A stretch of DNA of 64,000 nt from Peptococcaceae bacterium BICA1-7 (GTDB taxonomy: Bacteria; Bacillota; Desulfotomaculia; Desulfotomaculales; Desulfocucumaceae): contig JUEB01000026.1 of assembly GCA_000802095.1 (NCBI GenBank), positions 186,001 through 250,000 of the forward strand. The letters are read 5' to 3'. Shown in pieces: positions 1 to 64,000 of this stretch. Position numbers and translations under genes: made by a program. Numbering within the stretch: position 1 is the stretch's first letter; every line of letters starts with the position of its first letter. The notes under the pieces were generated by a model. That model was not told the DNA's origin. It saw only the letters and a list, made by a program, of their open reading frames with translations, and did not search any database.

Positions 1-1
1 T

Positions 2-616
2 CTGGCCCGCCCGGTGCTGAAGGCATTTATGTCTCCTGAACCGATGGTGCTGCTAATAGATGAAATAGATAAAAGCGACGAGGAACTGGAAAGCTTCCTG
101 CTGGAAGCTCTGTCTGAATTTCAGATATCCATACCGGAACTGGGCACAATTAAATCCCGGCACATACCCATGGTTATAATTACCAGCAACAGTGCCAGGG
201 ATTTCAGCGATGCCCTTAAAAGGCGCTGCCTGCACCTGTACATACCCTATCCGGACAGGGAGAAGGAAGAGGCCATTATAAGAATGCACCTTGGCGGTAT
301 AAGCCAGGCACTGTCCGGACAGGTGGCGGAATTCCTGTCCAGGGTCAGAAAAATGGCTCTCCGGAAGCTTCCGGGAATTTCCGAGGCTACTGACTGGGCC
401 AGGGCTTTACTGGCGCTGGGCGCCACTGGCCTTGACCGTGAAACTGTACAGTGCACTATTAATGTCCTTTTAAAATACGAGGAGGATGTAGCTTCCCTGG
501 AAGCAAGGATTGAAGAGCTAATCCCTATTATTGACCAACGCTCTGATGAGGCCTTAAAAGGAGAAGTGTCAAGCGCTGAGAAAAAAAGGGGTATTCCGGC
601 CAGGTTTGACTTTTAA
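2..616 (+). CDS. MoxR/CoxD-type AAA+ ATPase, C-terminal part (truncated by window edge)
   Basis: The frame is open to the left edge, so this is only the C-terminal part (about 204 residues) of a longer protein. The visible part has a Walker B motif (VLLIDEIDKSD), a sensor-1 stretch (VIITSNSARD) and an arginine-rich ALKRRCLHLYI segment, followed by an all-helical lid. This pattern is typical of MoxR-type AAA+ chaperone ATPases, which usually act with a von Willebrand-domain partner in maturing metal or cofactor enzymes. The Walker A half lies outside the window. The gene overlaps the stop of the convergent yjbQ gene by 4 bp. The family call is good; the target is unknown. Confidence 0.8.
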   Translation: MARPVLKAFMSPEPMVLLIDEIDKSDEELESFLLEALSEFQISIPELGTIKSRHIPMVIITSNSARDFSDALKRRCLHLYIPYPDREKEEAIIRMHLGGISQALSGQVAEFLSRVRKMALRKLPGISEATDWARALLALGATGLDRETVQCTINVLLKYEEDVASLEARIEELIPIIDQRSDEALKGEVSSAEKKRGIPARFDF

Positions 617-1017
617 GCTGCTGTTATATTAAGCCATGCCTTTCTCTTCCTGGGGCCGTCAAACTCACAAAAGAATATCCCCTGCCAGGTCCCCAGCAGT
701 AACTGCCCTTCTTTTATTATAACGGTAACCGAACTGCCCATAAGGGATGCTTTTATATGGGCGTCAGAATTGCCCTCGGCATGTTGATAATCACCCGACT
801 CTGGAACAAGCCGGGCCAATCCGGCAATAATATCCCCGGGCACACTGGGGTCGGCATTTTCGTTTATAGTAATCCCAGCCGTGGTGTGCGGAACAAAAAT
901 AACGGCCACACCTTCACTTACCCCTGACCCGGCCAGGCACTCCCTTACACTGGCGGTAATATCAATGAACTGTGTCCTTTTTTCACTTTTAACATCAATG
1001 ACAGTAAACAGCGACAA
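613..1017 (-). CDS. YjbQ-family protein (UPF0047)
   Basis: The 134-residue protein matches the compact YjbQ/UPF0047 family. Hallmarks are FVPHTTAGITINENAD near residues 41-56, the DYQHAEGNSDAHIKA segment near 76-90, and the C-terminal GTWQGIFFCEFDGPR stretch. Family members form trimers with a His-rich metal site and have been linked to a weak thiamine-phosphate synthase activity; the physiological role is not settled. The start is a TTG at 1017 with AAGGTG upstream. It is convergent with the MoxR-type gene and overlaps it by 4 bp, so it is probably transcribed alone. Confidence 0.85.
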   Translation of the reverse strand: MSLFTVIDVKSEKRTQFIDITASVRECLAGSGVSEGVAVIFVPHTTAGITINENADPSVPGDIIAGLARLVPESGDYQHAEGNSDAHIKASLMGSSVTVIIKEGQLLLGTWQGIFFCEFDGPRKRKAWLNITAA

Positions 1018-1479
1018 AAGTAATCACCTTCCTGGAAAAAGATTAACCGGCCTTGAGCCGGATTTTTTATTGGAAGGTATAAATCTAAAGCAGAATACAG
1101 AATTCAGACACCCGGGCCGCATAAAACGGCCACCAAGGAAGATGAAATTGGGGTTCTTTTTAAACCACAGAGGCACACAGAGGACACAGAGGTTTTAAGC
1201 CCTGCTTGAATGTTTTAAAAGGTTTATTAAATTGGCTTCGACAAAAAAACTTCTCTTATTAACTACATTGGTTTCAGACCTGAGAGTAAAGCCTGAGAGC
1301 AAATTCTCTGTGATCTCTGTGTCCTCTGTGGTTAAATAGAAGACCAAAGAGCCTGTCACGCAAAATTCCTGTCTCCTGTATTCTGTCTCCAGACCGGAGG
1401 CACTACCCTTAAGCAGTCTCCTGTCTCCCGACCTGAATTACTACCCTCAAGCGGTCTACCACCGCCTGCAAGGCGTTTA
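1018..1479. repeat. 462-bp gene-free region with two composite repeat families
   Basis: No gene is supported here. The region carries CCACAGAGGACACAGAG-type repeats in opposite orientations at 1163-1192 and 1306-1333, enclosing about 110 bp. Two imperfect copies of a second repeat follow at about 1368-1419 and 1420-1457, with a core close to CTACCCTCAAGCGGTCT and CTGTCTCC-rich flanks. The same two families sit next to each other again at 31811-31954, and the first occurs alone at 14067-14100. They look like non-coding interspersed repeats placed between the start of yjbQ and the end of rex. Confidence 0.7.
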
Positions 1480-2121
1480 TTATACATTCTGGGCCGATTT
1501 AAAGCCCAGATTAAAGGTGAGTATTTCCAGCTTGACAGAAAGATCAACATTTCTGACTTCTACATGCTCAGGAAGGTTCAGCGGCAATGGGGCAAAATTT
1601 AAAATTGCCTGCATTCCGCACTTAATCATGTAATCGGCTACTTCCTGGGCAGCCCGGGTGGGAGTGGCAATTATCCCAATCCTTACATTATGATCCTTTA
1701 CTATTTCCGGCATGGACTCCATAGGCAGCACTTCCAGGTCGTTTATTCTCTTGCCAATCTTTGTAAGATCGTTATCAAATACTCCCACTATGCTAAAGCC
1801 CCTCATATTAAAGCCCCTATATGTACAAAGAGCATAGCCGAGGTTTCCGGCGCCCACCAGAATAAGGTTCCAGTGCCTGTCAAGTCCAAGTATTTTCAGG
1901 GTATACCTCATCAAATCCTTTACATTATAGCCTACTCCCCTGGTTCCAAATTCACCAAAATAGGCAAGGTCCTTTCTTACCTGAGCCGGGGAAACCCCAA
2001 CCCCATCTGCTATCTCGCCTGATGATACAGAACTGACCCCGTTGCGGTCAAGCCTCTCCAGGTATCTGGAATATATTGAAAGTCTGGTTACAGTAGCTTC
2101 AGGGACTCTCAGTGTTTTCAC
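1480..2121 (-). CDS. rex: Redox-sensing transcriptional repressor Rex
   Basis: Rex binds DNA when NADH/NAD+ is low and usually controls fermentation and respiration genes. An N-terminal winged helix ([19 protein letters not shown], then [23 protein letters not shown]) is followed by a Rossmann NAD(H) domain ([40 protein letters not shown]). I chose GTG at 2121, giving about 213 residues, because AGGAGG lies 9 nt upstream. A TTG at 2142 is also in frame, but the ribosome site would then lie inside the gene. No clear Rex operator was found in the window, so its targets, possibly the NuoEF-like pair at 27 kb, are not shown by sequence. Confidence 0.95.
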
Positions 2122-2275
2122 CCAGCACCGCCTCCTAACCAAAAAATTTATCTTTTAGCTAATGTTATTTACTTCACATAATATAAATTTTATATCATCT
2201 GTAAGGTCCTACTGTCAAATTCAAAATATATTGGTTTTTATACTTTTATTAATTTTTTTACAGCTTCACTACATA

Positions 2276-2881
2276 CTACCCGCCTCTTTTTCTCAGCAGC
2301 GCCCTTGCCGGAGATCCATCCACCCCTACCAGCAGCAATGGCAGGCACATTAATTCATATTTACCCGGAGGAACTCCCTCCAGCATCAAATTCTCGACAA
2401 TCACAATCCCCGCCTCAAGAAGTATTCTATGACACTGGTCGCTACCCGGGGGATCTACAGAGGGCGAGTCAATTCCCAGCAGGGATATGCGGCAGGATAC
2501 CAGATAACGGCCCGCGTCGGGTAAAAGATAGGGGTAATCCTTCATCTCCCCGCTACTAATCTTAAACCCGGTCTTTAAAATAAGCCTCCTGCCCGGTTTT
2601 AGGCCGGATATATGATCAAGGCCTATTTTACTTATTCCCTCTATTCCGAACAGGTCAGAGCTTCCTATAAGAACAGCGGGGTCAATTTGGTCCACTGTTT
2701 TCCCTTCTTTAAAAAGGTGCCTCGGGGCGTCTATATGCGTTCCGGAGTGAGTTCCCAGGGAAACACTGTGCACCTCCACGCCGTCACTGTCAATTTCCTG
2801 CACTTTTTTAATATTAACCTCCGGATCTCCCGGATAAATAGGCATCCCCTGGTAAAGGGGCTGAGTGATGTCATAAAGCAT
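2276..2881 (-). CDS. Cyclase-family metal-dependent hydrolase (kynurenine formamidase-like)
   Basis: The 201-residue protein has the HSGTHIDAPRH motif (about residues 45-55), which supplies metal ligands in the cyclase/arylformamidase family (PF04199). The N terminus (YDITQPLYQGMPIYPGDP) is also typical. Family members hydrolyse amides such as N-formylkynurenine, or act on isatin-like rings; the substrate here cannot be read from sequence and no tryptophan-degradation genes are nearby. The start ATG at 2881 has a GAGGAAG ribosome site. It is probably a single-gene unit between rex and an FAD oxidoreductase. Confidence 0.8.
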   Translation of the reverse strand: MLYDITQPLYQGMPIYPGDPEVNIKKVQEIDSDGVEVHSVSLGTHSGTHIDAPRHLFKEGKTVDQIDPAVLIGSSDLFGIEGISKIGLDHISGLKPGRRLILKTGFKISSGEMKDYPYLLPDAGRYLVSCRISLLGIDSPSVDPPGSDQCHRILLEAGIVIVENLMLEGVPPGKYELMCLPLLLVGVDGSPARALLRKRGG

Positions 2882-2990
2882 GATACTTCCTCAACTGCAG
2901 TGGTTTGATAACAATAATATGTATACAACTAAAAAGGCGCATAGTCAATATAATTCCTTTAAATGAGCTAAATTTAGGCGCCAACTGCAA

Positions 2991-4070
2991 TTATCCTTTT
3001 CTTAAATTGGTTAAGACTTTCTTTATATGAGCTGCCGCTGATGTGCCTATACGTATAAAATCTATGTTGGTATTATATATAAGAGGCTTAATTCCGGGAA
3101 TTTTAAGGGTCATCATAATGTTGTCCAGAGCCTTATTATCAACACTGTTGAACATTTCCCGCAGGATCAGCGAGTGCTTCATATCCTCTTTTAGCTGCAC
3201 CAGAAGGTCCTCATACCTCCTTCCGGTGGCTATAGCCCTGCCTGCCAGGACACCGCTTTTAAGGGCCGAGATTAACCCAAAACCAAGAAAGGGCTCCTGA
3301 AAGCCCCCGGATATACCCACGAATAAAAGGTTGCCCACCTGGTGGGGGTACACAAAGCCGGCTTTGTGCTCAACAATTATCTCATTCACCTGCTCGTAGG
3401 GGTGGGACTCCAGCATCCAGAAATTTTTCCATCTTTCCCTGGCCTCTTCCACAGTGCTTTCTGGAACCACCAATCCCAGAAAGGCCCTTTTTTTTTCCAT
3501 GGGCGCCAGATAGGCATAGGCATTTTTGCTGTATCTGGTATCCATCCACATCAGCAGCCGGGTAAGATCAAACCTACCTATCACGGTGCCCCCTATCATA
3601 TTTGAGGAAAACACCGTGGACCATATTCCCTCCGTCCGGGAAGTTTCGCGTCCTCCGCTGGCCACCACCACATAGTCATAATCCCGGTGCAGATCAGTAT
3701 AATGCACCTTTGTGTTGGTTGACACCCTTGTTTTCAGCTTATTGTATAGCTGCGTCTCCACGGAGTTGGGGTCACCCCCCCGCATAAAAAAATAGCCCAG
3801 TTTTCCCTTTACGTTCACCTCTTTTTGAGGGGATTTCATGACTATTGTCCGGATCCCATTGATAGGGCGCAGTTCAATAGAGTAGTTTTTCTTAAGATCG
3901 GCTAAAGGGTCATTGGGTCTTGTAAAAAGCTCCAGGACTGCTGCGCAGTGATCGAAGAGATCCCCCGGACGGTGCCTCTGCTCAAAAATAACAGGCGCAA
4001 TGCCGTGTCTTTCCAGCTCAAGGGCGCAGGCAAGACCAGACGGACCTGCTCCAATTATAGCTACATTCAC
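2991..4070 (-). CDS. FAD-dependent oxidoreductase, geranylgeranyl-reductase-like
   Basis: The 359-residue flavoprotein starts with a dinucleotide-binding motif (VAIIGAGPSGLACALELE). It has a mid-protein YDYVVVASGGRET stretch and a C-terminal VGNLLFVGISGGFQEPFLGFGLISALKSG segment that resembles the second FAD contact of the geranylgeranyl reductase/p-hydroxybenzoate hydroxylase-like group. The start ATG at 4070 has a GGGAGG site 11 nt upstream. The substrate is unknown; reduction of isoprenoid double bonds is one possibility. It is divergent from the small helical proteins that follow. Confidence 0.65.
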   Translation of the reverse strand: MNVAIIGAGPSGLACALELERHGIAPVIFEQRHRPGDLFDHCAAVLELFTRPNDPLADLKKNYSIELRPINGIRTIVMKSPQKEVNVKGKLGYFFMRGGDPNSVETQLYNKLKTRVSTNTKVHYTDLHRDYDYVVVASGGRETSRTEGIWSTVFSSNMIGGTVIGRFDLTRLLMWMDTRYSKNAYAYLAPMEKKRAFLGLVVPESTVEEARERWKNFWMLESHPYEQVNEIIVEHKAGFVYPHQVGNLLFVGISGGFQEPFLGFGLISALKSGVLAGRAIATGRRYEDLLVQLKEDMKHSLILREMFNSVDNKALDNIMMTLKIPGIKPLIYNTNIDFIRIGTSAAAHIKKVLTNLRKG

Positions 4071-4171
4071 TAAAGCAGCCTCCCATAAAAGATTTTTGTA
4101 TATTCTTTACTTAGGGTATAGATAATATGATCCACAGGCAAAATATTGAAAAAACGGCAGGAGAAGAGACA

Positions 4172-4384
4172 ATGTCATCTATAAACGACAGAGATCTGAT
4201 GACTTACGCCATGAGGGAGGCCCTGGCCAGGGAAAAGCATATGTCCGCAAAGCTTAAGGACTTCCATGACAATTCCAGTGACCGCAATATTAAAAGGCTG
4301 TGCTCAGAGCTGGCCACCACCTGCGAAAGCCGTATCAATATAATCACCAGCGGGATGAACAACCTCTACATCAGACAGGAGTGA
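4172..4384 (+). CDS. Small helical protein, possibly CotF-like spore protein
   Basis: The protein has about 70 residues, starting at ATG 4172, which has AGGAG 8 nt upstream; an in-frame ATG at 4127 lacks such a site. The N-terminal INDRDLMTYAMREALAREKHM and the following helices resemble the first half of CotF-type (ferritin-like) coat proteins. The similarity is weak and rests on my recall of the family, not on an alignment. Its stop is only 4 nt before the next small gene, so the two are probably co-translated. Confidence 0.5.
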   Translation: MSSINDRDLMTYAMREALAREKHMSAKLKDFHDNSSDRNIKRLCSELATTCESRINIITSGMNNLYIRQE

Positions 4385-4388
4385 CTGC

Positions 4389-4613
4389 ATGGAGTCCAGG
4401 AGAATATTTTATGACTTGCTGCTGTATAAAATTCAAAGCCAGATTTTTTATAACAGTATCATGGTGCGCATGGTAAATCCAATGGCCCGGGATCTTTTTA
4501 AAACATTCCGGGACGAGGATGAAAGAGATGTTGTAAATATAAGGAAGCTGCTTCTGTCCATCGAATCAAAGCCTGAAATATTTAAGACCTTTCTGCCGGG
4601 AAATACAAAATAG
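4389..4613 (+). CDS. Small helical hypothetical protein, partner of the preceding gene
   Basis: I do not recognise this 74-residue protein. It is predicted to be all-helical (RIFYDLLLYKIQSQIFYNSIMV, then ARDLFKTFRDEDERDVVNIRKLLLSIE). It starts 4 nt after the previous gene. Together the pair could supply the two helical hairpins of a split ferritin-like or CotF-like bundle, which is inference only. Confidence 0.45.
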   Translation: MESRRIFYDLLLYKIQSQIFYNSIMVRMVNPMARDLFKTFRDEDERDVVNIRKLLLSIESKPEIFKTFLPGNTK

Positions 4614-4736
4614 CTATCTCTTATTCCTTCCTGTCTTCTGCCCCGCCCGGTATAGCCAAAAACTGAAGGACACACTGACCAGGGTCAGTAGAAAAGTAAA
4701 TTCCCATAGATTTAAATACTGCAGATGACAACCCCC

Positions 4737-5213
4737 TTAGCGGCTGTTTTTAGTCTTTTCCCTTCCATATACAATAATTTCCCCCACATAGCTAAATGTG
4801 GTAAACACCAGTATATCCACCGCCAGGCTGGCCAGATAGTGCCAGTGCAGGTATGAGGCTGCGCCTGCCCTTACCAGCAGCAGCTCAACTGCAAAATAGG
4901 CTGCGGTAAAGGCTGCGATATTGCCTGCCTGTGCTTTTCGGTTCAGACTTAGATACTGAAAAAAAAGAGTTCCCATGGTAAAAAGAGGGCCTGTGGTATA
5001 GAAGATAGAATTTCCCGCCCAGTTGATCAGGTTGTCCTGAAAGCTGTACAGCTGGAGCTGGTGGCCTGCCCAGTCCACCACAGAGCCCAGCATAAAGGCG
5101 ATAATCCCACCATAAACAGTCTTATTAAGCCGGGATTTATCCACAAAGAGTATGAAAATTATCCAGCTGTATATAAAGACAATGAGCCAGGGTATTGCTA
5201 TCACCTCATGCAT
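4737..5213 (-). CDS. Multi-pass membrane protein, CBO0543-like
   Basis: The protein has about 158 residues starting at ATG 5213, which has GGGAG close upstream; a GTG at 5297 is also in frame. It has four to five hydrophobic helices (for example AIPWLIVFIYSWIIFILFV and GGIIAFMLGSVVDWAGHQL) and a short basic tail. The pattern resembles the small CBO0543-type membrane proteins of spore-formers, which have no assigned function. It is divergent from the gerA operon, with 137 bp between the chosen starts. Confidence 0.5.
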   Translation of the reverse strand: MHEVIAIPWLIVFIYSWIIFILFVDKSRLNKTVYGGIIAFMLGSVVDWAGHQLQLYSFQDNLINWAGNSIFYTTGPLFTMGTLFFQYLSLNRKAQAGNIAAFTAAYFAVELLLVRAGAASYLHWHYLASLAVDILVFTTFSYVGEIIVYGREKTKNSR

Positions 5214-5350
5214 AATTCTCCCGAACGCATTTCCGCTTATCTTCTTATTATTGCCACTCCTCCAAAAATTAGCCACCAAATCGAACTTAAGGCCCACATA
5301 AATACACTGTCTTTGGCAAGAATAAAAAAAATACCAGCGGGGGATATATT

Positions 5351-7114
5351 TTGAAAAATCTAATTAAACAGGTATTGCGGGTGCTTACCTACCAGGAGCC
5401 TCCCTCCCGGGAAGGTTTTATTCTTAAAGAGAATTATTTTGACAAAAAAATGGCTGATAGCCCCGGGAAGCAGCCCCAGTCGCAGGAACAGGGTGGGCAG
5501 GATGGATCAGCCGTTCAAGGGCGGAGGCGCGCCCGCTCCCTTCGCAGGGCGGTCGTCGGCCCCGGGAATGCCGGAGATTCTGACACCGGCAAGGTAAGCA
5601 CAATACTTGACAGGAACCGGGCGGCGATAGAGAAAATATACGGGCTGCCGGTAAACAGGGATATTGTCATAAGGGACTACACCATCGGCACTGAGCCCCC
5701 GGTTAAATCCTTCCTGGTGTACATTGACGGCATGGTGAGCAGGGCGGACCTTAACTTTCTTATGCAGAGCCTGATGCTGGAGGCCGGAGAAATTTCACGG
5801 GACCCGTCGGCATCGGCCTCAGCAGTGCTGCAAAGGCTGCTGCCGGGAAGCCAGGCCAGAGTGCTGGACTCCTTCAAAGATATCGTGGAGTCTGTAAACT
5901 ATGGCGACACAGCTATTTTTATACAGGGGTCGCCCAAGGCTCTGGTGGTGGAGACCAAGGGATGGGAGCACCGCCCGGTGGAGAAGCCCAGAAACGAGCA
6001 GACCATCTCCGGCCCCCAGGAGTCCTTTATTGAAAACCTGCGGGCCAATACCGCCCTGCTGCGCAAGATAATACGGTCTGAAAAGCTTTACACCGAAATG
6101 ATCGGCGTGGGAAAGAGATTCCGCTCTGATGTGGCTGTCATGTATATGGTGGACCTGGCCGACCCTGAACTGGTAAAGGAGGTGAAAAGGAGAGTTTCCA
6201 GCATAGAGGTGGACTTTATCACAGACACCGGCATGCTGGAGCAGTATATTGAGGACAGCCCATACAGCCTCAACCCCCAGACACATTATACAGAAAGGCC
6301 GGACCGGGTGGCCTCCTATCTGGCCGAGGGCAAGGTGGCCATAATTTTAAGCGGCAGCCCCTATGCCCTGGTGGTGCCCGCCACCATGTACTCTCAGCTG
6401 CACACCGGAGAGGAGACCTACCTGCGCTGGCAGTACGGGACCTTTCTCAGGTATACTAGAACTTTTTCCTTTTATCTGGCGCTTCTTCTCCCGGGACTTT
6501 ACCTGGCCGCCGTGCTCTATCACCAGGAGATGATCCCCACCGACCTGCTTCTGGCCATAGCCGGCAATAGAGAGCAGGTTCCCTTTCCCACCGTGGTGGA
6601 GATGCTCATGATGGAGTTTTCCTTTGAGCTGGTCCGGGAGGCCGGGCTGCGTATTCCCAGCATAATAGGCTCCACCATAGGCATAGTGGGCGCCCTTATA
6701 CTGGGGCAGGCTGCCGTCCAGGCCAACCTGGTCAGCCCGGTGGTGGTGATACTGGTGGCGGTGACCGGGCTGGCCTCCTTTTCCATTCCCAGCTACTCAC
6801 TGGCCTTTGCGGTAAGAACCTACCGCTTTTTCTACCTGATTATGGGAGCAGTGCTGGGTTTTTACGGCATCACCATAGCTCTTTTCATACAGATAATGCT
6901 TACCACCAGCCTCAAGTCCTTCGGGGTTCCCTACCTCTCTCCCACCGGCCCCAGGACCTACCCCGGGGGGGATGTGGTCAACCGGCTGCCCATCTTTATG
7001 CAGAGAAGAAGGCCGGACTATATCAATCCCCAGGATAACATAAGGGCGCCCGAAGAGCCCAGGGGCTGGGTAAAGAGTGATGGAGAGGGGGGAGGAGATG
7101 GACGGCAAAATTAA
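5351..7114 (+). CDS. Spore germination receptor A subunit (GerA family)
   Basis: GerA-type subunits sit in the spore inner membrane and sense germinants together with the B and C subunits. The 587-residue protein has a soluble N-terminal region beginning with a basic, Gln/Gly-rich low-complexity stretch (about residues 30-70). The GerA domain follows, with YTIGTEPPVKSFLVYIDGMV near 116-135, and then a cluster of C-terminal membrane helices from about residue 370. The start is a TTG at 5351 behind a GGGGG sequence. The stop overlaps the first possible starts of gerB, indicating coupled translation. Confidence 0.92.
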   Translation: MKNLIKQVLRVLTYQEPPSREGFILKENYFDKKMADSPGKQPQSQEQGGQDGSAVQGRRRARSLRRAVVGPGNAGDSDTGKVSTILDRNRAAIEKIYGLPVNRDIVIRDYTIGTEPPVKSFLVYIDGMVSRADLNFLMQSLMLEAGEISRDPSASASAVLQRLLPGSQARVLDSFKDIVESVNYGDTAIFIQGSPKALVVETKGWEHRPVEKPRNEQTISGPQESFIENLRANTALLRKIIRSEKLYTEMIGVGKRFRSDVAVMYMVDLADPELVKEVKRRVSSIEVDFITDTGMLEQYIEDSPYSLNPQTHYTERPDRVASYLAEGKVAIILSGSPYALVVPATMYSQLHTGEETYLRWQYGTFLRYTRTFSFYLALLLPGLYLAAVLYHQEMIPTDLLLAIAGNREQVPFPTVVEMLMMEFSFELVREAGLRIPSIIGSTIGIVGALILGQAAVQANLVSPVVVILVAVTGLASFSIPSYSLAFAVRTYRFFYLIMGAVLGFYGITIALFIQIMLTTSLKSFGVPYLSPTGPRTYPGGDVVNRLPIFMQRRRPDYINPQDNIRAPEEPRGWVKSDGEGGGDGRQN

Positions 7115-8198
7115 ATTCGGAATGGCCGAGGCAGTGGTGCTGCTGACCATGTCCAACATGGCCAGAATTTTTCTTTCCTTTCCAAGAGCCCTGCTGGAAA
7201 TGAGCGGTCCGGCGGCATGGCTTTCTTCCATCACCGGAATGGGGCTGGCTGTTCTGCAGGCTTATCTTTTCTATCATATTCTAAAGCCCAGCCCGGGACA
7301 AAATATTGTGGACATTGCCAATAAAAGTCTGGGTAATATCGCCGGCACAATATTTAATATCATATTTGCCTCCTTCTTCCTGGCAGTGGCCGCTCTCTTC
7401 ACCAGGACCTTCAGTGAGGCGCTGATCATCACCGCCCTGCCCTCCACCCCCATCAGCGTCCTCCTGACCGGCTTTATCATGCTGGCCGTTCTGGGGTCCT
7501 ACATAGGGCTTGAGGCCATGGCCAGGTCGGCCAGGCTCACCTATCCCTTTGTGCTTTCGGGCATTGCCCTTCTGCTGCTGGGGGTCTCCCCCAAGTGGGA
7601 CCTGCAGCAGCTATTCCCTATACTGGGCAACGGGCCGGTCAATGTATTCGCCATGGGCGGCCTTATATCCGGGGCGGTCACCGAAATACTGCTGGCAGCC
7701 GTTATAGTCAAATCCTTTCACGGCCCGGAAATGTTTTTAAAAATAACCTCCCGGGCAATGCTGATGGGCTTTACCTACCTCACGGTATTATCAATTGTAC
7801 TGGTGATCACCCATGGCTGGAACACTGCCCAGGAGAACACCCTTCCCTTTTATAACCTGGCCAGGCTTATTTACCTGGGGCGGTTCTTTCAGAGGACGGA
7901 GTCAATATTTATCATAATATGGGGCTTTATCGGCATGATCAAGGTGGCCCTCACCCTTTACGCAGCCGCCCAGACACTGGCCGGCACTTTCCGGCTGACG
8001 GACTACCGCCCCCTTCTCTGGCCCCTGGCATTAATTGCCTATGCCGGCAGCATAATTCCCCATGACATGCCTTCAGCGTTAAGGCTGGAGTCGATGCTTA
8101 TCCGTGAGGTGGCCTGGCTGCCCACAGTGGCACTGCCGCTGGTTATTCTGCTGGTAAGCCGTATAAGGAAAAGGAGTGGCCCGAATGAAAGCGGTTAA
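7098..8198 (+). CDS. Spore germination permease, GerB subunit
   Basis: This is a membrane permease of the APC-like endospore germination family (GerAB). It has about ten hydrophobic helices with the family-typical N terminus (KIKFGMAEAVVLLTMSNMARIFLSFPR). It probably forms the transport or sensing core of the receptor with GerA and GerC. Starts at 7077 (GTG), 7080 (ATG) and 7098 (ATG) are all in frame. I prefer 7098 because the G-rich AGGGGGGAGGAG precedes it, giving about 366 residues. The C terminus is basic and overlaps the gerC start by 14 bp. Confidence 0.9.
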   Translation: MDGKIKFGMAEAVVLLTMSNMARIFLSFPRALLEMSGPAAWLSSITGMGLAVLQAYLFYHILKPSPGQNIVDIANKSLGNIAGTIFNIIFASFFLAVAALFTRTFSEALIITALPSTPISVLLTGFIMLAVLGSYIGLEAMARSARLTYPFVLSGIALLLLGVSPKWDLQQLFPILGNGPVNVFAMGGLISGAVTEILLAAVIVKSFHGPEMFLKITSRAMLMGFTYLTVLSIVLVITHGWNTAQENTLPFYNLARLIYLGRFFQRTESIFIIIWGFIGMIKVALTLYAAAQTLAGTFRLTDYRPLLWPLALIAYAGSIIPHDMPSALRLESMLIREVAWLPTVALPLVILLVSRIRKRSGPNESG

Positions 8199-9420
8199 GG
8201 TTCTGGCAATGCTTCTTTTAATGATCTCTCTCCAGGGCTGCTGGGGCAGCAGGGAGACCGATGAGCTGGCCTATGTGCTGGCCCTGGGCCTTGACAGGGG
8301 CCCTGGCCAAAACATACAGGGCACCTTCCAGATTGCCAATCCAAAGGTTATTGCCGGGCAGGCCGGAGGAGGTGGCGGAGGAGGGGAAAAAGAAGAGCCT
8401 CTCATAACTGTAAGCACCATTGCACCCCTGCCCATATCCGCCTTTAATCTGATTAATGTGGAGAGGAGCAGGCAGATATCCCTTCTGCACGCCAACGCCT
8501 ATATTATTTCCGAGGATCTGGCCAGGGAAGGGCTGGGGAACTATCTGAACTCACTGAACAGGTTCCGGGAGACCAGGGGCACTGCTTTTATATATATCTC
8601 ACGGTGTAAGGCCATTGACTTTATGGAGAGGAACAGGCCCGATCTGGAAACCACTCCGGCCAAACAGTACGAGCTTGTGTCCAGGACCTTCAGGCTTCAT
8701 GCCCTGGCCCCGGTGGTGCAATTTCACAAGTTTTATACCGGGACAAAGTCCCGGGACCGGCAGCCTGTGGCGCCCCTGGTGAACATAACCCAAGAAGATT
8801 TTGCCGGCGGTCCTTCCAGGCCTGAAGCCCTGGGAGATTTTCTGGCCGGCGATATGCCCTCCAATAAGGGCGAGTCACAGTTTTTGGGGGCTGCGGTATT
8901 CAGGATGGATAAAATGGTGGGCACACTTACCGGCAATGAGACCAGATATCTTAATATGCTCACCGGGGAAATGCACTTCAGCTTTATGATTATACCCGAT
9001 CCCATTAAAGAAGGGGCAGTTGTGGGAGTTTCACTGAAGCAGGCCCGGAAGCCCGTCATAAAAGTAAGCACTGACCGGGAGCGACCCCGCATAAGCGCTG
9101 AGGTGTTTATTGAGCCTGAGCTGGTGGGAGTGCCCAGCGGAACAAACTATGAGGACGAAAAGCAGATGGGTGCTTTAGAGGCGGCTATCGCCGGTATTAT
9201 AGGGGACAGCTGCAGGCAGCTGGTGGCGCGGACCCAGGAGGAGTTCCGGTCTGATATATTCGGCTTCGGCAGCCACGCCAGGAAAAATTTCCTGACCGTG
9301 CAGCAGTGGCGGGACTATGACTGGCTGGACAAATACCCCCAGGCAGAGGTTGATATTAATGTGAATTTAAAAATAAGAAGAACAGGGCTTATGCATAAAA
9401 CAGTGTCTACTGTTAATTAA
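8185..9420 (+). CDS. Spore germination lipoprotein, Ger(x)C family
   Basis: The protein has about 411 residues with a lipoprotein signal peptide (KVLAMLLLMISLQGC, lipobox LQGC) followed by WGSRETDELAYVLALGLD, the signature of Ger(x)C lipoproteins. There is a Gly-rich insertion around residues 55-70. The C-terminal part (VQQWRDYDWLDKYPQAEVDINVNLKIRRTG) is typical. ATG at 8185 has AAGGAG 8 nt upstream; the in-frame GTG at 8176 is less likely. It completes the gerA-gerB-gerC set, and a small membrane ORF follows 11 nt after its stop. Confidence 0.92.
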   Translation: MKAVKVLAMLLLMISLQGCWGSRETDELAYVLALGLDRGPGQNIQGTFQIANPKVIAGQAGGGGGGGEKEEPLITVSTIAPLPISAFNLINVERSRQISLLHANAYIISEDLAREGLGNYLNSLNRFRETRGTAFIYISRCKAIDFMERNRPDLETTPAKQYELVSRTFRLHALAPVVQFHKFYTGTKSRDRQPVAPLVNITQEDFAGGPSRPEALGDFLAGDMPSNKGESQFLGAAVFRMDKMVGTLTGNETRYLNMLTGEMHFSFMIIPDPIKEGAVVGVSLKQARKPVIKVSTDRERPRISAEVFIEPELVGVPSGTNYEDEKQMGALEAAIAGIIGDSCRQLVARTQEEFRSDIFGFGSHARKNFLTVQQWRDYDWLDKYPQAEVDINVNLKIRRTGLMHKTVSTVN

Positions 9421-9431
9421 GGAGGTTTATA

Positions 9432-9605
9432 ATTCTGAAAGGACTTCTTTTTTTAGTGCCTGCGCTAATTACTTATTACAGCTTCACCTTCGGGCTGTGG
9501 GTCTGGCGGAAGGGGAACAGGGGAGGCGGAGCGGGGGTTTTTTTTGTGGCTGCGCTGGGCCTGGTCATGTCGGTATATTCAATTTTTATAAGGACAGGGT
9601 TTTAA
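9432..9605 (+). CDS. Small two-helix membrane protein with non-standard start, downstream of gerC
   Basis: A 57-codon open frame starts at ATT 9432 (or CTG 9435) and ends at TAA 9603-9605. An excellent ribosome site, AGGAGG at 9420-9425, sits 6 nt before ATT and 9 nt before CTG; no ATG, GTG or TTG start is available nearby. The product would have two membrane helices (LLFLVPALITYYSFTFGLWVW and VFFVAALGLVMSVYSIFI) separated by a basic, Gly-rich loop (RKGNRGGAG). It directly follows gerC and is probably in the same operon, so a role in the receptor complex is possible but unproven. A decayed gene is the alternative. Confidence 0.55.
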   Translation: MLKGLLFLVPALITYYSFTFGLWVWRKGNRGGGAGVFFVAALGLVMSVYSIFIRTGF

Positions 9606-9624
9606 AAAACTATTCCTGATAGCC

Positions 9625-10377
9625 CTATAATAAGGAAAAGGCCAGTGAGGCTGCCGCCCCGGCGGCTATTCCAAATACTGCCTGTCTTGGGTGCAGGCCA
9701 AGTGAGCAGGGCAGCAGGTCCTTTACGATTATATAAACAAGAGCTCCGGCACCCAGGGCCAATAAAAATGCTATTACTACCGGTCCGGCGGAAATATATG
9801 TTTGGGTTAAAATTGCCCCCACGGGAAGAAAAAGACCAGCCCCTGCCGCCAGGGCCACAGAAAATAGAGGCCTTTTTCCCGCCGTCAAAAAAAGTCCTGA
9901 AAGCGCCATGCCCTCCGGTATATTATGAAGTCCTATGGCAGTGGACAGCAGTATTCCCAATTCTGCCCGGGCCTCCAGCCCGGCCCCCACCGCCATTCCC
10001 TCGGGGAGGTTGTGGGCAGCCACCCCTATGGTAAAAAGGTATCCTGTCCTTAATAAGTCTCTCCTTACTGGAACACTTCCCCGTCCGGATGGGGAACAGG
10101 TCCAGCCGGGGAGCAGCTGTGGAAAAATCTTTTCGGTTAAACTGCCCAGCAAAATCCCAACTGTAAATCCTGCCGCTGCTGTAATCCAGCTCCCAAACCG
10201 CACCGCCTCAGGCAGTATGTCAAAAAAAGCCACCACGAATCCAATCCCTGACGAAAGCCCCAATAAAACCGGTACCGAGCCCACCACCAGCCTTCCGCAA
10301 ATGGCAGCAGATAATCCACCAAGCATTGTGGCCAACCCTGATAATAAAGGAATTGAAAAATTCTGTGAAGTTTCCAA
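9625..10377 (-). CDS. ZIP-family divalent metal transporter
   Basis: ZIP proteins import zinc, iron or manganese into the cytoplasm. The roughly 250-residue protein has about eight hydrophobic segments. The paired metal-site motifs HNLPEGMAVG and HNIPEGMALS lie in the fourth and fifth core helices, preceded by GFVVAFFDILPEA. I favour TTG at 10377, with GAGGGG 8 nt upstream; GTG at 10386 is in frame but abuts that site. It is transcribed alone, convergent with the ger operon. Confidence 0.9.
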   Translation of the reverse strand: METSQNFSIPLLSGLATMLGGLSAAICGRLVVGSVPVLLGLSSGIGFVVAFFDILPEAVRFGSWITAAAGFTVGILLGSLTEKIFPQLLPGWTCSPSGRGSVPVRRDLLRTGYLFTIGVAAHNLPEGMAVGAGLEARAELGILLSTAIGLHNIPEGMALSGLFLTAGKRPLFSVALAAGAGLFLPVGAILTQTYISAGPVVIAFLLALGAGALVYIIVKDLLPCSLGLHPRQAVFGIAAGAAASLAFSLL

Positions 10378-10685
10378 AACTGTCACCCCTCATTATCGCA
10401 TTTAACCTTATAAATTACTTTACTGGCGTAGATTATATTACTTTATAATTCTGATATTTAAGCACGACTTAAAAGGAATAATGCATTATTATATAGAATT
10501 TTCCATTTATAGATAACTTTTTCTGCTTTATTTAGATAATTACTGCAGAGTCACCAAACATTGGTCTTATCAGGCAGAAATAGAAATGTTTGCAGCTATT
10601 GGAACAATAGACCATTAGCCCTCCAGCCATTAAATATAAAATACCTATATATACCATTGCATAATGCTTTTTTGGATGTGTTTAT
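10378..10685. other. 308-bp intergenic region between ZIP gene and NtrC-type regulator
   Basis: No gene was seen. The region is A/T-rich and lies between divergent genes, so it must hold promoters for both. A small inverted repeat (CTATTG, 3-nt gap, CAATAG) lies at 10596-10610, about 75 bp before the regulator start, and could be an operator. No convincing -24/-12 promoter was found. Confidence 0.4.
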
Positions 10686-12068
10686 ATGACCACCTGCAAG
10701 CCCCGCATATTGATTGTTGGGGAAGAAGAAACCATCAGGAATACACTGTCCAGCGCCATCAGTGAGTATCAATTTGAATATACAGCCACAGGCGCGGGAG
10801 CTGTTGATAAGGTCCGCACCTCGTATTATCAGGCTGCCCTGGTTGATCTTATTCTTCCCGACATCAACGGCCTTGAGGTACTTTATGAAATAAAAATATT
10901 GCAGCCACAGTGCCAGGTAATTATAATGTCAGGTCATGCCAGCATACCCATGTCTGTGCGGTCAATAAAAATGGGCGCCCTTGATTTTATTGAAAGGCCC
11001 TTCTCCCTTCACCAGATACAGCTTATTTTGGAAAAGGCGGTCAAGGTTTCCGGTATAAATAATATGGACCATATATTGGGAAAAGTATTGGAGACTGCAG
11101 GGCGTGTGGGCATGACCGGGTTTTCCAGCAAAGAGATGAGAAACCTTCTGACTACAGCCTATAAGGTTGCCGGTAAAAAGATAAATATGCTTATATGCGG
11201 GGAAACCGGTACCGGTAAAGAGCTGCTGGCCAGGTTTATACACTCTTGCTCTCCGCAGTCCGCCAGAATTTTTCTTCCTGTAAACTGCGGGGCTCTGGCT
11301 GAAAGCCTTGTGGAAAGCGATCTTTTCGGACATGAAAAAGGCTCTTTTACAGGGGCGGACAGGCGGCGGCACGGCTGTTTTGAATTGGCCCACCGGGGCA
11401 CCATCCTTCTGGACGAGGTTGGAGACGCCTCTCCGGGTGTCCAGTCCAGGCTTTTAAGAGTACTTGAAACAGGAGAGATAAATAGACTGGGCGGGGAAGA
11501 AATAATTCATGTGGATGTGCGCATAATATCCGCCACCAATATTGATCTGGAAAAAGCAGTGCAAAAAAGGATGTTCAGGGAGGATCTGTACTACCGCCTG
11601 AGCGCGGTGAGGCTGGACATCCCTCCCCTGCGCCAGCGCCGAGAAGATATACCGCACCTGGCCGAATATTTTCTGCGGCGTATATTGGGCCAGGAAAACT
11701 TTGAATGCTCTATGTTTGCCCCTGAGACAATGGATATTATAGTCAATTACCCCTGGCCCGGAAATGTAAGGGAGCTGGCTAACGTGGTCTACCAGGCGGC
11801 AGCACTGTCCGAGGGAAATACCATATGCGCGGGCCATCTGCCCGATCGCCTTTTAAATACCAATAAAAAGGTGTCAGTTTTAGGAGCTATGGGAACCGAC
11901 AATTTAGTTTCCCCGCCCCGTCTAAAGGAAATAGAAAAATCAGCAATTATTTACGCCCTGCAGTACTTCAAGGGTAATATCAAGGCTGCCGCCCAGGCCC
12001 TGGGCATAGGAAGAGCCACTATGCACAGAAAATTAAAGGAGTATGGAATCGATTCCTCCAAAAATTGA
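10686..12068 (+). CDS. Sigma-54-dependent response regulator (NtrC family), orphan
   Basis: The 460-residue activator has a receiver domain (about 5-120), a sigma-54 AAA+ domain (about 145-370; GETGTGKELLARFIH, GHEKGSFTGADRR, a variant of the usual GAFTGA loop, and GTILLDEVGD) and a C-terminal Fis-type helix-turn-helix (GNIKAAAQALGIGRATMHRKL). The likely phosphoacceptor Asp is in ALVDLILPDINGLE. The acidic pocket reads EEE and the usual KPF lysine is replaced (IERPF), so phosphorylation may be altered. No histidine kinase gene lies nearby. A terminator follows at 12171. Confidence 0.93.
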   Translation: MTTCKPRILIVGEEETIRNTLSSAISEYQFEYTATGAGAVDKVRTSYYQAALVDLILPDINGLEVLYEIKILQPQCQVIIMSGHASIPMSVRSIKMGALDFIERPFSLHQIQLILEKAVKVSGINNMDHILGKVLETAGRVGMTGFSSKEMRNLLTTAYKVAGKKINMLICGETGTGKELLARFIHSCSPQSARIFLPVNCGALAESLVESDLFGHEKGSFTGADRRRHGCFELAHRGTILLDEVGDASPGVQSRLLRVLETGEINRLGGEEIIHVDVRIISATNIDLEKAVQKRMFREDLYYRLSAVRLDIPPLRQRREDIPHLAEYFLRRILGQENFECSMFAPETMDIIVNYPWPGNVRELANVVYQAAALSEGNTICAGHLPDRLLNTNKKVSVLGAMGTDNLVSPPRLKEIEKSAIIYALQYFKGNIKAAAQALGIGRATMHRKLKEYGIDSSKN

Positions 12069-12463
12069 CACAGACCAATGTAAAATAATTATTTTCGTGT
12101 ATCTTTTTGAGACATGAGACCCATCTTGATACAGTAATAAGAGATAATCATTAATTAAAACATCACAATAGCCACATTTTGGGCAACCTAAAATGTGGCA
12201 TATTTTTTGCTAGTAATATATATGTATTTATTTCCATAGTAAACCATCATCTGGCAAGAAAGCCATTTTAATGATTTCCAGTGCTGCTGCCCGTGCTGGA
12301 AGCGGAATACTAAACCCAATGCCGTAATACCAAAATAGCAATATCAGAATAGTATTTATAGGGAGAGTAACAAAGTGTGTCAAAATGAGACTTTATGTCA
12401 TTTATACTTATTTTCGGTAGATATGATAAAATTTATTTTTTTTCCGGAAGGAGCTGTTGATAT
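12069..12463. other. 395-bp intergenic region upstream of the Spo0E-like gene
   Basis: Apart from the terminator at 12171-12208, nothing coding was seen. The right end is A/T-rich. A TATGAT hexamer at 12423-12428 could be a -10 element for the Spo0E-like gene, but no good -35 partner was found. The ribosome site GGAAGGAG lies at 12445-12452. Confidence 0.4.
12171..12208 (+). terminator. Rho-independent terminator after the NtrC-type regulator
   Basis: A perfect 10-bp stem, GCCACATTTT (12171-12180) with AAAATGTGGC (12190-12199), has a 9-nt loop. A T-rich run (ATATTTTTT) follows on the plus strand. Confidence 0.75.
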
Positions 12464-12628
12464 ATGTTTTTGCCAGAGGTGATCATATTAATTGAAAGGA
12501 CCCGCAGAAGAATGTACCAGTCCAGTGACCCTTCCAAAATACTTAAGATAAGCCAGGAGATAGACCGTCTCCTGAACTGTTATTATTCCCTGAAGGATAA
12601 CTTCCCCTTCGGCCATAAAGATAAATAA
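12464..12628 (+). CDS. Spo0E-like aspartyl-phosphate phosphatase (sporulation regulator)
   Basis: This 54-residue protein contains the Spo0E-family core ILKISQEIDRLLNCYY (about residues 26-41), with the S-Q-E-x-D signature that marks small phosphatases acting on Spo0A~P. The N-terminal helix (EVIILIERTRRRMYQ) matches the other half of the helical hairpin. Start ATG 12464 has GGAAGGAG about 11 nt upstream. Family members delay sporulation by removing phosphate from Spo0A. It stands alone and is followed by a terminator. The assignment rests on the short signature and the length. Confidence 0.75.
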   Translation: MFLPEVIILIERTRRRMYQSSDPSKILKISQEIDRLLNCYYSLKDNFPFGHKDK

Positions 12629-12631
12629 AAA

Positions 12632-12660
12632 AGGCCGGGACAGAAGTCCTGGCGCTTTTA
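12632..12660 (+). terminator. Terminator after the Spo0E-like gene
   Basis: GCCGGGAC and GTCCTGGC form an 8-bp stem with one G-T wobble and an AGAA loop. GCTTTTA follows on the plus strand, just after the stop codon at 12626-12628. Confidence 0.6.
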
Positions 12661-12699
12661 TTACTAAACCATGCTCACTCACATGCAACAACGGTCCTT

Positions 12700-13989
12700 T
12701 TAGTCCTCCAGTGCCTTGAAAGCTGCCAGCGCCGCCTCGACAGTCCTGTCAATCATCTCATCAGTATGGGCCTGGCCAACAAAGGCGGCCTCGAACTGAG
12801 AGGGAGCCAGATATATTCCCTGTTCCAGCATTTTCTTGAAAAATGTTGCGTATTTCTCGGTGTCGGCTGTGCAGGCTGTTTCATAGTTCACTACTTCTGT
12901 ACGGGTAAAGAAACCGCACAGCATTGAGCCAACCCTGGTAAAAAATACGTCCCGTCCGGCGGTCCCGGCTGCTTCGGCAAGCCCCCGGGCAAGCCTGGCC
13001 GACTTGCTTTCCAGCTCACTGTAAAGATCTTTATTGGCCAGCACCTTCAGTGTGGCAATGCCTGCGCTGACGGCCAGAGGATTTCCGGAAAGTGTTCCGG
13101 CCTGGTATACCGGCCCGGACGGAGAAAGAAGCGACATTATTTCCCTTTTCCCGCCGTATGCCCCCACCGGAAGGCCACCGCCTATTATCTTGCCCATGCA
13201 GGTTAAATCCGGGATCACGCCAAATAATTCCTGAGCCCCGCCATAGGAAAGCCTGAAACCTGTGATGACCTCGTCAAATATTAAGAGGGCACCGTGCCGT
13301 TTGGTTAATTGCCTAAGTCCCTGCAAAAATCCAGGCCCCGGAGGAACCACCCCCATGTTGCCAGGCACCGGCTCCACTATTACCGCAGCAATCTCCTCAC
13401 CTAAAGAGCTGAATATTCTTTCAATGCCGTCAAGGTCATTAAATCCGGCGTTTATTGTATTGACCGCAGTTTCTTCGGGAACACCCGGGCTGGTGGGAAC
13501 TCCATGGGTCAGAGCGCCCGATCCCGCCTTAATAAGAAACATATCCGCATGCCCGTGGTAGCACCCCTCAAATTTTACTATTTTCTTTCTCCCTGTATAG
13601 GCCCTGGCCAGTCTGGCCGCGCTCATAGTGGCCTCGGTCCCCGAGCTTACCAGCCTGACCATTTCCACCGAGGGCACGGCCTCGACGATCATCTTTGCCA
13701 GTATAGTTTCTTTTTCAGTAGGCGCCCCAAAGCTGGTGCCCACCTCAAGGCATTCCGTAACCGCAGCCACCACCTCCCGGCGCAGGTGACCCAGCAGAAG
13801 GGGGCCCCAGGACCCCACGAAATCTATGTATTCATTGCCATCCACATCTTCAATAAGAGCCCCCCGCCCTCTTTTTATAAAAACAGGGTTTAAGCCCACC
13901 GACTTAAAGGCCCTCACCGGGCTGTTCACACCACCGGGTATATATTTTTGGGCCTCCTCAAACATCTTAACCGAATTTCTTTTATTCAA
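12700..13989 (-). CDS. hemL: Glutamate-1-semialdehyde 2,1-aminomutase
   Basis: HemL converts glutamate-1-semialdehyde to 5-aminolevulinate using PLP. The 429-residue protein has the family N terminus ([18 protein letters not shown]), the PLP-phosphate region [20 protein letters not shown], and the catalytic lysine in [17 protein letters not shown]. The start is TTG at 13989 behind a GGGGG site. It is the last gene of the haem cluster, separated from ahbB by 162 bp that include a CCACAGAGGACACAGAG-type repeat. It works with HemA, encoded about 7 kb upstream in the same direction. Confidence 0.96.
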
Positions 13990-14066
13990 ACGAGTAACCC
14001 CCTTATCTTCCCAGCCACCGGATTTATCTGAATTCTGGATTATACTGAAAATATTAACGGGTCTTT

Positions 14067-14100
14067 ATTAACCACAGAGGACACAGAGATCGTGGTTAAT
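14067..14100. repeat. CCACAGAGGACACAGAG-type repeat within an inverted repeat
   Basis: The interspersed repeat core lies between perfect 9-bp arms, ATTAACCAC (14067-14075) and GTGGTTAAT (14092-14100). It sits between ahbB and hemL, inside what otherwise looks like one transcription unit. Related copies are at 1163-1192, 1306-1333 and 31811-31837. Confidence 0.7.
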
Positions 14101-14151
14101 TTAATAAGTCGTGGAGGTCTGTCTCCCCACCGAAAAATTATTCCTTAAGCA

Positions 14152-14622
14152 TTATTCCAGAAAGTATTTCATGCTCTCCTTTTTCAGCTCCCCGGTGCTG
14201 AACAGCACCAGGTAGTCGGAAAGTCCTGAAATTCTGGACATTTCCCCCGCAACCTCATGGCACTCCAGCGGGCTTTTGCCATGCACCATGGTAAACAGGT
14301 TATACTGCCAGTCACCGGAGGTGCTTCTTTCATAGCAGTGGCTGACCGCAGGGTTTCCGGAAAAAAGCTCCCCGGCCCTGTCCACAAAAGAGGCTGGAAC
14401 TTTCCAGGCAATCATGGCGTTAGCTGTAAAGCCGAGATCCTGGTGTCGCACCGCTGCGCCGAATCTTCTGATCAGTCCCCTTGTCCGCATGTCCTTTATT
14501 GTATTGATTAGTTTTTCCTCTGTAATGCCAATTCTTTCGGCGATGACCCCATAGGGCTTGCTCACCAGAGGCAGACCTTCCTGTAAGGCCCTGATAATTT
14601 TCTTTTCCAATTCGGTAATCAA
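14152..14622 (-). CDS. ahbB: Siroheme decarboxylase subunit AhbB
   Basis: AhbA and AhbB together decarboxylate siroheme to 12,18-didecarboxysiroheme, the first step of haem formation from siroheme. The 156-residue protein is an Lrp/AsnC-like fold: an N-terminal winged helix (LEKKIIRALQEGLPLVSKPYGVIAERIGI) and LIRRFGAAVRHQDLGFTANAM, a ligand-binding segment with a conserved His. The start is TTG at 14622 with GGAGGG upstream, 2 nt after the ahbA stop. The A/B naming follows resemblance to the AhbB type (RFGAAVRH); the two could be swapped. Confidence 0.85.
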   Translation of the reverse strand: MITELEKKIIRALQEGLPLVSKPYGVIAERIGITEEKLINTIKDMRTRGLIRRFGAAVRHQDLGFTANAMIAWKVPASFVDRAGELFSGNPAVSHCYERSTSGDWQYNLFTMVHGKSPLECHEVAGEMSRISGLSDYLVLFSTGELKKESMKYFLE

Positions 14623-14624
14623 TG

Positions 14625-15086
14625 CTAACCCTCCGTCAGGTCAAAATTTACCCTTATTTTAAAGAGCTTAACCGCCGGAAGACTGATTATATCGTCAATA
14701 CCGGTCTTTTTCCGTATTTCTCCGGTTATCCGTGATATTTCTCCCTTATCCCGTGCCAGCAGGGTAAACCACATGTTGTAATCATGATCTCTCAGGTAAT
14801 TGTGGGTAACCCCCGGATAGCTGTTGACCACACCGGCGGCAAATTCCACCTCATCCGGAGGAACCTTCATAGCGCACAAAGTTCCAGTATAGCCCAGCTT
14901 CCGGGAGTCAAAAATACCTCCCAGCCTTCTTATGGTCATGTCTTCAATAAGCCTGCTCAGCCTGTCCAGAACCTCATCCTCGCTTGTCCCCAGTGCTTCG
15001 GCCAGTGTCTTATAAGGCTCAGTGGTTAGTGGAAAGTCAGACTGTATTATATTCAGCAGATTCCTGTCCAGATTGTCCAATACCAT
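14625..15086 (-). CDS. ahbA: Siroheme decarboxylase subunit AhbA
   Basis: This is the 153-residue partner of AhbB in the siroheme decarboxylase. It has the same Lrp-like arrangement (LDRNLLNIIQSDFPLTTEPYKTLAEALG, IRRLGGIFDSRKLGYTG) and a GVTHNYLRDHDYNMWFT stretch typical of AhbA. Start ATG 15086 has GGAGG 6 nt upstream. Such proteins are often mislabelled as transcriptional regulators. Two paralogues side by side with two radical SAM genes and hemB make the biosynthetic role far more likely here. Confidence 0.87.
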   Translation of the reverse strand: MVLDNLDRNLLNIIQSDFPLTTEPYKTLAEALGTSEDEVLDRLSRLIEDMTIRRLGGIFDSRKLGYTGTLCAMKVPPDEVEFAAGVVNSYPGVTHNYLRDHDYNMWFTLLARDKGEISRITGEIRKKTGIDDIISLPAVKLFKIRVNFDLTEG

Positions 15087-15183
15087 TATTTACCTCCATA
15101 TAAAGGCCGTCGTAACATTGGCAAGCATTTAGTCATACATCTATCTATTACCTGCTTACCATATAAATTAACCCTTACATTAC

Positions 15184-16185
15184 TTACGTCTGACTTCCGG
15201 CGACTGACGAACGAAAAAGGCACCAGGGCTCTTCAGCCATATAGTCCCCGTGGTAATACAGCGCCCTTGCCCGGCATCCTCCGCAAATTTTTCTATACTC
15301 ACACAGGCCGCACCCGCCCCCGTATTCCAGGGTGCGCAGTCTGTTAAAAACAGTATTATCCCGCCATATGTCGCCAAAGGGTATTTCTCTGACATTTCCC
15401 ACCTTTATGTCCAGGTAGGCACAGGGCTGCACATCGCCCACCGGATTTATTATGCAGTAGGCGGTGCCGGCCAGGCATCCTCTGCTGAAGCGGGTGACAA
15501 CTCCCATCTGCCTGGCTATTCTCATGAACTGCGGGGCACAGGTAGGCTTTAGCTCTATATTGACCTGGCCTTGCTTTTTCATTATTCTTTCCAGTATCTC
15601 CTCATACCTGTCTTCCCGCAGTGACTGACCTTCTATATCCGCCCCCCGCCCGGTGGGAACCAGGAAAAAAAAGTGGTGGGCGGCAGCCCCGGCCTTTATG
15701 GCCAGGTCTGTTATTGCCTCAATTTCGTCGGCATTCCAGTCTACCACAGTAGTGTGCAGCTGAAAGGGAAGACCGGCCTCCCGGCAGGCTTCCATACCCT
15801 CAACAGCTTTCTGCCATGCTCCAGGCACTCCCCTGAAGCCGTCATGCTTTTCAGAGCTCACGCTATCAAGGCTTATACCCATGGCCATGGCCCCGGATTT
15901 TTTAAGTCTCACTGCCTCTTTAACGTTAATGAGGGTCCCGTTGGTGCCGAATACCGGCCTTAGGCCCCTTTGGGCCGCATGTTTTACCAGTGTGTGTATG
16001 TCCGGCCTCATCAGGGGCTCACCGCCGCTGAATATCATTATTTTAAAGCCTGCCCCGGCTATGCCGTCAATCAGGGCCAGCCCCTCATCGGTGCTGAGCT
16101 CCTCCTCGGCCTTAGCTCCCGCATCCCTGTAGCAGTGACTGCATTTAAGATTGCAGGCGTTGGTCGTATTCCAGGAAACTATCAA
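15184..16185 (-). CDS. ahbD: Radical SAM haem-pathway enzyme, AhbD-like (NirJ2 type)
   Basis: AhbD oxidatively decarboxylates two propionates of iron-coproporphyrin III to give haem. The 333-residue protein opens with the radical SAM cluster motif CNLKCSHCYRDAG (about residues 10-22). The C-terminal SPASM-type region is rich in Cys (CLAGTAYC, VQPCAYLDIKVGNV, CGLCEYRKICGGCRARALYYHGD), suggesting further Fe-S clusters. The start is TTG at 16185, directly next to the hemB stop. Assignment of AhbD rather than AhbC rests on the NirJ2-like short N terminus and is moderately sure. Confidence 0.8.
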   Translation of the reverse strand: MIVSWNTTNACNLKCSHCYRDAGAKAEEELSTDEGLALIDGIAGAGFKIMIFSGGEPLMRPDIHTLVKHAAQRGLRPVFGTNGTLINVKEAVRLKKSGAMAMGISLDSVSSEKHDGFRGVPGAWQKAVEGMEACREAGLPFQLHTTVVDWNADEIEAITDLAIKAGAAAHHFFFLVPTGRGADIEGQSLREDRYEEILERIMKKQGQVNIELKPTCAPQFMRIARQMGVVTRFSRGCLAGTAYCIINPVGDVQPCAYLDIKVGNVREIPFGDIWRDNTVFNRLRTLEYGGGCGLCEYRKICGGCRARALYYHGDYMAEEPWCLFRSSVAGSQT

Positions 16186-17166
16186 TTAGAGCCCCTCCTT
16201 TAGCCACCCGGCCACATCAAGGGCGTGGTAGGTTATGATAATATCGGCTCCGGATCTTTTCATCCCGGTTAGGGTCTCGGTAACTATCTTTCTTTCGTCT
16301 ATCCAGCCCATTTTTGCGGCAGCCTTGACCATGGAGTACTCGCCGCTCACATTATAAACCGCCAGGGGGTAATCGAAGCTCTCCCTGATCATTCTCACTA
16401 TGTCAAGGTAGGCCAGGGCGGGCTTTACGATAATTATATCGGCTCCCTCAGCAATGTCCAGTGAGGCCTCCCTTAGAGCCTCCCTGGCATTGGGCGGGTC
16501 CATCTGGTAAGCCCTGCGGTCTCCGAACTGCGGGGCCGACCCGGCAGCCTCCCGGAAGGGCCCGTAATAGGCGGAAGAATATTTCACCGAGTAGGCCATA
16601 ATAGGAGTTTCCTGACAGCCCTCGCTGTCCAGGGCCTTCCTTATGGCAGCCACCCGGCCGTCCATCATGTCGCTGGGAGCCACCATATCGGCCCCGGATC
16701 TAACGTGTGAGACAGCTGTTCTGGCCAACAGATCCAGGGTGGGGTCGTTAAGCACCCGGCCTCCCTCAACTATTCCGCAGTGCCCGTGATCAGTGTACTC
16801 ACAAAGACATACATCGGTAATTACAAGAAGATTGGGGACCAGCCTCTTAATCTCCCTGACCGCTTGCTGCACCACTCCATCTTCGGCGTAAGCCCCTGTG
16901 CCCAGCGAATCTTTAAAGTCCGGGACCCCGAAGAGAAGCACCGCCGGTATACCCATTTCCCAGGCCTTTTGCGCCTCTTCGGCAACTATGTCCACCGACA
17001 GATTAAATATTCCCGGCATCGATTCCACCGGCCTTTTTATTCCCTTTCCGGCAGCTGCGAACAAAGGATACACAAGGTCATTCACCGACAGCGCGGTCTC
17101 CCTTACCAGCCGCCGGATACTCTCGCTGCCCCTCAGCCTCCGCGGTCGATATTCCGGAAAATTCAT
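16186..17166 (-). CDS. hemB: Porphobilinogen synthase (5-aminolevulinate dehydratase)
   Basis: HemB condenses two 5-aminolevulinates to porphobilinogen. The 326-residue protein has the zinc-type cysteine motif [14 protein letters not shown] (about 117-130). The two active-site lysines lie in [16 protein letters not shown] and [11 protein letters not shown]. Start ATG 17166 has GGGGGG upstream. It sits between the two radical SAM genes of the Ahb route, with 34 bp to the upstream gene, consistent with one operon. Confidence 0.97.
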
Positions 17167-17200
17167 GATAGCTTACCCCCCTGATTTTGTGGTCGTGGGA

Positions 17201-18376
17201 TTAGGAACCCCTAATCTCCTCATCTGTCAAATAACACGCCGGGTCCTGGGCCCAGAAGTCTCCGTATACCGCCTCGGCCCTGGCCCTGAAGTTTCCATTG
17301 CACAAACCGAACCACCGGCAGCCTGAACACCTTCCTCCAATAAGCCCGGCCCTCTTCTTAAGGCCTGCCATCACCGGGTGTGAGGTGTCATTCCAGATAT
17401 CTCCGAATTTTCTTTGCCTCACATTGCCAAAGGTATGGTTTCGGGTGAACTGGTCGGGATGCACATCACCCAGCCAGTCAACTTCACCAATGGCGATTCC
17501 TGAACGGTTGCCTCCATTTCTCTGCAAAAGATTTAACACCTCTTCTGCCCGTGGAGATTTCTCTTTCAGGAGCTTCAGATAAATATACACAGCGTCACAG
17601 TGATTATCCACCGTGAGCACTTCAACCATCTTTCCTTTTTTAAAAAATTCACCTGTTCTTTCGGTTATAAGGTCCAGTACGGCCCTGGATTCCTGGTGGG
17701 ATATATCCTCCTCCACCATTTTACTGCCCCTGCCGGAGTACACCAGGTGATAAAAGCAAACCCTGGGTATGCCCTCATCATCTATGAGGCGGAAAATATC
17801 GTCTATGTCATTGTAGTTATGACGATTTATGGTGAAGCGTAAGCCTACTTTCTGCCCGGCCCGGCGGCAGTTTCTTATTCCTTCCAGGGCCTCTTCGAAA
17901 GCTCCCATTTTGCCCCGGAAGCGGTCATTGTTTTCACCTATGCCGTCCAGGCTGATACCTACATACCCGACACCTAGGTCCTTTATGCTCCGGGCGGTAT
18001 TACGGTCGATCAGCGTCCCGTTGGTGGATATGGTTACCCGTATTCCTCTTTTTACCGCATGCCCGGCAAGATCAAAAAAATCCTCCCGCACCAGAGGCTC
18101 ACCACCGGAAAATAGTATCACCGGCACCTTAAAGTCCGCCAGGTCATCTATAAATTTAAGGGCCTCTCCGGTGGAAAGCTCGCCCTCGGCGGCGTTTCCT
18201 CCCGAGTTGGCATAGCAGTGCCTGCACTTTAGATTGCAGGCGCTGGTTATATTCCAGACTACCACCGGCCCGAAGCCTTTGACTGCGCCGGCTGTCTGGC
18301 CGCTTACGCCGTGATTGTATCTAAGTGAGTCACCGAAATTTTCCATTCCGTAAAGAAGCCTGCTGACGCTAATCAT
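17201..18376 (-). CDS. ahbC: Radical SAM haem-pathway enzyme, AhbC-like (NirJ1 type)
   Basis: AhbC converts 12,18-didecarboxysiroheme to iron-coproporphyrin III by removing acetate side chains. The 391-residue protein has a longer N terminus (ISVSRLLYGMENFGDSLRY) typical of NirJ1-type sequences, then the cluster motif CNLKCRHCYANSGG (about 47-60). The C-terminal region has GDVHPDQFTRNHTFGNV in place of the usual cysteine pair, and CSGCRWFGLCNGNFRARAEAVYGD. Start ATG 18376 has AGGAG upstream. The paralogue at 15184 is called AhbD; confidence in the split is moderate. Confidence 0.82.
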   Translation of the reverse strand: MISVSRLLYGMENFGDSLRYNHGVSGQTAGAVKGFGPVVVWNITSACNLKCRHCYANSGGNAAEGELSTGEALKFIDDLADFKVPVILFSGGEPLVREDFFDLAGHAVKRGIRVTISTNGTLIDRNTARSIKDLGVGYVGISLDGIGENNDRFRGKMGAFEEALEGIRNCRRAGQKVGLRFTINRHNYNDIDDIFRLIDDEGIPRVCFYHLVYSGRGSKMVEEDISHQESRAVLDLITERTGEFFKKGKMVEVLTVDNHCDAVYIYLKLLKEKSPRAEEVLNLLQRNGGNRSGIAIGEVDWLGDVHPDQFTRNHTFGNVRQRKFGDIWNDTSHPVMAGLKKRAGLIGGRCSGCRWFGLCNGNFRARAEAVYGDFWAQDPACYLTDEEIRGS

Positions 18377-18400
18377 AGTCCAACTCCTGTCTTTTTCCTA

Positions 18401-19927
18401 TCATATCATACTCCGACGGCGGTCCTCCAGTATGGCCTCCACAAGGCCCTCTATGGTATAGCTGCCGGCCTCAATATCCACCCTGATACCGAAATTTTTT
18501 GCGGTTTCAGCAGTAACCGGCCCTATACAGGCCACTCTGGCCCCTTCAATAAGGCTGGACTCCCTGACGTCCAGAAGGCCTACAAAATTTTTCACTGTTG
18601 AAGAGCTGGTAAATGTTATATAATCAATTTCTTTTTTTTCAAAACTGTCTCTGACCATTTCCCCGCCTACTCCGCCTGCAACAGTGCGGTAGGCCACCAC
18701 CTCGTCCACCAGGGCGCCCTGGCCAACAAGCAATTCTACCAGCGCCTTTCTGGCGATGTCTGCCCTGGGCAGAAGAATTCTTTCCCCGGGGCATATTTTA
18801 CCCTTAAGTCCGGCTGCTATTTCCTCGGCCCTGTATTCCGAAGGAACATATTCAACCCTTAACCCGTACCCCTCCAGGGCTTCCCTGGTTTTGGGTCCGA
18901 TGGCGCAGATGCTGACTCCCTTTAAGTCTCTTATATCCTTCTCCAGCTTAAACATTCTTCTAAAGAAATAAAATACACCGTTAGCGCTGGTGAATATTAT
19001 CCATCGGTAATCACGGGCTCCGATAGCCCTGTCAAGGGGCCCGTAGTCTTCCGGCTCCTCTATTTGTATGGTGGGAAACTCTACGGCCTCGCCGCCCAGC
19101 TCTTCAATAGCCTTACTGAGCACACTGGCCTGCTCCCGGGACCTGGTTACCAGTATCCGGCACCCGAAAAGGGGCTTTTTCTCAAACCAGTTCAGGGATT
19201 CCCTTAAGGCCACTACACCGCCTACCAGAATTACAGAAGGGTTCATAAAACCTTCTGCCCTGGCCCTGACGGCCACATCAGCCAGTCTGGCCACCAGTGT
19301 TCTCTGGCTGGTCCTGGTTCCCCACATTATAACTGCCACAGGGGTTTCCCCGGGCTTGCCGTTTTTTATAAGTTCATCTGCAATTAAGGGCAAATTGCCC
19401 ATACCCATAAGGAATACAAGGGTTCCTGTGACCCGTGCCAGTCCGGGCCAGTCTATGTCGGAGCCCTCTTTTCCCGGGTCCTCGTTGCCTGTGATGACCG
19501 AAAAGCCTGAGGCTATTCCCCGGTGGGTAACCGGTATGCCTGCATAGGCGGGAACTGCCACCGCCGAGGTAATGCCGGGAACAATCTCAAATTTTATACC
19601 AGCCCCGTGCAGGGCTTCAGCCTCTTCACCTCCCCGGCCAAAGACGAAGGGATCTCCCCCTTTGAGCCGGGTCACTGTTTTACCCGAAGAGGCCTTTTCA
19701 ACTAATAGAGCATTTATCTCTTCCTGCCTCAGAGTGTGCCTTTCGGGCCCCTTGCCGACATATATAAGCTCTGCATCCTTTCTGGCCTGGGCCAGTATTC
19801 CTCCTCCGGCCAGCCGGTCATATACAAGCACATCGGCCTTTTGCACACACTCTCTGCCCTTTACTGTTATAAGGCCCGGGTCCCCCGGGCCTGCGCCCAC
19901 CAGATAGACAATACCTTTATTTATCAT
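18401..19927 (-). CDS. cobA-hemD: Uroporphyrinogen-III C-methyltransferase fused to uroporphyrinogen-III synthase
   Basis: This is a two-domain fusion of 508 residues. The N-terminal half (about 1-245) is a SUMT methyltransferase making precorrin-2 (VYLVGAGPGDPGLITVKG, RLKGGDPFVFGRGGEE, VVPGITSAVAVPAYAGIPVTHR). The C-terminal half (about 252-500) is HemD (ILVTRSREQASVLSKAIEELGG, FTSANGVFYFF, ITFTSSSTVKNF). One polypeptide therefore makes uroporphyrinogen III and methylates it, committing flux to siroheme, haem and B12. Its ATG overlaps the hemC stop by 4 bp. Confidence 0.97.
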   Translation of the reverse strand: MINKGIVYLVGAGPGDPGLITVKGRECVQKADVLVYDRLAGGGILAQARKDAELIYVGKGPERHTLRQEEINALLVEKASSGKTVTRLKGGDPFVFGRGGEEAEALHGAGIKFEIVPGITSAVAVPAYAGIPVTHRGIASGFSVITGNEDPGKEGSDIDWPGLARVTGTLVFLMGMGNLPLIADELIKNGKPGETPVAVIMWGTRTSQRTLVARLADVAVRARAEGFMNPSVILVGGVVALRESLNWFEKKPLFGCRILVTRSREQASVLSKAIEELGGEAVEFPTIQIEEPEDYGPLDRAIGARDYRWIIFTSANGVFYFFRRMFKLEKDIRDLKGVSICAIGPKTREALEGYGLRVEYVPSEYRAEEIAAGLKGKICPGERILLPRADIARKALVELLVGQGALVDEVVAYRTVAGGVGGEMVRDSFEKKEIDYITFTSSSTVKNFVGLLDVRESSLIEGARVACIGPVTAETAKNFGIRVDIEAGSYTIEGLVEAILEDRRRSMI

Positions 19928-20859
19928 TCTATATCAAACTCCTGTCTGACCTTTCTAAGTATTTCCCCGGCCCCCTTCGCCAGCATGGCCTCGGCAAGTC
20001 TTGTGCCAAGGCTTTCCGGGTCATTCACTGAGCCGGTTAGGGAGAGCCTGATCATGGCGCTTCCGTCAAGGCTGGCTACCATGGCTTCCAGCAGCAGTTC
20101 CTGATCATCTTTTATGGCCAGTGCCCCAATGGGAACCTGACACCCGCCTTCAAGCCTTCTCATAAGCGCCCTCTCGGCGGAGATTGCCAGTCTTGAGGGG
20201 CCATGGTCAATTTCTTTCAGCAAGTCCATCACAAAGCGGTCACCTACCCGGGCCTCCACCCCTACTGCTCCCTGTCCCACCGCCGGGAGTAAAATATCGA
20301 AGGGAAGCTTTTCACTTATCCTGTCCCTGAAGCCCAGCCTGATCAGACCGGCATAGGCCAGCACCAGTGCGTCAATATCCTGCTCGGCAAGCTTCTTTAG
20401 ACGGGTGTTTAGATTGCCCCTTACATTAACAAACTGAAAATCCGGCCTCACCCTTTTGAGCTGCGCTATCCTGCGCAGGCTACTGGTTCCAATGACAGCG
20501 CCAGGACGTAAATCCGAAAGCTTACACCCATTTTTGGAGACCAGCACATCCCCGGGGTACTCTCTTAGGCACACAGCCCCGATAGTCAGCCCGTCCGGAA
20601 TAAGGGTGGGCAAATCCTTCATGCTGTGGACTGCCATATCTATTTCTTCCCGGATCATGGCATGCTCCAGCTCTCTGGTGAACAGTCCCTTATCCCCTAT
20701 TTTAGAAAGGGCGGCGTCCAGTATATTGTCTCCCTTGGTCTTTATTCCCACCAGGCGCACAGCGCACCCGGGGCTTATTTCCTTTATTCTTTCGGCAACC
20801 CAGCCTGCCTGCCACATGGCCAGCCTGCTCTCCCTGGTGCCTATCCTTATCTCGCGCAT
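19924..20859 (-). CDS. hemC: Hydroxymethylbilane synthase
   Basis: HemC polymerises four porphobilinogens into hydroxymethylbilane. The roughly 311-residue protein has IRIGTRESRLAMWQAGWV at the N terminus, DMAVHSMKDLPT, and the dipyrromethane-binding cysteine in LEGGCQVPIGA. I chose ATG 20859 because GGGAGG lies 7 nt upstream. An in-frame start at 20910 would add an untypical 17 residues. A 156-bp gap with stem-loops separates it from hemA upstream. Confidence 0.96.
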   Translation of the reverse strand: MREIRIGTRESRLAMWQAGWVAERIKEISPGCAVRLVGIKTKGDNILDAALSKIGDKGLFTRELEHAMIREEIDMAVHSMKDLPTLIPDGLTIGAVCLREYPGDVLVSKNGCKLSDLRPGAVIGTSSLRRIAQLKRVRPDFQFVNVRGNLNTRLKKLAEQDIDALVLAYAGLIRLGFRDRISEKLPFDILLPAVGQGAVGVEARVGDRFVMDLLKEIDHGPSRLAISAERALMRRLEGGCQVPIGALAIKDDQELLLEAMVASLDGSAMIRLSLTGSVNDPESLGTRLAEAMLAKGAGEILRKVRQEFDIE

Positions 20860-20934
20860 CCGAGAACCTCCCGAAACCGGCATACAGTTTATTTGGTTTA
20901 TTTTCATCAAAAATTGGTTTTATTATATATTAAA

Positions 20935-21004
20935 TGCTGCCAGGCAGCAGTATAAAATTCTTAAAGGGGCCAAAAAACAGCCCCGCTCCGGCCTCTGCTG
21001 CCGG
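20935..21004 (-). promoter_or_regulatory. Stacked stem-loops between hemA and hemC
   Basis: The hemA-hemC gap holds three inverted repeats. They are CCGGC/GCCGG (20988-21004), GGGGC/GCCCC with six T in its loop on the minus strand (20966-20984), and a tight GCTGCC/GGCAGC palindrome (20936-20948). In transcription order (leftward) they follow the hemA stop. They could form a partial terminator or a processing site that tunes hemC and downstream expression. This is inference from sequence only. Confidence 0.45.
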
Positions 21005-21015
21005 TCTAGCTTCAC

Positions 21016-22344
21016 TTAGCGTCCCCTGACCAGTTTTATATTTATATCGGGCCTTTTATGAACCCTGGCTGCCTGTCCGGGAACATCCAGGTCAAACAGA
21101 TTCTGAAGCACCTCGGTATAAAGGTGCCCCTCAGGAGACAGCGCGTATTCCTTTATCTTTGTCACAGGTAAGTGCAGCAGTTGATTGACGATGGAATTAG
21201 CCAGGGAGCTGATCACCTTCCGGTCATGGTCTGATATTTCTCCCAGCCTGTTCAGCGCCTTTTTAAGCTCCTTCTGCTTAATCTCCTCACCCATTTTTTT
21301 GAAGGATGCGATGGTGGGCACCACAAACTGTGTTCCCAGCCATTTCATGAAGCCGTCCAGCTCTTCTTCTATAATGCCCTCGGCGGCCACCGCAGCTTTT
21401 TTTCTTTCGTCCAGATTTTGATCCACCACGTTTTGCAGGTCATCAACATCGTAAAGAGTAACTCCGTCAATATCCCCCGAGGCGGGCTCAATGTCTCTGG
21501 GAACGGCTATATCTATAAGCATTATCTTACGGCCGCCCCTTGCGGCCATCATTCCCTCAAGGTCCCCCCGCCTGACCACATAGTGAGAGGCGGCAGTGCA
21601 GCTGATCACTATATCAGACTGACCCATATAGCTGAAAAGCTGATTGAAGCGCACTGCCCGGCCGCCGAATTTGGCAGCCAGCCCCTCGGCCTTGTCGAAA
21701 GACCGGTTGGATACTATTATTCCTGATACACCGTTGGCCACCAGGTGCCGGGCGGTCAGCTCACTCATCTTTCCAGCGCCTATAATCAGCACTGACCTTC
21801 CTTCCAGGGCGCCGAACACCTGCCTGGCCAATTCAACCGCGGTATAGCAAATTGAGACAGGATTTCTGTCAATACCGGTCTCAGACCGCACTCTCTTGCC
21901 AACTGTGAGGGCCTGCTGAAAAAGGGTGTTCAGCACCTTGCCGGTTGACCCGTAATTGAAGGCTGACTGATAGGCGGTTTTTACCTGTCCCAGTATCTGC
22001 GTTTCTCCCAGCACCATTGAGTCCAGCCCCGAGGCCACCCTGAACAGGTGCCTTATGGCATCGTACAGATTATGCACATAGGTGTAGTTTTTAATCTCCG
22101 AAATATCCACCCCGGACTTGGCGGAAAGAAAATTCCACACTGCCCCCAGACCTTCATCCAGCTCTCTGGTAGAGGTATATATCTCTGTCCGGTTGCAGGT
22201 GGATATTATCACGCACTCCTCAATAGCGGGATACGAATTAAGCTTTTTCAGCCAGCTTTCCAGAGATCCCTCTGAAAAAGACAGCTTTTCTCTTATTTCA
22301 ACGGGAGCGGTCCGGTGATTCACTCCCACCGCCAGTATAAGCAT
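21016..22344 (-). CDS. hemA: Glutamyl-tRNA reductase
   Basis: HemA reduces glutamyl-tRNA(Glu) to glutamate-1-semialdehyde, the first committed step. The 442-residue protein has the catalytic-cysteine motif [11 protein letters not shown] (about 47-57), [17 protein letters not shown] (about 108-124) and an NADPH domain ([18 protein letters not shown]). The C-terminal dimerisation helix is also present. Its ATG lies 47 bp inside the upstream sirC gene, so translation is probably coupled. With HemL it feeds the whole tetrapyrrole route. Confidence 0.97.
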
Positions 22345-22960
22345 TTATGATCCGCTCCTTTGCCAGGTCGAATTTTCCATCTCTTAAAAGCTCCAGGATA
22401 CCATTATCAAGCATACCTGAAAGCCTTTTATCCTTCATTACTGAATCTTTAGTTTCACTTATAATTCTTTCCCTCAGTTCCCCGATCAGGTCTACAATGT
22501 CGCCATACCCGGCGGGGAAGTCTCCGGCCAGCCTTTCTTTAATTTTTCTGGCCAGCATAGGGCTTTTACCGTCGGTAGACACAGCTATCTGCAATGACCC
22601 CCGGCGTACTATCGCAGGCACGTAAAAATTGCCCCTGGGAGGGTCGTCCACCACGTTAATCAGTATCCCCCTTGCCATGCTGTCTTGAGAAACACTGGCG
22701 TTTACAGCATCGTCATCGGTGGCGCAGATAACCAGGAATACACCCTCCAGGTAATCTGCCTTATAGCTGTCCTCAATGAGTGTAATCTTTCCGGAACTGG
22801 CCATAGCGGCCAGTTTTCCGGTAACAGCCGGGGCTACCAGCCGAATCCTTGCCCCGTAATCCAGCAGGGTGAGGACCTTTCTTTCGGCTACATTGCCCCC
22901 GCCCACCACCAGGCAAAGCCTGTTTTCAATATTAAGCGACACAGGGTAACATCTGGACAA
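22298..22960 (-). CDS. sirC: Precorrin-2 dehydrogenase (SirC/Met8p-like)
   Basis: SirC oxidises precorrin-2 to sirohydrochlorin with NAD+. The 220-residue protein has the N-terminal [25 protein letters not shown] Rossmann motif, [18 protein letters not shown], and [33 protein letters not shown]. No methyltransferase or clear chelatase module is attached. The start is TTG at 22960, with only a weak ribosome site. It overlaps hemA by 47 bp and follows the polyprenyl synthase gene by 18 bp. Confidence 0.93.
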
Positions 22961-22978
22961 ATCTATAGATCACTCCGT

Positions 22979-23941
22979 CTAGAATTTTCTTATACTTATA
23001 AACTCCGCCACTGTGTAAAGAGTATGTCTTGCCGTTATATCAGGCAGCCTGTCCAGCTGCCTTTTGGCATTGTCAATATATCTCTGCACTATTTTATTGG
23101 AGTACTCGATACCGCCCCCGGAGACTATAATTTCACAGGCCTCCTTAACATCCTCAGGGCCTTTTCCCCCGTCATCCAGAATTTTTTTCAGCCTGTCCCT
23201 TTGCGGGCTGTGCCTAAGCGCGTGAATAAGGGGAAGAGTTACAATGCCTTGCTTTAAGTCGCTCCCTATGGGCTTGCCAAGCTTTTCTTCATCAGCCACC
23301 AGATCCAGTATGTCGTCAGTGATCTGAAAGGCCATGCCTATGCTGTGCCCGTACCTTCTTAGGGGCAGGTGGACTGACTCAGGAGCGCCGCAGGCAACAG
23401 CCCCCAGTTGGCAGCTGGCCGCTATAAGCAGCGCGGTTTTCCTTTTTATTCTGTAAAAATAATCTCTTATGCCCTGGTCAGAACTGTTTGCTGAATAGAG
23501 CTGCTGAATTTCACCCTCGGTCATTCTTACGCTGGTGTCGGCCAATACCTTTGAAATAGTATAATTATTGCACCCGGCTATTAGTTTTAGCGACTTTCCA
23601 AAAAGATAGTCACCCAGGTGAGTTGATATTTTATTCCCCCACATGGCCTTTACCGTGGGTATGTTCCTCCTGGTCAGGGAAGAGTCCACCACATCGTCAT
23701 GAACCAGCGAGGCCATGTGTATAAGCTCCAGGGCAACGGCCAGGGGAAGTATTTTTTTATAGTCATAATTATAAAACTTGCCGCCCAAAAAGCTGAAGGC
23801 AGGCCTTAGCCTTTTTCCCCCTGCGCTGATCAGGTGGATGGAGGTGTCCTTTATAAGGGGGTCGGAGTCATCTACAACCAGGCGCAGCTCTCTTTCAACA
23901 CATTTAATTTCTTCCTTTATTTCATCAAAAATTTCAAGCAA
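22979..23941 (-). CDS. Polyprenyl diphosphate synthase (heptaprenyl-type, component II-like)
   Basis: This is a trans-prenyltransferase that extends isoprenoid chains for quinone side chains or similar lipids. The 320-residue protein has both aspartate-rich motifs: HDDVVDSSLTRR (first, about residues 79-90) and TDDILDLVADEEKLGKPIGSDL (second, about 208-230). The start is TTG at 23941 with GGGTGA upstream. It heads the haem cluster, 18 bp before sirC. Chain length cannot be read from the sequence with confidence. Confidence 0.9.
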   Translation of the reverse strand: MLEIFDEIKEEIKCVERELRLVVDDSDPLIKDTSIHLISAGGKRLRPAFSFLGGKFYNYDYKKILPLAVALELIHMASLVHDDVVDSSLTRRNIPTVKAMWGNKISTHLGDYLFGKSLKLIAGCNNYTISKVLADTSVRMTEGEIQQLYSANSSDQGIRDYFYRIKRKTALLIAASCQLGAVACGAPESVHLPLRRYGHSIGMAFQITDDILDLVADEEKLGKPIGSDLKQGIVTLPLIHALRHSPQRDRLKKILDDGGKGPEDVKEACEIIVSGGGIEYSNKIVQRYIDNAKRQLDRLPDITARHTLYTVAEFISIRKF

Positions 23942-24263
23942 TTAAATCACCCGCTAACATAATTGTAGGAATCTCCGCTGTCCCCCAGCACATGAAAATC
24001 CTCTTCCCGATACGCTGTTCGCTCTGCCGCTCGTAAGAAGAGGTCTTATAATACTATAGCCTTTTTAAGCCTTATAATAGATTATTATATTTTCTACCAT
24101 AAATCAATGGCAGGTGATGGTTTACACACTTATTTATTATAAAACAAATTTTTCCTGTCTCAAAGTAATTATATTCCTGCCCTGCTCCAACCCGAATTCA
24201 TACTCACTTGTCTAACAATATACTATCTGCTATAATAAATTTTGCATTCTTTAGGCTTTATAT
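23942..24263. other. 322-bp divergent intergenic region (polyprenyl synthase / tRNA-Sec)
   Basis: No gene was seen. The right part holds the tRNA-Sec promoter listed separately. The left part is A/T-rich and must carry the leftward promoter of the haem cluster; a TTGATT hexamer on the minus strand near 24100 is a possible -35, but spacing to a -10 is poor. Confidence 0.4.
24208..24236 (+). promoter_or_regulatory. Sigma-A type promoter for tRNA-Sec
   Basis: TTGTCT (24208-24213) and TATAAT (24231-24236) are separated by 17 bp. The predicted transcription start is about 20 bp before the tRNA. Confidence 0.7.
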
Positions 24264-24361
24264 GGGGGTGGATGGTGCCTGGTGGTGCTCCTGGTCTTCA
24301 AAACCAGTCGTGGGGCGGTAACCCCGTCCCTGGTGAGTTCGATTCTCACACACTCCCGCCA
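24264..24361 (+). tRNA. selC: tRNA-Sec (anticodon UCA)
   Basis: This 98-nt tRNA, including an encoded CCA, has the bacterial selenocysteine tRNA features. The anticodon loop is CTTCAAA (anticodon TCA) on a CTGGT/ACCAG stem. The D stem has 6 bp with a 4-nt loop, and there is a long variable arm (GGGGCGGTAACCCCG region). The T stem-loop is GTGAG-TTCGATT-CTCAC, and the long acceptor stem reads GGGGGTG with CACTCCC plus a mismatched eighth pair. It implies that the organism makes selenoproteins; selA, selB and selD are not in the window. Confidence 0.95.
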
Positions 24362-24366
24362 GCAAA

Positions 24367-24390
24367 AAGACCTCTAAAGGTCTTTTTTTT
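24367..24390 (+). terminator. Terminator of tRNA-Sec
   Basis: AAGACCT (24367-24373) and AGGTCTT (24378-24384) form a 7-bp stem with a CTAA loop. It runs into a stretch of T ending at 24390. Confidence 0.85.
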
Positions 24391-24453
24391 ATAGATATTA
24401 TTCTTTAAATATAAGTATCCGCCTATTGCGAGGCTGTGGAGGCAGCCCCTTTT

Positions 24454-25215
24454 TTAAAGGTTAATCTTTTTCCCATAATTCTTTAGCAGATTATTTGTCT
24501 GCTCCTCTTCAAACAACTTGTTCATCTCAACAGCATCGTTATAAGAATCCCAAATTGAAAAGAGATATATTGACGGGAAAAAAATAAGCCACTGATAGTT
24601 TACAATCTCCCTGGCCTTAGAGAATTCTCCGGTAAAGGTTAGTATGACGCCGTCATTTACATGGGAAAAATGTATTATTGCCAGGGCCCAGCCAAGAATA
24701 ATTAGGCTCTTAACCGCCTTCATGTTGTATATGTGCCCGAAACCCGGCAGAAGTGAAGACCAGGCCGCAGCCACCCAGGGATTGCCACGGTCAAGATAAT
24801 TAATACCGGTGGGCTTCATCTTAATAAAGCTGTACTTTCTTTTCTTTTTCTTTTTCTTTTCCAGCCCTGCTATCAGATTAAGCTCCACACCCATCCGGTA
24901 GCTGTCAAAAATGGCAAAGCAGAATAGCGCCCCGTAAACCAGTGCCCACTCAGTATTCACCACCTCCCTGGCCTTTTCAAAATTACCGGTCAAGGTAAAA
25001 AGAATTCCCTGGTTCAGCCGTGCTTTAAAATTAATTACTATCTCCCAGAACATAAGATTAATCCCTTTAAAATAGGCGCTCTGGCAAAGGTGCCCCAGCC
25101 CCGGCAGCGCAGCCGACCACCACATGACCATCCACGGGTTTTTTCTGTGCAGTATAAATCTGTCCCAGGGAGACATGGCCATTCTGGGAAGCCTTACTTT
25201 TCCCCCCTCAGCCAT
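24454..25215 (-). CDS. Internally duplicated membrane protein of unknown function
   Basis: I do not recognise a named family. The 253 residues are two copies of one module. Copy 1 (about 26-115) has KNPWMVMWWSAALPGLGH, LFTLTGNFEKAREVVNTEW and FCFAIFDSYRMGVELNLI. Copy 2 (about 144-235) has GNPWVAAAWSSLLPGFGH, ILTFTGEFSKAREIVNYQW and YLFSIWDSYNDAVEMNKLF. Each has two or three hydrophobic helices; a KKKKKKRK linker joins them. Start ATG 25215 has AAGGAGG upstream. It is convergent with tRNA-Sec. Confidence 0.8.
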   Translation of the reverse strand: MAEGGKVRLPRMAMSPWDRFILHRKNPWMVMWWSAALPGLGHLCQSAYFKGINLMFWEIVINFKARLNQGILFTLTGNFEKAREVVNTEWALVYGALFCFAIFDSYRMGVELNLIAGLEKKKKKKRKYSFIKMKPTGINYLDRGNPWVAAAWSSLLPGFGHIYNMKAVKSLIILGWALAIIHFSHVNDGVILTFTGEFSKAREIVNYQWLIFFPSIYLFSIWDSYNDAVEMNKLFEEEQTNNLLKNYGKKINL

Positions 25216-25286
25216 TACATAACCTCCTTGACAAGGTTAGAATAACCCTGGGATGTTATGATTATCCTATTAATACAGGTGATTAC

Positions 25287-25769
25287 ATGATGGTAGTCTA
25301 TGGACTTTTTAAACCTTCCCTGTCAATGGAGCTGGCCATAGAAATTATCAGGGAAAAAGGGTTTAAGGATGACAGTCTCCTGGTGGTGGCAATGGATTCC
25401 TGTGAGCTCCAAAAACAGAAAGTTCTTGACTCCATGTACTCCAGCGATGGCATGAGCCTTGTTGACGGGATTGCCATCAGCGCCACTGTGGGCATGCTTT
25501 TAGGGGTCATATACGGGTCGGAGCTTCCTATGGGACCGGTGGCGCTGGGCCTGATCGGGATGCTTGCCGGAGGGGGGACAGGGTATCTTATCGATAAAAA
25601 AATAGCCAAAAAAAACAGGCCGGGTGCTAAGTCCCCAGGCGGTTTCCTGCTGCTTGCCGTGCAGTGCCTTGATGAGGCAGAGGCCGTTGAGGCCAAAAGA
25701 ATAATGGCCGATCATCACTGCTCGGCCATTGGCTTAAGCGGTCAGCCTGGAAACACGGAAGGTGTTTAA
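25287..25769 (+). CDS. Hypothetical protein with glycine-rich membrane hairpin
   Basis: The 160-residue protein has soluble alpha/beta ends and a central Gly-rich hydrophobic hairpin (about 59-105; ISATVGMLLGVIYG, LGLIGMLAGGGTGYLID), then a basic KKIAKKNRPGAK stretch. The arrangement resembles small membrane-stress or glycine-zipper proteins, but no family is certain. Start ATG 25287 has AGGTGA upstream. It is divergent from the duplicated membrane protein, and its stop overlaps the next gene by 4 bp (convergent). Confidence 0.65.
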   Translation: MMVVYGLFKPSLSMELAIEIIREKGFKDDSLLVVAMDSCELQKQKVLDSMYSSDGMSLVDGIAISATVGMLLGVIYGSELPMGPVALGLIGMLAGGGTGYLIDKKIAKKNRPGAKSPGGFLLLAVQCLDEAEAVEAKRIMADHHCSAIGLSGQPGNTEGV

Positions 25770-26776
25770 GGCTTTCTGCCGGAGCTGCCCAAAATATCGG
25801 TTTCCTTGTTGGAGGCTATGCAGTACAGGGCCAGGGACAAATTTACCGCCGTACCCAAAAGATACATTGTGCCAGGCAGGCCGGGAGTCACCACAGTAAA
25901 GTAAAGGGCCATCATTACCAGTGCCGCCCATAAATAACCACGGGCCTTTTCCCTGGTAAAGGCGTTTCTAAAAAGTTTCTGACGCATAATCCTCCTCTTT
26001 CCCGTGCCTTCGGAATCCGACAGCAGCCCGGTTGGAAATATTTCATGGCCGGTCAGCCGGGATAGTTCCACCAGCCGGTATAAGTCAATCAGGGCAATTC
26101 TTTTTTTGCCCTCCCGGGCGGCCCTCCTGGCCTCAGCGCTGAATTTTCCGGCCGCCGCCAGTATGCCCTCCTCCATGTTTAGCCTTTTAATCTCACTTGC
26201 AAAAGTCAAAACCTTATCAGCTGCTATCTCACTCTCCCCCTCCCCGGGCATAATGCACCCCACCAGCACAGGAGCACCCAGGCGCAGGGCTCTCAAATCC
26301 ATGATCATATTCAGCCCTTTATTGTCCTCATTTTCTCTTATGCTGTGCACATCCGAGAAGCCAGGCAGCTTTTCCAGCATCTCCGACAGCAGTACAGTAA
26401 GCCTTTCCGCGCTGCCCATTTCCTTTATTCTTTCCTGGCATAGACGGCCGGCCAGCCATAGCTTTTTGTGGGCCAGCCTTTCACTCTCAAGGTATTTTTT
26501 TATTCTAATAGCCAGAAAATAACCTGGCAGGATTACCGGGACCGTGTATAGAAGCGCTCTCCCCGGATTCTTTGTGTAACCCGCCATTATAATAAATATA
26601 ACTACCAGCGCCGCAGCCATAAAGCCAATAAAGTCTATATTTTTAGCAAATTCATTGCGGCCGTTCCTTACCGGTCTGACATAATATCTGATATACCTGC
26701 TCTTCTGGCGTATCTCCTGAAGTTTCGCCAGATTTGGAATATGAAATATTCTGTCCCTCTTAAACCTTTCAAACAT
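25766..26776 (-). CDS. Membrane protein with restriction-endonuclease-like (Mrr-type) domain
   Basis: The roughly 336-residue protein starts at ATG 26776, with GGAGG 6 nt upstream; the frame extends to 26935 but that part is probably untranslated. Two N-terminal helices (FIGFMAAALVVIFIIMAGY, LLYTVPVILPGYFLAI) are followed by a soluble domain and a C-terminal helix pair. The segment GAPVLVGCIMPGEGESE...EEGILAAAGKFSAEARRAA...IALIDLYRLVEL has the rhythm of the Mrr nuclease fold, but the usual catalytic D-ExK is not evident. Function unknown; nuclease ancestry is inference. Confidence 0.6.
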   Translation of the reverse strand: MFERFKRDRIFHIPNLAKLQEIRQKSRYIRYYVRPVRNGRNEFAKNIDFIGFMAAALVVIFIIMAGYTKNPGRALLYTVPVILPGYFLAIRIKKYLESERLAHKKLWLAGRLCQERIKEMGSAERLTVLLSEMLEKLPGFSDVHSIRENEDNKGLNMIMDLRALRLGAPVLVGCIMPGEGESEIAADKVLTFASEIKRLNMEEGILAAAGKFSAEARRAAREGKKRIALIDLYRLVELSRLTGHEIFPTGLLSDSEGTGKRRIMRQKLFRNAFTREKARGYLWAALVMMALYFTVVTPGLPGTMYLLGTAVNLSLALYCIASNKETDILGSSGRKP

Positions 26777-26902
26777 ACAAAACCTCCATATATTAATATC
26801 TCTTATAAATATTGCCAGCTGGACAGCTGTGAATACATAAGCCCGGCGCATTAAACATTGCAAAATAATTAAAACTAACCCTATCAGACAGCAGATCCGG
26901 AG

Positions 26903-27466
26903 GTGTGCCAAATAGACGGTAACAATACCGACCAAAAATACTCCAGCCTGGACAAAGTTATAGAGCGCTACAGCAGTGAACAGGGGCAGCTTATTCGTAT
27001 ACTTCAGGAGGCCCAGGAGATATTCGGCTATCTTCCCGAGGAGGTTCAGACCTATATAGCCGGCAAAACAAACATACCGGTCAGTGAAATTAACGGTGTG
27101 GTGACCTTTTATTCACTTTTCAGCACCGATCCCAGGGGCAGATACGGCATAAATGTATGCCTGGGCACTGCCTGCTATGTTCAGGGAGCCCAGGGAATTC
27201 TGGAGGATTTCAGAAGGGATCTGCAGCTTAAAGAGAGGGACACCTCAGAGGATGGTCTCTTCACGGTTAAAAGCACCCGGTGTGTGGGGGCCTGCGGGCT
27301 TGCGCCGGTTATAACAGTAAATGATGAGGTGCACGGGCGGGCCAGCCGTAAGGATGTAGCCAGGATTCTAAGGAAATACAGAAAGATTGAGGAGGCTTCA
27401 GAGAAGACTGATGACAAGCATAAAAGACCTGCAGCGGATCAGGAAGAGCATCCTCCCGGCCCTTGA
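26903..27466 (+). CDS. NuoE/HydC-type [2Fe-2S] thioredoxin-like subunit
   Basis: This is the 24-kDa-type subunit of NADH-dependent dehydrogenases or bifurcating enzymes. The 187-residue protein has a helical N-terminal part (EIFGYLPEEVQTYIA) and the thioredoxin-like domain. Its four cluster cysteines are in CLGTACYVQGA and CVGACGLAP. The start is doubtful: GTG 26903 overlaps the GGAGG site at 26899-26903, and ATA at 26912 is better spaced. Its C terminus overlaps the start of the NuoF-type gene, so they form one unit. It passes electrons between NADH-reduced FMN in NuoF and a partner. Confidence 0.88.
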   Translation: MCQIDGNNTDQKYSSLDKVIERYSSEQGQLIRILQEAQEIFGYLPEEVQTYIAGKTNIPVSEINGVVTFYSLFSTDPRGRYGINVCLGTACYVQGAQGILEDFRRDLQLKERDTSEDGLFTVKSTRCVGACGLAPVITVNDEVHGRASRKDVARILRKYRKIEEASEKTDDKHKRPAADQEEHPPGP

Positions 27467-29282
27467 CTCCAGGCGAAATGCCGATATGAAATTTCCTTTG
27501 CACCAGGTTATGGTCTGCACCGGAACCGGCTGCTCATCATCAGGCAGCCGCCCCATTATTGAGAGCCTTAAAAAGGAGCTTGCGGACCAGGGTCTTTCAG
27601 AAGGAGTAAGGGTTATAAAAACAGGGTGCTTCGGCTTTTGCAAGCTGGGTCCCATTATGGTAGCGCACCCGGGGGCCGTTTTTTACTGCAACGTCACCCT
27701 TAAGGATATACCAGAATTAGTAAACAGCCATTTTGCAGAAGGAAAGATACTGGAGAGGCTTCTCTATGAGGAGCCGGACACAGGGGAAAAAAAGGTGGGC
27801 CTGCACCAGATACATTTTTTCAGCGCCCAGCAGAGACTGGCCCTGAGGCACTGCGGACTGATTAACCCCGAAGATATTAGTGAATACATTGCCGCAGGGG
27901 GCTACTTCACCCTGGAGAAGTGCCTGACCGGCCGGTCACCGGAAGGAATAATAGACGAGGTAAAAAAATCCGGACTCCGCGGCAGGGGCGGAGGAGGGTT
28001 CCCGGTGGGGCTAAAATGGGAGGCAGCCCGGGCGGCTGAAGGTAAAGAAAAGTATGTGGTCTGCAACGCCGATGAGGGTGATCCAGGAGCCTTCATGGAC
28101 CGCAGCATTCTTGAGGGAGATCCTCACTGTATTCTTGAGGCCATGGCCATTGCGGGCTACGCCGTGGGGGCCGGCGAGGGGTATATTTATGTAAGGGCGG
28201 AGTATCCCATTGCCGTGGACCGCCTGGAAAATGCCATATCCAGCGCCAGGGATCACGGCCTTTTGGGAAGCAATATTTTAGGGACAGGCTTTAGCTTTGA
28301 CATACAGCTTCGTCTGGGGGCCGGAGCCTTTGTCTGCGGCGAGGAAACCGCTCTTCTAAAATCTGCTATGGGCCTGCGTGGAGAGCCCCGCCCCCGTCCG
28401 CCTTACCCAGCCCAGTGCGGGCTTTGGGGAAAGCCAACCCTTTTAAATAATGTGGAGACCTTTGCCAATATCACTGAGATATTATCCAGGGGACACGGCT
28501 GGTTTTCTTCAATAGGCACAGAGGGAAGCAAGGGCACCAAAGTATTTTCGCTGGCCGGAAAAATAGTCAACACCGGGCTTATCGAGGTTCCCATGGGCAC
28601 CACCCTCCGGAAGGTTATTTTCGATATTGGCGGCGGAGTGCCTGACGGCAAAAAGTTTAAAGCAGTGCAGACCGGAGGGCCCTCGGGGGGATGCCTTCCT
28701 GAGGACTATCTGGACTCTCCCATCGATTATGAGTCCCTAAAGTCAGTGGGTTCGATGATGGGGTCCGGAGGGCTTATTGTGATGGACGAGAATGACTGCA
28801 TGGTAGATATAGCCAAGTTCTACCTGCAGTTCAGCCAGGACGAGTCCTGCGGAAAGTGCACCCCCTGCCGGGTAGGCACTAAAAGAATGCTGGAAATACT
28901 GGAGAGGATTACCGGGGGAAAAGGCGAAATGTCCGACCTCTACGAGCTTGAAGACCTTTCCGGAGAGATTATGGACGCCTCCCTGTGCGGCCTGGGGCAA
29001 ACCGCGCCTAACCCTGTGCTATCCACCATAAAATTTTTCCGTGATGAATACGAGGCCCACATAGTCCACAGGGAGTGCCCCGCCGGTGTTTGCCGGGCGC
29101 TTTTGGATTATGCCGTTGATGAGGAAAAATGTGTTTCCTGCGGGCTTTGTGCAAATTCCTGCGTAGTCAATGCCATCTCAGGGGAGAAAAAAGGCCGGCC
29201 CTATTTCATAGACCGGCAGTTGTGCTTAAAGTGCGGCGCCTGTGAAGCCAAGTGCCCCAAAGGGGCGATCTACGCACACTGA
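27411..29282 (+). CDS. NuoF/HydB-type NADH-binding flavo-iron-sulfur subunit
   Basis: The roughly 623-residue protein has domains in this order: thioredoxin-like [2Fe-2S] (about 20-115; CTGTGCSSSGS, CFGFCKLGP), an FMN/NADH domain (about 180-400; GLRGRGGGGFPVGLKWE, CNADEGDPGAFMDR, GAGAFVCGEETALL), SLBB, the [4Fe-4S] N3 site (ESCGKCTPCRVGT ... CGLGQTAPNP), and a C-terminal 2x[4Fe-4S] ferredoxin (CVSCGLCANSC, CLKCGACEAKCPKGA). This is the HydB/HndC layout seen in NADH-linked hydrogenases, formate dehydrogenases and bifurcating complexes. No catalytic partner follows. ATG 27411 was chosen; TTG 27387 is also in frame. Confidence 0.92.
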   Translation: MTSIKDLQRIRKSILPALDSRRNADMKFPLHQVMVCTGTGCSSSGSRPIIESLKKELADQGLSEGVRVIKTGCFGFCKLGPIMVAHPGAVFYCNVTLKDIPELVNSHFAEGKILERLLYEEPDTGEKKVGLHQIHFFSAQQRLALRHCGLINPEDISEYIAAGGYFTLEKCLTGRSPEGIIDEVKKSGLRGRGGGGFPVGLKWEAARAAEGKEKYVVCNADEGDPGAFMDRSILEGDPHCILEAMAIAGYAVGAGEGYIYVRAEYPIAVDRLENAISSARDHGLLGSNILGTGFSFDIQLRLGAGAFVCGEETALLKSAMGLRGEPRPRPPYPAQCGLWGKPTLLNNVETFANITEILSRGHGWFSSIGTEGSKGTKVFSLAGKIVNTGLIEVPMGTTLRKVIFDIGGGVPDGKKFKAVQTGGPSGGCLPEDYLDSPIDYESLKSVGSMMGSGGLIVMDENDCMVDIAKFYLQFSQDESCGKCTPCRVGTKRMLEILERITGGKGEMSDLYELEDLSGEIMDASLCGLGQTAPNPVLSTIKFFRDEYEAHIVHRECPAGVCRALLDYAVDEEKCVSCGLCANSCVVNAISGEKKGRPYFIDRQLCLKCGACEAKCPKGAIYAH

Positions 29283-29494
29283 TGCTCATAGGCATTTCCT
29301 GTTAGTCGGAGGAACTCATAGGCATTACCTGATGGTCGGAGGAACTAAAGGGCATTACCTGATGGTCGGAGGTTTAAAGAATATTGCTTCCAGTCGGAGA
29401 CCCCAAGGAATTCACCCACGGTCCTCCGACGAGTCGGAAATGTATCTCGGTCCCTCCGACCAATCGGGAATGCATCGCAGGCTTCTCCCGACCT
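29283..29494. repeat. BIME-like array A: ~30-bp units, inverted about the centre, between convergent stops
   Basis: The array fills the whole gap between the NuoF-type stop (29280-29282) and the ddl stop (29495-29497). Four forward units lie at 29283-29312, 29313-29342, 29343-29372 and 29373-29400, each ending in a form of GGTCGGAGG. After a short centre, inverted units lie at about 29423-29452 and 29453-29484, with part of a further one. Read from either gene, the units have the same orientation. There are no unique spacers, so it is not a CRISPR. A homologous array is at 40279-40521. Confidence 0.85.
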
Positions 29495-30610
29495 TCAGGA
29501 AAGCGTGAAAGTCGTCTTATTCCTGCTCTTCTCCCGGTGCCTTTCCAGGGCCAGTTCTATCAGCCGGTCCAGCAGTTGGGAGTATGGTATGCCGGTGGCC
29601 TCCCAGAGCTTGGGGTACATGCTCAAATCAGTGAAGCCGGGAAGGGTGTTTATTTCATTCACCATAACCGACCCGTCTTTTTTAAGCAGGAAGAAATCAA
29701 CCCTGGACAGCCCGGAGCATTCCAGCGCTTTGAATACCTGCACCGCCAGATCACGTAGCATGACCACTGTTTCCTCCGGCAGTTCCGCAGGTATTTTGAG
29801 CTGGCTCAGGCCGTCAACATATTTGGCCTCGTAGTCATAGAATTCTTTAAGGGGTATGATCTCTCCCGGCAGGGAGGCTGCCGGGTCATCATTGCCCAGT
29901 ACGCTTACCTCCACCTCCCGGGCGTCGATATGCTCCTCCACTATAATTTTACGGTCATAAGCAGCGGCATCTGTCATTCCGGCCAGCAGCTCAGCTCTGT
30001 CATGAGCCTTGCTAATGCCTACGCTGGAACCCAGGTTGGCCGGCTTTATAAAACATGGGTAACCCAGTTCTCTTTCCACCGCCTCGGCTATTTTTACTTT
30101 GTCTTTTTCAAGTTCTCCCCGCAGGCAGGATAAGAAACGGGGCTGTGGAATACCATGATAGGCCAGCACTTTTTTCATCATAACCTTATCCATGCCCAGG
30201 GCAGAGCCAAGCACACCCGACCCCACATAGGGCACGTTGGCCAGCTCCAGCAGTCCCTGTATGGCGCCGTCCTCACCATAGGTGCCGTGCAGCACCGGTA
30301 TAATAACGTCTATTTCACCTTCCAAAAGCCCTGCGCCGCTCCCTTTAAGGTCCGCCAGCCTTCTAAAGCCAGGGTCGGCGGGTAAAAATACCGTATCATT
30401 GCCGGACTTGCCGCTTACACTTCCGGACTCTAAAATAACCTCGTCCGGAGTAAGGCCTTTTATCCACCTGCCCTCACTGCTTATAGCTATAGGCACAACA
30501 GTGTATTTTTCCCTGTCCAGGGCCTTCATCACCGAGGCCGCCGACCTGACTGACACCTCATGCTCTCCGGATCTGCCGCCGAATAAAACGCATACTGTCT
30601 TTTTTGACAT
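29495..30610 (-). CDS. ddl: D-alanine--D-alanine ligase
   Basis: Ddl joins two D-alanines with ATP for peptidoglycan. The 371-residue ATP-grasp enzyme has VCVLFGGRSGEHEVSVRSA at the N terminus, PVLHGTYGEDGAIQGLLELANVPYVGSGVLGSALGMDK in the substrate region, FIKPANLGSSVGI, and the metal site DFFLLKKDGSVMVNEINTLPGFTDLSMYP. The last codons (NKTTFTLS) fall in a short stretch, GTCGTCTTATT on the plus strand, which is also found at the end of array B. The stop abuts array A. It is probably a single-gene unit. Confidence 0.96.
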   Translation of the reverse strand: MSKKTVCVLFGGRSGEHEVSVRSAASVMKALDREKYTVVPIAISSEGRWIKGLTPDEVILESGSVSGKSGNDTVFLPADPGFRRLADLKGSGAGLLEGEIDVIIPVLHGTYGEDGAIQGLLELANVPYVGSGVLGSALGMDKVMMKKVLAYHGIPQPRFLSCLRGELEKDKVKIAEAVERELGYPCFIKPANLGSSVGISKAHDRAELLAGMTDAAAYDRKIIVEEHIDAREVEVSVLGNDDPAASLPGEIIPLKEFYDYEAKYVDGLSQLKIPAELPEETVVMLRDLAVQVFKALECSGLSRVDFFLLKKDGSVMVNEINTLPGFTDLSMYPKLWEATGIPYSQLLDRLIELALERHREKSRNKTTFTLS

Positions 30611-30942
30611 TTTTAAACACCGCCACTTCTAAAGTCTATCTCAAAATAATATTAATTTATCTCCATTGTCAACAGTAAATTGATAATTATATATATTCTC
30701 CCAATACTTTTCTATACCCAAAACCGCCGGCATTGGGCAGCCCCGCCCCGTCAGCGGCCCTTAAAACAGTTGGCGGCCCCCCGCCGCCTATGCATCGGTG
30801 ACATTCCTCCGACCCGAAAGCCAAAATCGATCGGGGACATTATCCCTAACGTATTCCTTATTTGGTGTATCCCAGCCATCCCGATCGGGGACATTCCTGT
30901 CTCAAAAGGATTACTTGGACTTCAGCAGGTGTGTCCCCATTC
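30611..30942. repeat. 332-bp gene-free region with GATCGGGGACATT / TGTGTCCCCATT repeats
   Basis: No gene was seen. The right half (about 30791-30942) holds copies of GATCGGGGACAT (near 30828 and 30883) and one CTTCAGCAGGTGTGTCCCCATT unit, whose GGGGACA and TGTCCCC cores can pair as inverted repeats. The repeat ends exactly at the korB stop codon (30943-30945). The same family lies at 43172-43304, where it ends at the sleB stop. The left half must contain the ddl promoter (leftward); none was convincing. Confidence 0.7.
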
Positions 30943-31674
30943 CTATTTCCCCTTCAACTCGCCCACCTTAAAATACCCGGTCATGGTTTCCTCAACAAAT
31001 TTCCAGGTCTCTTCGGCATTTGTCCTCCAGTTTGTGGGACAGGTGGAAAGCGCCTCCACGAAGGAAAAGCCCCTGCCCTCCAGCTGATTCTCCAGAGCTT
31101 TCTTTAGATAGGCCTTCAGCTGCCTCATATTGGCAATGGTTCCTCTGGCCACATAGGCACCATCCCCGGTTATGGCAGCCACCATTTCGGGACCCTGCAT
31201 GGAATGTCCGGTAGCTTCCGGGTCCCTTCCGTAAGGGCTGGTCTCGGTCTTCTGATCAGGCATGGTTGTGGGGGCCATTTGCCCTCCGGTCATGGCGTAT
31301 ACTGTATTGTTGGCCAGAATAACCGTTATTCTTTCATTTCTGGAGGCTGCGTTGACCAGGTGCTGCGAACCTATGGCATACCCTCCCCCGTCGCCCATGT
31401 AGGCAATGCATATAGTCTCAGGCCTGGCCCTTTTGATACCGGTCATTACCGGTGTGGTCCTGCCGTGGTGAGTCTGTACCGTGTCTATATTGAAAAAGTC
31501 CCAGGATAGAAGTGAGCAGCCTATATCACAGCCATACACCACCCGGCCCTGTATGTCCAGCTCGTCGATGGCCTGCCCCAGGGCCTTTAATATAAGCCCG
31601 TGGCCGCATCCCGGGCAGAACTTATGCGGCTTGGTTTCCTTTCTCCAGCTCCTCGGCATTACCAGATCAGCCAT
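30943..31674 (-). CDS. korB: 2-oxoacid:ferredoxin oxidoreductase beta subunit (orphan)
   Basis: The beta subunit carries thiamine diphosphate for oxidative decarboxylation of 2-oxoacids such as 2-oxoglutarate. The 243-residue protein has FCPGCGHGLILKALGQA (cluster and TPP region), GDIGCSLLSW, TICIAYMGDGGGYAIGSQHLV and VILANNTVYAMTGGQMAPTT. Start ATG 31674 has GGAGGTAATGG upstream. The alpha subunit normally lies directly upstream, but here repeats occupy both flanks (30791-30942 and 31811-31954) and no alpha gene is visible. The partner must be elsewhere, or the gene is a leftover. Confidence 0.9.
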   Translation of the reverse strand: MADLVMPRSWRKETKPHKFCPGCGHGLILKALGQAIDELDIQGRVVYGCDIGCSLLSWDFFNIDTVQTHHGRTTPVMTGIKRARPETICIAYMGDGGGYAIGSQHLVNAASRNERITVILANNTVYAMTGGQMAPTTMPDQKTETSPYGRDPEATGHSMQGPEMVAAITGDGAYVARGTIANMRQLKAYLKKALENQLEGRGFSFVEALSTCPTNWRTNAEETWKFVEETMTGYFKVGELKGK

Positions 31675-31976
31675 TTTCCATTACCTCCAATAGTAATTTT
31701 CTCTATAATTCTGCCCTCCAACAAAAGAAAAAATCCGCCATTTAAGCGGATTAGCCACAGAGAGCATATTTGATTTACTTTTGTAAGCAAATGCTGAATG
31801 TCTTTTTTTAGCCACAGAGGACACAGAGATCACAGAGTTTACATACAGGCACTGCTTATAGGTTTCCTGCAGTATTAGCTGACATATCAGTAATGCCAAA
31901 ACCTCCTGTCTCCCGTCTCCCGACCACAGGTATTACCCTCAAGCAGTCTCCTGACCCTTAAGAAATACTTATAAGC
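31675..31976. repeat. 302-bp gene-free region with composite repeats upstream of korB
   Basis: It holds a CCACAGAGGACACAGAG-type repeat (31811-31837) and, 67 bp on, a CTGTCTCCCGTCTCCCGACC...TACCCTCAAGCAGTCT element (31904-31954). This is the same pair found at 1163-1457. An inverted repeat AATCCGC/GCGGATT lies near 31731-31751. Nothing coding was seen. Confidence 0.65.
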
Positions 31977-32435
31977 CTACAGATCGATCACCACTGCCTC
32001 CTCGTCGCAGTTGGGGAATTTGGGGCAGTTTATGCACTCCTTCCAAACCTTCTGGGAAAGGCTTTCCTTGGGGACCACCCTGAAATTGCACTTTGCGAAA
32101 AAACCCGCCTGGTAGGTCAGTGCAAAAACCCTTGGTATTTTAAGCTCCCTGGCCTCGCAGAGAAAGGCGTCCACCAGCAATCGGCCTATGCCTGATTTCT
32201 GGAAGTCTCTGTGCACAGCAATAGACCGTATTTCGGCCAGGTCCTCCCATATAATATGCAGCATCCCGGTGCCCACAAGCTTTCCATGGTCCTCAGCTAT
32301 GAGGATTTCCCTGATGCCCTCGTAGAGCAATGACCTGGACCTGGCCAGCATCAGTCCCCTGTCCGCATAATAGGTGATCATGGCGTGGACTTCCTCAACG
32401 TCGCACATCCTGGCCTTCCTAATAATCAACGCCAT
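31977..32435 (-). CDS. GNAT N-acetyltransferase, ArgA-like
   Basis: The 152-residue acetyl-CoA-dependent acyltransferase has the GNAT core: AEIRSIAVHRDFQKSGIGRLLVDAFLCEARE holds the pyrophosphate-binding loop (QKSGIG). The layout matches the stand-alone acetyltransferases related to the N-acetylglutamate synthase domain, which start arginine synthesis. An unusual C-terminal CINCPKFPNCDEEAV segment has three cysteines and could bind metal. Start ATG 32435 has GGAGGGAAG just upstream. The glutamate substrate is inferred from family resemblance only. Confidence 0.75.
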   Translation of the reverse strand: MALIIRKARMCDVEEVHAMITYYADRGLMLARSRSLLYEGIREILIAEDHGKLVGTGMLHIIWEDLAEIRSIAVHRDFQKSGIGRLLVDAFLCEARELKIPRVFALTYQAGFFAKCNFRVVPKESLSQKVWKECINCPKFPNCDEEAVVIDL

Positions 32436-32460
32436 CTTCCCTCCATAATATTGCTAAAGT

Positions 32461-33237
32461 TTACATCCCCCTGCAGTAGTCAACCGCATTTTTAAAAACT
32501 AAAAGCCCGTGGGGATAATCTATAGCGCCCCTTCTCCAGTTGGGGTGCTGGTAAACAGAGACAAACCTTTCCGGGTGAGGCATCAGCCCCAGCACCAGGC
32601 CGGTGCTGTCACAAATGCCGGCAATAGCATTTAAGGACCCATTGGGGTTGTATGGATAATCCATGGTGGGGTCCCCATTTTCGGTGGAGTATCTGAAAAC
32701 CACCCGGGAGTCATTTTCCAGAAGCTCCATCTGCTCCCTCCCGGCATAGAATTTGCCCTCGCCATGGGCCACCTGAATGCTTATGGTCTGGCCGGTCATT
32801 CCCCTGGTGAATATGCACCTGCTCTCTTCAACCTTAAGGTTAATCCAGCGGCATTCAAATCTGCCGCTGTCGTTATTCATAAGGGTACAGCGTATATCTC
32901 CCATTTTTCTTTCCGGCAAAAGCCCTGTCCTGACCAGTACCTGAAAGCCGTTACAAATGCCTATGACAGGTTTCCCGCTGTCTACAAATTCCTGCAGCCC
33001 CTCCTTCAGAAAAGAGGTAAGCTCAACTGCCAGTATTTTTCCTGAGTGAACATCATCACCATAGGAGAACCCTCCGGGAAGGGCGATGATCTGGTAGTTT
33101 GACAGACTGTCCTCACCTGACCTGAGCTGGTTTACATGGACCATACTGCACTGGGCCCCGGCCATTTTAAAGGCCTGAAAGGTTTCCATGTCGCAGTTGG
33201 TTCCGTCTGTTCTAAGTATGCAAACCCTTGGCTTCAA
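32461..33237 (-). CDS. purQ: Phosphoribosylformylglycinamidine synthase, glutaminase subunit
   Basis: PurQ releases ammonia from glutamine for FGAM formation in purine synthesis. The 258-residue class I amidotransferase has VCILRTDGTNCDMET, LPGGFSYGDD, the nucleophile in VIGICNGFQVLVRTGLLP (Cys of GICNG) and the C-terminal LGLMPHPER His/Glu pair. It starts at TTG 33237 with a 4-bp overlap with the purL stop. It is a few residues longer than typical Bacillus-type PurQ, matching the large partner PurL. Confidence 0.95.
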   Translation of the reverse strand: MKPRVCILRTDGTNCDMETFQAFKMAGAQCSMVHVNQLRSGEDSLSNYQIIALPGGFSYGDDVHSGKILAVELTSFLKEGLQEFVDSGKPVIGICNGFQVLVRTGLLPERKMGDIRCTLMNNDSGRFECRWINLKVEESRCIFTRGMTGQTISIQVAHGEGKFYAGREQMELLENDSRVVFRYSTENGDPTMDYPYNPNGSLNAIAGICDSTGLVLGLMPHPERFVSVYQHPNWRRGAIDYPHGLLVFKNAVDYCRGM

Positions 33238-36068
33238 GAGCCGAACACCTCCCTCATAGGACGCTTCCAGGCTTCTCTGAGTGCTTCAGTTTCTATTTTG
33301 AATAATTCTTTTCCTCCCCGGAAAACTTTGATCATCCGTTCAGGAATTGTTTTACCAATTATTCTGCAGGGCACGTTCCCAAAAAGCTCTTTAACACTCT
33401 TTTCTTCACTTAGCTCAACCAGGAAATTACCTGCGGTCTCGTTATAAAGAAATTCCTCGGGCACATCGCTGTCTTCTATAGACACCATACAGCCCATCCC
33501 GCCACCGAAACACATCTCGGCCAGGGCGGCAGCCAGCCCACCCTCGCTTATATCGTGGCAGGAAAGCACATTCCCACCGGCTATGGCTGTGTGGAGATCC
33601 CCAAAAACTTCTTTAAGGACCTTTAAGTCTATTCTGGGCAGGTTTGCTCCTGTGGCCCCGGCCATCTTACAATACACCGATCCGGCCATCTCCGTGGAGT
33701 CCCTTTTGCCCACCAGCGCTATCACCGACCCGCACTTTTTAAAATCGGCCGATACAGTCTTTTTTATATCCTCAATTCTTCCGAAGGCCGAAACACATAA
33801 TACCGGGGGTATTTTTATAAGCGTGCCACTATTCCTGTAGGTGCTGGACAGACTGTCCTTGCCGGAGATAAAAGGCATTCCCGTGGCCCCAACAAAGTCT
33901 GCGCAGGCATCCACCGCCATATCCAGCGCTCCCAGGGACTCACTGTCGGGATAGGGCCATATGAAATTATCGATAAGACACAGGTTTTCAGGTCCTGCAC
34001 CTACTGCCACCGCATTTGACACAGCCTCGGTGGCGGCCCAGAGACTGCCGTAATAAGGGTTGATGTTATTAAGGGCCGGATTGAGCCCGTGGCTTACCAC
34101 CATTCCGAAGTCCTTACCGTACACAGGGGCAATGACCACCGCGTCATTGGGTGAGTCGCCATCCACACCGGCCAGCGGAGGTAGAGCGCTGGAGCCCTGC
34201 ACACCGTGATCGTACATGCGTAAAATGGGCTCTTTGGAACATACATCAGGGTGGGCCATTACTTTGAGGAAGGCCTCTGCCCAGTCCCCGGGCGGCCCAG
34301 GCACGGCGCACCCCGCCTCGGGTGGCTTCCAGCAGGCCTCCAGCACCCTTTGGGGCAGCCCGTCATGCAGGAAGTCCATATCAAGGTCGCAAACTGTTTC
34401 ACCGTTATAGATAACCTTAAGCCTTTTGTCTCCGGTGAAGGCTCCCAGAACTACGGCCTCAACATTATAGCTGCGGCATATTTCCGAAACCTTTTCCCAG
34501 TTGGCAGGGTCAATAGCCATAACCATTCTTTCCTGGCTCTCTGAAAGCCATATCTCCCAGGGGCTCAGCCCGGGGTATTTGAGAGGAGCCCTTTCCAGCC
34601 ATACCTGCACACCTGTCTCCTGGCCCATCTCACCCAGGGCCGATCCAAATCCCCCGGCCCCGCAGTCGGTAACAGCCTTTACAAGACCTCTCTCGCTGGC
34701 CTCCAGAAGGGCGTCTGACGCCCTTTTTTCCTCTATGGGATTGCCTATTTGAACAGCGCTGGAATTAACGTCAATGGTCCTGTCAGTCATTTCACCGCTG
34801 GAAAAGGTGGCTCCGTGTATGCCGTCCCTTCCGGTGCGCCCTCCGATGACAACGGCCAGGTCACCGGGATCAGGACTTCCTTTACGGCAGAGATCCTCCC
34901 TCATTATTCCGTAGGCTCCCACTATTACAGAGGGTTTGGCCCTGAAGTCCTCATGAAAGTGAACCGACCCGTTATTGGTGGGGATGCCCATACGATTGCC
35001 ATAGTCCCTGACCCCGGCCACAACCTTTCTTAACAGATACTTGGGGTGGAGGCACCCGGGAGGCACTTCCCCGGTGTCCAGGGTAGGTGGCGCAAAGCAG
35101 AACATATCTGTGGATACTATTACCCTGGCGCCCCTGCCGGTGCCCATTACGTCTCTAAAAACCCCTCCGCTGCCGGTCATGGCGCCGCCATAAGGCTCAA
35201 TGGCCGAAGGAGAGTTATGGGTCTCCACCTTGCCGCAGATAGCCCACCCGTCGTAAAAGGCCATTACCCCCGAGTTATCCACAAAAGCAGATAGCACCAG
35301 GGGATTGGCCGAGTTCCTGGTGGCCTCCTGAAGTCTTTTTAGAAGAGGAACCTTCCTTTGTCCATTTACTACCAGGTCTGCCCTGAAGGTTTTATGGCCG
35401 CAGTGCTCAGACCAGGTCTGGGCAAGGGTTTCCACCTCGCAGTCGGTGGGGTCCCTGCCCAGCTCCATGAAATACCTCTGTATGACACGCATTTCATCTA
35501 TATTAAGAAATAGTTTATCCCTGCTTAATTCAATCAGCTGGCTGTCGTCCATCTTTCTGACGGGTATGGTGACTGTGACACCTGGACGGCCTTCCATAAT
35601 AAGTGTTTTTGGTTTTCTGTTCACAACCCTTTCTACTATATCGTTGACTAAGAGCTTTTGAAGCACTTTTTCAATGTTTTCACGGACAGCCCCGGGGCCA
35701 TAAAAAGCGTACTCCCTGCTGGAATCGGCGGCCTGTAGCCCCTGCACCCCCAGATCCGCGGCAGATTTTAATATTGAGGCTGCCTCCGGGTTCATAACTC
35801 CCGGCTTGTAAGCCACCTCAACAACCTCTCCGTCCATCAGAATAGGTTTATTTATGCTAAATTTCTGATAAAGACTTTCTGAGAGGAGCCGGTCTGCAAT
35901 AACCCTGGCGGTATTTACGTCAATTCCTTCAAAACGGTATACCTTGGCCGTCCTGACTGTGGTGATGTCCTTAATACCAAGGGTATGGCAAATATCATAA
36001 AGAAGAGCCTCTCCCACTGTGTCAGGGATATCCGGCAGGTTTACCACCCTTACCTCCTGTATTGACAA
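33234..36068 (-). CDS. purL: Phosphoribosylformylglycinamidine synthase, large subunit with N-terminal PurS-like region
   Basis: PurL uses ATP and PurQ-supplied ammonia to make FGAM. At 944 residues it is longer than Bacillus-type PurL (about 740). The first 165 residues contain two PurS-like stretches (VRVVNLPDIPDTVGEALLYDI and VAYKPGVMNPEAASILKSA), so a separate PurS is probably not needed. The synthetase core follows: LAQTWSEHCGHKTFRA, WAICGKVETHNSPSAIEPYGGAMTG, LVKAVTDCGAGG and HDISEGGLAAALAEM. The start is TTG 36068; GTG at 36047 with CAGGAGG is an alternative. It forms an operon with purQ. Confidence 0.94.
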   Translation of the reverse strand: MSIQEVRVVNLPDIPDTVGEALLYDICHTLGIKDITTVRTAKVYRFEGIDVNTARVIADRLLSESLYQKFSINKPILMDGEVVEVAYKPGVMNPEAASILKSAADLGVQGLQAADSSREYAFYGPGAVRENIEKVLQKLLVNDIVERVVNRKPKTLIMEGRPGVTVTIPVRKMDDSQLIELSRDKLFLNIDEMRVIQRYFMELGRDPTDCEVETLAQTWSEHCGHKTFRADLVVNGQRKVPLLKRLQEATRNSANPLVLSAFVDNSGVMAFYDGWAICGKVETHNSPSAIEPYGGAMTGSGGVFRDVMGTGRGARVIVSTDMFCFAPPTLDTGEVPPGCLHPKYLLRKVVAGVRDYGNRMGIPTNNGSVHFHEDFRAKPSVIVGAYGIMREDLCRKGSPDPGDLAVVIGGRTGRDGIHGATFSSGEMTDRTIDVNSSAVQIGNPIEEKRASDALLEASERGLVKAVTDCGAGGFGSALGEMGQETGVQVWLERAPLKYPGLSPWEIWLSESQERMVMAIDPANWEKVSEICRSYNVEAVVLGAFTGDKRLKVIYNGETVCDLDMDFLHDGLPQRVLEACWKPPEAGCAVPGPPGDWAEAFLKVMAHPDVCSKEPILRMYDHGVQGSSALPPLAGVDGDSPNDAVVIAPVYGKDFGMVVSHGLNPALNNINPYYGSLWAATEAVSNAVAVGAGPENLCLIDNFIWPYPDSESLGALDMAVDACADFVGATGMPFISGKDSLSSTYRNSGTLIKIPPVLCVSAFGRIEDIKKTVSADFKKCGSVIALVGKRDSTEMAGSVYCKMAGATGANLPRIDLKVLKEVFGDLHTAIAGGNVLSCHDISEGGLAAALAEMCFGGGMGCMVSIEDSDVPEEFLYNETAGNFLVELSEEKSVKELFGNVPCRIIGKTIPERMIKVFRGGKELFKIETEALREAWKRPMREVFGS

Positions 36069-36097
36069 TTAAAGCACCCCCGATTACTGTCATGTAT

Positions 36098-36130
36098 AAA
36101 AAAACAATCACCGGCCCCTATAGAGCCGGA
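36098..36130 (-). terminator. Terminator after the universal stress protein gene
   Basis: On the minus strand CCGGC (36129-36125) and GCCGG (36115-36111) form a stem with a 9-nt loop. TGATTG and seven T follow. Confidence 0.6.
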
Positions 36131-36200
36131 GTACACCATATATTACAGATTAAATTTTATTATATATACCTGCAAAAAACAACATTAATCAGTTATTTTA

Positions 36201-36638
36201 TTACCTCACTACGAGTACAGGGCAGGACGCATGCCTTACCACCCTGTTGCTGATGCTCCCCATCAGGTAACCCTTTATCTCCCCCAGGCCCCTGCTTCCC
36301 ATTATAACCAGGTCAAATCGGCCTTCTTTGGCCTCCCGGCATATTTCCATGGCCGGATTACCCCAGAGTACTTTTACTTCCAGGGAAACACCACTATTCT
36401 CAAAATCTTTTTTAGCCTTTTCCATTATTTCTCTGCCGGTTGCTTCCAGTTCGTCGTGAATCTGCTGGTAAGCTCCGCCAAGTCTGTCACTATATGAGTT
36501 TACATATGGAGGAAGAGCTGGTATTACGTGTAGAAACATTACTTCAGCCTTCATGGTCTTGGCCAGGTCCATGGCGTGCTCCGCGGCAAGGTTGGCCCTT
36601 ATGGAACCATCCAGGGGCACCAGAACTTTTTTATACAC
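36201..36638 (-). CDS. Universal stress protein, UspA family (ATP-binding type)
   Basis: The 145-residue alpha/beta protein has KKVLVPLDGSIRANLAAEHA at the N terminus and GSRGLGEIKGYLMGSISNRV near the C terminus. The latter fits the G-2x-G-9x-G-S/T nucleotide-binding pattern. UspA-type proteins accumulate under stress and growth arrest; the specific role is unknown. The start is GTG 36638 with GAGGGATG upstream. It is divergent from the Pnkp-like gene and followed by its own terminator. Confidence 0.92.
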   Translation of the reverse strand: MYKKVLVPLDGSIRANLAAEHAMDLAKTMKAEVMFLHVIPALPPYVNSYSDRLGGAYQQIHDELEATGREIMEKAKKDFENSGVSLEVKVLWGNPAMEICREAKEGRFDLVIMGSRGLGEIKGYLMGSISNRVVRHASCPVLVVR

Positions 36639-36731
36639 AAGTCATCCCTCCTACTTGAATGTACCCTTTTTCACATTATACTATATGTACAATTAATTGC
36701 AATTCATTCTGTTGAAGAATTGATATTTTTT

Positions 36732-36761
36732 TTGTTACTACATCCACTGACCAGGCATAAT
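36732..36761 (+). promoter_or_regulatory. Possible promoter of the Pnkp-like gene
   Basis: TTGTTA (36732-36737) and CATAAT (36756-36761) are 18 bp apart, about 36 bp before the ATG at 36797. Confidence 0.4.
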
Positions 36762-36796
36762 AAAAAAAATAAGGTTATTCGCAGGTGCATTATACT

Positions 36797-38110
36797 ATGA
36801 AAAGAATTCAAATCCACAAAACATCCCTGGTGGTATTATGCGGATCCGCCGGTTGCGGCAAATCAAGCTTTGCCTCACGCCATTTTAGCCCCTCCCAGGT
36901 GGTTTCATCCGACCAGTGCAGAGCCATGGTGTCCGACAGTGAGGAGGATATGTCTGCATCCCGCAAGGCCTTCCGGGTGTTCAAGCTTTTAGTAGACTCC
37001 AGGCTGTCACTGGGGAAACTTACTGTTTCAGATTCTACAGCCCTGACCCCAAAGGCCAGACGGGAGCTTGTGACTATCGGCAGAAAGCACGATTTTCAGA
37101 TGGTGCTGATTATATTTGACATACCCCTTCCGGTGTGCCAGGAAAGGAACCTGTCCCGGGCCAGAAATGTCCCCCAAAGGGTGCTATTATCCCACCGGCG
37201 CCTGCTGGACAAGACACTTTCAGGCGTCCAAGGCGAGGACTTTGACAGCATACATATTATTAAAGAAGAAGACCTGGGCTCAGTTAGTGTTGAAATTGTC
37301 CCCCTGCCTGTGGAGATCCCCCTGTCAGGGCCTTTTGACATAATCGGGGATGTGCACGGCTGCTGTGATGAACTGGAAATGCTTCTCGACAGGCTTGGCT
37401 ACCTGAGGGTCAATAGTAACTTCACTCACCCGGCAGGCAGGATGGCGGTATTCACCGGCGATCTGGGGGACAGGGGGCCCCGGTGCCTGGACAGCATTGA
37501 GCTGGTGCTGAACATGGTATCCTCGGGAAGCGCGCTTTACGTCCCGGGTAATCACTGCCGTAAGCTTCACGCCTATTTCCAGGGGCGCAAAATAAAAATT
37601 GGCCATGGGCTGGAAAGAACCCTGGAGGAGCTTTTTAGGGCTGAAAAATCACGAAGAGACAGCATCGCCGGCCGTTTCCTGGAGATTTATGAGAAGGCTG
37701 TGCCCTATCTTATGCTTGACCGGGGAAGGCTGGTAGTAGCCCACGCCGGCATAAAAGAAAATATGATTGGAAGGCTATCCAAAAGAATCCGCCGTTTCTG
37801 TCTCTTCGGGGACACCACTGGAGAATTTGATGCTGACGGGCTTCCGGAGCGAAGGGACTGGGCTTCCCAGTATAAGGGCAAGTCTCTGGTGGTCTACGGG
37901 CACACCCCTGTTGCCGAGGCTGAATTAAGAAACAATACCATTAATATTGACCAGGGCTGCGTGCTTGGAGGAAAACTCACCGCCCTTCGCTATCCGGAGA
38001 TGGAACTGGCACAGGTGGAGGCCCTGGAGGCCTATTATGACAGAGGGGCTATGGTAAGTTTTGCTGATATGCCCTCCTCCGTTCAGGACACAGGGGAGAT
38101 ACATCTGTAA
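36797..38110 (+). CDS. Polynucleotide kinase-phosphatase (bacterial Pnkp type) without ligase domain
   Basis: Bacterial Pnkp heals broken RNA ends. The roughly 437-residue protein has an N-terminal 5'-kinase (VVLCGSAGCGKSSFASRHF P-loop, VVSSDQCRAMVSD, VSDSTALTPKARRELV, RARNVPQRVLLSHRRLL) and a metallophosphatase (IIGDVHGCCDE, FTGDLGDRGPRC, VPGNHCRKL, VVAHAGI, VVYGHTPVAEA). The C-terminal adenylyltransferase domain that gives canonical Pnkp about 850 residues is absent, and no hen1 gene is adjacent. ATG 36797 is preferred to GTG 36785. The next gene is RNase HI. Confidence 0.88.
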   Translation: MKRIQIHKTSLVVLCGSAGCGKSSFASRHFSPSQVVSSDQCRAMVSDSEEDMSASRKAFRVFKLLVDSRLSLGKLTVSDSTALTPKARRELVTIGRKHDFQMVLIIFDIPLPVCQERNLSRARNVPQRVLLSHRRLLDKTLSGVQGEDFDSIHIIKEEDLGSVSVEIVPLPVEIPLSGPFDIIGDVHGCCDELEMLLDRLGYLRVNSNFTHPAGRMAVFTGDLGDRGPRCLDSIELVLNMVSSGSALYVPGNHCRKLHAYFQGRKIKIGHGLERTLEELFRAEKSRRDSIAGRFLEIYEKAVPYLMLDRGRLVVAHAGIKENMIGRLSKRIRRFCLFGDTTGEFDADGLPERRDWASQYKGKSLVVYGHTPVAEAELRNNTINIDQGCVLGGKLTALRYPEMELAQVEALEAYYDRGAMVSFADMPSSVQDTGEIHL

Positions 38111-38132
38111 GATTTTAATATTCTCCGGCCTG

Positions 38133-38141
38133 TGGTATAAT
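38133..38141 (+). promoter_or_regulatory. Extended -10 promoter for rnhA
   Basis: TGG-TATAAT at 38133-38141 is an extended -10 element. It lies 24 bp before the preferred rnhA start, in the 54-bp gap after the Pnkp-like gene; the -35 region is weak. Confidence 0.45.
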
Positions 38142-38164
38142 TTTACATAGTTTTGCGAGGGCCG

Positions 38165-38659
38165 GTGATTTATTTGGAGAGTAGAATTCCCATAGTAGAA
38201 ATATACACAGATGGAGCCTGCTCAGGCAATCCAGGGCCAGGCGGATACGGAGCAATACTGAAACACGGCAGCCATGAAAAGGAAATTTCAGGTGGCTACC
38301 GCCTGACCACCAATAACCGTATGGAGCTTACAGCGGTTATAAAAAGCCTGCAGGAGCTGAAAAAACCTTGCTCAGTTACCATATACAGCGACAGCAAATA
38401 CATTGTTGACGCCATGAATCTGGGCTGGGTCAGAAAGTGGATGGCCGGAGGGTGGGTTAAGGGAGACCGGTCCCCGGTCAAAAATGTTGATCTCTGGAAA
38501 AAAGTTATAGGTCTTTTACAGACTCACCAGGTGGCCTGGGTATGGGTAAAGGGACACTCAGACAATGAATTTAACACCCGCTGTGACCGGCTGGCGGTGG
38601 AGGCCAGCAAATCAGGCCTGCTTGAGACAGATGCGGCCTATGAAAATGAATCCACATGA
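38165..38659 (+). CDS. rnhA: Ribonuclease HI
   Basis: RNase HI cuts the RNA strand of RNA-DNA hybrids. The four acidic residues are visible: Asp in IYTDGACSGNPGPGG, Glu in NNRMELTAV, Asp in IYSDSKYIVDAM, and Asp in the C-terminal VWVKGHSDNEFNTRCDRLAVE, which also holds the catalytic His. GTG 38165 with GCGAGG upstream is my preferred start (about 164 residues); TTG 38153 is in frame. It lies downstream of the Pnkp-like gene but has a likely promoter of its own. Confidence 0.95.
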   Translation: MIYLESRIPIVEIYTDGACSGNPGPGGYGAILKHGSHEKEISGGYRLTTNNRMELTAVIKSLQELKKPCSVTIYSDSKYIVDAMNLGWVRKWMAGGWVKGDRSPVKNVDLWKKVIGLLQTHQVAWVWVKGHSDNEFNTRCDRLAVEASKSGLLETDAAYENEST

Positions 38660-38700
38660 AATTTGACTTCCCGGGTAAATATATATCCGGAGGTGATTTT

Positions 38701-38859
38701 ATGCCCAAAAATGAATTAAACCCGGTCAGCAGGGTGATGCCGCATTCCCTTAAAGACCAGGCGGCGGTAATAAGGGAAAAGAATAAGCCCCCGGTAAGAA
38801 AAGAGGCAGACTTTCAGCTGAACTCACTGGGAGGCCCCTTGGAGGATGACTTTAATTAA
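38701..38859 (+). CDS. Small hydrophilic hypothetical protein
   Basis: I do not recognise this 52-residue protein. ATG 38701 has GGAGG 7 nt upstream, better than a 5' extension to 38656. The product is charged and without hydrophobic segments (PKNELNPVSRVMPHSLKDQ, then IREKNKPPVRKEADF), probably largely disordered. It follows rnhA closely and may share its transcript. Confidence 0.55.
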   Translation: MPKNELNPVSRVMPHSLKDQAAVIREKNKPPVRKEADFQLNSLGGPLEDDFN

Positions 38860-38867
38860 AGCCTAGA

Positions 38868-39827
38868 CTATTGAGCTCTCACCGCTGTAATGAGCTGCTT
38901 TTGCCCGCAATGTTCAAGCTTTATTTCCCCGAATCCGGCACCGGATAGCCAGTCAGTGTACTGCTGCATTGACCAGACCCCGCCTGAAGGGGTATTTATC
39001 AGCATATTTACAGCAAAGAGAGCTCCTCCGGGGCTTACTCCCCTTACAAAGTCCTGGATAGCTATACGTCCTCCCGGACTGATCACCTTGTAGGCCCTTA
39101 TAAACATACTGCTATTTACCGTTTCATCAAAAATATGACATACATTTCCCAGGTAAACCAGGTCGTATGGGCCCTGGGGGAAGCTTTCCGTCATATCTCC
39201 CGGCACTAAATCTATTGTCTGATCATCTTCCAGAAGAGGCCGGGCCATCTCCACCACCTCCGGGAGGTCAAAAACCGTCACCCTTGCCCCCAGACTTGCA
39301 AATGCCCTGGCGTAGGTGAGGGGCCCGCCTCCGGCGTCCAGCACCCTGGGTTCGCTACCCAGCCCCCTAAGGCATTCAGCGGCTATAATGGGGCCGCCCT
39401 GCCTGGCGTTCCTGGCCATGGAGGCAATAAAATTTCTGGTTTCCTCGCCTTTTCTCTCACGTTTTACAGGCTTCCCGGTCGTTATTACCTCTGGAAGGTC
39501 CATCCATCTCCGGCAAAGATCATAGCCGTGCATAAAAGAAAAGCCTGTATATCTTGGGCTGTCCTGGCTGTACAGCATTTCTGCCACCCCCGGCTCAATT
39601 CCCACCCCGGCGCCCTCTCTGACCAGATACCCGGCCTCGATAAGGGCTTCAAGTACTGTCCATAGGCTCCTTTTATCCGATCCGGTAGTGTCTGCCAGGT
39701 CCTCCAGTGTCAGGTGGCCTGTTTTTAACGCCTCAAATATGCCCGCCCGGTACGCTCCACCCAGCAGAAGCAGTTCCCAGATACTATGGATATCGAAATT
39801 AAAGTTACCTGTTTTAACCATCTTCAC
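38868..39827 (-). CDS. SAM-dependent O-methyltransferase-like protein with dimerisation domain
   Basis: The 319-residue protein has a winged-helix dimerisation domain (about 20-80; GHLTLEDLADTTGSDKRSLW) and a class I methyltransferase domain with the SAM motif PRVLDAGGGPLTYARAFASLG (about 165-185), VTVFDLPEVVEMA, and GPYDLVYLGNVCHIF. This is the layout of hydroxyneurosporene or acetylserotonin-type O-methyltransferases and of some bacteriochlorophyll and C-methyl enzymes. The substrate is unknown and no biosynthetic neighbours explain it. Start GTG 39827 or the ATG two codons on. Confidence 0.8.
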   Translation of the reverse strand: MKMVKTGNFNFDIHSIWELLLLGGAYRAGIFEALKTGHLTLEDLADTTGSDKRSLWTVLEALIEAGYLVREGAGVGIEPGVAEMLYSQDSPRYTGFSFMHGYDLCRRWMDLPEVITTGKPVKRERKGEETRNFIASMARNARQGGPIIAAECLRGLGSEPRVLDAGGGPLTYARAFASLGARVTVFDLPEVVEMARPLLEDDQTIDLVPGDMTESFPQGPYDLVYLGNVCHIFDETVNSSMFIRAYKVISPGGRIAIQDFVRGVSPGGALFAVNMLINTPSGGVWSMQQYTDWLSGAGFGEIKLEHCGQKQLITAVRAQ

Positions 39828-39957
39828 CGATCCTTCCTTCCCTGATATTTAAGGCTAATAATTTAAATATTCCTCAGAGCTGTGAAATATAGCCACTTAT
39901 TTCAAAAGGCTTTTCAGCTAAAGATATTAACAATATTTTTAATGGAGGTAATAACAT

Positions 39958-40278
39958 ATGAAAGCCATAAAACCCTTTCAGTTTTCCCAGGAAATTCATG
40001 GTGTAAGCGTCAAGCCCATGACAGAAAGCGGCAGGGAGGTGAAAATAAGATACAAGGGACTTCTTGCTGAATCCGGCGCCTCAGGCGTACTAATGCATTT
40101 CGGTTTCGGTGAGCAGGAGGGCTGGAAAAAAGTTGACAGCAAGCAAATGGAAAAAACCTTTGATGGCTGGGAAGCAATTGTAGCAATGGAGGATAGCCAG
40201 CTTAACTTCTGCTTCAGAGACATTGCCCAGAACTGGGACAACAATAATGGGCTAAACTGGATATATAGGATATCTTGA
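39958..40278 (+). CDS. Stand-alone starch/glycan-binding module (CBM25/CBM53-like)
   Basis: The 106-residue protein appears to be a single carbohydrate-binding module. It has the beta-sandwich pattern with HFGFGEQEGWKKVDSKQMEKT and the C-terminal CFRDIAQNWDNNNGLNWIYRI, whose WDNN-x-G-x-NW signature is typical of CBM25/CBM53. There is no signal peptide and no catalytic domain, so a cytoplasmic role in glycogen handling is possible. Start ATG 39958 has GGAGG 10 nt upstream. Array B begins immediately after its stop. Confidence 0.75.
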   Translation: MKAIKPFQFSQEIHGVSVKPMTESGREVKIRYKGLLAESGASGVLMHFGFGEQEGWKKVDSKQMEKTFDGWEAIVAMEDSQLNFCFRDIAQNWDNNNGLNWIYRIS

Positions 40279-40521
40279 GCTATCTGGTAGTACCTGTTGG
40301 TCGGAGGGGCTAATGGGCATTACCTTTCGGTCGGAGGTGCTAATGGGTAGTACCTCTGGTCGGAGACCCTCGGGTAATATATCCCCAGTTTCTCCGACCA
40401 ATTGGGCATGCTTCTTCGGTTCCTCCGACCATCCTGAAAAGCACCCTTGGCCCTCCGACCAACCGGAAATGCATCTTCGGCCCCTCCGACCATCCGGAAA
40501 TGCATCTTCGGCTTCGTCGTC
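40279..40521. repeat. BIME-like array B: ~30-bp units, inverted about the centre, between convergent stops
   Basis: The array fills the gap between the CBM gene stop (40276-40278) and the stop of the DUF2512-type gene (40522-40524). Three forward units are at 40279-40307, 40308-40337 and 40338-40366. Four inverted units are at 40391-40421, 40422-40451, 40452-40482 and 40483-40512. Each unit ends in GGTCGGAGG (or GGAGA at the centre), and inverted units share a GATGCATTTCCGG-like middle. It is homologous to array A (29283-29494), including a GTCGTCTTATT tail that runs into the last codons of the minus-strand gene. Confidence 0.87.
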
Positions 40522-40881
40522 TTATTTCCGTCTTCCGGGAAAGAGAACTCTTCTCAGATAGCTGTGGAAATACCACTCCCCGCCTGCCAATAAGGCCAGC
40601 ACTATTATGTAGGCATAGACCGGTACCTTTAAATCAAAAAGATAGGTGAATTCCACCAATACTACTGCAGATATTAACACATCCACCACTATGGCAATAA
40701 TGTTCCCGTATCTTGGATAAACAACCAGATCAGCCGTCAGAAACGAGGCTAGAGCAGCTGCTGCCGCAAAGAATAAAGAGTAGGATGTTTCAATCCCTCC
40801 CAAAATAGGCAGCACCAGTCCCATCACAGGGGCGTAAAGTAAAAATTTTGTCAGGAAAACATTAAAATATTTTTTCTTAAT
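40522..40881 (-). CDS. DUF2512-type membrane protein, probable ATT start
   Basis: The protein has about 119 residues and four hydrophobic helices; SFLTADLVVYPRYGNIIAIVVDV matches the centre of the DUF2512 family of spore-formers. The first standard start (GTG 40827) would cut off part of the first helix. The open frame continues upstream as KKKYFNVFLTKFLLYAPV, which fits the family N terminus. The only plausible start there is ATT at 40881-40879, which overlaps the TAA stop of the DUF3786-type gene, with GAAGGG just before. Function unknown. Array B abuts its stop. Confidence 0.7.
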   Translation of the reverse strand: MKKKYFNVFLTKFLLYAPVMGLVLPILGGIETSYSLFFAAAAALASFLTADLVVYPRYGNIIAIVVDVLISAVVLVEFTYLFDLKVPVYAYIIVLALLAGGEWYFHSYLRRVLFPGRRK

Positions 40882-41530
40882 TGCCCTTCACTCCCTCCAG
40901 CCAGGTAATGGCCATTTCTTTTTGGTCATCCAGGCAGGCAATCATTTTTTTGGCCAGCTCCACTCCCAGAACCCACAAAGCTGCAGTGGTAAGGTGGGAG
41001 GCAGACACAGAGTCATATAATATGCTGCTTCTGGCCTTAAACTCATCATCGCCTTCCCACAGCACTACAGCAAGAGGCAGCTTTGGAAGGGCCGGTATGT
41101 AATAAGAATAATCCCCCAGTTCAATAGGTCTGCCTCCGTACTTTTCTGCGGCCTCTGAAAACTTTTCGGGACAGTCTCCGAACATTTCGGCCAGAGGACC
41201 TGTAGCGTCGGTTTGCAGAGGAACATAGTGGTGAGCCCCATCAGGCAGTTCCAGAAAGGAAATCCAGGTCCCTCTGGGTGGCAGTCCGGAGGCCTCACAG
41301 AGATACTGCACTATAATAGTCCTGTCATTAAAAGGAACCTCTCCTTCAGGATGATCAGCCCTCCAAACCTTGCCTGCCAGGTCTACCCGGTAACTGTTTC
41401 CCAGGTATATAATTTCAAAATTTTTATTATGGCTGTCATATGCTGCCCCGGACCTTGCGGCAGCATCCACCGGGTCTATCCGTGCGAATCTTTTTAAAGC
41501 TTCCTGATATGCGTTGAGTGGATTACACAT
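40877..41530 (-). CDS. DUF3786-type protein
   Basis: The 217-residue soluble protein begins MCNPLNAYQEALKRFARIDPVDAAARSGAAYD and has FEIIYLGNSYRVDLAGKV, TIIVQYLCEASG and LPKLPLAVVLWEGDDEFKARSSILYDS. This matches my recollection of the DUF3786 family of anaerobes, in which some members are fused to Fe-S proteins. Biochemical role unknown. Start ATG 41530 has a GGGAGGGG site. The DUF2512-type gene follows with overlapping stop and start. Confidence 0.7.
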   Translation of the reverse strand: MCNPLNAYQEALKRFARIDPVDAAARSGAAYDSHNKNFEIIYLGNSYRVDLAGKVWRADHPEGEVPFNDRTIIVQYLCEASGLPPRGTWISFLELPDGAHHYVPLQTDATGPLAEMFGDCPEKFSEAAEKYGGRPIELGDYSYYIPALPKLPLAVVLWEGDDEFKARSSILYDSVSASHLTTAALWVLGVELAKKMIACLDDQKEMAITWLEGVKGN

Positions 41531-41566
41531 TTCCCCTCCCTGCCGGACATAAACGGTCTGCCGGCT

Positions 41567-41995
41567 TCATCTGTTAATAAAATAGAGTACTATGGCGGTA
41601 ACTATAACCACGGTAAACAATACCATGGAAAGGCCCCCAAAACTGGTCATGGCGCTGAGCCTTATTCCCTCACTTTCCGATCTTTCCCGGAGGCTTTGAT
41701 ATATATTTAGCCTGCCTACAACATCCATAACCATGCTGTCAACCAGGTCCGGGTCTCCTTTCTTTTCCAGAAGGCTGTCCACTGTTTTTCTGATAACATC
41801 CTCACGGCAGCTTTCTTCTGACCCCGAACAATACTGTGAAATAAATTGCTTTATTTCTTTTTCCCGGGGCTTTATTTCCTGGAAAAAAATTTTCCTTTCA
41901 ACTCTGTCCAGCTTTTTTATATTTTTCGCCAGGAGGCTTTCCGCTCTGCCGATTTCCAGGCTTGCGGCCACCAGGGTTGCCATTTCTCTTGACAT
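41567..41995 (-). CDS. Hypothetical C-terminally anchored helical protein
   Basis: I do not recognise this 142-residue protein. The first 115 residues are charged helices (ESLLAKNIKKLDRVERKIFF, KEIKQFISQYC) with two cysteines. One C-terminal membrane helix follows (GGLSMVLFTVVIVTAIVLYFI) with only NR after it, so it is probably tail-anchored with the bulk in the cytoplasm. A GGAGG site lies 14 nt before the ATG. It stands alone, divergent from the P-loop/Asp23 gene. Confidence 0.6.
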   Translation of the reverse strand: MSREMATLVAASLEIGRAESLLAKNIKKLDRVERKIFFQEIKPREKEIKQFISQYCSGSEESCREDVIRKTVDSLLEKKGDPDLVDSMVMDVVGRLNIYQSLRERSESEGIRLSAMTSFGGLSMVLFTVVIVTAIVLYFINR

Positions 41996-42202
41996 TTTAG
42001 GGAATAATACCTCCAGTATCCATATGTTTTTCTTTTGGTTTCTCCATATTGCACTTAAAATCCTGTTGCCTGAGTTTGAATAAAATACATTTAAGCATAT
42101 AGTTTTTTCTAAATAATGGTTATTATAATGACATCAGCCATAAATATATTATAACCCTATCCAGTATTTGACCGTTTTGATTTTTAAGCATTTAGAGGAA
42201 AT

Positions 42203-43093
42203 ATGCGAAAGGAGTCGAAAAAGTTGTTAGCAGGCGTAGTGCCGGAGGTAAGCGAAGTGAATGTATATGCGCTAGTTGGTCCCAGCGGGACAGGCAAGAG
42301 CCACAGGGCTATTATGGTGGCTCACCAGACCGGGTCCGATATTATAATAGATGATGGCCTGATCATAAAAGGTGACCAGATACTGGTGGGACATACCGCC
42401 AAAAAGCAGCCCACCCGGATAGGAGCTATCAAGGCTGCACTTTTTCTCGACCCTGTTCTTGCTGGCTTGGCAAAAAATACTATACACACCAATAATCCAA
42501 AAGGTGTGCTCATTCTTGGCACCTCGCTGGAAATGGTGCAGAGAATTGCCTTGACTCTGGATCTCCCTGAAATTACACGGGTCATAGATATTAACGAGGT
42601 AGCCAGCCCTGAGGATATAAAAAAGGCCCGTATAAACCGGACCCGCTTCTCCAGGCATGTTATTCCGGCCCCTACCATGGAGGTAAGAAAAAGCTTTCCC
42701 GGAACCCTCATAGAGCCACTTAAAGTGTTAATAAAAAAAGACCGTGACAAATTTTACCAGGCCAGAACATGGATGGAGCAGGCAGTGGTAAGGCCTACAT
42801 TTACCTTTTACGGTAGGCTGACCATATCAGAGGGCGCTATTACATCCATAGTATCAATTACCGCCGGCAAGGTCTCAGGGGTTAAAAATCCAGGGCGGAT
42901 TCATGTCCTGCAGACAGAGGAAGACGGCATAGTTATTGAAATATTACCGGTGCTCTATTATTCAACCTATCTTCCCGGAGTCTCCAAAAAAATACAGACA
43001 GTAGTCAAGGAAAGGGTTGAGTACATGACCGGAATTTCTATAAAGGCAGTAAATGTTGTGGTTAAAGATATAGCATTAAAAATTGAAAGATAA
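42203..43093 (+). CDS. P-loop NTPase fused to an Asp23/Gls24-type domain
   Basis: The 296-residue protein has a P-loop domain (about 20-180) with YALVGPSGTGKSHRAIMVA and a possible Walker B (DIIIDDGLIIKG). The C-terminal domain (about 195-296) contains YGRLTISEGAITSIVSITAGKVSGV and VVKERVEYMTGISIKAVNVVVKDIAL, which fits the Asp23/Gls24 (alkaline shock) fold. Asp23-type proteins normally stand alone and act in envelope stress, so the fusion suggests a nucleotide-controlled version. Start ATG 42203, or TTG 42224 with GGAG upstream. A terminator follows. Confidence 0.78.
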   Translation: MRKESKKLLAGVVPEVSEVNVYALVGPSGTGKSHRAIMVAHQTGSDIIIDDGLIIKGDQILVGHTAKKQPTRIGAIKAALFLDPVLAGLAKNTIHTNNPKGVLILGTSLEMVQRIALTLDLPEITRVIDINEVASPEDIKKARINRTRFSRHVIPAPTMEVRKSFPGTLIEPLKVLIKKDRDKFYQARTWMEQAVVRPTFTFYGRLTISEGAITSIVSITAGKVSGVKNPGRIHVLQTEEDGIVIEILPVLYYSTYLPGVSKKIQTVVKERVEYMTGISIKAVNVVVKDIALKIER

Positions 43094-43126
43094 TAAACCT
43101 CCTGCCGGGGTGAGAGATTTAATAAA

Positions 43127-43162
43127 AGAAGAGACCGAGATTGATTCGGCCTCTTCTATTTA
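43127..43162 (+). terminator. Terminator after the P-loop/Asp23 gene
   Basis: AGAAGAG-A-CCGA (43127-43138) pairs with TCGG-C-CTCTTCT (43146-43157): 11 pairs with one A/C mismatch and a 7-nt loop, followed by ATTTAT. Confidence 0.6.
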
Positions 43163-43171
43163 TGTTTGCTT

Positions 43172-43304
43172 CGTGGACATCCACCGATCGGGGACATTAC
43201 ACCGATCGGGGACATTCCTGTCCCCAAAGGAATACCCCATCTTCAGCAGGTGTGTCCCCATTCATTAATTAAGAAATACTCAAACTTCAGCAGGTGTGTC
43301 TCCA
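43172..43304. repeat. GATCGGGGACATT / TGTGTCCCCATT repeat cluster ending at the sleB stop
   Basis: Two CCGATCGGGGACATT copies (near 43184 and 43203) are followed by two CTTCAGCAGGTGTGTC(C/T)CCATT copies (near 43241 and 43285). The last copy ends at the sleB stop (43305-43307). The same elements in the same order lie at 30791-30942 next to korB. GGGGACA and TGTCCCC can pair, so hairpins are possible. Confidence 0.75.
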
Positions 43305-43979
43305 TTACTTATTCCTTTTTGCAAACACATGGTTGCCTATGCGGACAACCACGGGAAGCGATTTTATCCACTGGTCGGTAGCGGTCTCGGGATTGTAAAA
43401 GTAAAGTGCCCCGCTTGTGGGGTCCTGTCCGGCTATGGCCTGTATGGCAGCGTATATGGCAGTATCGTCCGGGCTAAGATTTATGCTGCCGTCCTGAACA
43501 GGTGTGAACTGGTATGTGCCTTTTCTGTTCTGCATTACCACTCCGCTGACCGTCCTGGGAAACTCACCGCTCTTCATCCTGTTTACTATAACAGCGCCAA
43601 CAGCAACCTGGCCGGCAAATGGCTCCCCCCTGGCCTCAGCGTGAATAGCCCTGGACAGAAGCAGCACATCCTCCCTCGAAAAACCCCTTGACAGAGCCAT
43701 TTCATAGTCAGGCTCCCGGCCTGGTATTAGCAGCACCTGCCCCGGGTGTATAACAGTATTGGAAATTCTGTTGGCTTTTAGTATTGTCTCTACATGAGAT
43801 CCTGTTGAATCCGCAATTTCACTGAGTGTATCTCCTTCTTGCACTGTATAGTATACAATATCAGTTGTCTGGCCTGTGCTTTCCACCTTTTCCTCCCCGG
43901 ATGCCGCTCCCATAACGCAAATCAAAAGAACAGACAGCAGGCCAATCACGGAAGCAGCCCTGGTAAAGCTGGTACTCAT
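43305..43979 (-). CDS. sleB: Spore cortex-lytic enzyme SleB-type, with LysM domain
   Basis: SleB cleaves cortex peptidoglycan during germination. The roughly 224-residue protein has a signal peptide (SFTRAASVIGLLSVLLICVMGAASG), a LysM domain (YYTVQEGDTLSEIADSTGSHVETILKANRI) and the SleB hydrolase domain (LLSRAIHAEARGEPFAGQVAVGAVIVNRM, with the catalytic Glu in HAEARGEP, and FYNPETATDQWI). ATG 43979 has AAGGAGG just upstream; the frame extends to 44174 but that part lacks a ribosome site. Its product fits with the germination operon at 5-9 kb. Confidence 0.93.
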   Translation of the reverse strand: MSTSFTRAASVIGLLSVLLICVMGAASGEEKVESTGQTTDIVYYTVQEGDTLSEIADSTGSHVETILKANRISNTVIHPGQVLLIPGREPDYEMALSRGFSREDVLLLSRAIHAEARGEPFAGQVAVGAVIVNRMKSGEFPRTVSGVVMQNRKGTYQFTPVQDGSINLSPDDTAIYAAIQAIAGQDPTSGALYFYNPETATDQWIKSLPVVVRIGNHVFAKRNK

Positions 43980-44368
43980 ACTTCCTCCTTTCTCCCAATC
44001 TATAGTTTTAACGGATTGGAAGCGCTTATGCATACCATAATTTACCATAACAGCTGCTAAATGATTCAAAAAAATTGTCTTTTTGCTGCGTACCTTATGG
44101 CGCAGGCATTGCCTGCCTTCTGACTGCACTTTGCGGCTGCCGTTAATTAACAGGCCTGTCATAAAATTGTTCATGCTGAAGAGCCTACATTGCTGATGTC
44201 GTAATATTTGTTATGATTCTTCCCTGAAATTTAAAAAAGGACCCTGTGTCAGATATTTTCCGACTTGATCCTTTTGGCAGGTTAACATATTTGTAAACAT
44301 TGCGTTAACGGGTTTTGACGCAGGAGGGGGCGGTTAATCACCGCCCCCTATCCCGATCTTTATTTTTG
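43980..44368. other. 389-bp intergenic region between sleB and the Fe-S/FAD operon
   Basis: No gene was seen. It contains a strong stem-loop at 44327-44349 (GGGGGCGGT/ACCGCCCCC, 5-nt loop) just beyond the last gene of the oxidation operon; there is no T run on the minus strand. It also has two GTTAAC sites (44281, 44305) around a near-palindromic GTTAACATATTTGTAAAC. The leftward sleB promoter must lie here; no clear sporulation-sigma match was found. Confidence 0.5.
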
Positions 44369-44629
44369 TCAGATTATTTCTCCCAGCTGAATTGGCCTTA
44401 CTGGAGATCGAGAGGTGGCCGTCTCTATACTATCAGCCTGGTTCCCGGATTCATGGGCCAGAACTTTCTTTACCAGAGACTGGCAAACCCTCCCCTGGCA
44501 CATGCCCATGCAGGCCCGGGTCCTTTTTTTTATGCCGCTGACGGTTGAGGCGCCATCTTTTACCGCCTTTTTTATTTCATCGAGGGTTACCTCCTCGCAG
44601 CGGCAGACTATTAATTTGTCATCAGGCAT
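44369..44629 (-). CDS. BFD-like [2Fe-2S] protein, subunit of FAD dehydrogenase
   Basis: The 86-residue protein has the four-cysteine BFD pattern: VCRCEEVT near the N terminus and CMGMCQGRVCQ about 25 residues later. In opine, sarcosine, cyanide-forming and D-hydroxyproline dehydrogenases such a domain is either fused to the alpha subunit or separate. Here it is the last gene of the operon and overlaps the FAD alpha subunit by 8 bp, supporting a shared complex. The C-terminal tail of about 30 residues has no clear fold. Confidence 0.85.
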   Translation of the reverse strand: MPDDKLIVCRCEEVTLDEIKKAVKDGASTVSGIKKRTRACMGMCQGRVCQSLVKKVLAHESGNQADSIETATSRSPVRPIQLGEII

Positions 44630-45863
44630 AATTACCTCCCGCGCTATTAATTTTCCACCGGTCCCACAGAGCGGCCAGCTCTTTCCGGGCTCCGTCAGCG
44701 CCCGGGTAAAATTTTAAGGGAGATTCTTCCCTGGCCTGACCTACCATTTCCACAGCCCGATCAAGCTCATGCCTATTGCCTTTTCCCAGCCGCCCAAGAA
44801 ACGCCGCTATGGATACTCCGGCCAGATGTCCCTGGGCTATGGCCACAGGAGCGCCCTCTATTCCGGTAACGCTTCCCGCCAAAAAAACCCCCTTTGACTG
44901 TGTCTGGAGCAGAGGGCCGTGCAGAGGCACCATTCCGCCAAGGCCCGGCATGCTTACCAGCGGGCATCCGGCAGCAGCTATCAGATCGGTAAGGGGATAA
45001 AGCCCCCCCGAAAGACATACTGCGTCTGCCTCTATCCGGCAGTCTTCCTGCTCAATTTTACCGTCGTGAGAAATCCGGGCGGTGAGCACAGAGTCTACCT
45101 GTTCTTCCCCTTCCACCCTGATCACTGCTTTTCTGAGATGCAGCGGTATCCCCCATATATTTGCCGGCGCCAGAGAACACAGCCTTGCCCCAACCTCCCG
45201 ATAGCTGCCGCCAAATAATTTTCCGGCCATTTTAAGAAAAGTGCCTGGCGCCATGTCTGCAGACCTGGAGAGTTCGCCAATAACCCATTGGGGAAGGCCA
45301 CTACTGCCGGCCAGTATCCCAGGTGGAGGAAGAAATATACCTACTACTTCAACTCCGGCTTTTTTAAGCTCTCCAGCCACTGTTATGGAAAGAGGGTCAA
45401 TGCCCGCCATAACCACCTTACGGCCTGGCAGAACACCGTGGACATTGGCAAATACCTGGGCCGCACCGGCCGACATGACTCCGGGGATGGTCCAGCCCTC
45501 CACCGGCATGGCCCTTTCGGCTGCGCCGGTGGCAATAAGCACAGCTTTGGCAGCTATTTTCTGACAAGGCCCCCCGGATATAAAAACTCCACTGCCCGGC
45601 GCTATTTCCCATACCGATACTCCGGTGAGTATCGTGGCCCCGGCCTTTTTTACATCCCCGGACAGCTTTTCAGCTATGGCCTTTCCATCCCATAGTCTCT
45701 GGCCAGGGGGTTTTTTGGGGTTTTCATACAGCTGTCCGGCAAGCCTTCCCCCGGCCCTGAAATATTCATCCAGCACCACTACTCCTAAACCCCTGCGGGC
45801 CAGGTATAATGCAGCGCTAAGCCCTGCCGGACCGGCCCCCACAATGGCCACATCAGTTTTCAT
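44622..45863 (-). CDS. FAD/NAD(P) oxidoreductase, alpha subunit of heteromeric amino-acid dehydrogenase
   Basis: The 413-residue protein belongs to the HcnB/opine oxidase/D-hydroxyproline dehydrogenase alpha group. It has an N-terminal FAD motif (VAIVGAGPAGLSAALYLARRG), ATGAAERAMPVEGWTIPGVMSAGAAQ, VVMAGIDPLSITVAGELKKAG and GVFLAGSVTGIEGAPVAIAQGHLAG. It probably passes electrons from the beta subunit (49244-50428) through the small Fe-S subunits. It overlaps both neighbours (11 bp and 8 bp). The pathway is discussed under the findings. Confidence 0.88.
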   Translation of the reverse strand: MKTDVAIVGAGPAGLSAALYLARRGLGVVVLDEYFRAGGRLAGQLYENPKKPPGQRLWDGKAIAEKLSGDVKKAGATILTGVSVWEIAPGSGVFISGGPCQKIAAKAVLIATGAAERAMPVEGWTIPGVMSAGAAQVFANVHGVLPGRKVVMAGIDPLSITVAGELKKAGVEVVGIFLPPPGILAGSSGLPQWVIGELSRSADMAPGTFLKMAGKLFGGSYREVGARLCSLAPANIWGIPLHLRKAVIRVEGEEQVDSVLTARISHDGKIEQEDCRIEADAVCLSGGLYPLTDLIAAAGCPLVSMPGLGGMVPLHGPLLQTQSKGVFLAGSVTGIEGAPVAIAQGHLAGVSIAAFLGRLGKGNRHELDRAVEMVGQAREESPLKFYPGADGARKELAALWDRWKINSAGGNYA

Positions 45864-46170
45864 TTGAGGTTACCTCCCCGGCCCTTTCCGACATGACCTC
45901 CATGCCTTCCTTCAGAGGGGTCAGACAGGCCCTCACCCCTGGAACCCCATCCACGGTAACCCTGCACTCATAGCAGTGCCCTATGCCGCAGTATATTCCC
46001 CTGGGCTTTCCGGATTTTTCATGATGCCGCAGAGTTCTGACTCCATTGGCCAGCAGCGCGGCGGCGATGGGCTCTCCAGCCAGGCCCTGATAGCTCAGCC
46101 CGTTAAAGGTGAAGGTTATCTGATCACCCTCCCTGCCCTTTTCTCTATCTTTTCCTTTTATGCGCAGCAT
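45853..46170 (-). CDS. (2Fe-2S) ferredoxin-like small subunit, HcnA/LhpF type
   Basis: The 105-residue protein has the plant-ferredoxin-like cluster pattern YCGIGHCYECRVTVDGVPGVRACLT. It is preceded by FNGLSYQGLAGEPIAAALLANGVRTLRHHEKSGKPRG, the typical region of HcnA-type gamma subunits. It would bring the [2Fe-2S] cluster to the FAD dehydrogenase complex. Start ATG 46170 has GGGGGAAC upstream; the stop overlaps the alpha subunit start by 11 bp. Confidence 0.88.
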   Translation of the reverse strand: MLRIKGKDREKGREGDQITFTFNGLSYQGLAGEPIAAALLANGVRTLRHHEKSGKPRGIYCGIGHCYECRVTVDGVPGVRACLTPLKEGMEVMSERAGEVTSNEN

Positions 46171-46227
46171 TGAAGTTCCCCCATTGACTTTTGTTATAAC
46201 AGCTTTAATTATAGTCGCTAATAATAG

Positions 46228-47694
46228 CTATCTAGCCTCTGCACCGGCGGTCATTCTGTCAATCTCCTGAAGCTGATAGCGTGTAAAAAGTGATACCAAA
46301 ATGGCCAGTGCCGCCGCCAGCGGAATTCCCCAGAGAATCCCGTACATTATGGAAACAATGGCGCCCACCACCAGGGCCACCCGCGCGCCCCAGGGTGTAA
46401 GCCGGCTGTTGTGCCCGGCCCCGGTTTCAAAGGACTTGCTATAATCACGCTTCCATAGCATTCCTACCAGCAGAACCGGTACAACGCTTCCACCGGCCAT
46501 TGTATAGGCCTTTGAAAACAAACTGATAATACTGGGAGAGTACATGGCCGCCAGGGCGCCAAAAATACCGACCAGTATAGTGGTTCCCTTGGCCAATTTA
46601 AGAAGGCTTTGGTCGGGCATTTTTTCATTAAAGGGCCGGACAAGGTCATTAACCAGTATAACAGCAGCCGAATTCAGGTTGGAGGCTGCGCTGGATATGG
46701 CTGCGGCCAGTATAAGGGTAAAAACTATAGCCGTAATAGCCAGGGGGACCTGGTTGGTCATCAGCCAGGGCATGGCCATATTGGGATCTAATGTGGGATT
46801 TAAAGTTCTGGTAACCATCCCCACCAGCACAGTAAGGCTTACTGTAACCACTGCAAAGGTACCGGCCACCAGCATCCCGTTACGGGCAGTACGGCCGTCT
46901 TTGGAGGCAAAGCAGCGCTGCCAGTACACCTGGGCGGCCAGAATGCCAAAACACCCGGTAACAAAGGAGGTCAGTGCCTTGGAGTCAAATGTGAACTGTG
47001 TCAGGTTGGCGGCCCCCGCCTGCACCAGTCTTGCGTTTAGCTCGGTCAGGCTGTAATTGACCGGGGCAAAGGCGGCCAGGTAAAACACCACGCCAAAAAC
47101 AGCGATCATAATTCCCTGGAAAAACTCGGTCCAGACTACCCCGTGCATACCGCCAATATAAGTATAAAGTATAAATATTGCTGAGAAGAATAGTATAATT
47201 AAGGTGGGGTCGGCCCCGGTAAACTGTTGGAAAACATAGCCCAGGCCTTTGCCCTGGCCTCCAATCCAGGCCGTCATGATGCAAACTGTCAATAAGCCTA
47301 CTATAGCCCTGGATATTTTATCCCTGAAGAAAAGGTCGTCCATCATTTCTGCAATGGTGCGATAAATAAATTTCCCTGCAAAACCGGCAAACAGCAGGGC
47401 AAAAATAATTTTTGAACCCTGTTCGCCCAGCACAAAATAAATCTGGGAATAGCCGATCTTAAAGCCGTTTGTAGCATGTCCCATAAAGTTGCCGGCCCCC
47501 ATGATGGTGGACATATCGGTAAACATAACCAGGATAAAGGGCAGGGTCCCGCCGGCGATGGCATAGCTTGTGAAGCTCTCACTGGCCTGGTCCTTGACCC
47601 GCCAGGCAATATACAGGAAAATTAGGCAGAATACTACGGTAATCGCCCAGGTAATGTAGAATAACAATATTTCATCCCCTTTCAGTATTATCAA
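46228..47694 (-). CDS. Sodium:solute symporter (SSS/PutP-like family)
   Basis: The 488-residue membrane protein has about 13 hydrophobic helices. Family features include FTDMSTIMGAGNFMGHA, TAWIGGQGKGLGYVFQQFTGADP, TYIGGMHGVVWTEFFQG and ILAAAISSAASNLNSAAVIL (the sodium-site Ser pair region). SSS members import proline, pantothenate or similar solutes with Na+; a proline-like or amino-acid substrate fits the operon. Start TTG 47694, or TTG 47667 with AAAGGGG upstream. It lies between the aldehyde dehydrogenase and the Fe-S subunit genes. Confidence 0.9.
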   Translation of the reverse strand: MIILKGDEILLFYITWAITVVFCLIFLYIAWRVKDQASESFTSYAIAGGTLPFILVMFTDMSTIMGAGNFMGHATNGFKIGYSQIYFVLGEQGSKIIFALLFAGFAGKFIYRTIAEMMDDLFFRDKISRAIVGLLTVCIMTAWIGGQGKGLGYVFQQFTGADPTLIILFFSAIFILYTYIGGMHGVVWTEFFQGIMIAVFGVVFYLAAFAPVNYSLTELNARLVQAGAANLTQFTFDSKALTSFVTGCFGILAAQVYWQRCFASKDGRTARNGMLVAGTFAVVTVSLTVLVGMVTRTLNPTLDPNMAMPWLMTNQVPLAITAIVFTLILAAAISSAASNLNSAAVILVNDLVRPFNEKMPDQSLLKLAKGTTILVGIFGALAAMYSPSIISLFSKAYTMAGGSVVPVLLVGMLWKRDYSKSFETGAGHNSRLTPWGARVALVVGAIVSIMYGILWGIPLAAALAILVSLFTRYQLQEIDRMTAGAEAR

Positions 47695-47767
47695 TTAAAT
47701 TCCATAAACCTTTTTTTTACCCCCTTCCCACGTATTATTAAGGTCTTCGTTGACCAGCCATTTCATT

Positions 47768-49213
47768 TTAAAGATTAAATACCACCAGCCTTTGCTCGGT
47801 CATCTCCTCTATGGCGTAGCGGGGGCCCTCCCTGCCAACTCCACTTTCCTTGGCTCCTCCGAAGGGCATCAGGTCAACCCTGTAGCAGCTGTTTTCATTG
47901 ACCATCACTCCTCCAACCCTTATATTTTTAACTGCATACCAGGCCAGATTCAAATCCCTGGTGAACACCCCGGCCTGAAGTCCGTACCGGCTGTCATTCA
48001 CCAGGCTCACTGCCTCCTTAAGGTCCTGGTACCTGAAAATACTCACCACCGGGGCAAATACCTCCTCGCAGACCACCGGGTGCCGGTCAGGAACATTTTC
48101 CAGTACCGTGGGCTCCAATATGGAACCTTTCATTTTCCCCCCTGAGATTATCACTGCGCCCTCCTTTTCAGCAGAGTGCACCATCTCCCAGGCCTTGCGC
48201 GCAGCCCGGGCTGAAATCATCGGGCCCACATCGGTGGCTGCATCCAGGGGATCTCCTGTTTTTAGACCACTTATGTTTGCCAGTAGTTTTTCCCTGAATT
48301 CCTTGTATACACTTGTATGGATGTATATCCTCTGCACACTGTCGCAGTTCTGCCCGGCATAGGAAAAGGCCCCGTCAACACAGCTGGCCGCTGCCGAATC
48401 CAGGTCGGCGTCACTGTGCACTATTACAGCGCAGTTTGATCCCAGCTCAAAGGAGGCCCTTCTTATGCCTATTGTTTTTCTTATCTCTCGGCCTACCTCA
48501 AGACTCCCGGTAAATGTATAAAAATCTATCCTCTGGTCCTTTAATAGAGCGTCGCCCACTGTCCTGCCAGGTCCCGGAACAAGGTTTAAAAAGCCGCCGG
48601 GCACCCCTGCCTCCTCCAGCAGCCGGGCCAGGTAGACAGCTGTAATAGGTGTGGCGCTGGACGGCTTCCAGACTACCGTGTTTCCCGCCGCCAGGGCCGG
48701 GGCTATTTTATGGCAGACCAGATTTAGCGGGTAATTAAAAGGGGTAATGGCGCAGACCACCCCCAGGGGAAACCTCATGGTAAAGCCAAGCCTGTTGGAG
48801 GCCCCCGGCGCTGCAGCCACAGGAATTTCATGCCCGGCTATTCTCCTGGCCTCCTCGGCCGACACCTTAAGTGTCTCCACCGCCCTTAATACCTCCCCCC
48901 GGGCATTGCGCAAGGGCTTCCCGGCCTCACCGGCAATAATGGGGGAAAATTGGTCAGCCCTTTCCTCCAACAGCTGCGCTGCCCTGCTGAGCCACTCAGC
49001 CCTCTCCCACGGAGATGGAATTGGACCGTCAGCTGCTTCCCTGGCCGCTTTAAGCGCCTCTTCCAGGGTCTGCCCATCGGCCTGGCAGACCATCCCCATT
49101 GTTTTTCCGCTGTATTTGTTAATTACATTTAGTGCTTTGCCGGTGACGGCCCAACGCCCCCCGATAAGTATTCCATATTCATTTCCGTCTGTTTTTTGAG
49201 CCATTGGCTGCAT
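47768..49213 (-). CDS. Aldehyde dehydrogenase family protein
   Basis: The 481-residue NAD(P)-dependent dehydrogenase has the cofactor region PFNYPLNLVCHKIAPALAAGNTVVWKPSSATPIT, TFTGSLEVGREI, the general-base Glu in ASFELGSNCAVIV and the nucleophile Cys in YAGQNCDSVQRI. Both catalytic residues are present. In this operon it would oxidise the semialdehyde left after dehydrogenation and deamination of an imino acid, for example 2-oxoglutarate semialdehyde. Substrate assignment is inference. Start ATG 49213 has GGGGAG 7 nt upstream. Confidence 0.93.
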   Translation of the reverse strand: MQPMAQKTDGNEYGILIGGRWAVTGKALNVINKYSGKTMGMVCQADGQTLEEALKAAREAADGPIPSPWERAEWLSRAAQLLEERADQFSPIIAGEAGKPLRNARGEVLRAVETLKVSAEEARRIAGHEIPVAAAPGASNRLGFTMRFPLGVVCAITPFNYPLNLVCHKIAPALAAGNTVVWKPSSATPITAVYLARLLEEAGVPGGFLNLVPGPGRTVGDALLKDQRIDFYTFTGSLEVGREIRKTIGIRRASFELGSNCAVIVHSDADLDSAAASCVDGAFSYAGQNCDSVQRIYIHTSVYKEFREKLLANISGLKTGDPLDAATDVGPMISARAARKAWEMVHSAEKEGAVIISGGKMKGSILEPTVLENVPDRHPVVCEEVFAPVVSIFRYQDLKEAVSLVNDSRYGLQAGVFTRDLNLAWYAVKNIRVGGVMVNENSCYRVDLMPFGGAKESGVGREGPRYAIEEMTEQRLVVFNL

Positions 49214-49243
49214 AGGTCTTCTCCCCTTTTAAGTGATTGATTT

Positions 49244-50428
49244 TCATGATGTGTACAAATCTTCAAACCTTTCCGGATTAAATGGGAAAAGGTCCCAGTC
49301 AACCTGATCTCCTGCTATAACATCGGCCATTATATTCCCGGTAATAGGGCCCAGGGCTACTCCGTCACCCTCATGTCCGGCTGCCATGTACATTCCCGGT
49401 CTTCCTTCCACCTGTCCCAGAAGGGGCAGTCCGTCCGGGGTATAGGGCCTTAAGCCCGCAAAGCTCCTTATTATCCGAACATTTTTTAAGGACGGGAAAA
49501 GCCTCACGGCATTAGCGGCGATAGCCTTAATGGCCTCGCTGCTGGTGCTGCGCTCATAGCCTGCAAATTCCCTTGTTCCTCCGATTAGCAAATTTCCGTT
49601 TTTGGTCTGGCCAAGTGAAAGCCCCAGTCCAAGCTTTTTTTCACTCTGGCCTGCCTTTTCGGCCAGCTTGGGGTTGTGTTTGCAGGCAATGTAGCTGCCG
49701 CTGAGAACATTCCCGTTGATCAGAGGGGCAATCCTTTCAGATACAAGAATCTGCCCTTTCCTTGGTATTATGGGTATTTTAAGCCCCGCTGTTTTGCCCA
49801 GCTCAGGGGACCATACCCCGGCTGCCACCAAAACCCTGTCAGCCCTTATGGGGCCCGCAGCAGTATTTACTCCGGTCACCCTGTTTTTCTCCATAATAAA
49901 ACTGTCAACCCTGGTATTAAGAACTATTTTCGCGCCTTTAGCCCTGGCCGCCCGGGTCATGGCCAGGCAAACCGCCATGGGATTGACATCGGCGTCCCCG
50001 TCCCACCAGGTGGCCCCTATTATATGTGGAGCTACCGCAGGCTGTATGGCTATGGCCTCCTTCCGGCTGATCAGCTGGACATCAATACCGGATGCCCTCT
50101 GCCGGTCCACAATGCGCTCCATAACCTTCATTTCCTCTTCACGTTCAATAACTATCATGCCGCCCTTTTTGTTGTACTCCAGCGTTTCCCCCAGCTCATC
50201 CTCAAGTCTTTCATATATTCCTGCGCTGGCCAGGGCCATTTTTAATAGAGGCCCGGGGTTTTTGGACTGGATCATGATTGCCCGGTCACAGGCCCCCGAG
50301 GTTCCCCCGGCAATGTCGCCGGCCTCCAAAAGCACGACCTTGACACCCTTTCTGGCAAGGAAATAGGCGGTGGAAGTTCCCACTATCCCCCCACCTACTA
50401 TAATTACATCCGGCGATTTAGCATTCAC
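49244..50428 (-). CDS. FAD-dependent amino/imino acid dehydrogenase, DAO-type beta subunit
   Basis: The roughly 394-residue protein is a D-amino-acid-oxidase/sarcosine-oxidase-type flavoprotein: DVIIVGGGIVGTSTAYFLARKGVKVVLLEAG at the N terminus, GATWWDGDADVNPMAVCLAM, and RSFAGLRPYTPDGLPLLGQ with GHEGDGVALGPITG at the C terminus. This is the catalytic subunit type of HcnC, opine oxidase and D-hydroxyproline dehydrogenase. I chose GTG 50428 because GGAGG lies 8 nt upstream; ATG 50491 lacks a ribosome site. The other subunits are at 44369-46170. Confidence 0.9.
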   Translation of the reverse strand: MNAKSPDVIIVGGGIVGTSTAYFLARKGVKVVLLEAGDIAGGTSGACDRAIMIQSKNPGPLLKMALASAGIYERLEDELGETLEYNKKGGMIVIEREEEMKVMERIVDRQRASGIDVQLISRKEAIAIQPAVAPHIIGATWWDGDADVNPMAVCLAMTRAARAKGAKIVLNTRVDSFIMEKNRVTGVNTAAGPIRADRVLVAAGVWSPELGKTAGLKIPIIPRKGQILVSERIAPLINGNVLSGSYIACKHNPKLAEKAGQSEKKLGLGLSLGQTKNGNLLIGGTREFAGYERSTSSEAIKAIAANAVRLFPSLKNVRIIRSFAGLRPYTPDGLPLLGQVEGRPGMYMAAGHEGDGVALGPITGNIMADVIAGDQVDWDLFPFNPERFEDLYTS

Positions 50429-50653
50429 CTGAGCTACCTCCACATTGCTAGTATTAAATATTAACCTTCCCGGAGTCCGGTATTTCAACATAGAGACCAG
50501 CCAACCAGATAAGGCCTACGGATTTTTACAAATAACATGCTGTTTAAGCCTTGCCTGCTTCTCTCGCTTATACCGCTGACATAGCGCTCCTCATATATGC
50601 CTGTTACAATGGTCAATGTACTAATTGAATTAAAGCTCCCACCGCTTTAAAGA

Positions 50654-51322
50654 TCATATACTGCTGTATACCATTTTTATCAGGCTGTTCAGGTGAAATA
50701 CAGGAAGTCCTGCCGCCCGTCGTATACAGTCTTCATAAGGAGGCAGGTTGGTGCACTCCAGCACCACCGCGCCGATATCTCCTTGCCCGGCAAACCTCGA
50801 CGCCACTTCACCGACCTCTCTTTGCAGCCTGCTGTAATCAGCCTTTGGGCTATTTCCCACAAAGACCCTGTAAAATTCCTCCTGGGCCTCCATTCCGTGT
50901 ACCACCAGGGGAATATTACCGGCTCCCGCCTCTTTAAAGTGATCCCCGGTCAGGCGGCCGGCATCGGCTGTAAGTATGCCTACTTTTTTCTCTTTGCCAA
51001 GCATGCTGTATATTAATGGCACCTGTATAAGACTGGAAGATATAAACGGCACTCCAACCTCTTTGGCTATAAGCCCCTGAAAAAGAGCCAGAAACCCGCA
51101 GCTGGTGGTGATCAGCCTGGCCCCATCATTCTCCAGCCTTTGGGCTGCCCTTATAAAGGGAATTATCAGATCCCTGTCTGCGTCCCAGACAACTCTTTTG
51201 GGAATGGCTCCCTTTACAACCTCATAGCTTACCGGAAAATCAAAGGTGTCCTTATTTCCTATATCACCGGGGAAACGCGGGAAAATAGTATCCAGCATTA
51301 TAACACCCAGCAAAGTATTCAT
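50654..51322 (-). CDS. Aspartate/glutamate/hydantoin racemase-family protein
   Basis: The 222-residue protein has the two-cysteine layout of the PLP-independent Asp/Glu racemase family: ARLITTSCGFLALFQ (first Cys, about residue 75) and AVVLECTNLPPYEDC (second, about residue 190). DTIFPRFPGDIGN lies near the N terminus. In this operon it could invert an L-amino acid before the D-specific FAD dehydrogenase acts, in place of a proline-racemase-type epimerase. The real substrate is not known. Start ATG 51322 follows GTGGGGAG. Confidence 0.8.
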   Translation of the reverse strand: MNTLLGVIMLDTIFPRFPGDIGNKDTFDFPVSYEVVKGAIPKRVVWDADRDLIIPFIRAAQRLENDGARLITTSCGFLALFQGLIAKEVGVPFISSSLIQVPLIYSMLGKEKKVGILTADAGRLTGDHFKEAGAGNIPLVVHGMEAQEEFYRVFVGNSPKADYSRLQREVGEVASRFAGQGDIGAVVLECTNLPPYEDCIRRAAGLPVFHLNSLIKMVYSSI

Positions 51323-51339
51323 CTCCCCACTCAGTGCTT

Positions 51340-52248
51340 TTATAATGACTTAAAACTGTCCAATAGTCCTAGCTCCCGGTACCTTAACAGACAGGCCCCG
51401 ATTATCTCCTTTGTCCTGACATCGGTCTCCTTCAGAGGCAGCCTGTGTCCGCCCAACCCGGCCCCCAGCTGATTCAGCATCTCTTTTACCGGAATGGGGT
51501 TTGAAGTTACAAACAGTGTTTCAAATAGACCTGACAGCCTTATGTTCAGGGATGCCGCAGCTTTATTATCCCCTTCAAGGAATTGCCGGATCATTTTTTT
51601 CAGTGCCCCCCCGGCCAGGTGACCGGCCACACTGACCACGCCGGAGGCCCCCACTGCCATCATGGGCAGGGTAAGGGCGTCATCTCCGCTGTATACCTCA
51701 AAATCTGCAGGAACAGCCGCCAGAAGCTTTACCGTCTGGCCAACGCTTCCTCCCGCATCCTTTATGGCTACAATATTGGGTATTTCCGAAAGCCTGGCCA
51801 CAGTATCCGGGTCTATGCTGCAGGAAGTTCTCCCGGGTACGTTATAAAGCATTACAGGAAGCCCGCTGCCTGCTGCAATTGCCTTAAAATGCTCATACAG
51901 TCCCTCCTGGGTGGGCCTGTTATAGTAGGGCGCTACCAATAGCAGCCCGTCAGCACCGGCCTTTTCGGCCTCAGCGCTCAATTTAACCGACTCAGCTGTA
52001 AAATTTGATCCGGTGCCCGCTATTACTGCTCCCTGGTTACCAACACACTCTTTAACAGTTTTTATAAGCCGTATTTTTTCTTCGGCGTACAGAGTGGCTG
52101 ATTCTCCTGTGGTTCCGGCTACAACCAGGGCATCACTGCCATTGTTAAGTATTTCCACGGCCAGTGTCCCGGCCCTGGCATAGTTTACCGACCCGTCATC
52201 GTTGAAGGGAGTTATCATAGCTGTAATCAGTCTTCCCCATTGATGCAT
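51340..52248 (-). CDS. DapA-family (dihydrodipicolinate synthase/N-acetylneuraminate lyase) protein
   Basis: The 302-residue class I aldolase-type protein has VVAGTTGESATL (about 42-53), VAPYYNRPTQEGLYEHF, the Tyr/Arg motif LYNVPGRTSCSI, the Schiff-base Lys in IVAIKDAGGSV, and SNPIPVKEMLNQLG. These all match true 4-hydroxy-tetrahydrodipicolinate synthase, including the Arg after VPG. Its position at the head of an imino-acid oxidation operon instead suggests a DapA-family deaminase. Both remain possible. Start ATG 52248 has GGAGGTG upstream. Confidence 0.87.
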   Translation of the reverse strand: MHQWGRLITAMITPFNDDGSVNYARAGTLAVEILNNGSDALVVAGTTGESATLYAEEKIRLIKTVKECVGNQGAVIAGTGSNFTAESVKLSAEAEKAGADGLLLVAPYYNRPTQEGLYEHFKAIAAGSGLPVMLYNVPGRTSCSIDPDTVARLSEIPNIVAIKDAGGSVGQTVKLLAAVPADFEVYSGDDALTLPMMAVGASGVVSVAGHLAGGALKKMIRQFLEGDNKAAASLNIRLSGLFETLFVTSNPIPVKEMLNQLGAGLGGHRLPLKETDVRTKEIIGACLLRYRELGLLDSFKSL

Positions 52249-52275
52249 ATAAGCACCTCCATCCTGATCTTTATT

Positions 52276-52294
52276 TATGCATAATCCATACCTG
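52276..52294 (-). promoter_or_regulatory. Weak candidate sigma-54 (-24/-12) promoter of the oxidation operon
   Basis: On the minus strand GG (52292-52291) and GC (52280-52279) are separated by the required 10 nt, within AGGTAT...ATGCA. The consensus match beyond GG/GC is poor. It lies downstream of the terminator at 52300-52330, and would put the transcript start about 20 nt before the DapA-family gene. Confidence 0.3.
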
Positions 52295-52299
52295 CAATA

Positions 52300-52330
52300 G
52301 AAAACGCCGGACAGGCCCTTCTGCCGGCGT
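52300..52330 (-). terminator. Terminator of the sigma-54 activator gene
   Basis: On the minus strand ACGCCGG-CAG (52330-52321) pairs with CTG-t-CCGGCGT (52313-52304), a GC-rich stem with one bulge and a 7-nt loop. TTTTCTATT follows. It separates the activator transcript from the operon downstream. Confidence 0.7.
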
Positions 52331-52356
52331 CACACAAAACTTAAATTATTGTTTGT

Positions 52357-52372
52357 TTCTAAATTATTAGAA
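52357..52372. promoter_or_regulatory. Small palindrome TTCTAA-N4-TTAGAA, possible second activator site
   Basis: Perfect 6-bp arms share the TTCTA core of the large palindrome at 52424-52461. A half-site (TTTTCTAATAA) occurs near 52405. It lies between the activator stop and its terminator. Confidence 0.4.
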
Positions 52373-52423
52373 TAATATTGGCTTATATTTGATAATTTTC
52401 GTTGTTTTCTAATAACTTTTGCA

Positions 52424-52461
52424 TTTCCAGTATTCTAGAAATATTTCTAAAATACTGGAAA
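52424..52461. promoter_or_regulatory. 38-bp near-perfect palindrome, probable binding site of the sigma-54 activator
   Basis: The outer arms TTTCCAGTATT and AATACTGGAAA enclose a perfect inner palindrome TAGAAATATTTCTA. Only one of the 19 symmetric pairs is mismatched. It begins 13 bp after the activator stop, and its centre is about 195 bp upstream of the DapA-family start, a typical distance for an enhancer site. There is no T run after it, so a terminator is less likely. Confidence 0.6.
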
Positions 52462-52474
52462 GCATTATTCCACT

Positions 52475-54175
52475 TTACTCTATCCGGTGTTTTTTAATTT
52501 TGTTATACAGCGTGGCCAGGGATATGCCCAGTGCTTTACTGGCCCTTCTTTTTCCTTCCACCGTGCGCCCGTAATAGTCCAGAGCCCTTCTGACGACCTG
52601 CCCCTCGGCCTCCTCAAGAGTGCAAACCGCCGCTGTGGCCCCTGATAAACCTTTTTTTATAAAAGGCTCCAGGTGCAGCGTAACGCTTTCCAGTGTTATA
52701 AACTCTCCTTCCTCGTAATATACCACCCTTTCCAGCAGATTTTCAATTTCCCTGACATTGCCGGGCCAGGAGTACTCACTAAGAAATTTAAGGGCATCTT
52801 TTTGAATACCTTTTTTTGTAAGCCCCACCCGGGAGGTTATTTTCTTAAGCAGGTGTTTTACCAGCACCGGCACATCCTCCGGCCGCTCACGAAGCGGGGG
52901 TATAACAATGTGCAGCACGTGCAAACGGTAAAAAAGGTCCTCCCTGAACTCGCCAATAGAAATCATTTCCCGGAGGTTCCTGTTGGTGGCTGCAATCACC
53001 CGTACATTAGCAGCCATTGTTTTGGTTCCCCCCACCCTCTCAAACACTTTGCTCTGCAATACCCTGAGTAGCTTGGCCTGCATCTCGTGCTTCAGCTCAC
53101 CTATTTCATCAAGAAACAGAGTGCCTCCCTCAGCCATCTCATAACGTCCAGGCTTGCGCCTGTCCGCCCCGGTAAAGGCCCCCTTCTCATGGCCGAAAAG
53201 CTCGCTCTCCAGCAGGTTTTCCGGAATTGCAGCGCAGTTTACCTCTATAAAGGGCATATTTGACCTGCTGCTGGCATGGTGAATGGCGTGGGCAAACAGC
53301 TCCTTGCCGGTGCCGCTTTCTCCCTGAATAAGCACTGTAGAATCCGAAAGGGCAATCTTCCGGGCCTTTTCTTTCAGGGCCAGCATGCTGTCAGATACAC
53401 TGATTATATCGTTAAATACTAATTTTTGTTTCTGGTACTGCTCCAGGCGGCTGCTGAGGCTGGCGATTATCTCATTGGACTGCTTAAGCTCCCTGGAAAG
53501 TTTGATTATATCGCTGATATCTCTGAATACCACCACCGCTCCCAGTAAATCTTCACCGTCAAAGACAGGTGAAGCGTTGGACACCACCTCTGTCTTTGAA
53601 TTTACAGCCGTATTGCGGAGCCCGAATACCGGCTTTTTTGTTTCCAGAGCCCTGGCCAGTGCGCCGTCCCTGGACATTGTGAATACGTTGGTGCCGATCC
53701 TTTCCTTTGCCTCAATGCCGGTTATCCTGGTATAGGCAGGATTTACATAACGTAACTCTCCGTCCCTGTTGGCATACTGTATGCCCTCCTGTACATTGTT
53801 CATTATAATCTTCATTAATTCCATATCCCTGAACAGCTGCATCAATTCCCTGTGGTTTTCCATCAGTGTAAAAAAATCATCTACCATTCCGGAGCCTAAC
53901 ACAATAACACCAAAAGGAGTATAACTGTTGGCTTTTTCCACCGCAAACCCGTTCTCATCGTCCTCTACTATAAATTGCAGCCCTTTCAGGGCCAGAAGTT
54001 CATCAATGCTATTAAAAACCGGAGCTCCCTCGTATTTGGCAGTGGCGCTCTCCTGACGTTTTTCAGACAGGTCCACCACCCCGGCCAGGGTAAGGAATTT
54101 ATAACGCCCAATCATGTATGAGAGATCTCTAAGCCTTTCCCCCCTGCATACCAAACCAACTTTTAACGAAGGCAT
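52475..54175 (-). CDS. Sigma-54-dependent activator with N-terminal sensory and PAS domains (PrdR-like layout)
   Basis: The roughly 566-residue protein starts at ATG 54175 (AGGTGA upstream; a TTG at 54238 is also in frame). The order is an N-terminal alpha/beta domain (about 1-110; SLKVGLVCRGERLRDLSYMI), PAS (about 125-235; VQEGIQYANRDGELRYVNPAYTRITGIEA), sigma-54 AAA+ (about 255-490; IQGESGTGKELFAHAIHHAS, GHEKGAFTGADRRKPGRYE, GGTLFLDEIGELK) and a Fis-type helix-turn-helix (KALGISLATLYNKI). It probably senses the substrate and switches on the operon to its left, as PrdR does for proline reductase genes (family analogy). Confidence 0.92.
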   Translation of the reverse strand: MPSLKVGLVCRGERLRDLSYMIGRYKFLTLAGVVDLSEKRQESATAKYEGAPVFNSIDELLALKGLQFIVEDDENGFAVEKANSYTPFGVIVLGSGMVDDFFTLMENHRELMQLFRDMELMKIIMNNVQEGIQYANRDGELRYVNPAYTRITGIEAKERIGTNVFTMSRDGALARALETKKPVFGLRNTAVNSKTEVVSNASPVFDGEDLLGAVVVFRDISDIIKLSRELKQSNEIIASLSSRLEQYQKQKLVFNDIISVSDSMLALKEKARKIALSDSTVLIQGESGTGKELFAHAIHHASSRSNMPFIEVNCAAIPENLLESELFGHEKGAFTGADRRKPGRYEMAEGGTLFLDEIGELKHEMQAKLLRVLQSKVFERVGGTKTMAANVRVIAATNRNLREMISIGEFREDLFYRLHVLHIVIPPLRERPEDVPVLVKHLLKKITSRVGLTKKGIQKDALKFLSEYSWPGNVREIENLLERVVYYEEGEFITLESVTLHLEPFIKKGLSGATAAVCTLEEAEGQVVRRALDYYGRTVEGKRRASKALGISLATLYNKIKKHRIE

Positions 54176-54241
54176 CTTTTTCACCTGCCTGATATAGAAC
54201 TTCGGCATATTTTTCAAAAAAGGAATATGGAAAGTCAACCT

Positions 54242-54273
54242 AAAAGAATTAACTCCTGATTACAAAGCAGGAG
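54242..54273 (-). terminator. Terminator of the cbi operon
   Basis: On the minus strand CTCCTG (54273-54268) and CAGGAG (54258-54253) form a stem with a 9-nt loop, followed by TTAATTCTTTT. It lies 34 bp after the cbiC stop. Confidence 0.55.
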
Positions 54274-54306
54274 CTATTTTAAAATATTATATGTTTTAAA
54301 GAATTT

Positions 54307-54927
54307 TTAAGCCTGCAATAGCAAAGCGTTTATTATGGCAGCCGCCACCGTGCTGCCGCCCCTGGTGCCGGGCATGGTTATGTGGCATATTCCCGCCTCC
54401 CTCAGCGCTTCCTTGGATTCGGCCGCCCCCACAAAGCCCACCGGAGTTCCCACTACCAGTGCCGGGAAGGCCTCACCTTCTCTGATCATCTTTAATATCT
54501 CAAAAAGCGCGGTAGGGGCATTGCCCACGGCAATTATACCGCCCCCGGCCAGGGGCGCCCCTTTCCTCATGGCCACCATGGCCCTTGTCTGACCGGTATT
54601 TTTGGCCTCATCGATTACTTCGGGGTCGCTTATAAAGCAGTGGGCTCTTACCCCGAAGCTGTTCATGCGGCTAGCTATAAGTCCGGTTTTGAGCATGTTT
54701 ACATCGGTAAGTACAGACTTACCCCTCTTTATAGCCTCCAGTCCGGCCTCAATAGCCCCCGGTGATATTTTGACCAGATCAATGCACCCCAGGTCACCAG
54801 TGGTATGTATAACCCTTTTAACGATCTCTTTTTCTTTAAAATCCATATCTTTAAGCCGGGGAAGGCTCTCTTCTATTATAGACATGCTTTTTTTCTCTAT
54901 TTCCCTTGGGTCAACAATTATATTCAA
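54307..54927 (-). CDS. cbiC: Cobalt-precorrin-8 methylmutase
   Basis: CbiC moves the C-11 methyl group to C-12, giving cobyrinate. The 206-residue protein has RVIHTTGDLGCIDLVKISPGA (catalytic His region, about 40-60), VLTDVNMLKTGL, and the C-terminal TPVGFVGAAESKEAL and TMPGTRGGSTVAAAIINALL. The start is TTG 54927. It is the last gene of the cbi operon, 4 nt after cbiX. Confidence 0.96.
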   Translation of the reverse strand: MNIIVDPREIEKKSMSIIEESLPRLKDMDFKEKEIVKRVIHTTGDLGCIDLVKISPGAIEAGLEAIKRGKSVLTDVNMLKTGLIASRMNSFGVRAHCFISDPEVIDEAKNTGQTRAMVAMRKGAPLAGGGIIAVGNAPTALFEILKMIREGEAFPALVVGTPVGFVGAAESKEALREAGICHITMPGTRGGSTVAAAIINALLLQA

Positions 54928-54931
54928 GGCT

Positions 54932-55297
54932 TTAGACTACCTCCCCGATTCTGTCCATAACTATCTCGGCCAGCTTATTATCCGCCCCTATATTCCTGGT
55001 CATGGCTATTTCCACTCCGGGGTACTTCTTCCTCTCCTCCTCCAATATCTCCGGTATATCCTCCTTCATATGCAGTCCCATGTATAGAAATATGGGCGCC
55101 ACAATAATCCTTTCCATTCCCGCCGACACTGTTTCAGCCAGGGCCGCAGGCAGGTCGGGCTGGTTGAACTGGAGGGCGGCCCCCGTTACAAAGTCATAAT
55201 TGCTCTTAATTTTGATCATTTCCAGCAATTCCTGCACGGTTACCTGAGCCTCGGGAGACCGGCTGCCGTGGCTAAGTAAAATTATTCCGGTTTTCAT
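54932..55297 (-). CDS. cbiX: Short sirohydrochlorin chelatase (CbiX small type)
   Basis: CbiX inserts Co2+ into sirohydrochlorin at the start of the anaerobic B12 route; related enzymes insert Fe2+ for siroheme. The roughly 121-residue protein is the half-size form that works as a dimer. Metal-site histidines lie in IILLSHGSRSPEAQ and IIVAPIFLYMGLHMKEDIPEIL. ATG 55297 with AGGTGAGGTG upstream is preferred over 55309. It is the only chelatase gene in the window, so it may also supply iron for siroheme and haem (inference). Confidence 0.92.
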   Translation of the reverse strand: MKTGIILLSHGSRSPEAQVTVQELLEMIKIKSNYDFVTGAALQFNQPDLPAALAETVSAGMERIIVAPIFLYMGLHMKEDIPEILEEERKKYPGVEIAMTRNIGADNKLAEIVMDRIGEVV

Positions 55298-55314
55298 ATT
55301 GCACCTCACCTGTA

Positions 55315-56079
55315 TTAGTCATTTATGTAGCCAATTGCCAGACTGACGGCCTGTTCAACGGTGCAAACCGCTCCTTCAGGCTCCGGAGGCCTTTTTACCA
55401 CTATTAAAAGCACTCCTGTTTTTTCCGCCGCCCTGGCCTTTTCCAGGAACCCTCCGGCAGATCCGCTTTCCTTGGTAACCATTACGTCAGCCCGGCAGTG
55501 CCTGATCAGAGCTATATTCATTTCCTCACTGAAGGGACCCTGCATGGCCACAATATCATTGGGCGCAACCCCCAGGCTGATCAGCATCTCTATTATACCA
55601 GGGTCAGGTATCACCCTGAATATAATCCTTTTACCACTTCCAAGCGCGCCTTTTGTGAAAATGCCTGCGGTTTTGCTCCCTGTGGCCGCAATTATTGTAT
55701 TTCCAGCCGCACAGGCCCTGGCCGCCGCCTCTTCGTAACTGTCCACAGTTTCAATCAGCGGGCTGGGGGGAATATCCTCCCGGGGCCTTGAGTACCTTAT
55801 ATAGGGGATACCGGATTCTTCGCAGGCAGCCGCAGCGTTTTGGCTTACCAGTTCGGCGTAAGGGTGAGATGAGTCCACCAGAGCCTTTATGCTTTTTTTA
55901 TCTAACAGCTCCCTTAGCTGCTCACGATCAAGCCTTCCCTGGACCACCTCAATACCGCTTCCTGCAGCCAGCCCGGCCCCATGGCCGGTGGCCGTGCTGA
56001 CCAGCACCGGCGCTCCCCTGTTAACAAGCTCCGCTGCTATAGCCCGGGAGTCTGAGGTGCCGCCGATAACCAGGATCAT
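55315..56079 (-). CDS. cbiJ: Cobalt-precorrin-6A reductase
   Basis: CbiJ reduces cobalt-precorrin-6A with a nicotinamide cofactor. The 254-residue protein has MILVIGGTSDSRAIAAEL at the N terminus, ALVDSSHPYAELVSQNAAAACEESGIPYIRYSRP, and DVMVTKESGSAGGFLEKARAAEKTGV, all family features. Its ATG overlaps the cbiH stop by 4 bp. Confidence 0.94.
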   Translation of the reverse strand: MILVIGGTSDSRAIAAELVNRGAPVLVSTATGHGAGLAAGSGIEVVQGRLDREQLRELLDKKSIKALVDSSHPYAELVSQNAAAACEESGIPYIRYSRPREDIPPSPLIETVDSYEEAAARACAAGNTIIAATGSKTAGIFTKGALGSGKRIIFRVIPDPGIIEMLISLGVAPNDIVAMQGPFSEEMNIALIRHCRADVMVTKESGSAGGFLEKARAAEKTGVLLIVVKRPPEPEGAVCTVEQAVSLAIGYIND

Positions 56080-56798
56080 ATATGGTAGCCCCTGGGCGTA
56101 ACCATAAAGTCACCCAGTTTTTTTGTGGAACTGTTCCCCACTATAACTGTAGAGAGCATGTCTATTTTATATTTAAGCATATTTTCCAGGTCGGTTATAA
56201 ACACTTCCTCATCCTCACGGTCCGCATTGCGCACAATGCCCACCGGTGTAGCGGGAGGTTTGTGCTCCAGCATTATTTCCCTGGCTCTGGAGATCTGATC
56301 AATCCTACGGTGGCTGGCAGGGTTATACAGCACCACCACAAAATCGCCCCCGGCGGCGGCCCTGAGCCGTTTTTCAATGGTATCCCACGGGGTTAGCAGA
56401 TCACTCAGGCTTATAACAGTAAAATCGTGCATCAGGGGGGCTCCCAGCCTGGCCGCAGAGGCGGTGGCCGAGGTGATGCCCGGTATTATCTCTATATCAA
56501 TCTTTCCGGTCAGCCCTTCCCGGTCGGCCATCTCCAGAACCAGCCCGGCCATTCCGTAAACCCCCGGGTCGCCGCTGGAAACAAAGGCCACATCATGCCC
56601 TGAAGAGGCCTTATCTAAAGCGGCAGCGCTTCTTTCAATCTCTCTGGTCATGCCGTTCTTTATTACTTCCTTGCCCTCCACCAGATCTCCCAGCAGATCA
56701 ATATATGTCTTATAACCAACTATTACATCGGCTTTTCTCAGGGACTCCAGAGCCCTGGGGCTCATCAGGTCCGGTGATCCCGGCCCTATTCCCACCAC
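56076..56798 (-). CDS. cbiH: Cobalt-precorrin-3B C17-methyltransferase
   Basis: CbiH methylates C-17 and contracts the ring. The protein has VVGIGPGSPDLMSPRALESL, VIVGYKTYIDLL, VAFVSSGDPGVYGMAGLVLEM, IEIIPGITSATASAARLGAPLMHDF and FVVVLYNPASHRR. The frame is open to 56900, but the family start lies at VVGIGPG. Candidate starts there are GTG 56798 (chosen, about 240 residues) and a non-standard ATA 56804 preceded by GAGG. The extra upstream residues are Gly/Asn-rich and overlap the end of cbiG. Confidence 0.93.
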   Translation of the reverse strand: MVGIGPGSPDLMSPRALESLRKADVIVGYKTYIDLLGDLVEGKEVIKNGMTREIERSAAALDKASSGHDVAFVSSGDPGVYGMAGLVLEMADREGLTGKIDIEIIPGITSATASAARLGAPLMHDFTVISLSDLLTPWDTIEKRLRAAAGGDFVVVLYNPASHRRIDQISRAREIMLEHKPPATPVGIVRNADREDEEVFITDLENMLKYKIDMLSTVIVGNSSTKKLGDFMVTPRGYHI

Positions 56799-57853
56799 CC
56801 GTATTTTTCCTCGGCCAGCGCCACCGTTACTCCCGGCCCCTTTATTTTCCCGGCCAGCAGTATTCCTTTCCGGCACGCCAGCATTGCCGCCGGCTCGCAT
56901 ACTCCACCCACTCCCATCTTGCCAGTCACGTATTCTGATTTCTTAAGTCCAAAATCTTCAATGGCCCTATTTATATCCTTAATTTTAAAGGACAGCAGTG
57001 GAACCTTAAGCTCTTCTGCCGCCTCCACAATTCCTTTTTCGAAGGACTTCTGCTCAATGGTGGCCATGGCCTTGAGGCATAGCGAGCTTCTTCCGGACGC
57101 AGCCAGGGCTCCCGTTATTTCCGCTATTACAGCAGATCGCTCAATGCCCTTTTTGGATCCCACCCCGGCCACCAGATTGCGCGGCCTAAGGAGCACATCA
57201 CGGTCTCCGGCCACCATATTACTTCTTCCGGTAACCAAAGCCCTCCAGTCGCCACAGTGATTTTCCAGGGCCTCCCACGGCCTGGGCGACAAATATTCTG
57301 ATTCCTCCAGGGGCAGCGGGTACTCACTGAACCAGTGCAGTTTTTCTCCCCTGGCCAGGGCGGCATTTATCTTTTTTACAGAGTCCGCAGGCTCCGGCTC
57401 CAGTTTAAAGTCCCTGGCCAGCACATCCACCGCCGGTGCGCCCATCACATCCGTGGCAGTGGTAATCACCGCCCTGGCCCCTGTGTGCCGAGCAATCAGC
57501 CTGGCCAGGTCATTGGCCCCCCCGGTGTGCCCGCTTAACACACTTATGGCGTGGCTGCCTCCCTCATCCATGGCCACCACCGCCGGGTCGCTTTTCTTAT
57601 CACATATGTGCGGGGCTATAGTGCGGATCACTATGCCCAGGGCCATAATCATCACCAGCCCCCGGTGTTCCTTAAAAAGCCAACCCATCTCACTTCCCAG
57701 GCTCCCCTGCAGCTTCTCCACTCCGTCTATGGCAAAGGCCGCGCCGGGAACAGTGAAAATATTTGCCTGGTGGCCGGACTCCTTAAGTATGGAGGATACT
57801 TTGACACCCAGCCCGGCGCCCCTTTCAGTAACTGCTATAATAGCTATTTTCAT
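56786..57853 (-). CDS. cbiG: Cobalt-precorrin-5A hydrolase
   Basis: CbiG opens the ring lactone and releases acetaldehyde in the anaerobic pathway. The 355-residue protein has the three expected parts. The N-terminal part has MKIAIIAVTERGAGLGVKVSSIL, IRTIAPHICDKKSDPAVVAMDEGG and AISVLSGHTGGANDLARLIA. A linker follows (residues about 130-215). The C-terminal part has NLVAGVGSKKGIERSAVIAEI, VPLLSFKIKDI and GVGGVCEPAAMLACRKG. Its ATG overlaps the cbiF stop by 4 bp. Confidence 0.95.
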   Translation of the reverse strand: MKIAIIAVTERGAGLGVKVSSILKESGHQANIFTVPGAAFAIDGVEKLQGSLGSEMGWLFKEHRGLVMIMALGIVIRTIAPHICDKKSDPAVVAMDEGGSHAISVLSGHTGGANDLARLIARHTGARAVITTATDVMGAPAVDVLARDFKLEPEPADSVKKINAALARGEKLHWFSEYPLPLEESEYLSPRPWEALENHCGDWRALVTGRSNMVAGDRDVLLRPRNLVAGVGSKKGIERSAVIAEITGALAASGRSSLCLKAMATIEQKSFEKGIVEAAEELKVPLLSFKIKDINRAIEDFGLKKSEYVTGKMGVGGVCEPAAMLACRKGILLAGKIKGPGVTVALAEEKYGWWE

Positions 57854-58605
57854 GGGGAGCCTTTCCTGAAGCCATGGGAAAACCCGCGGTCATACAGCTT
57901 TGAGCGGGAATACTCCTCACCGAAGACCTCTCCCACCATTATAAGGGCCTGACGCTTTATGCCCGCCTCTTTGACCATATCCGCGATATTGCCAAGATTG
58001 CCTTTTATTACTCTCTGGTCCGGCCAGGAAGCCCTTTCCACCACGTATACCGTTGTTTCCGCGGAGTAGCCGCCCTGGACCAGCTCGGCCGCCACTCTTT
58101 CCATCTGGTTTACGCTTAAAAATATGCACATGGTGCTGCGGTGCCGGGCCAGGTCGGATAGTTTCTCCCTGTCCGGAACAGGGGTCCTTCCCTCCAGCCT
58201 GGTAAGTATTACTGTCTGAGACACATCCGGAAGTGTCAGCTCATGGGGCACAGCTGCTGCAGCCGCAAAGAAGGAGCTTACTCCCGGAATAACCTCAAAT
58301 TCAATACCCCTTTCCGCCAGAGCGTCCATCTGCTCCTGAATGGCCCCGTACAGAGAAGGGTCGCCTGTATGTACCCTGGCCACAGTCTTACCCTGCCGCC
58401 AGGATTTATCTATTACTTCCAAAACCTCATCAAAATTCATACCTGCGCTGTTGTGCACCTCTGCTTCAGGCCTGCAGCCCTCCAGAAGGGCCGGGTTGAC
58501 CAGTGACCCTGCGTATATGACCACATCTGCCCCGGCGATTATCTTTGCTCCCTTTACGGTGATCAGCTCCGGGTCGCCGGGCCCCGCCCCGATGAAATAT
58601 ATCAT
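57850..58605 (-). CDS. cbiF: Cobalt-precorrin-4 C11-methyltransferase
   Basis: CbiF methylates C-11. The 251-residue SAM enzyme has MIYFIGAGPGDPELITVKGAKII, VARVHTGDPSLYGAIQEQMDAL, FEVIPGVSSFFAAAAAVPHELTLPDVSQTVIL and CIFLSVNQMERVAAELV, all characteristic of CbiF/CobM. It overlaps the cbiL stop by 4 bp and the cbiG start by 4 bp, so translation of the operon is tightly coupled. Confidence 0.96.
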   Translation of the reverse strand: MIYFIGAGPGDPELITVKGAKIIAGADVVIYAGSLVNPALLEGCRPEAEVHNSAGMNFDEVLEVIDKSWRQGKTVARVHTGDPSLYGAIQEQMDALAERGIEFEVIPGVSSFFAAAAAVPHELTLPDVSQTVILTRLEGRTPVPDREKLSDLARHRSTMCIFLSVNQMERVAAELVQGGYSAETTVYVVERASWPDQRVIKGNLGNIADMVKEAGIKRQALIMVGEVFGEEYSRSKLYDRGFSHGFRKGSP

Positions 58606-59351
58606 TTCTTTATTCCTCCGGCCGGATTGGCATTTATATTACCTATACCTTTTTTCTTAACTATCATAAGGGACATATAATCCATCTTCTGTCCCGCCAG
58701 CGTATCTATATCAGCAGTAAAGAACTGGTCCCGGTAGCCGCACCTGCTGAAATAAACAGCCCTGCCGCTCATTTCCGTTCTTTCCAGAAGGCTTAGCACT
58801 TCATCCACCCTTCTGTTTACCTTCATCAGCACCACGTTGTCAAACCTTTTCAACACATCTTCAAGATCATCAACGCCGTAGGCCGCCGGTATAATCACCA
58901 GGCTTTCTTCAGCCTCGGCCAGGGGAATTCCAGCCAGCGAGGCGCAGGCCGCCATGGCCATAACCCCTGGAACAGTCTCACACTGCACCGAAGGATGATT
59001 TGTTTTTAGATACTTGAGCACATAGGCATAGGTACTGTAAAACATTGGGTCCCCTATGGTGACAAAGGCCACTTTCCGGCCCAGATTCACCTCCCGGGCC
59101 ACCGCGTCTCCGGCCTCCGCCCAGCTCTTTTCCAGCACCGACCTGTCCCTGGACATGGGAAATGAGAGCTCCAGCAGCTCAAATTCCTTTTTAGCAATCC
59201 CTCTGACCACCTGCAGGGCCAGGCTGTCCCTATCCGCCGAAGAAACCGGCACACAAATTGTGTCAACCTCACCCAATATTCTGACGGCTTTCAGGGTTAC
59301 CAGCTCCGGGTCACCGGGGCCCACACCCAGGCCATAAAATTTTCCTGTCAA
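58602..59351 (-). CDS. cbiL: Cobalt-factor II / precorrin-2 C20-methyltransferase
   Basis: CbiL methylates C-20 of the cobalt-containing ring. The 249-residue protein has MTGKFYGLGVGPGDPELVTLKAVRIL, VAFVTIGDPMFYSTYAYVLKYL, CETVPGVMAMAACASLAGIPLAEAEES and NVVLMKVNRRVDEVLSLL, typical of CbiL/CobI. It lies 3 nt after cbiT. Confidence 0.96.
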   Translation of the reverse strand: MTGKFYGLGVGPGDPELVTLKAVRILGEVDTICVPVSSADRDSLALQVVRGIAKKEFELLELSFPMSRDRSVLEKSWAEAGDAVAREVNLGRKVAFVTIGDPMFYSTYAYVLKYLKTNHPSVQCETVPGVMAMAACASLAGIPLAEAEESLVIIPAAYGVDDLEDVLKRFDNVVLMKVNRRVDEVLSLLERTEMSGRAVYFSRCGYRDQFFTADIDTLAGQKMDYMSLMIVKKKGIGNINANPAGGIKK

Positions 59352-59354
59352 ATT

Positions 59355-59948
59355 TCACACCCCACATCTCCAGGCAGTAATTACATACACCGGATTATAT
59401 GCCTTCATCAGGCGGCTGGCCCCCATTACCTGGGCCTTGCTAATGCTTACCTGGATCACTTCGGTCTCCCACCCGCCCTGAAGGCATTCCAGGGATGATC
59501 CCAGTGTATCCAGAGTAACTGCGTTGATAACTATTCTTCCTCCCAAATTGAGCCTGTCCTGGGCCGACCTGATTATACTTTTAAGCATTCCGCCTGAACC
59601 GCCAATAATGACACGGTCAGGTGAGGGCAGGCCATCCAGAGCTCCCGGCGCCTCGCCCATGATCACCTGTATATTTTCAACACCAAAAAGAAGGCTGTTT
59701 TCCCTTGTAAGGCGGCAGCCCTCTGATGATTTTTCAACGGCATAAACCATCCCGCCAGGAGTCATTCTGGCAGCCTCCACCGATATGGAGCCGGTTCCGC
59801 TGCCCACGTCCCACACCACCAGACCGGGTATCAGCCTGGCCTTTGAGAGAGTTATAACCCTTATCTCTTCTTTAGTCATAGGAACAGTTCCTCTGGCAAA
59901 AAAGCTGTCAGGTATTCCGGCTGCTCCATATTCTTTCTTATTAATCAT
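59355..59948 (-). CDS. cbiT: Cobalt-precorrin-6B C15-methyltransferase (decarboxylating)
   Basis: CbiT methylates C-15 and decarboxylates the C-12 side chain. The 197-residue class I methyltransferase has GIPDSFFARGTVPMTKEEIRVITLSKARL (family N terminus), VVWDVGSGTGSISVEAARM (SAM site, about 46-64), VYAVEKSSEGCRLTREN and DRVIIGGSGGMLKSII. It overlaps cbiE by 8 bp and works with it on the same substrate; in aerobic organisms the two are fused as CobL. Confidence 0.96.
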   Translation of the reverse strand: MINKKEYGAAGIPDSFFARGTVPMTKEEIRVITLSKARLIPGLVVWDVGSGTGSISVEAARMTPGGMVYAVEKSSEGCRLTRENSLLFGVENIQVIMGEAPGALDGLPSPDRVIIGGSGGMLKSIIRSAQDRLNLGGRIVINAVTLDTLGSSLECLQGGWETEVIQVSISKAQVMGASRLMKAYNPVYVITAWRCGV

Positions 59949-60564
59949 TCAGTACCACCATCACGCAATTGTGGCGCCCTTTTAATTCCTCAGGATAAAT
60001 TTCCCCGGACTTCAGTTCCAGTATATACTCCGAAGGCATGCTTAAATCAAAGCAAAAATAGAACTTTCTCTCCGGTCCGGTATTTTCCAGCAGCTTAAAA
60101 AGCTTTTCAGGTGGATTATCGCTTCCTGTTAACAGAGCAGTCTTACTGCTTTGTGCGGCCAGCTCAGCCAGTCCACCGGAGGGCCTTCCGTGGGCGCTCA
60201 ATATCATGGCGTCGTGCCAGGGCAGACACAGTCTGGCAAAAGCCAGCTGAACCGAGCTTACGCCTGGAAAAACCTCTATCTCCCCCGGATCCCAGAATTT
60301 TTTTAAGAAGCTCAGCACACCATACAAACCGGGGTCCCCGGTGGCCAGCACAGCCACTCCCTCTTCCCGGCGCCCCCTTATTATTGCCGCTATTTCTTCC
60401 AGGTTATTGGCTAATATATACTTTTCCTGTCCAGGCAGGGCAAATTCCTCCAGGTGCCTTTTCCCGCCAATGACCACCCGGGCTCCTTTTATGGCCTCCA
60501 GGGCCTCAAAGGTAATCATAGACCTGATTCCTGGCCCTACCCCGATCACCTTAATCTTTTGCAT
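59941..60564 (-). CDS. cbiE: Cobalt-precorrin-7 C5-methyltransferase
   Basis: CbiE methylates C-5. The roughly 207-residue SAM enzyme has KIKVIGVGPGIRSMITFEALEAI, VVIGGKRHLEEFA, GVAVLATGDPGLYGVLSFLKKFW, IEVFPGVSSVQLAFARL and MILSAHGRPSGGLAELA. ATG 60564 with GGGGAG 9 nt upstream was chosen; the frame runs to 60660 inside cbiD. It overlaps the end of cbiD by 19 bp. Confidence 0.95.
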   Translation of the reverse strand: MQKIKVIGVGPGIRSMITFEALEAIKGARVVIGGKRHLEEFALPGQEKYILANNLEEIAAIIRGRREEGVAVLATGDPGLYGVLSFLKKFWDPGEIEVFPGVSSVQLAFARLCLPWHDAMILSAHGRPSGGLAELAAQSSKTALLTGSDNPPEKLFKLLENTGPERKFYFCFDLSMPSEYILELKSGEIYPEELKGRHNCVMVVLND

Positions 60565-61664
60565 CCCATAAGTCTCCCCAGATCTTCGGCACTTTCGTCG
60601 AGGCCCAGAATTCTTCCTTCCCGGGCTGTTATTACAGTGCCCACCCTTAATTTTTGCCACACGTACTCGGAAGCCTTACTACTTGCCCGCTGTGCTATGG
60701 TATCAAATATTCCCTGTAAATCCCACTTTTTTAGAAGCAGCACAGCCCCTTCCAGGGTGTTTATATTCAATATCTGGTCAATTATATCCTTTTTTGCACC
60801 CAAAAGGGCGGCATATGCTGCCAGTATTTCCCTGCGCCCATCGGCCACCCGGCTGTGGGTATTGAATATGCCTCCGGCAACTTTTACCATCTTGCCCACA
60901 TGACCCCACAGAATAACTGACTCTATGCCCTCCCCGGCACACTTCTCCAGCATAAAACCAACATAATTGCTCATCTCGATTACACAGTGGCCGTCAAATC
61001 CGTATTCATCCACGGCCTGGCGGTAGCCCAACCCCCCCGGGGTTAGCACTACTTTTTTATGGCCCAGGGCCACTGCTTTTTTTATAAAAGGAACCAGTGA
61101 GTCCTTAAGCGCCTCCTCGGACATGGGACGAACAATTCCCGAGGTGCCCAGTATGGAAATGCCTCCCATTATTCCCAGACGCGAGTTAAGAGTCCTCTCC
61201 GCTGCCACGGCGCCCCCGGGAACACTTATGGTTATCTCGATACCCACTCCTGCCGGAGCCAGTCCGCCAACCGCATCCCTGATCATTCTGGCGGGCACAG
61301 GATTTATGGCAGGCTCCCCAACCGGCACAGGAAGTCCTGGGGCTGCTACCACCCCCACGCCGGTCCCGCCCTTTATGATTACCCCTGCTGCCGGAGCAGC
61401 ACACACCCGGGCCACAATATCCAGCCCGTGGGTAACATCGGGGTCATCACCGCCGTCCTTGACCACTACCGCCCTGACGCCTTCTCCGTCGTACTCCGCC
61501 GCTTTTACCGGCACCTTTATTATGTCTCCCCGGGGGTTGGCCACCTCCACCAACAGGGGGCGCTCACCCTTAAACAGAAGAAGAGCCGCTGCCCTTGCGG
61601 CCGCAGCGGCCGAAGCGCCCGTGGTCACCCCGCAGCGCAGACTGTTTTTATCCTTACTGCCCAT
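60546..61664 (-). CDS. cbiD: Cobalt-precorrin-5B C1-methyltransferase
   Basis: CbiD methylates C-1. The roughly 372-residue protein has LRCGVTTGASAAAAARAAALLLF, IKGGTGVGVVAAPGLPVPVGEPAINPVPARMI, AERTLNSRLGIMGGISILGTSGIVRPMSEEAL and VVLTPGGLGYRQAV. It is the first gene of the cbi operon. ATG 61664 with AGGTGA 5 nt upstream is preferred to GTG 61673. No cobalamin riboswitch fits in the 79 bp upstream. Confidence 0.96.
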   Translation of the reverse strand: MGSKDKNSLRCGVTTGASAAAAARAAALLLFKGERPLLVEVANPRGDIIKVPVKAAEYDGEGVRAVVVKDGGDDPDVTHGLDIVARVCAAPAAGVIIKGGTGVGVVAAPGLPVPVGEPAINPVPARMIRDAVGGLAPAGVGIEITISVPGGAVAAERTLNSRLGIMGGISILGTSGIVRPMSEEALKDSLVPFIKKAVALGHKKVVLTPGGLGYRQAVDEYGFDGHCVIEMSNYVGFMLEKCAGEGIESVILWGHVGKMVKVAGGIFNTHSRVADGRREILAAYAALLGAKKDIIDQILNINTLEGAVLLLKKWDLQGIFDTIAQRASSKASEYVWQKLRVGTVITAREGRILGLDESAEDLGRLMGCKRLR

Positions 61665-61723
61665 ACATTTCACCTGCAGATCCTATATGACTTAAGTTGG
61701 CCAAAGGCTATACAACAAGCCAA

Positions 61724-61744
61724 ACAGCCGGTTTCCCCGGCTGT
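61724..61744 (-). terminator. Hairpin at the dnaD stop
   Basis: ACAGCCGG and CCGGCTGT form a perfect 8-bp stem with a 5-nt loop starting within the dnaD stop codon. TTGGCTTGTT follows on the minus strand, a weak T-rich tail. Confidence 0.55.
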
Positions 61745-62547
61745 CACGTCAGGTAAAGCTTCTTAATAAGGGCTTTCTTCCTGCTGCTTTCAGCTGTATC
61801 ACCGGCCGGGGGCTCTTTCCTTCTAGCTTCCCTGGCCGCCTTAATGCCCTGGTACTGCTTATCATGCTCTTTTATGGAGGTTATCGAATTGAGGTTGTTT
61901 TTCCTCCATTCCAGAAGTATGGTGTCAATATACCTGAAATTCCACTTGCCGTTTAGAACTGCCCTTTTTAACGCCTCGTGAACCAGATCCGGACCTGCCT
62001 GATCTATCCACTGGGTTATTTTTTCTGTCTCAATCGGTGACAACGGCCTGCCGAATTCCTTTTCAAAACTTTTATAGCACCGTGTAACCATTTCTTTTTT
62101 GACAGGCTTCTGGCCATCCAGCTTGCTTCCGGCCCTTTCTATCTCCTTGGCCCTTGAGCAGGCCCAGTAGTCGGAAAGCTTTTCCATAAGAGGTTCGAAG
62201 TCATAGCCTGTAATAACATCATCACTGGCCACATCATAATACAAATTTTCTGCAATCACTTTTTTTTCCAAGAGAGATTTAATATTTTTTTCAATTTCTT
62301 CATGGGTTGAAGAAAGACACTCCGCCAGCGCATCGGTGGCCGGAAGCAGGTTCTTTTCATGGCATGAGTATCTGTAAATCTGTATCAGGGTCATCATTTC
62401 ACTGTCGGTTATATTCATGAATTTATAATACTTCAAAAGTATACTGGGAACATTTACCGATCCGGACATCCACAGATCGGTCCCAAAAGCGGCGGCAATA
62501 TTCCCCTGTCTGTATTTTTTTACCGTACTGCCAATCTTTGAGAACAT
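61744..62547 (-). CDS. dnaD: DnaD-like replication initiation protein
   Basis: DnaD helps to load the replicative helicase in Firmicutes. The 267-residue protein has an N-terminal winged-helix region (about 30-110; VPSILLKYYKFMNITDSEMMTLIQIYRYS) and the C-terminal DnaD/DnaB_2 domain (about 165-225; CYKSFEKEFGRPLSPIETEKITQWIDQA and LNGKWNFRYIDTILLEWRKNN). The tail is basic. Start ATG 62547 has GGCGGGGG upstream. A terminator-like hairpin at its stop separates it from the cbi operon. Confidence 0.88.
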   Translation of the reverse strand: MFSKIGSTVKKYRQGNIAAAFGTDLWMSGSVNVPSILLKYYKFMNITDSEMMTLIQIYRYSCHEKNLLPATDALAECLSSTHEEIEKNIKSLLEKKVIAENLYYDVASDDVITGYDFEPLMEKLSDYWACSRAKEIERAGSKLDGQKPVKKEMVTRCYKSFEKEFGRPLSPIETEKITQWIDQAGPDLVHEALKRAVLNGKWNFRYIDTILLEWRKNNLNSITSIKEHDKQYQGIKAAREARRKEPPAGDTAESSRKKALIKKLYLT

Positions 62548-62700
62548 AATATACCCCCGCCCTAAAATGTACTTTTATTCTATGGCACTGCCGGCTGTTT
62601 GTCCAGTATAAAAAGCCTTTACAGCCACTATTTTCTAAAGCTGAAAGCCCCGTAAAACATCATTTTTCAGTGCTCCCAAAAATATAAAACGACTGGACAA

Positions 62701-63234
62701 TTACTTTATTTCAGCACCCAGAACTTCGGCCATCTGCCTGAGGGCCCAGTGATGCGCCTCCTCATCGAAGGAGGCCACCCCTTCCCTGTAAACCACTACG
62801 TGATAGTCCCTGTTGCAAAGCTCTTCTACTGTATACAAAACGCATATATTGGTACAGAGCCCCACCACCTCTACGGTCTCAGGCTTCAAATCAAGCATTA
62901 TCTGGTTTAAGTTGGTTTTGAAAAAGCCGCTGAACCTGCTTTTGGGCACCCTTATAGCAAAGGAATACTCTTCCACCAGTAATTTTATATCATCTATAAT
63001 GGCCGCCCCCTCGGAACCATATATACAGTGCGGGGGGAATTTTTTAAACTCCAGGTCCCGGGTATCATGGGCGTCTGTAATAAATATAACAGGAAGTTTA
63101 AGAGATATGAACTCACTGACCTTGTCCACCACAAAAGGAATAATACTGTCAGCGGAGCTTCCGCAGTACAGCGCCCCATCTTTTTTTGCAAAGTCGTTTA
63201 GCATATCAACCACTATTAAAACCCGTTTATTCAC
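62701..63234 (-). CDS. Isochorismatase/nicotinamidase-family hydrolase
   Basis: The roughly 177-residue cysteine hydrolase has the triad Asp in VLIVVDMLNDFA, Lys in RVPKSRFSGFF and Cys in VVGLCTNICVLYTV, plus a FITDAHD segment near the metal site. These fit nicotinamidase (NAD salvage), though isochorismatase-like relatives exist. GTG 63234 with GGAGGAAGG upstream is chosen; the frame extends to 63285 into the HAD gene. It follows the HAD hydrolase gene by 25 bp and is probably co-transcribed. Confidence 0.85.
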   Translation of the reverse strand: MNKRVLIVVDMLNDFAKKDGALYCGSSADSIIPFVVDKVSEFISLKLPVIFITDAHDTRDLEFKKFPPHCIYGSEGAAIIDDIKLLVEEYSFAIRVPKSRFSGFFKTNLNQIMLDLKPETVEVVGLCTNICVLYTVEELCNRDYHVVVYREGVASFDEEAHHWALRQMAEVLGAEIK

Positions 63235-63259
63235 TTTAATACCTTCCTCCCAGTCAAAT

Positions 63260-63967
63260 TTACACAGCCATATTGATTTTCCCAAGATAGCGGGGAATCA
63301 TCCGAAGTGATTTCAGAGTCACGAATTCCCCAATGGGATCTTCATTTTCATAATGCCAGGTATACCTGTTAGGAATGTAAATACAGTTAAAGCCCGCCCT
63401 TAGTCCGGGGTTTATTTCAGATTTAATGCTGTTTCCCACAATCCAAGAGGAACTGTTGTCCAGGCCATGAGAGCCGGCTATTTTTTTGTATTCTTCTGGT
63501 GTTTTGTCTCTTAATACAAAAATATCGTCAAATAGCTCCTTCAGGCCGCTGTCTTTTATTCTCTGCCACTGCACAGTGGGGTCTCCCTTGGTGGCCAGCA
63601 GTATATGAAAATCTCCCCGCAGACTCTCCAGCACCTCTATAGCTCCTGGAACAATATCAGGCCTCTGCTCAAAAACCCACCAACCTATCCTCTCTACCTC
63701 TTTACACTTTTCCGGGTCCCCGCTGATGCCCTTTCTGCTGCAAAAGTGCCTGTATGTCTGCACCATGGCCTGGGGGAAGCATTCTTTCATGTATCCGCCC
63801 ATTTTTTTTACATTCTCTATATCATTCCTGTCAAGTGTTTCCAGAACCTCAGCTGCGGGAAAATCCAGGCTCTTCATAAAGGAAGTGAATCTCTCCCTGG
63901 ATATTTCAAAATGCACGGTGGTTTCCACCAGTGTATCATCAAAGTCAAAAATAATACCTTTCTTCAT
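63260..63967 (-). CDS. HAD-family hydrolase
   Basis: The 235-residue phosphatase-like protein has motif I IIFDFDDTLVETT, motif II LLATKGDP (T in the usual S/T position), a Lys near ALRDKTPEEYKKI-type context, and motif IV IVGNSIKSEINPG with one acidic residue. The cap domain lies between (about 15-95). Small-molecule phosphatases such as phosphoglycolate- or nucleotidase-like enzymes have this layout; the substrate is unknown. Its ATG overlaps a TGA of the preceding frame. Confidence 0.85.
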   Translation of the reverse strand: MKKGIIFDFDDTLVETTVHFEISRERFTSFMKSLDFPAAEVLETLDRNDIENVKKMGGYMKECFPQAMVQTYRHFCSRKGISGDPEKCKEVERIGWWVFEQRPDIVPGAIEVLESLRGDFHILLATKGDPTVQWQRIKDSGLKELFDDIFVLRDKTPEEYKKIAGSHGLDNSSSWIVGNSIKSEINPGLRAGFNCIYIPNRYTWHYENEDPIGEFVTLKSLRMIPRYLGKINMAV

Positions 63968-64000
63968 ATTATAAACCCCGCTTTCATAACCTCCGGGCTC
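63964..64000 (-). CDS. Possible C-terminal end of an upstream gene (cut by window edge)
   Basis: A second frame open to the right edge ends in TGA at 63966-63964, overlapping the HAD ATG by 4 bp (ATGA) and reading SPEVMKAGFII at its end. This overlap is typical of coupled genes, but only 12 codons are visible. Confidence 0.3.
   Translation of the reverse strand, partial: SPEVMKAGFII

Follow-up and report, generated by a model that had tools for sequence, protein, structure and literature searches.

A modular repeat family directly after stop codons in Peptococcaceae bacterium BICA1-7 and its sister species

The 212-bp gap that separates the stop codon of a NuoF-type gene from that of ddl, at positions 29283-29494 of the window (the whole stretch of 64,000 nucleotides that was analysed), is occupied by one member of a repeat family that has a modular build, two arm subtypes, a position directly after stop codons and a copy number that differs between sister species at fixed edges. 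We consider this family to be probably, though by no means certainly, a dispersed, non-coding, palindromic repeat of the REP/BIME or MITE type that follows stop codons and would most likely serve as a passive 3' block. As to its role, the account with the best support is that the genome tolerates the element, and may even make use of it, immediately 3' of stop codons.

The NuoF-type ORF (27387-29282, + strand) has a stop codon ending at 29282 and the ddl ORF (29495-30610, - strand) has its stop codon at 29495-29497; the whole element (29283-29494) fills this convergent gap from one stop codon to the other, as an earlier note on this DNA had described. The repeat search detected three direct 30-nt units on the + strand at 29285-29374, with spacings of 30 and 30 (CTMAWRGGCATTWCCTGWTRGTCGGAGG; the A-arm), and two units on the - strand at 29423-29446 and 29453-29476 (GATGCATTCCCGATTGGTCGGAGG and GAGATACATTTCCGACTCGTCGGAGG), which belong to a B-arm of 29423-29482. 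The same search gave inverted arms of 52 nt (71%). In the central hairpin region (29375-29429) a degenerate fourth + unit, approximately 29375-29401, ends in GTCGGAGAC, like the central hairpins of other copies, and is followed by a loop and then by CCTCCGAC. A worn third - unit, the outermost of the B side (29483-29502), overlaps the ddl stop codon, so that the array reaches ddl and extends slightly into the gene. The earlier note had counted four direct units of about 30 bp and homologous units opposed to them. Three of the direct units are clear, but the fourth is degenerate and part of the central hairpin, and two opposed units are clear, but they are of subtype B and not plain reverse complements of the A units.

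The window holds 11 copies of the sequence GTCGGAGG, where shuffling predicts 1.06 (maximum of 4 in 100 shuffles), and 10 of these 11 copies fell in two arrays, 29283-29494 and 40279-40512; a chance origin of the repeats in the 29283-29494 gap is excluded. These were the only two arrays of the 30-bp family within the window, the second one consisting of 3 A units, a core and 4 B units, directly 3' of another stop codon. Folding of the transcripts, which had been proposed as a check, gave z values of -3.4 (+ strand) and -3.1 (- strand) for the 29283-29494 gap. Several other identities of the array were rejected. An 88-aa ORF on the + strand crosses the repeat, yet the family overall is intergenic; a plasmid origin was set aside with no plasmid match; and in place of the near-identical repeats and unique spacers of a CRISPR the units are contiguous, only partly alike and present in both orientations. 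A search of 17 loci against Rfam returned nothing above the gathering score; the only match seen in Rfam searches, to sRNA-Xcc1, was below threshold, with 21.5 bits against 53.

BLAST, pattern and model searches for units in the BICA1-7 genome (G000; 4.75 Mb in 33 contigs) located approximately 100 units in about 29 places, of which 17 were two-armed, 8 were one-armed and 4 held single units. The + units preceded the - units in all 17 two-armed copies and never alternated with them. Of 63 distances from one unit to the next, 58 were 30 or 31 bp. The unit consensus, GnCnAAGATGCATTnCCGnTTGGTCGGAGG, contains a near-invariant GTCGGAG; the positions conserved in at least 90% of units are GTCGGAG, ATT and CC, with variable positions between them, and the conserved core was also present in one-armed copies. 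The arms were assigned by a hand-made score to two subtypes, A (GCTAAAGGGCATTACC) and B (CCGAAGATGCATTTCC), and since the arms differ, the array has an intrinsic direction. Most two-armed copies folded as RNA far better than shuffled sequences (z of about -2 to -10), whereas one-armed copies folded no better than shuffles, so hairpin formation is not the property that all copies share. The BIME-like look that had been noticed at the first array is supported.

Because the arrays share their A- and T-ends with elements filled by 7-bp repeats, the 30-bp arrays are one filling of a modular foldback element. The ends of this larger family are A (GCTTAAGGGTAATACCTCCGGTCGG) and T (GCTTATACTGAAATTC...), and its non-array interiors consist of 7-bp repeats. 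The A unit corresponds to the end module GCTTAAGGGTAATACCTCCGGTCGG, elsewhere followed by ACAGGAG repeats, and the flank of the B-arm in several copies is the conserved end T (GCTTATACTGARATTCTTATTCTGTCGGA), which also ends many other elements with 7-bp interior repeats such as CAGAATT. Both end modules also occur apart from the 30-bp arrays, and in the window such an A-end module (GCTTGAGGGTAATACCTGTGGTCGGGAG), followed by 7-bp repeats, lies at 31917-31944 on the - strand. GCT and GGTCGG are common to the A- and T-ends, whose interiors pair; the outer 16 bp are only partly complementary. In G002, a species of the same genus with 84% DNA identity, one complete copy of about 168 bp (L247) has A and T as its two ends, and its folding z is -4.7. 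The exact A-end pattern was found 34 times in G000 and 17 times in G002 (reversed control, 0) and in none of six other genomes of the family. T-like elements were also observed in G001, of the same genus, and in genus g4.

Some features of these elements and of their surroundings were seen in passing. The conserved A-end (e.g. L247:6510) contains ACCTCC, the anti-Shine-Dalgarno core, a few nt 3' of stop codons, and it is conceivable that it could pair with the ribosome-binding site of the next gene. In three T elements of G002 (L246, L234 and L242) one and the same sequence, TTGACCCTTACCCGAATTGATGG, comes after the CAGAAT part, as if an insertion sequence had used the element as a target. A distinct intergenic repeat family built on TCGGGGACATT / GTGTCCCC is present at 30780-30945 and 43171-43216 of the window; its copies are numerous in G002, and some were also found in G001. 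Repeats of the CACAGAGGACACAGAG type lie at 1166-1457, 14073 and 31813, at two of these three places near A-end modules (1392-1452 and 31917-31944).

For the position of the ends relative to genes the analysis covered some 0.9 Mb of G000, a sample that is in part centred on arrays, and some 1.1 Mb of G002; genes were called by a script. Among A-ends facing a gene 3' end, 28 of 55 lay within 12 nt of the stop codon against 2.8 expected, and among T-ends so placed the figure was 27 of 36 against 1.8. The expected values assume that ends are spread uniformly over the gaps concerned, and none of 10,000 simulations gave more than 10 (A) or 8 (T). In tandem gaps the A-end was turned to the stop of the upstream gene 45 times and to the start of the next gene 15 times, and the T-end to the next gene 41 times and to the upstream stop 18 times. 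According to script-made gene calls, the gaps that hold arrays (n = 29) were co-directional in 18 cases, convergent in 10 and divergent in 1, the convergent share being 10/29 for arrays and 68/562 for gaps (p = 0.002). The rule of placement is thus that the element comes directly 3' of a stop codon, and the filling from stop to stop at 29283 is the convergent form of this rule; convergent gaps are moderately over-represented but not exclusive. The tie to gene 3' ends that the earlier note had supposed was upheld, as copies were not scattered without regard to gene ends. The enrichment at convergent 3' ends that it had named as support was seen in the excess of convergent gaps, but placement in such gaps alone is not supported, as 18 of the 29 arrays lie in co-directional ones.

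The ends facing gene 3' ends lay mostly 0-10 nt after the stop codon, which favours a translation-linked, REP-like control, in which a strong hairpin a few nt after the stop would slow ribosomes at termination, an effect reported for E. coli REPs up to 15 nt from the stop. In E. coli, REPs less than 16 nt from a stop codon have been reported to down-regulate translation, according to a passage of PMC12306157 that cites earlier work. Stop adjacency is also expected, however, if the elements entered short intergenic gaps, and T-ends turned to the next gene often end close to the ribosome-binding site of that gene, so that the sequences which have to be retained seem to define both edges; control of this kind appears unlikely to us. 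A neutral origin fits these edges too: they would result equally if elements had inserted into short gaps or if spacer of no use had been pruned away. We hold it to be as improbable as translation-linked control that the element is a lineage-specific, polar 3'-end cassette, with the A-end at the stop, the T-end before the ribosome-binding site and an exchangeable hairpin interior, that would set the exit and entry of ribosomes and RNA polymerase between genes.

Among the genomes searched, the 30-bp form was present only in the BICA1-7 species and in its sister species G002, which has a few copies. There were none in G001 and none convincing in other genera of the family, and BLAST of 60 relatives gave no match to the 30-bp arrays outside the genus. 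The ortholog of the 40279 array in G002 consists of 1 A unit, the same core and 1 B unit, compared with 3+4 units in G000, and the outer edges of the array are conserved between the two species. A shorter array in G002 was also found at a second locus (C29:2017) and minimal forms at two further orthologous loci, which brings the sites that are shorter or minimal to four in total. At further loci G002 was without an array, two of these having a canonical intrinsic terminator instead. In the clear cases, orthologous gaps lacking the element in one species measured as little as 21-61 bp. In one orthologous pair (L209 / L064) the elements were of one kind but had different 7-bp repeats as filling. 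At the nuoF-ddl gap the contig of G002 is cut; in G001 this gap (L185, approximately 2816-2915) holds an unrelated palindromic repeat (GGTAATTGGTAGTTGGTAATAGG ... TAATAACCAATTAC). A 21-bp convergent gap of G000 (L169, 7291-7313), where G002 has a full element, is made up of a tiny hairpin resembling the A-end, GGCTAAGGGGTATTCCCCTTA.

Array length differs between the species, and recent local duplication is not the visible cause. Comparing units within an arm gave no greater likeness than comparing them across arrays (similarity of 0.676 and 0.693, respectively), and recent tandem duplication was rejected on this ground. Copying of whole arrays was rejected as well, since units at the same position across arrays were no more alike and no positional homology of units was seen across arrays, and so was co-evolution of the A and B arms of one array, the observed similarity being reached in 1807 of 2000 permutations. 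The earlier proposal of tandem growth on both sides agrees with the 1+1 and 3+4 units around a fixed core, but not in the form of recent local duplication. As judged from the sequences, the lengths would fit better with units exchanged from copy to copy, or with old arrays kept close to a consensus.

Units equally unlike within and between arrays are also what old sites held to a consensus would show if the array were, at the DNA level, a set of binding sites for a nucleoid protein, gyrase or another factor, spaced by about three helical turns. The regular spacing of 30 or 31 bp and the sharply conserved core amid variable positions, in one-armed copies too, speak for such an array. The selection of units itself favours the core motif, however. 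Moreover, the arrays track stop codons and avoid divergent gaps, behaviour not required of a supercoiling site, and we regard binding sites as a rather doubtful explanation.

A bidirectional transcription terminator, a symmetric hairpin that would end the transcripts of both genes, corresponds to one of the roles suggested by the earlier note, beside a transcript stabiliser and a supercoiling site. The array fills the gap from stop to stop, no other terminator was detected at nuoF or ddl, and at the two loci mentioned above G002 has a canonical intrinsic terminator at the place of the G000 array. The arrays resemble intrinsic terminators in having a hairpin 3' of a stop codon, but they are much longer, no U-tract follows either arm at 29283-29494, several copies adjoin a canonical terminator, and one-armed copies form no hairpin. 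With a simple finder, which detects a terminator in only approximately 21% of 3' ends, intrinsic terminators were found at 8 of 38 genes with arrays and at 69 of 332 without, that is, with no difference. The suggestion thus found no support, and we judge a terminator quite improbable. The arrays were likewise rejected as replacements of intrinsic terminators, the two loci being suggestive but the frequencies in the sampled genome not differing.

We thus return to a tolerated repeat that probably forms a passive 3' block. The full element is polar, its A-end adjoining the stop codon of the upstream gene and its T-end lying before the next gene, with a foldable interior of tandem repeats, of 30-bp units in the arrays and of 7-bp units in the other elements; where two genes converge, it reaches from one stop to the other. 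It may have spread as a non-autonomous element that was tolerated in the narrow room left by a stop codon before the following stop or ribosome-binding site, its arms being reshaped by repeat turnover. Read-through from either gene would give RNA with a long imperfect hairpin directly 3' of the stop codon. This hairpin would most likely be a passive block that slows 3' exonucleases and damps antisense read-through, not an intrinsic terminator. Exonuclease protection, antisense damping and effects on ribosomes may accordingly be put forward as its roles. Divergence of the non-genic flanks prevented a clean reading of any target-site duplication.

Most work on REP/BIME repeats concerns Proteobacteria, and a link between REPs and Y1 transposases (RAYT) is established. 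A literature search in open-licence papers gave no description of the present family, a dense and independent one that belongs to a Peptococcaceae-like Firmicute and keeps very close to stop codons, and the differing lengths at the same sites in the sister species provide natural alleles with which the role of repeats at gene ends can be tested. Five Y1_Tnp (PF01797) matches are present in G000, but among twelve Y1 loci examined across the family (two of them from G000) no significant match to units or T-ends was found near the transposase gene, and mobilisation by RAYT was rejected for these loci. REP/BIME repeats measure 20-40 bp, are extragenic in convergent and co-directional but hardly ever in divergent gaps, and often touch or supply stop codons; the large REP families described carry GTAG or CGTC tags (PMC3733652). 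The arrays resemble E. coli PU-BIMEs and the GTAG- and CGTC-tagged REPs in unit size, in their many dispersed copies in opposed orientation, in the larger hairpins that are possible and in their location downstream of coding regions in convergent and co-directional gaps. They differ in that the consensus GnCnAAGATGCATTnCCGnTTGGTCGGAGG has neither tag, the unit is not a clear palindrome, all + units precede all - units where BIMEs alternate, there are two arm subtypes and conserved outer end modules, and no Y1 transposase is adjacent at the loci examined. The array is therefore REP/BIME-like and is not filed as a REP/BIME member. With MITEs and foldback elements of the RUP, ERIC and NEMIS type the element shares terminal parts that start with GCT and are at least in part inverted, a non-coding nature, a size of about 60-300 bp and presence or absence between sister species. 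It differs from them in A- and T-ends that are only partly complementary and in a tandem-repeat interior (7 bp or 30 bp) that varies even at orthologous sites, and no autonomous partner IS was found. The build of the family is unusual: two arms, each of a single direction and of its own subtype, flank a core, and the interiors are exchangeable.
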